From: Candidatus Shapirobacteria bacterium UBA1435
GTDB lineage: Bacteria; Patescibacteriota; Microgenomatia; UBA12405
DNA length: 7,278 nt
NCBI GenBank assembly: GCA_002329385.1
Contig: DCTR01000041.1
Span: 19,166-26,443 of the forward strand
Reading direction: 5' to 3'
Shown here: positions 1 through 7,278 of the stretch, piece by piece
How the letters are laid out: the number at the start of each line of letters is the position of its first letter
How positions within the stretch are numbered: the first letter of the stretch is position 1
Translations under genes and position numbers: made by a program
Notes under the pieces: model-generated
What the model was told of the DNA's origin: nothing
Seen by the model: only the letters and a program-made list of their open reading frames with translations
Databases searched by the model: none

Positions 1-23
1 AGGTAAAAATTAAATAAGGAGAT

Positions 24-99
24 TGGCAGGGACGGAGGGACTCGAACCCCCACCGCCCGTTTTGGAGACAAGCATTCTAGCCGGTTAAAATACGTCCCT
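24..99 (-). tRNA. trnW: tRNA-Trp, anticodon CCA, CCA end encoded
   Basis: This tRNA decodes UGG. On the minus strand a 7-bp acceptor stem (AGGGACG at 99-93 with CGTCCCT at 34-28) is followed by G73 at 27 and a genome-encoded CCA at 26-24. The anticodon stem CTTGT/ACGGG (5 bp, two G-U pairs) closes the loop CT-CCA-AA, with the anticodon at 65-63. The T arm is GGGGG-TTCGAGT-CCCTC, with one G-U pair. U8, the D-loop GG and discriminator G73 are as expected for bacterial tRNA-Trp. The D stem is weak, with a U-U opposition at its first pair, and the variable loop is only 4 nt. Only one base (100) separates the gene from the U-tract of the terminator upstream, so expression should depend on read-through from the promoter at 235-262. 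No clear terminator follows in bases 1-23, so a further gene may be co-transcribed beyond the window edge. Confidence 0.97.
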
Positions 100-100
100 A

Positions 101-131
101 ACAAAAATCTCCCGGGTTAGCCGGGAGATTT
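101..131 (-). terminator. Intrinsic terminator directly before tRNA-Trp
   Basis: A perfect 11-bp inverted repeat (AAATCTCCCGG at 131-121, CCGGGAGATTT at 115-105) encloses a 5-nt loop. On the minus strand it runs into a T-rich tract, TTTTTGTT, at 107-100. There is no T-run on the plus-strand side, so it works only in the minus direction. Its 5' arm is also the partner of the antiterminator segment at 180-171. Confidence 0.87.
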
Positions 132-155
132 GGAAATTCTTTAGAAGAAATTGTT

Positions 156-227
156 TTATGCCGTAAAAACATCTCCCGACTGGGCTGAAAGGCTTCGCCA
201 CCAGAGTTGAGAGACGACAGTTGACAT
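156..227 (-). CDS. Trp leader peptide with tandem Trp codons (attenuator peptide, 23 aa)
   Basis: This small ORF starts at ATG 227-225 and stops at TAA 158-156. Its product begins MSTVVSQLWWRSLSAQ and ends FTA. Residues 9 and 10 are consecutive Trp codons (TGG TGG, 203-198), the hallmark of leader peptides that sense charged tRNA-Trp. The ATG lies 7 nt after the -10, so the mRNA is predicted to be leaderless or to carry a one-base leader, in line with valS, the NUDIX gene and lemA. No Shine-Dalgarno is present. The Trp codons sit inside the first hairpin (215-171), between its two arms. A ribosome stalled there would block that hairpin and leave segment 2 (180-171) free. The peptide itself probably has no function beyond its translation. 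Translation has not been shown; the case rests on the Trp pair, the promoter, the downstream hairpins and the tRNA-Trp that follows. Confidence 0.83.
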   Translation of the reverse strand: MSTVVSQLWWRSLSAQSGDVFTA

Positions 228-234
228 TGGCGAT

Positions 235-262
235 ATTGTAGCAACAGAAGGGAAATTGTCAA
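235..262 (-). promoter_or_regulatory. Strong sigma70-type promoter of the Trp leader and tRNA-Trp
   Basis: On the minus strand a perfect -35 TTGACA (262-257) is followed by a 16-bp spacer and -10 TACAAT (240-235). The -10 is preceded by TGC, giving an extended -10. Transcription should start about 7 nt downstream, near 228, immediately before the leader ATG at 227. It is the best-matching promoter in the window and points away from rplY. Confidence 0.87.
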
Positions 263-301
263 ATCCAATAGTTTATTGGACAACGATTATGGCTAAAAGC
301 G

Positions 302-310
302 TGATATAAT
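302..310 (+). promoter_or_regulatory. Extended -10 promoter of rplY
   Basis: TGATATAAT fits the extended -10 consensus TGnTATAAT exactly. No convincing -35 lies 16-18 bp upstream; a TTGGAC at 276-281 is too far away (23 bp). Transcription should start near 317, giving a leader of about 67 nt. The same nine bases occur at the NUDIX gene promoter (3888-3896). It is divergent from the Trp-leader promoter at 235-262. Confidence 0.75.
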
Positions 311-312
311 TG

Positions 313-366
313 GCCTACTTAATCTCGAAGGCCGCGCCAACACCAAATTTAGAGTGGCGGGTAGGC
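313..366 (+). repeat. Inverted repeats in the rplY upstream region
   Basis: GCCTAC (313-318) is complementary to GTAGGC (361-366), and inside it CGCCA (335-339) is complementary to TGGCG (355-359). If transcription starts near 317 the outer left arm is mostly not transcribed, so the outer repeat may be DNA-level or chance. The inner 5-bp hairpin would lie in the mRNA leader. No known riboswitch or ribosomal-protein leader is recognised. Confidence 0.35.
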
Positions 367-383
367 TGTAGAAAAAGAAGAAA

Positions 384-1061
384 ATGGCAAAAATCTCACA
401 CCAAATTGAAGCAAAAATTCGTGATATCAAAGGTAAAAAAGTTAAAAAGTTAAGACAGGAAGGATGGCTGCCGGCAACAGTTTACGGCAAAGGAATGGAA
501 TCGCTGGCAATACAGATAGAAGGAAAAGGATTGGCGGAAGTTTTTGAGGCGGCGGGAGAATCGGGGCTGGTTGAATTGACGATTGATGGTCAAAATTATC
601 CGATCATGTTTAGAAACCCACAGTACCACCCGGTAGGCGGAGAACTAATTCACATCGACTGCTATAAGGTTAATCTTAAGGAGAAGATTGTGAGTAACGT
701 GGCAGTAGAGGTGACCGGCGAATCGATGGCGGTTAAGTCGGGATTGGTGATGGTTGAGGTAACCAACGAGATTGAAGTCGAAGGTCTGCCCGTAGATTTA
801 CCGGAAAAGATCGTAGTTGACGTTTCGGGACTGGAAAAGGTGGATGATTCGATTACCGTGGCTGATTTAAAAATCGACAGGGAAAAGATTGAAGTTAAAA
901 CCAACCCGGAACAGGTGATAGTTAAAATTGAGGAACCGAAAGAAGAAGTAGTGGCGACAGAGGAAGTGCCACCGTCAGAAGTACCGGCGACAGAGCAAAA
1001 GCCCGAAGGCGAAACAGAGGAAAAGGGTGAAGAGGGAAAGAAAGAGGAAGAAAAAGGATAA
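384..1061 (+). CDS. rplY: 50S ribosomal protein bL25 (CTC/TL5 type)
   Basis: bL25 binds 5S rRNA in the large ribosomal subunit. The 225-aa product has the two-domain CTC/TL5 layout. The N-terminal 5S-binding domain (about 1-95) carries the typical LRQEGWLPATVYGKG stretch (23-37) and FRNPQYHPVGGELIHIDCY (76-94). The C-terminal beta domain (about 97-183) contains the EVEGLPVDLPEKIVVDVS segment. Residues 184-225 form an acidic, Glu/Lys/Pro-rich tail, probably disordered. ATG 384 is the first start that keeps the whole N domain; only a weak purine run (GAAAAAGAAG) precedes it, not a true Shine-Dalgarno. It is expressed from the promoter at 302-310 and is convergent with the 160-aa gene, with stops 9 bp apart. 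The family is clear; only the function of the tail is unknown. Confidence 0.97.
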   Translation: MAKISHQIEAKIRDIKGKKVKKLRQEGWLPATVYGKGMESLAIQIEGKGLAEVFEAAGESGLVELTIDGQNYPIMFRNPQYHPVGGELIHIDCYKVNLKEKIVSNVAVEVTGESMAVKSGLVMVEVTNEIEVEGLPVDLPEKIVVDVSGLEKVDDSITVADLKIDREKIEVKTNPEQVIVKIEEPKEEVVATEEVPPSEVPATEQKPEGETEEKGEEGKKEEEKG

Positions 1062-1070
1062 AGAAGCCGG

Positions 1071-1553
1071 TTAATTTGCCGGTAAAAAGGAGGGTGAGGG
1101 CGAAACCAGACGAAGGTAATATTTTTCCAGGTCGGAGCGGACGGGATCTTGATTGTAGGCAGATTTGATGTATTCGGCGGCAAGATCGGGTTTGTTGATA
1201 ATTAAATACAGGCGGGCGATTTCGAGATTGTCTTCGATGGTTTTTTGGGGCTTGGCGGCAAGACGATCCAGGCTTTGAGCAATGTCGTTGGGATGATGGG
1301 TGGATTTATAGTAGGTTAGGTCGTTGGGATCTAAGTATTTTTCCAAAGCGTAAGCTGACGACCAGTCGTTTTTTTGGGCGAAATAATACCACATCTGCAG
1401 GATGGCGTAATAACGCTGACCGTAAGATAATGAGGCCAAATGATGGCGGTAATAGTTTAGGGGATAAATGAAACGGGTATGGGACTGATTTAGATAGACC
1501 AATCCGGCTAAGAAGAAAATAACGGCCAATCGGATTATGCTTTTTAGTCTCAT
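1071..1553 (-). CDS. Membrane-anchored TPR-like protein, unknown function
   Basis: This 160-aa protein has an N-terminal hydrophobic segment (about 4-21, IIRLAVIFFLAGLVYL), either a signal anchor or an uncleaved signal. A probably extracytoplasmic helical part follows. Residues about 105-150 (NLEIARLYLIINKPDLAAEY, then a second helix ending in SDLEKYYLRL) look like a TPR hairpin. The middle is rich in Tyr, Trp and His. I do not recognise a named family. Its ATG overlaps the valS stop as ATGA (4 nt), so it is the second gene of the valS operon and is probably translated by coupling; no Shine-Dalgarno is visible. Joint transcription with valS may reflect compact packing rather than shared function. 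The start is well supported by the overlap and the membrane segment directly behind it. Confidence 0.8.
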   Translation of the reverse strand: MRLKSIIRLAVIFFLAGLVYLNQSHTRFIYPLNYYRHHLASLSYGQRYYAILQMWYYFAQKNDWSSAYALEKYLDPNDLTYYKSTHHPNDIAQSLDRLAAKPQKTIEDNLEIARLYLIINKPDLAAEYIKSAYNQDPVRSDLEKYYLRLVSPSPSFLPAN

Positions 1554-3844
1554 GGGGCGGGCGATGGCCAGGGCGATTTGGCCAGAAGAAGAGGTTCTAA
1601 ATTTAGTTTCGGGCCAAGAATCTGATATATGGTTTCAGTAACATAGGGGGCAAAAGGGTGGAGGAGTTTTAGGCTAGTAATGAGCACGTAAACAAGGACG
1701 GGGAGGGCTTCCTGGGAGCGGGATTTGACAGACTCAAGATAGAGATCGCAAAAGTCGTGCCAGAAAAACTGGTAGAGGGACTCCGAAGCCAGACCGAAGT
1801 GGTAGGAGTTGAAGTTTTTGGTTACAGAACAAATTAGTTTATCTAACTTATCGATTATTTCCTTATCCTCTTTGCTTTTTAATTGGCTTTTTTGAAAATT
1901 CGCAGGAGAGAGGGAGGTAATATTTTGGGGATTATCGACGACAAACTGGTCGAGATGGAAAAGGACAAAACGGGAGGCATTCCAGATTTTGTTGATGAAA
2001 TTACGCTGGGAGCGGACCTTGTCGTCGGAGAGAGCGATGTCGGAACCGGGAGCAACACCGATAACCAATGCCAAGCGCAGGGCATCGGCCCCATAGTTAT
2101 TAACTATATCAATGGGGTTAATGACATTGCCTTTTGACTTGGACATTTTTTGGCCCTTGCCGTCGAGAACACGGGAATGCATGTGGGCCACCCTAAAAGG
2201 AACTTGGCCAGTGACATAGATGCCCATCATAATCATCCGGGCAACCCAAAAGAACAAAATATCCCACATGGTATCTAGGACAGTGGTGGGGTAGAAATAT
2301 TCGAAATCCGGAGAGTGGCGGCCGTCGGGACTCCAGCCAAGGGTAGAATAAGGCCATTGGCCAGAAGAAAACCAGGTGTCAAAAGTGTCGGTTTCCTGGA
2401 GAACATATTGGCCATGCTCATTGGCCTCGTTTTCAGAAAGGTAAAATTTGGTATCGGCAGGGACGGTTAAAGACTGCAACCCGGACTTGATCAGATCAAA
2501 ACTGAATTTACCCTTAAGATCTTTCCAGAAACCACTTTGGATTTGCTTGTCCTGATCGACAAAAGAAACAACGGCTTGAGGGGTGCCGTCTAAAACATAC
2601 CAGGCAGGGATACGGTGTCCCCAAATAATTTGGCGGGAGATGGGCCAATCCTTGATGTTTGCCATCCAGGTAAGAAAAGTTTTTTTGAATCTTTTGGGAA
2701 AAATCTTAACCCTATCTTCCTCGACAGCTTTGACGGCGGGCCGGGCAAGAGGGTCGACCTTGACAAACCATTGGGGGGTGACCATTGGTTCGATAACACT
2801 GTTGCAGCGATAACAGCGGCCGATGCGGTGGACATAGTTGTCGTCAACCTTAACGATCATCCCTTTTTGGGCCATATCGGCGACGACCTGTTCGCGAGCT
2901 TGGGCAACTTTTAGACCGGCATATTTTCCGGTTAACTCATTGAGACGACCGTCAAGGCCAATGACTTTTTTTATGGGCAAGCCGTGACGGAGACCTGCCT
3001 CAAAGTCGTCGGGGTCGTGGGCGGGAGTAATCTTGACGACACCGGTGCCAAATTTCGGATCAACCATATCGTCAGCAATGACCTTGACGTTGAAGGGGCC
3101 GATCAGACCTTCAACGGTGATTTCTTGACCGACGTATTGACGGTAACGAGGATCTTTGGGATTGACAGCCACAGCAGTATCGCCAAATTTGGTTTCGGGA
3201 CGAGTGGTGGCCAAGGTGAAAGGACCATACTTCAGGTAATACAGTTTAGTAACTTCTTCCTGATAATTTACTTCTAAATTGGAAAAGGCAGTGCCGCAAC
3301 GGGTGCAATAGTTGACAATTTTTTCACCCCGATAGACCAGACCCTCCTCAACCATTTTACGAAAAACGGCATATACACGATGGGTGTGATCCTCATCGAG
3401 GGTAAATTTGAGACGGGACCAATCAAGGGAAAAGCCAAGACGTTTCATCTGACTTATGGCTATCCCCTGCTTTTCGCTGACGTAGTCAGAAATCAGCTGA
3501 TAGAGAGTGGAACGGTCGTAGTCAAAGCGTGATTTGCCTTCTTTTTGGAGATATTTTTCAAAAACGAATTGGGTTTCGATGCCGGCGTGGTCGGTGCCGG
3601 GGAGCCAAAGGGTGGGATCACCCAACATGCGGTGAAATCGAACCATAATGTCTTCAACGGTGTAGAGGGCATGGCCGGCGTGAAGAGGATCGTTGGCATT
3701 GGGGGGAGGAAGAATAATAACAAAAGGTTCGCGATGACGACGGGCAGAAGAGGGAGAAGACGGAACAGTGGGGGTAAAAGCCTGGTGTTCTTCCCAAAGC
3801 TGGTAGATTTTTTCTTCACCGGCAGGCTGATAGGCTTTATCCAT
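1550..3844 (-). CDS. valS: Valyl-tRNA synthetase
   Basis: This class Ia synthetase charges tRNA-Val in the cytoplasm. The catalytic domain has the HIGH-type signature LHAGHAL (54-60) after PPPNAND, and KMSKSKGN (566-573). The inserted CP1 editing domain shows ATTRPETKFGDTAVAVNP (212-229) and GTGVVKITPAHDPDDFE (266-282), typical of the ValRS proofreading pocket. CxxC pairs at 180-183 and 344-347 suggest a zinc site. ISRQIIWGHRIPAWY (402-416), WFSSGQWPYSTLGW (491-504) and the anticodon-binding domain (about 615-760) complete the fold. At 764 aa it ends soon after the anticodon domain and lacks the C-terminal coiled coil of longer bacterial ValRS (about 880-950 aa). HAGH and the preceding AND replace the more usual VTG-LHxGH. 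An in-frame TAA lies 9 nt upstream of ATG 3844, which fixes the start; a -10-like element 6 nt before it suggests a leaderless mRNA. Confidence 0.98.
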   Translation of the reverse strand: MDKAYQPAGEEKIYQLWEEHQAFTPTVPSSPSSARRHREPFVIILPPPNANDPLHAGHALYTVEDIMVRFHRMLGDPTLWLPGTDHAGIETQFVFEKYLQKEGKSRFDYDRSTLYQLISDYVSEKQGIAISQMKRLGFSLDWSRLKFTLDEDHTHRVYAVFRKMVEEGLVYRGEKIVNYCTRCGTAFSNLEVNYQEEVTKLYYLKYGPFTLATTRPETKFGDTAVAVNPKDPRYRQYVGQEITVEGLIGPFNVKVIADDMVDPKFGTGVVKITPAHDPDDFEAGLRHGLPIKKVIGLDGRLNELTGKYAGLKVAQAREQVVADMAQKGMIVKVDDNYVHRIGRCYRCNSVIEPMVTPQWFVKVDPLARPAVKAVEEDRVKIFPKRFKKTFLTWMANIKDWPISRQIIWGHRIPAWYVLDGTPQAVVSFVDQDKQIQSGFWKDLKGKFSFDLIKSGLQSLTVPADTKFYLSENEANEHGQYVLQETDTFDTWFSSGQWPYSTLGWSPDGRHSPDFEYFYPTTVLDTMWDILFFWVARMIMMGIYVTGQVPFRVAHMHSRVLDGKGQKMSKSKGNVINPIDIVNNYGADALRLALVIGVAPGSDIALSDDKVRSQRNFINKIWNASRFVLFHLDQFVVDNPQNITSLSPANFQKSQLKSKEDKEIIDKLDKLICSVTKNFNSYHFGLASESLYQFFWHDFCDLYLESVKSRSQEALPVLVYVLITSLKLLHPFAPYVTETIYQILGPKLNLEPLLLAKSPWPSPAP

Positions 3845-3850
3845 GGGACT

Positions 3851-3859
3851 ATTTTAGCA
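3851..3859 (-). promoter_or_regulatory. Extended -10 of valS, predicting a leaderless mRNA
   Basis: TGCTAAAAT on the minus strand has the TGn extension and a -10-like TAAAAT (3856-3851). Six bases later comes the valS ATG at 3844, so the expected start point falls on the ATG. No Shine-Dalgarno exists in that gap, and there is no good -35. It is divergent from the NUDIX gene promoter 31 bp away. Confidence 0.62.
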
Positions 3860-3887
3860 CGAAGGAGAGGGTAAAAATTGTTTTTCT

Positions 3888-3896
3888 TGATATAAT
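3888..3896 (+). promoter_or_regulatory. Extended -10 of the NUDIX-tsaCE operon, predicting a leaderless mRNA
   Basis: TGATATAAT (consensus extended -10) is followed by six bases and then ATG at 3903, so transcription should begin at or next to the start codon. A recognisable -35 is absent and there is no ribosome-binding site. The in-frame TGA at 3888-3890 rules out a nearby upstream start. Confidence 0.72.
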
Positions 3897-3902
3897 CTGG
3901 CG

Positions 3903-4301
3903 ATGAGAACAGACAAAAACGTCAGAGGAGTAATTATTAGGGGAGATAAAATCCTATTGATCCACAGGAAGAAAAAGGGGGAAGAATATTTTGTGACACC
4001 GGGAGGAGGAGTTGAAGACGGGGAAACACTTGAGGAGGGACTGAAGAGAGAAATATGGGAAGAGACGGGATTGGAATTAGTTGGCTGCCAACTGTGGTTT
4101 GAAGACAGCAGAGAGAAAAAAAGGCTGTTTTATTACCGATGCCAAACCAAGGGAGAGAAGGTGACTTTGGGCGGTCCAGAGGCAAAAAGGAATGACGAAA
4201 ATAATTGGTACCGTCCGGAATGGATTAGGATAAAGGCATTAAAAAAAATGAATAACCTGAAGCCGGAAAGATTAAAGGAAATAGAAGAAGAAACTATATA
4301 A
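3903..4301 (+). CDS. NUDIX hydrolase, substrate unknown
   Basis: Enzymes of this family hydrolyse nucleoside diphosphates linked to another group, using divalent metal. The 132-aa product, a normal length for a single-domain member, has a complete Nudix box at residues 35-57, fitting Gx5Ex7REUxEExGU: G35, E41, then R49-E50-I51 and E53-E54-T55-G56-L57. The N-terminal strand VRGVIIRGDKILLIHRKKKG (7-26) and the TPGGG turn are typical. The later strands (about 60-111) and a short Lys/Glu-rich C-terminal helix carry no substrate-specific motif I know. It is first in a two-gene unit with tsaC-tsaE, 16 bp upstream of it, and is probably translated from a leaderless end. The pairing with a t6A gene does not reveal the substrate; MutT-like housecleaning is possible. 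Confidence 0.95.
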   Translation: MRTDKNVRGVIIRGDKILLIHRKKKGEEYFVTPGGGVEDGETLEEGLKREIWEETGLELVGCQLWFEDSREKKRLFYYRCQTKGEKVTLGGPEAKRNDENNWYRPEWIRIKALKKMNNLKPERLKEIEEETI

Positions 4302-4317
4302 AGCTGCTGGCAGGCCA

Positions 4318-5397
4318 ATGAAAATAATTAAAATCGGAAAAGGAAAAGAGAGAATGCTGAAGACGGTGGCGGAATGCATCAGGAAGGGAGGATTAGTGGT
4401 TTTACCAAGCGACACGGTGTATGGGTTATTTGTGGACGCGACAAACCAAAAAGCAGTAGATAAACTTATCGGATTTAAAAACCGATGGCAGGGCAAGGCA
4501 ATATCGGTAGCAGTGGCCAACAAGGAAATGGCGAAGAAATATGTGGTTTGGTCGAAGACGGCAGAGAAAGTAGTTGAAAATCTGTTACCAGGACCGTTTA
4601 CCATTGTCTGCCAGGGGAAACACCGACTGGCCAAGGGAGTGGAAGCAGCAAACGGAACGCTGGGGATCAGAATACCAGACAACCAGCTGATAAACGAAAT
4701 AGTAAAAACGATAAACCGGCCGATTACAGCAACCTCGGCTAACCTATCAGGCAGAGCACCACATTATTCAGTCGACAGCCTGCTGTCGTCGTTGAGCCAA
4801 AAGAAAAAGACGATGATAGACCTGATAATTGACGGGGGCAAACTGCCAATAAATCTGCCGTCGACGGTTGTCGACGCGACAGAATCGGAGATCAGGGTGT
4901 TAAGACGTGGAGAGCTGATGGCGGGGGGGACGGAAACGTTAATATCGGATTCAGAGAGAGAAACTGGCAAGATCGCAATATTTTTGCTTAAAAAGGCGAT
5001 CAAAAAATACAAGGCAAAAAATAAACCGATAACGTTTGTGCTAACCGGAGATTTGGGGGGAGGTAAAACAGTTTTTGCCAAGGCGGTGGGAAAAGAACTT
5101 GGAGTGAAAGGAATAATTACCTCACCGACTTTCACGATTATGAACGAATACGAGATGAGGAATGATTTGGTGAAGGGGAAATTTATTCATTTTGATTTAT
5201 ACAGGATCAAGAGTGAAGTGGAGCTTGAGGAAATAGCTTTCTGGAAACAGTTTGATAAGGAAAACGTTGTCTGTATTGAGTGGCCGGAAAACATGGGAGA
5301 AGAGGCGCTAAAGAAATTAAAGAAGGCAACCAGCTTGATCAGAGTCCAGTTTGAGTATGTCGGCCAGACAAAACGAAAAATAAGCTACCAATTTTAA
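4318..5397 (+). CDS. tsaC-tsaE: TsaC-TsaE fusion: threonylcarbamoyl-AMP synthase plus t6A ATPase
   Basis: This 359-aa protein joins two enzymes of the t6A37 tRNA modification pathway. Residues about 8-200 are the YrdC/TsaC domain, which makes threonylcarbamoyl-AMP from Thr, bicarbonate and ATP. It shows LPSDTVYGL (29-37), FKNRWQGKAISV (53-64), LPGPFTIV (90-97), TSANLSGR (139-146) and LPSTVVDAT (180-188). After a short linker (about 201-212), residues about 213-359 are TsaE, the ATPase that works with TsaB-TsaD. It shows Walker A GDLGGGKT (244-251, K250), TSPTF (268-272), HFDLYR (291-296) and IEWPEN (320-325). Both halves keep their key motifs and the frame is open throughout, so this is a real fusion, not two genes read together. 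It follows the NUDIX gene by 16 bp with no clear Shine-Dalgarno. Its TAA abuts the stop of the opposing TPM gene with no gap. Confidence 0.97.
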   Translation: MKIIKIGKGKERMLKTVAECIRKGGLVVLPSDTVYGLFVDATNQKAVDKLIGFKNRWQGKAISVAVANKEMAKKYVVWSKTAEKVVENLLPGPFTIVCQGKHRLAKGVEAANGTLGIRIPDNQLINEIVKTINRPITATSANLSGRAPHYSVDSLLSSLSQKKKTMIDLIIDGGKLPINLPSTVVDATESEIRVLRRGELMAGGTETLISDSERETGKIAIFLLKKAIKKYKAKNKPITFVLTGDLGGGKTVFAKAVGKELGVKGIITSPTFTIMNEYEMRNDLVKGKFIHFDLYRIKSEVELEEIAFWKQFDKENVVCIEWPENMGEEALKKLKKATSLIRVQFEYVGQTKRKISYQF

Positions 5398-6297
5398 CTA
5401 CCATTTGCCGGAGGCACCGCCACCACCGGATCGACCACCGCCAAAGCCGCCAAAACCCCCGCCGCCGCCTTTGAAACCACCACCTCCCGACCAAAAACCG
5501 CCGCGCGAACCGAAGAAGTCGGTGCGACGGCCAGTCGACTTAAAAACCTTATAGTTTCTGGAAAGAACATAATCGAGGATAAGGCCAAAAAGGCCAAAGA
5601 TGAGACCGCCGACTAGCCGTAAAAAGATAAGGCCAAGAATAAAGCCGATCACGCCGCCAAGATAATAACTTTTGGTGCGGGCCAAGAAAGAGGTAAAATA
5701 GACGATAATCGGGATAAAAAAGCTGAAAAGATAGAAAGAAACTACCCCGCCGGTGATTAGAAAACCGACAAAGTCGGCAAGGGAGGGAAGAGAAGGAGGG
5801 GTCGAGGGGGTGACGGGAGTGGAAACAAATTTACTAATTTGACCAACGGCGTCGATTATCCCCTGCTGGTAGTTGTTTTGCTTAAACTGGGGAATTAACT
5901 GGTTGCGAATAATCTCACCAGCGCGGCCATCGGTAATGACGGGTTCAAGGCCATACCCTACCTCAAAACGAACTTCACGGTCGGAAGGGGAAACTAAAAG
6001 TAGCAGACCATTGTCTTCACCTTTTTTACCAATCCCCCATTTTTGAAAAAGTTTTTCGGCATATTCTTCGACAGACATGTCTTCCAGACCGGCAACAGTA
6101 ACAACGGCAACCTGAACACCGGTTTGAGATTCAAGGGCGGAAAGTTTTTGGTTCAGATCTGACTCGGATTGACTGTCGATGACCTGAGCAAAATCGGAAA
6201 CATAGTTTTGGGCAGCAGGCAAGTTTTGCGCCCAGACAAGAGAGTGGGGAGAAAAGAATAAAAAAAGAAGCCAGGCGGCAAGTCTGATCAACCCCAT
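5398..6297 (-). CDS. TPM-domain membrane protein with Gly-rich tail (YgcG type)
   Basis: The 299-aa product begins with a signal peptide (about 1-23, cleavage likely after VWA). An extracytoplasmic TPM domain follows (about 27-157), with YVSDFAQVID (32-41), TGVQVAVVTV (59-68), WGIGKKGEDNGLLLLVSPSDREVRFEVGYGLE (87-118) and AGEIIRNQLIPQF (126-138). A Pro/Ser/Thr linker (159-172) leads to hydrophobic spans at about 175-205 and 212-245. The C-terminus (263-299) is very Gly-rich and ends GGGGASGKW, the usual ending of YgcG-like proteins. TPM proteins have been linked to envelope processes, phosphatase activity and photosystem II repair in different organisms; the role here is unknown. Its ATG shares one base with the lemA stop (TGATG), so the two are translationally coupled and probably work in the same membrane system. 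Confidence 0.93.
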   Translation of the reverse strand: MGLIRLAAWLLFLFFSPHSLVWAQNLPAAQNYVSDFAQVIDSQSESDLNQKLSALESQTGVQVAVVTVAGLEDMSVEEYAEKLFQKWGIGKKGEDNGLLLLVSPSDREVRFEVGYGLEPVITDGRAGEIIRNQLIPQFKQNNYQQGIIDAVGQISKFVSTPVTPSTPPSLPSLADFVGFLITGGVVSFYLFSFFIPIIVYFTSFLARTKSYYLGGVIGFILGLIFLRLVGGLIFGLFGLILDYVLSRNYKVFKSTGRRTDFFGSRGGFWSGGGGFKGGGGGFGGFGGGRSGGGGASGKW

Positions 6298-6857
6298 CAG
6301 TTGTTGAATTTGACCGCAGGGGCCTGATCAGCCGACGAAACCGATTGGAAAAGCGGCTTTTCCTGAAACTTGAAAAGAGAAGCGATAATACTACCGGGAA
6401 ATCTTTTGACGGCAAGATTGTAGTTGGTGACTTCGTCGTTGAAACGGCGGCGTTCGGTAGAAATACGATTTTCGGTGCCGGCCAATTCGTCCATCAGTTT
6501 GCTGACATTTTCGTTGGATAAAAGCTGGGGGTAGTTTTCCATAATAACTAAAAGACGACCAACGGCGCCTTCGAGTTCAGAAGCGGCTTTGGTTTTGTCG
6601 GCGACGGTGGTGGCGCCGGAATATTGAGTCCGGGCCTGGGCAATATCGGCAAAAACCTTTTGTTCCTGCTTCATGCTGGCCTCAACTGAGGAGACCAAAT
6701 TGGGAATAAGATCGAAACGCCGTTGATATTGAGTTTCGACCTGGGCCCATTGTTTGTCGGAATTTTGGCTTAAAGTGACTAAACCGTTGTATGAATTCAT
6801 TAAAGAAAGACCTAAAAAGAGGGCGATACCGATGAAGATCAGAAGTGTTTTTTTCAT
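6297..6857 (-). CDS. lemA: LemA family protein
   Basis: LemA proteins are small, membrane-anchored, all-helical proteins whose biochemical role is poorly defined. This 186-aa product has an N-terminal membrane segment (about 4-20) followed by the diagnostic YNGLVTLSQNSDKQWAQVET (23-42) and YQRRFDLIPNLVSSVEA (44-60). Later come NYPQLLSNENVSKLMDELAG (108-127), TENRISTERRRFNDEVTNYN (128-147) and the RFPGSIIASLFKF segment (152-164). All the family landmarks and the normal length are present. ATG 6857 is preceded by an in-frame TAG 12 nt upstream, which fixes the start. A -10 TATTAT lies 6 nt before the ATG, predicting a leaderless mRNA. The gene overlaps the downstream TPM gene by one base, a common lemA-TPM pairing. 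Confidence 0.95.
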   Translation of the reverse strand: MKKTLLIFIGIALFLGLSLMNSYNGLVTLSQNSDKQWAQVETQYQRRFDLIPNLVSSVEASMKQEQKVFADIAQARTQYSGATTVADKTKAASELEGAVGRLLVIMENYPQLLSNENVSKLMDELAGTENRISTERRRFNDEVTNYNLAVKRFPGSIIASLFKFQEKPLFQSVSSADQAPAVKFNN

Positions 6858-6863
6858 AGCAAG

Positions 6864-6892
6864 ATAATACTACATTACGGCGGCTAGAGCAA
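6864..6892 (-). promoter_or_regulatory. Promoter of lemA-TPM operon, predicting a leaderless mRNA
   Basis: -35 TTGCTC (6892-6887) and -10 TATTAT (6869-6864) are separated by 17 bp on the minus strand. Six bases separate the -10 from the lemA ATG at 6857, so the expected start is the ATG itself. The -35 lies just at the 3' end of the preceding gene, so lemA can be transcribed independently of it. Confidence 0.62.
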
Positions 6893-7278
6893 AGAGAAAT
6901 CGGAGAAAAACTGAAAACATTCCGACTTAACTTGAGGATCAGCACGATGGAGACACTGGAGGGTAAATTTTTGGCCGTTTATTTCAAAATCGACAATGGT
7001 CTGTTGATTGATGTCGTAACGATAGGTAGGCTGACCGGCAACCAAAAAGTCAGAACTAAATTGCCTTTGGGGCGGCTGCCATGACCAAGACTGACCAATA
7101 TGGACAGTAATGGAGCTTTGCGGAGCATAAAAAGTATAACGATTACCAGAAGCTTCCTTGTCTTGGTAAACCTGACGATGTGGCTGATAATAGGCCCTAA
7201 AGCCGTCGACGGGAGACTCAAAAAGTAAATTTGACGGATCGGCAGGCGGCACCGAAGTTGGAGAAGGACTGGGGGATG
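6884..7278 (-). CDS. Unrecognised protein, C-terminal part (5' end outside the window)
   Basis: The frame is open to the window edge and ends at TAG 6886-6884. At least 131 residues are visible. The most upstream ones read SPSPSPTSVPPADPSN, a Pro/Ser/Thr linker that looks like a spacer between an N-terminal anchor (outside the window) and a C-terminal domain. A GTG at 7252 could be taken as a start, but the linker continues upstream of it, so the gene is probably longer. The visible domain, roughly 115 residues, looks beta-rich and aromatic: FRAYYQPHRQVYQD, YTFYAPQSSITVHIG and TIVDFEINGQKFTLQCLH. It has two Cys residues (LQCLHR and KSECFQ) that might form a disulphide. I know no family for it. 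It lies 26 bp upstream of lemA, which has its own promoter. An extracytoplasmic lipoprotein or membrane-anchored protein is a reasonable guess. Confidence 0.78.
   Translation of the reverse strand, partial: SPSPSPTSVPPADPSNLLFESPVDGFRAYYQPHRQVYQDKEASGNRYTFYAPQSSITVHIGQSWSWQPPQRQFSSDFLVAGQPTYRYDINQQTIVDFEINGQKFTLQCLHRADPQVKSECFQFFSDFSLL

Follow-up and report, generated by a model that had tools for sequence, protein, structure and literature searches.

Predicted trp-type attenuation of a tRNA-Trp–trpB–trpS operon in a Candidatus Shapirobacteria genome, and its histidine and phenylalanine counterparts

Leader-peptide attenuation is a textbook mode of control of amino-acid biosynthesis operons. 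In trpL of Escherichia coli, a short leader ORF with tandem Trp codons and the hairpins 1:2, 2:3 and 3:4 precede the operon trpEDCBA. The DNA analysed here, a stretch of 7,278 nucleotides from a Candidatus Shapirobacteria genome (the window), raises the question whether a device of this type can also stand in front of a tRNA gene: a promoter, a leader ORF with consecutive Trp codons and a set of competing hairpins had been noticed on the minus strand just ahead of a tRNA-Trp gene, and this gene was taken to be the controlled target (hereafter the original prediction). From the sequence of the locus and its relatives, we conclude that positions 262-100 of the minus strand very probably act as a trp-type ribosome-mediated transcription attenuator, and that its predicted target is the operon tRNA-Trp–trpB–trpS instead of the tRNA gene alone.

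The features of the leader are collected in Table 1. The near-consensus promoter and the 23-codon ORF with its consecutive Trp codons, both part of the original prediction, were confirmed; two promoter-like matches were found in window positions 1-400, compared with a mean of 0.5 in shuffles. The 1:2 stem, proposed as 215-209/177-171, is one pair longer in the fold (216-209/177-170), and its 7-bp core has -7.3 kcal/mol. The proposed 10-bp antiterminator (2:3, 180-171/129-120) was likewise recovered, at -16.4 kcal/mol, and the 3:4 terminator (131-121/115-105) has 11 pairs and -17.5 kcal/mol, with the stem finishing 5 nt 5′ of tRNA-Trp. The terminator had been described as an 11-bp stem with a U-tract; the stem stands, the U-tract is short and overlaps the stem, and a stock terminator rule called no terminator at the window leader despite the 11-bp stem and the TTTTTGTT tract. 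U-tracts are clearer in several relatives than in the window. An extra stem was found between the start (227-223) and the end (162-158) of the ORF, which is longer in relatives.

Table 1. Features of the Trp leader and the tRNA gene behind it, in window positions
Feature	Position	Strand	Basis or remark
Sigma-70-like promoter: TTGACA 262-257, 16-nt spacer, TACAAT 240-235	235..262	-	11/12 matches
Leader peptide ORF MSTVVSQLWWRSLSAQSGDVFTA, 23 codons, ATG to TAA; ATG 7 nt past the -10 box	156..227	-	
5′ arm of the ORF-start:ORF-end stem (partner 162-158)	223..227	-	fold; compensatory changes in relatives
Segment 1, partner of segment 2 (177-170)	209..216	-	fold
Paired regulatory Trp codons TGG TGG, at codons 9 and 10	198..203	-	
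Segment 2: 180-171 with segment 3; 177-170 with segment 1	170..180	-	
3′ arm of the ORF-start:ORF-end stem (partner 227-223)	158..162	-	fold
Segment 3: terminator arm at 131-121, antiterminator arm at 129-120	120..131	-	
Segment 4, closing the terminator stem on its 3′ side	105..115	-	fold; compensatory changes in relatives
U-tract TTTTTGTT, weak; first three U belong also to the stem	100..107	-	sequence
Second-copy tRNA-Trp, anticodon CCA, heading the operon	24..99	-	

The 1:2, 2:3 and 3:4 pairings are mutually exclusive, antiterminator and terminator having segment 3 in common. The leader from 229 to 104 folds to -40.3 kcal/mol (z -4.34), and none of 200 shuffles was equally stable. Among 1500 dinucleotide shuffles of the 136 nt from 235 to 100, an ORF with WW occurred in 3, a terminator in 11 and an equal antiterminator in 0; the three were found jointly in 0/1500. 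The full-length fold of the leader prefers 3:4; therefore, the switch depends on co-transcriptional timing.

The tRNA-Trp gene follows as described, at 99-24, and the original prediction had allowed for an unseen gene downstream, for example trpS. Evidently, this caveat was justified: the operon order is leader, tRNA-Trp, trpB and trpS, with the last two genes outside the window, and the tRNA as sole target was rejected because trpB and trpS were found downstream. Gene trpB begins 8 nt outside the window after a gap of 30 nt from tRNA-Trp, in which two bases are N in the stored sequence. It scored 562.7 bits with TIGR00263 (cut-off 392.45), and trpS scored 287.5 bits with TIGR00233 (cut-off 176.75). 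The assembly that contains the window is 799 kb in 48 contigs and 94% complete; a search for trpA in it gave only a partial match below the cut-off. In the lack of a convincing trpA, trpB would serve in salvage, probably of indole. Elsewhere in the window, at 4318-5397 (+), a single ORF fuses Sua5/YrdC and TsaE domains, which stand for two steps of the tRNA t6A pathway; an ORF similar to it in length and look is located at L038, 2108-3184.

An ordinary tRNA-Trp is present elsewhere in the window genome and in most relatives checked, and the attenuated tRNA-Trp is therefore a second copy. With the other tRNA-Trp of the window genome as query, matches (E up to 1, many of them fragments) were obtained in 32 of 32 family genomes, and ARAGORN called tRNA-Trp at 24 of 26 submitted ordinary-copy loci. 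The upstream DNA examined for the ordinary tRNA-Trp gave no sign of an attenuator, the copy of the window genome lying at a contig end. In tRNA model scores, seven operon copies gave 50.2-62.8 bits and five ordinary copies 58.2-62.0 bits (50.2 and 58.2 bits, respectively, in the window genome); in four of the operon copies (G020, G023, G025 and G032), the anticodon stem drawn by ARAGORN is broken.

We infer the working of the switch, namely leaderless translation, stalling, switching and a physiological gain, from the observed sequence, pairing potential, conservation, gene order and matching of codons to genes. RNA polymerase would begin transcription at or next to the ATG, and the ribosome would read the leader as a leaderless mRNA. 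When Trp-tRNA(Trp) is plentiful, the ribosome would proceed as far as the stop (158-156), where it would mask some of segment 2 (180-171), upon which the 3:4 terminator would form just 5′ of the tRNA. When Trp-tRNA(Trp) is scarce, the ribosome would be stalled at codons 9-10, over segment 1 (216-209), allowing the 2:3 pairing; no terminator would form and transcription would read through to tRNA-Trp, trpB and trpS. With codon 10 in the A site, and by the general figures for ribosome footprint lengths, the ribosome would cover about 216-187, that is segment 1, and segment 2 would be free. Without translation, the model predicts that the 1:2 hairpin forms with the AUG paired and that the terminator is left on. 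The output is likely more acceptor tRNA, more charging enzyme and more tryptophan from salvaged indole. Several marks of an attenuator are found together: the codons of the leader ORF match the amino acid of the downstream genes, these genes (tRNA-Trp, trpB and trpS) use or make that same amino acid, antiterminator and terminator exclude each other, the predicted fold has a 1:2 hairpin for the untranslated state, and the Trp codons are placed such that a ribosome stalled on them would mask segment 1 and leave segment 2 open.

To examine the conservation of the leader, a covariance model (R1) was built on eight leaders and searched against the 34 genomes of the family. Matches at E up to 0.1 were found in 31 genomes; most of the weaker ones (<40 bits) that were examined look by eye like plain terminators, and L085 (32.6 bits, Trp) and L056 and L065 (His) were kept on the basis of ORF and gene order. 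Inspection of the R1 matches with a retrieved locus gave 13 Trp leaders in 13 genomes, with no R1-type Trp leader among the inspected matches of the other 21. At class level, with E up to 1e-4 and stricter filters, 3 of 187 genomes were matched, all within this family. In that search R1 also failed to find two leaders present in the sample, those of G010 and G014, as well as the unrelated leader of G046, so the lack of an R1 match does not argue that a leader is absent. A further model, R2, retained only 8 base pairs and was left out of the searches. The leader pattern was matched exactly in six named records, five from Candidatus Shapirobacteria and one named Patescibacteria only.

All 13 leaders have an ATG start and a Trp at codon 10. 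Tandem WW is present in six of them, two separate Trp codons in one and a single Trp in six; the expected conservation of tandem TGG therefore holds for one Trp codon in 13/13 and for two or more in only 7/13. The stop is at codon 24 in 11 leaders and earlier in two, giving ORFs of 14, 20 and 23 codons. In 13/13 the best -10-like box, sought in the range of 3-13 nt, sits 6-10 nt 5′ of the ATG, from which leaderless or nearly leaderless translation is predicted; the Trp leaders are thus probably leaderless. tRNA-Trp comes after the terminator in seven leaders and five have no tRNA behind the terminator, with a racemase or trpS next; in G028 the contig stops just within an apparent tRNA. Gene trpS is found downstream in 10/13, including the window genome (9/12 others), with only its first residues on the contig in G025 and at a distance of 2-4 kb, behind a second TrpRS, in G001 and G031. 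The contig ends before trpS in G023 and G028, and trpS is on another contig in G032.

An Asp/Glu-racemase-family gene was located after the Trp leader at L037 (371-1051), L051, L085, L034 and L035, its identity being tested with PF01177 for L037 and L085 and judged by eye for L051, L034 and L035; it precedes trpS wherever the contig continues. Locus L036 (contig JAHBAQ020000034.1) ends inside an apparent tRNA, and the stretch at the contig end resembles a sequencing adapter, so the tRNA there was probably cut by the assembly. In G036, the ORF MSNFKKFSLVLGLINPWGKAGLLA at L070, 1471-1545 (minus orientation), is leader-like and is accompanied by a terminator and an antiterminator of 13 bp.

The pairings were examined in an alignment of eight sequences (A1). 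Taking start:end, 1:2 and 3:4 together, 84.8% of the stem cells were paired, compared with 34-54% when partners were slid, and two-sided changes were found in 5 pairs, located in the start:end and 3:4 stems. The covariation score was reached by 0 of 500 shuffles, a comparison in which related sequences can beat shuffles without structure. In fixed columns of A1, the 1:2 stem had no two-sided change in 5 pairs, and the 2:3 helix, 86.1% paired, had none in 9 pairs. Compensatory changes had been expected in all three pairings; they were thus found in 3:4, as well as in the start:end stem, and not in the fixed columns of 1:2 and 2:3. Because the paired register of 2:3 moves between divergent leaders, every segment 2 was paired in turn with the segment 3 of its own leader and with foreign ones, and the duplexes were compared. 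Over 13 leaders the mean was -16.5 kcal/mol for own and -13.4 kcal/mol for foreign partners, and 0 of 100000 permutations, which ignore relatedness, were as good. When the own 2:3 duplex was compared with 300 shuffles, at most one was as good in 12 of the 13 leaders and 13 were in G006. The own segment 3 was better than the foreign mean in 12/13 rows and the best of 13 partners in 5/13, a low figure that is expected because many segments 3 are alike. The trp-type logic of the original prediction is therefore supported by the Trp codon in 13/13 related leaders and by an own 2:3 pairing that is better on average.

The same arrangement was found with other codons. At hisS loci of the family, leaders with HH to HHHHH are located ahead of terminators. 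Using a rule that defined a unit as terminator, antiterminator and ATG ORF of 8-45 codons, we scored 24 hisS, 22 trpS, 8 further R1-derived and 28 pheS loci, some R1 loci coming from the same genomes. Tandem His was present in 13/24 hisS loci and in 0/22 trpS, 0/8 R1 and 0/28 pheS loci; tandem Trp was present in 2/22 trpS loci, in 3/8 R1 loci (which were chosen for a Trp leader) and in 0/52 others. Tandem Phe was present in 3/28 pheS loci, two F-rich pheS leaders (G010 and G004) falling short of the FF criterion, and also in 1/22 and 1/8 of the Trp loci, where FF (2/30) comes from ORFs in other frames across the leaders.

The window genome carries three such leaders: WW with tRNA-Trp, HH with tRNA-His and hisS, and FFF with pheS, the last in the order infC, rpmI-like gene, rplT, leader and pheS. 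In a codon-blind scan of 30 tRNA loci of this genome, tRNA-proximal units were found only at tRNA-Trp (WW) and tRNA-His (HH), and one further unit was inside trpB; 3 of 33 tRNA matches were without a locus, and upstream DNA is short where a locus lies at a contig end. A single tRNA-His was found in the window genome, and it sits behind the His attenuator. The His terminator stem ends 7-21 nt 5′ of tRNA-His in this genome, G002, G023 and G033, and a His leader stands on either side of tRNA-His in G001, G029, G031 and G033; G002 joins them if its second leader, with HQYH, is counted. The recurrence of one design with His codons at tRNA-His/hisS and with Phe codons at pheS suggests that the codon and not the peptide is sensed. 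This agreement of codon and downstream gene is the best support for the attenuator.

In G033, an M20-family peptidase-like gene (L056, 1660-2739) lies between the His leader and hisS, and is possibly a histidine source. At four loci, L203, L211, L212 and L217, no Phe-rich leader was seen, and a terminator comes after the rplT end, as judged by eye, directly 5′ of pheS; this end holds Phe codons. Translation of rplT itself might serve as the leader there.

Beyond the family, such a leader was found at 0 of 6 hisS loci from other families of the order. In the class more widely, 27 additional hisS loci yielded 3, in three other families. Genome G046, from another family, has both WW–terminator–tRNA-Trp–trpS and HHH–terminator–tRNA-His–hisS, and its trpS scored 279 bits with TIGR00233 (cut-off 176.75). 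R1 has no match in G046, so a shared origin of the two systems is no more than a possibility. In G035, from another family of the order, a T-box match at L011, 1200-1430 (+), is located ahead of tRNA-Trp (1486-1556). It is full-length and below threshold, with 37.6 bits (gathering 93) and E 6.3e-7; judged by this match, the tRNA-Trp of G035 may be under a different tRNA sensor.

Other explanations of the window leader were weighed against attenuation. TnaC, an arrest peptide, detects free tryptophan within the exit tunnel of the ribosome, and a leader of this kind would turn the operon on at high tryptophan. It would accord with the six leaders in which a single Trp, always codon 10, suffices, and with the residues past this Trp, AQSG[D/E]V, which are conserved in 7/13. 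However, the conserved codons overlap segment 2 and the start:end stem, and this stem varies by compensatory change; the stop codon shifts, G006 and G010 lack the tail, and a conserved peptide running to a fixed stop codon, as in the TnaC type, was not found. The His and Phe leaders, unrelated in sequence, have the same design, and the tRNA, trpS and trpB would be needed at low Trp. An arrest peptide is thus improbable here.

The hairpin could also terminate a short upstream transcript constitutively, or serve in its processing, with the ORF incidental, and its position 5 nt from the tRNA 5′ end and the weak U-tract are consistent with this. We regard this as very unlikely, since five of the 13 relatives retain leader and terminator without a tRNA, before a racemase gene or trpS, and since the ORF, the Trp codon and segment 2 are conserved alongside the hairpin. 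A T-box-like leader, in direct contact with uncharged tRNA-Trp, would find a parallel in the sub-threshold match before tRNA-Trp in the related genome G035, but the window has no T-box (RF00230) match at E up to 1, and an ORF with cognate codons is conserved instead, which makes such a leader extremely unlikely.

In G001 and G031, the operon tRNA-Trp has G1:C72 and A73; the loci concerned in the two genomes are L083 (2966-3988, minus strand), L019 (tRNA-Trp) and L049. The second TrpRS of G001 passes TIGR00233 and gave its top matches with PRK12285 models, below their cut-offs, and with TrpRS structures of archaeal and eukaryal type. It is followed in G001 by an ordinary TrpRS fused to an aminoacyl-tRNA editing domain. 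The archaeal/eukaryal likeness was tested on the second TrpRS of G001. The tRNA-Trp and second TrpRS of G001 and G031 possibly form a natural second Trp pair.

Taking these data together, we consider it moderately probable that codon-specific leader-peptide attenuation acts on tRNA supply, as a tRNA-dosage feedback loop in auxotrophic cells, both among the relatives of Shapirobacteria and in one or more further families of the class. This reading takes in the only tRNA-His found in the window genome and the auxiliary tRNA-Trp, each behind an attenuator of its own codon, the tRNA-His placed between two His attenuators in some genomes, and the G1:C72/A73 tRNA-Trp with a second TrpRS in two genomes, the tested one, of G001, being archaeal/eukaryal in type.

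The window leader resembles E. coli trpL in its tandem Trp codons, its three hairpins and its predicted control by ribosome position. It differs in that it is probably leaderless and its ORF start and end pair, in that the stop codon is 3′ of segment 2 in 11/13 of the leaders here, and in that the genes controlled are a tRNA gene, then trpB and trpS, and not trpEDCBA. In gamma-proteobacteria, pheST is controlled by the pheM attenuator. The Phe-rich leader of the window genome, between rplT and pheS, is similar to it, also in the gene order known from E. coli, but belongs to a set of three cognate attenuators within a single small genome. The T-box riboswitch (RF00230) also controls transcription by charged-tRNA shortage, but senses the tRNA by RNA contact and without a leader peptide.

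In Streptomyces, attenuators of trpS and leuS have been predicted, with pheST also named, according to the available text (PMC1262725), and in S. lividans a leaderless single-Trp trpL2 (MMTRTCTQLWRAA) is placed before trpS (PMC8079986, available part). These systems are similar to ours in having a leader peptide before trpS, and trpL2 also in its single Trp and leaderless form; they are from a different phylum, and the available parts of the two papers describe no tRNA gene or His counterpart (PMC1262725, PMC8079986). The trpL of Sinorhizobium meliloti is leaderless too, the leader RNA starting at the trpL ATG, and, unlike the window leader, controls trpE(G) biosynthesis, as stated in the excerpt available (PMC7298713). 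For leader peptides in this bacterial group, the one passage found in a narrow literature search concerns bacteriocin processing (PMC7143001). A tRNA gene under a leader peptide was not recognisable among the matches listed, in titles and abstract openings of mainly open-access literature. The proposed mechanism is classical and, going by these listings, the bacterium and the tRNA genes as first targets appear to be new.

Here, predicted attenuation is found in bacteria of the candidate phyla, where its targets would be genes for tRNAs, for aminoacyl-tRNA synthetases and for salvage. It provides a concrete and testable model for how such cells may sense amino-acid shortage. Within a single lineage, the versions for Trp, His and Phe form a natural series, in which the codon differs and the design is constant. 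If the model is true, the degree to which a tRNA is charged would feed back on the gene that encodes it.
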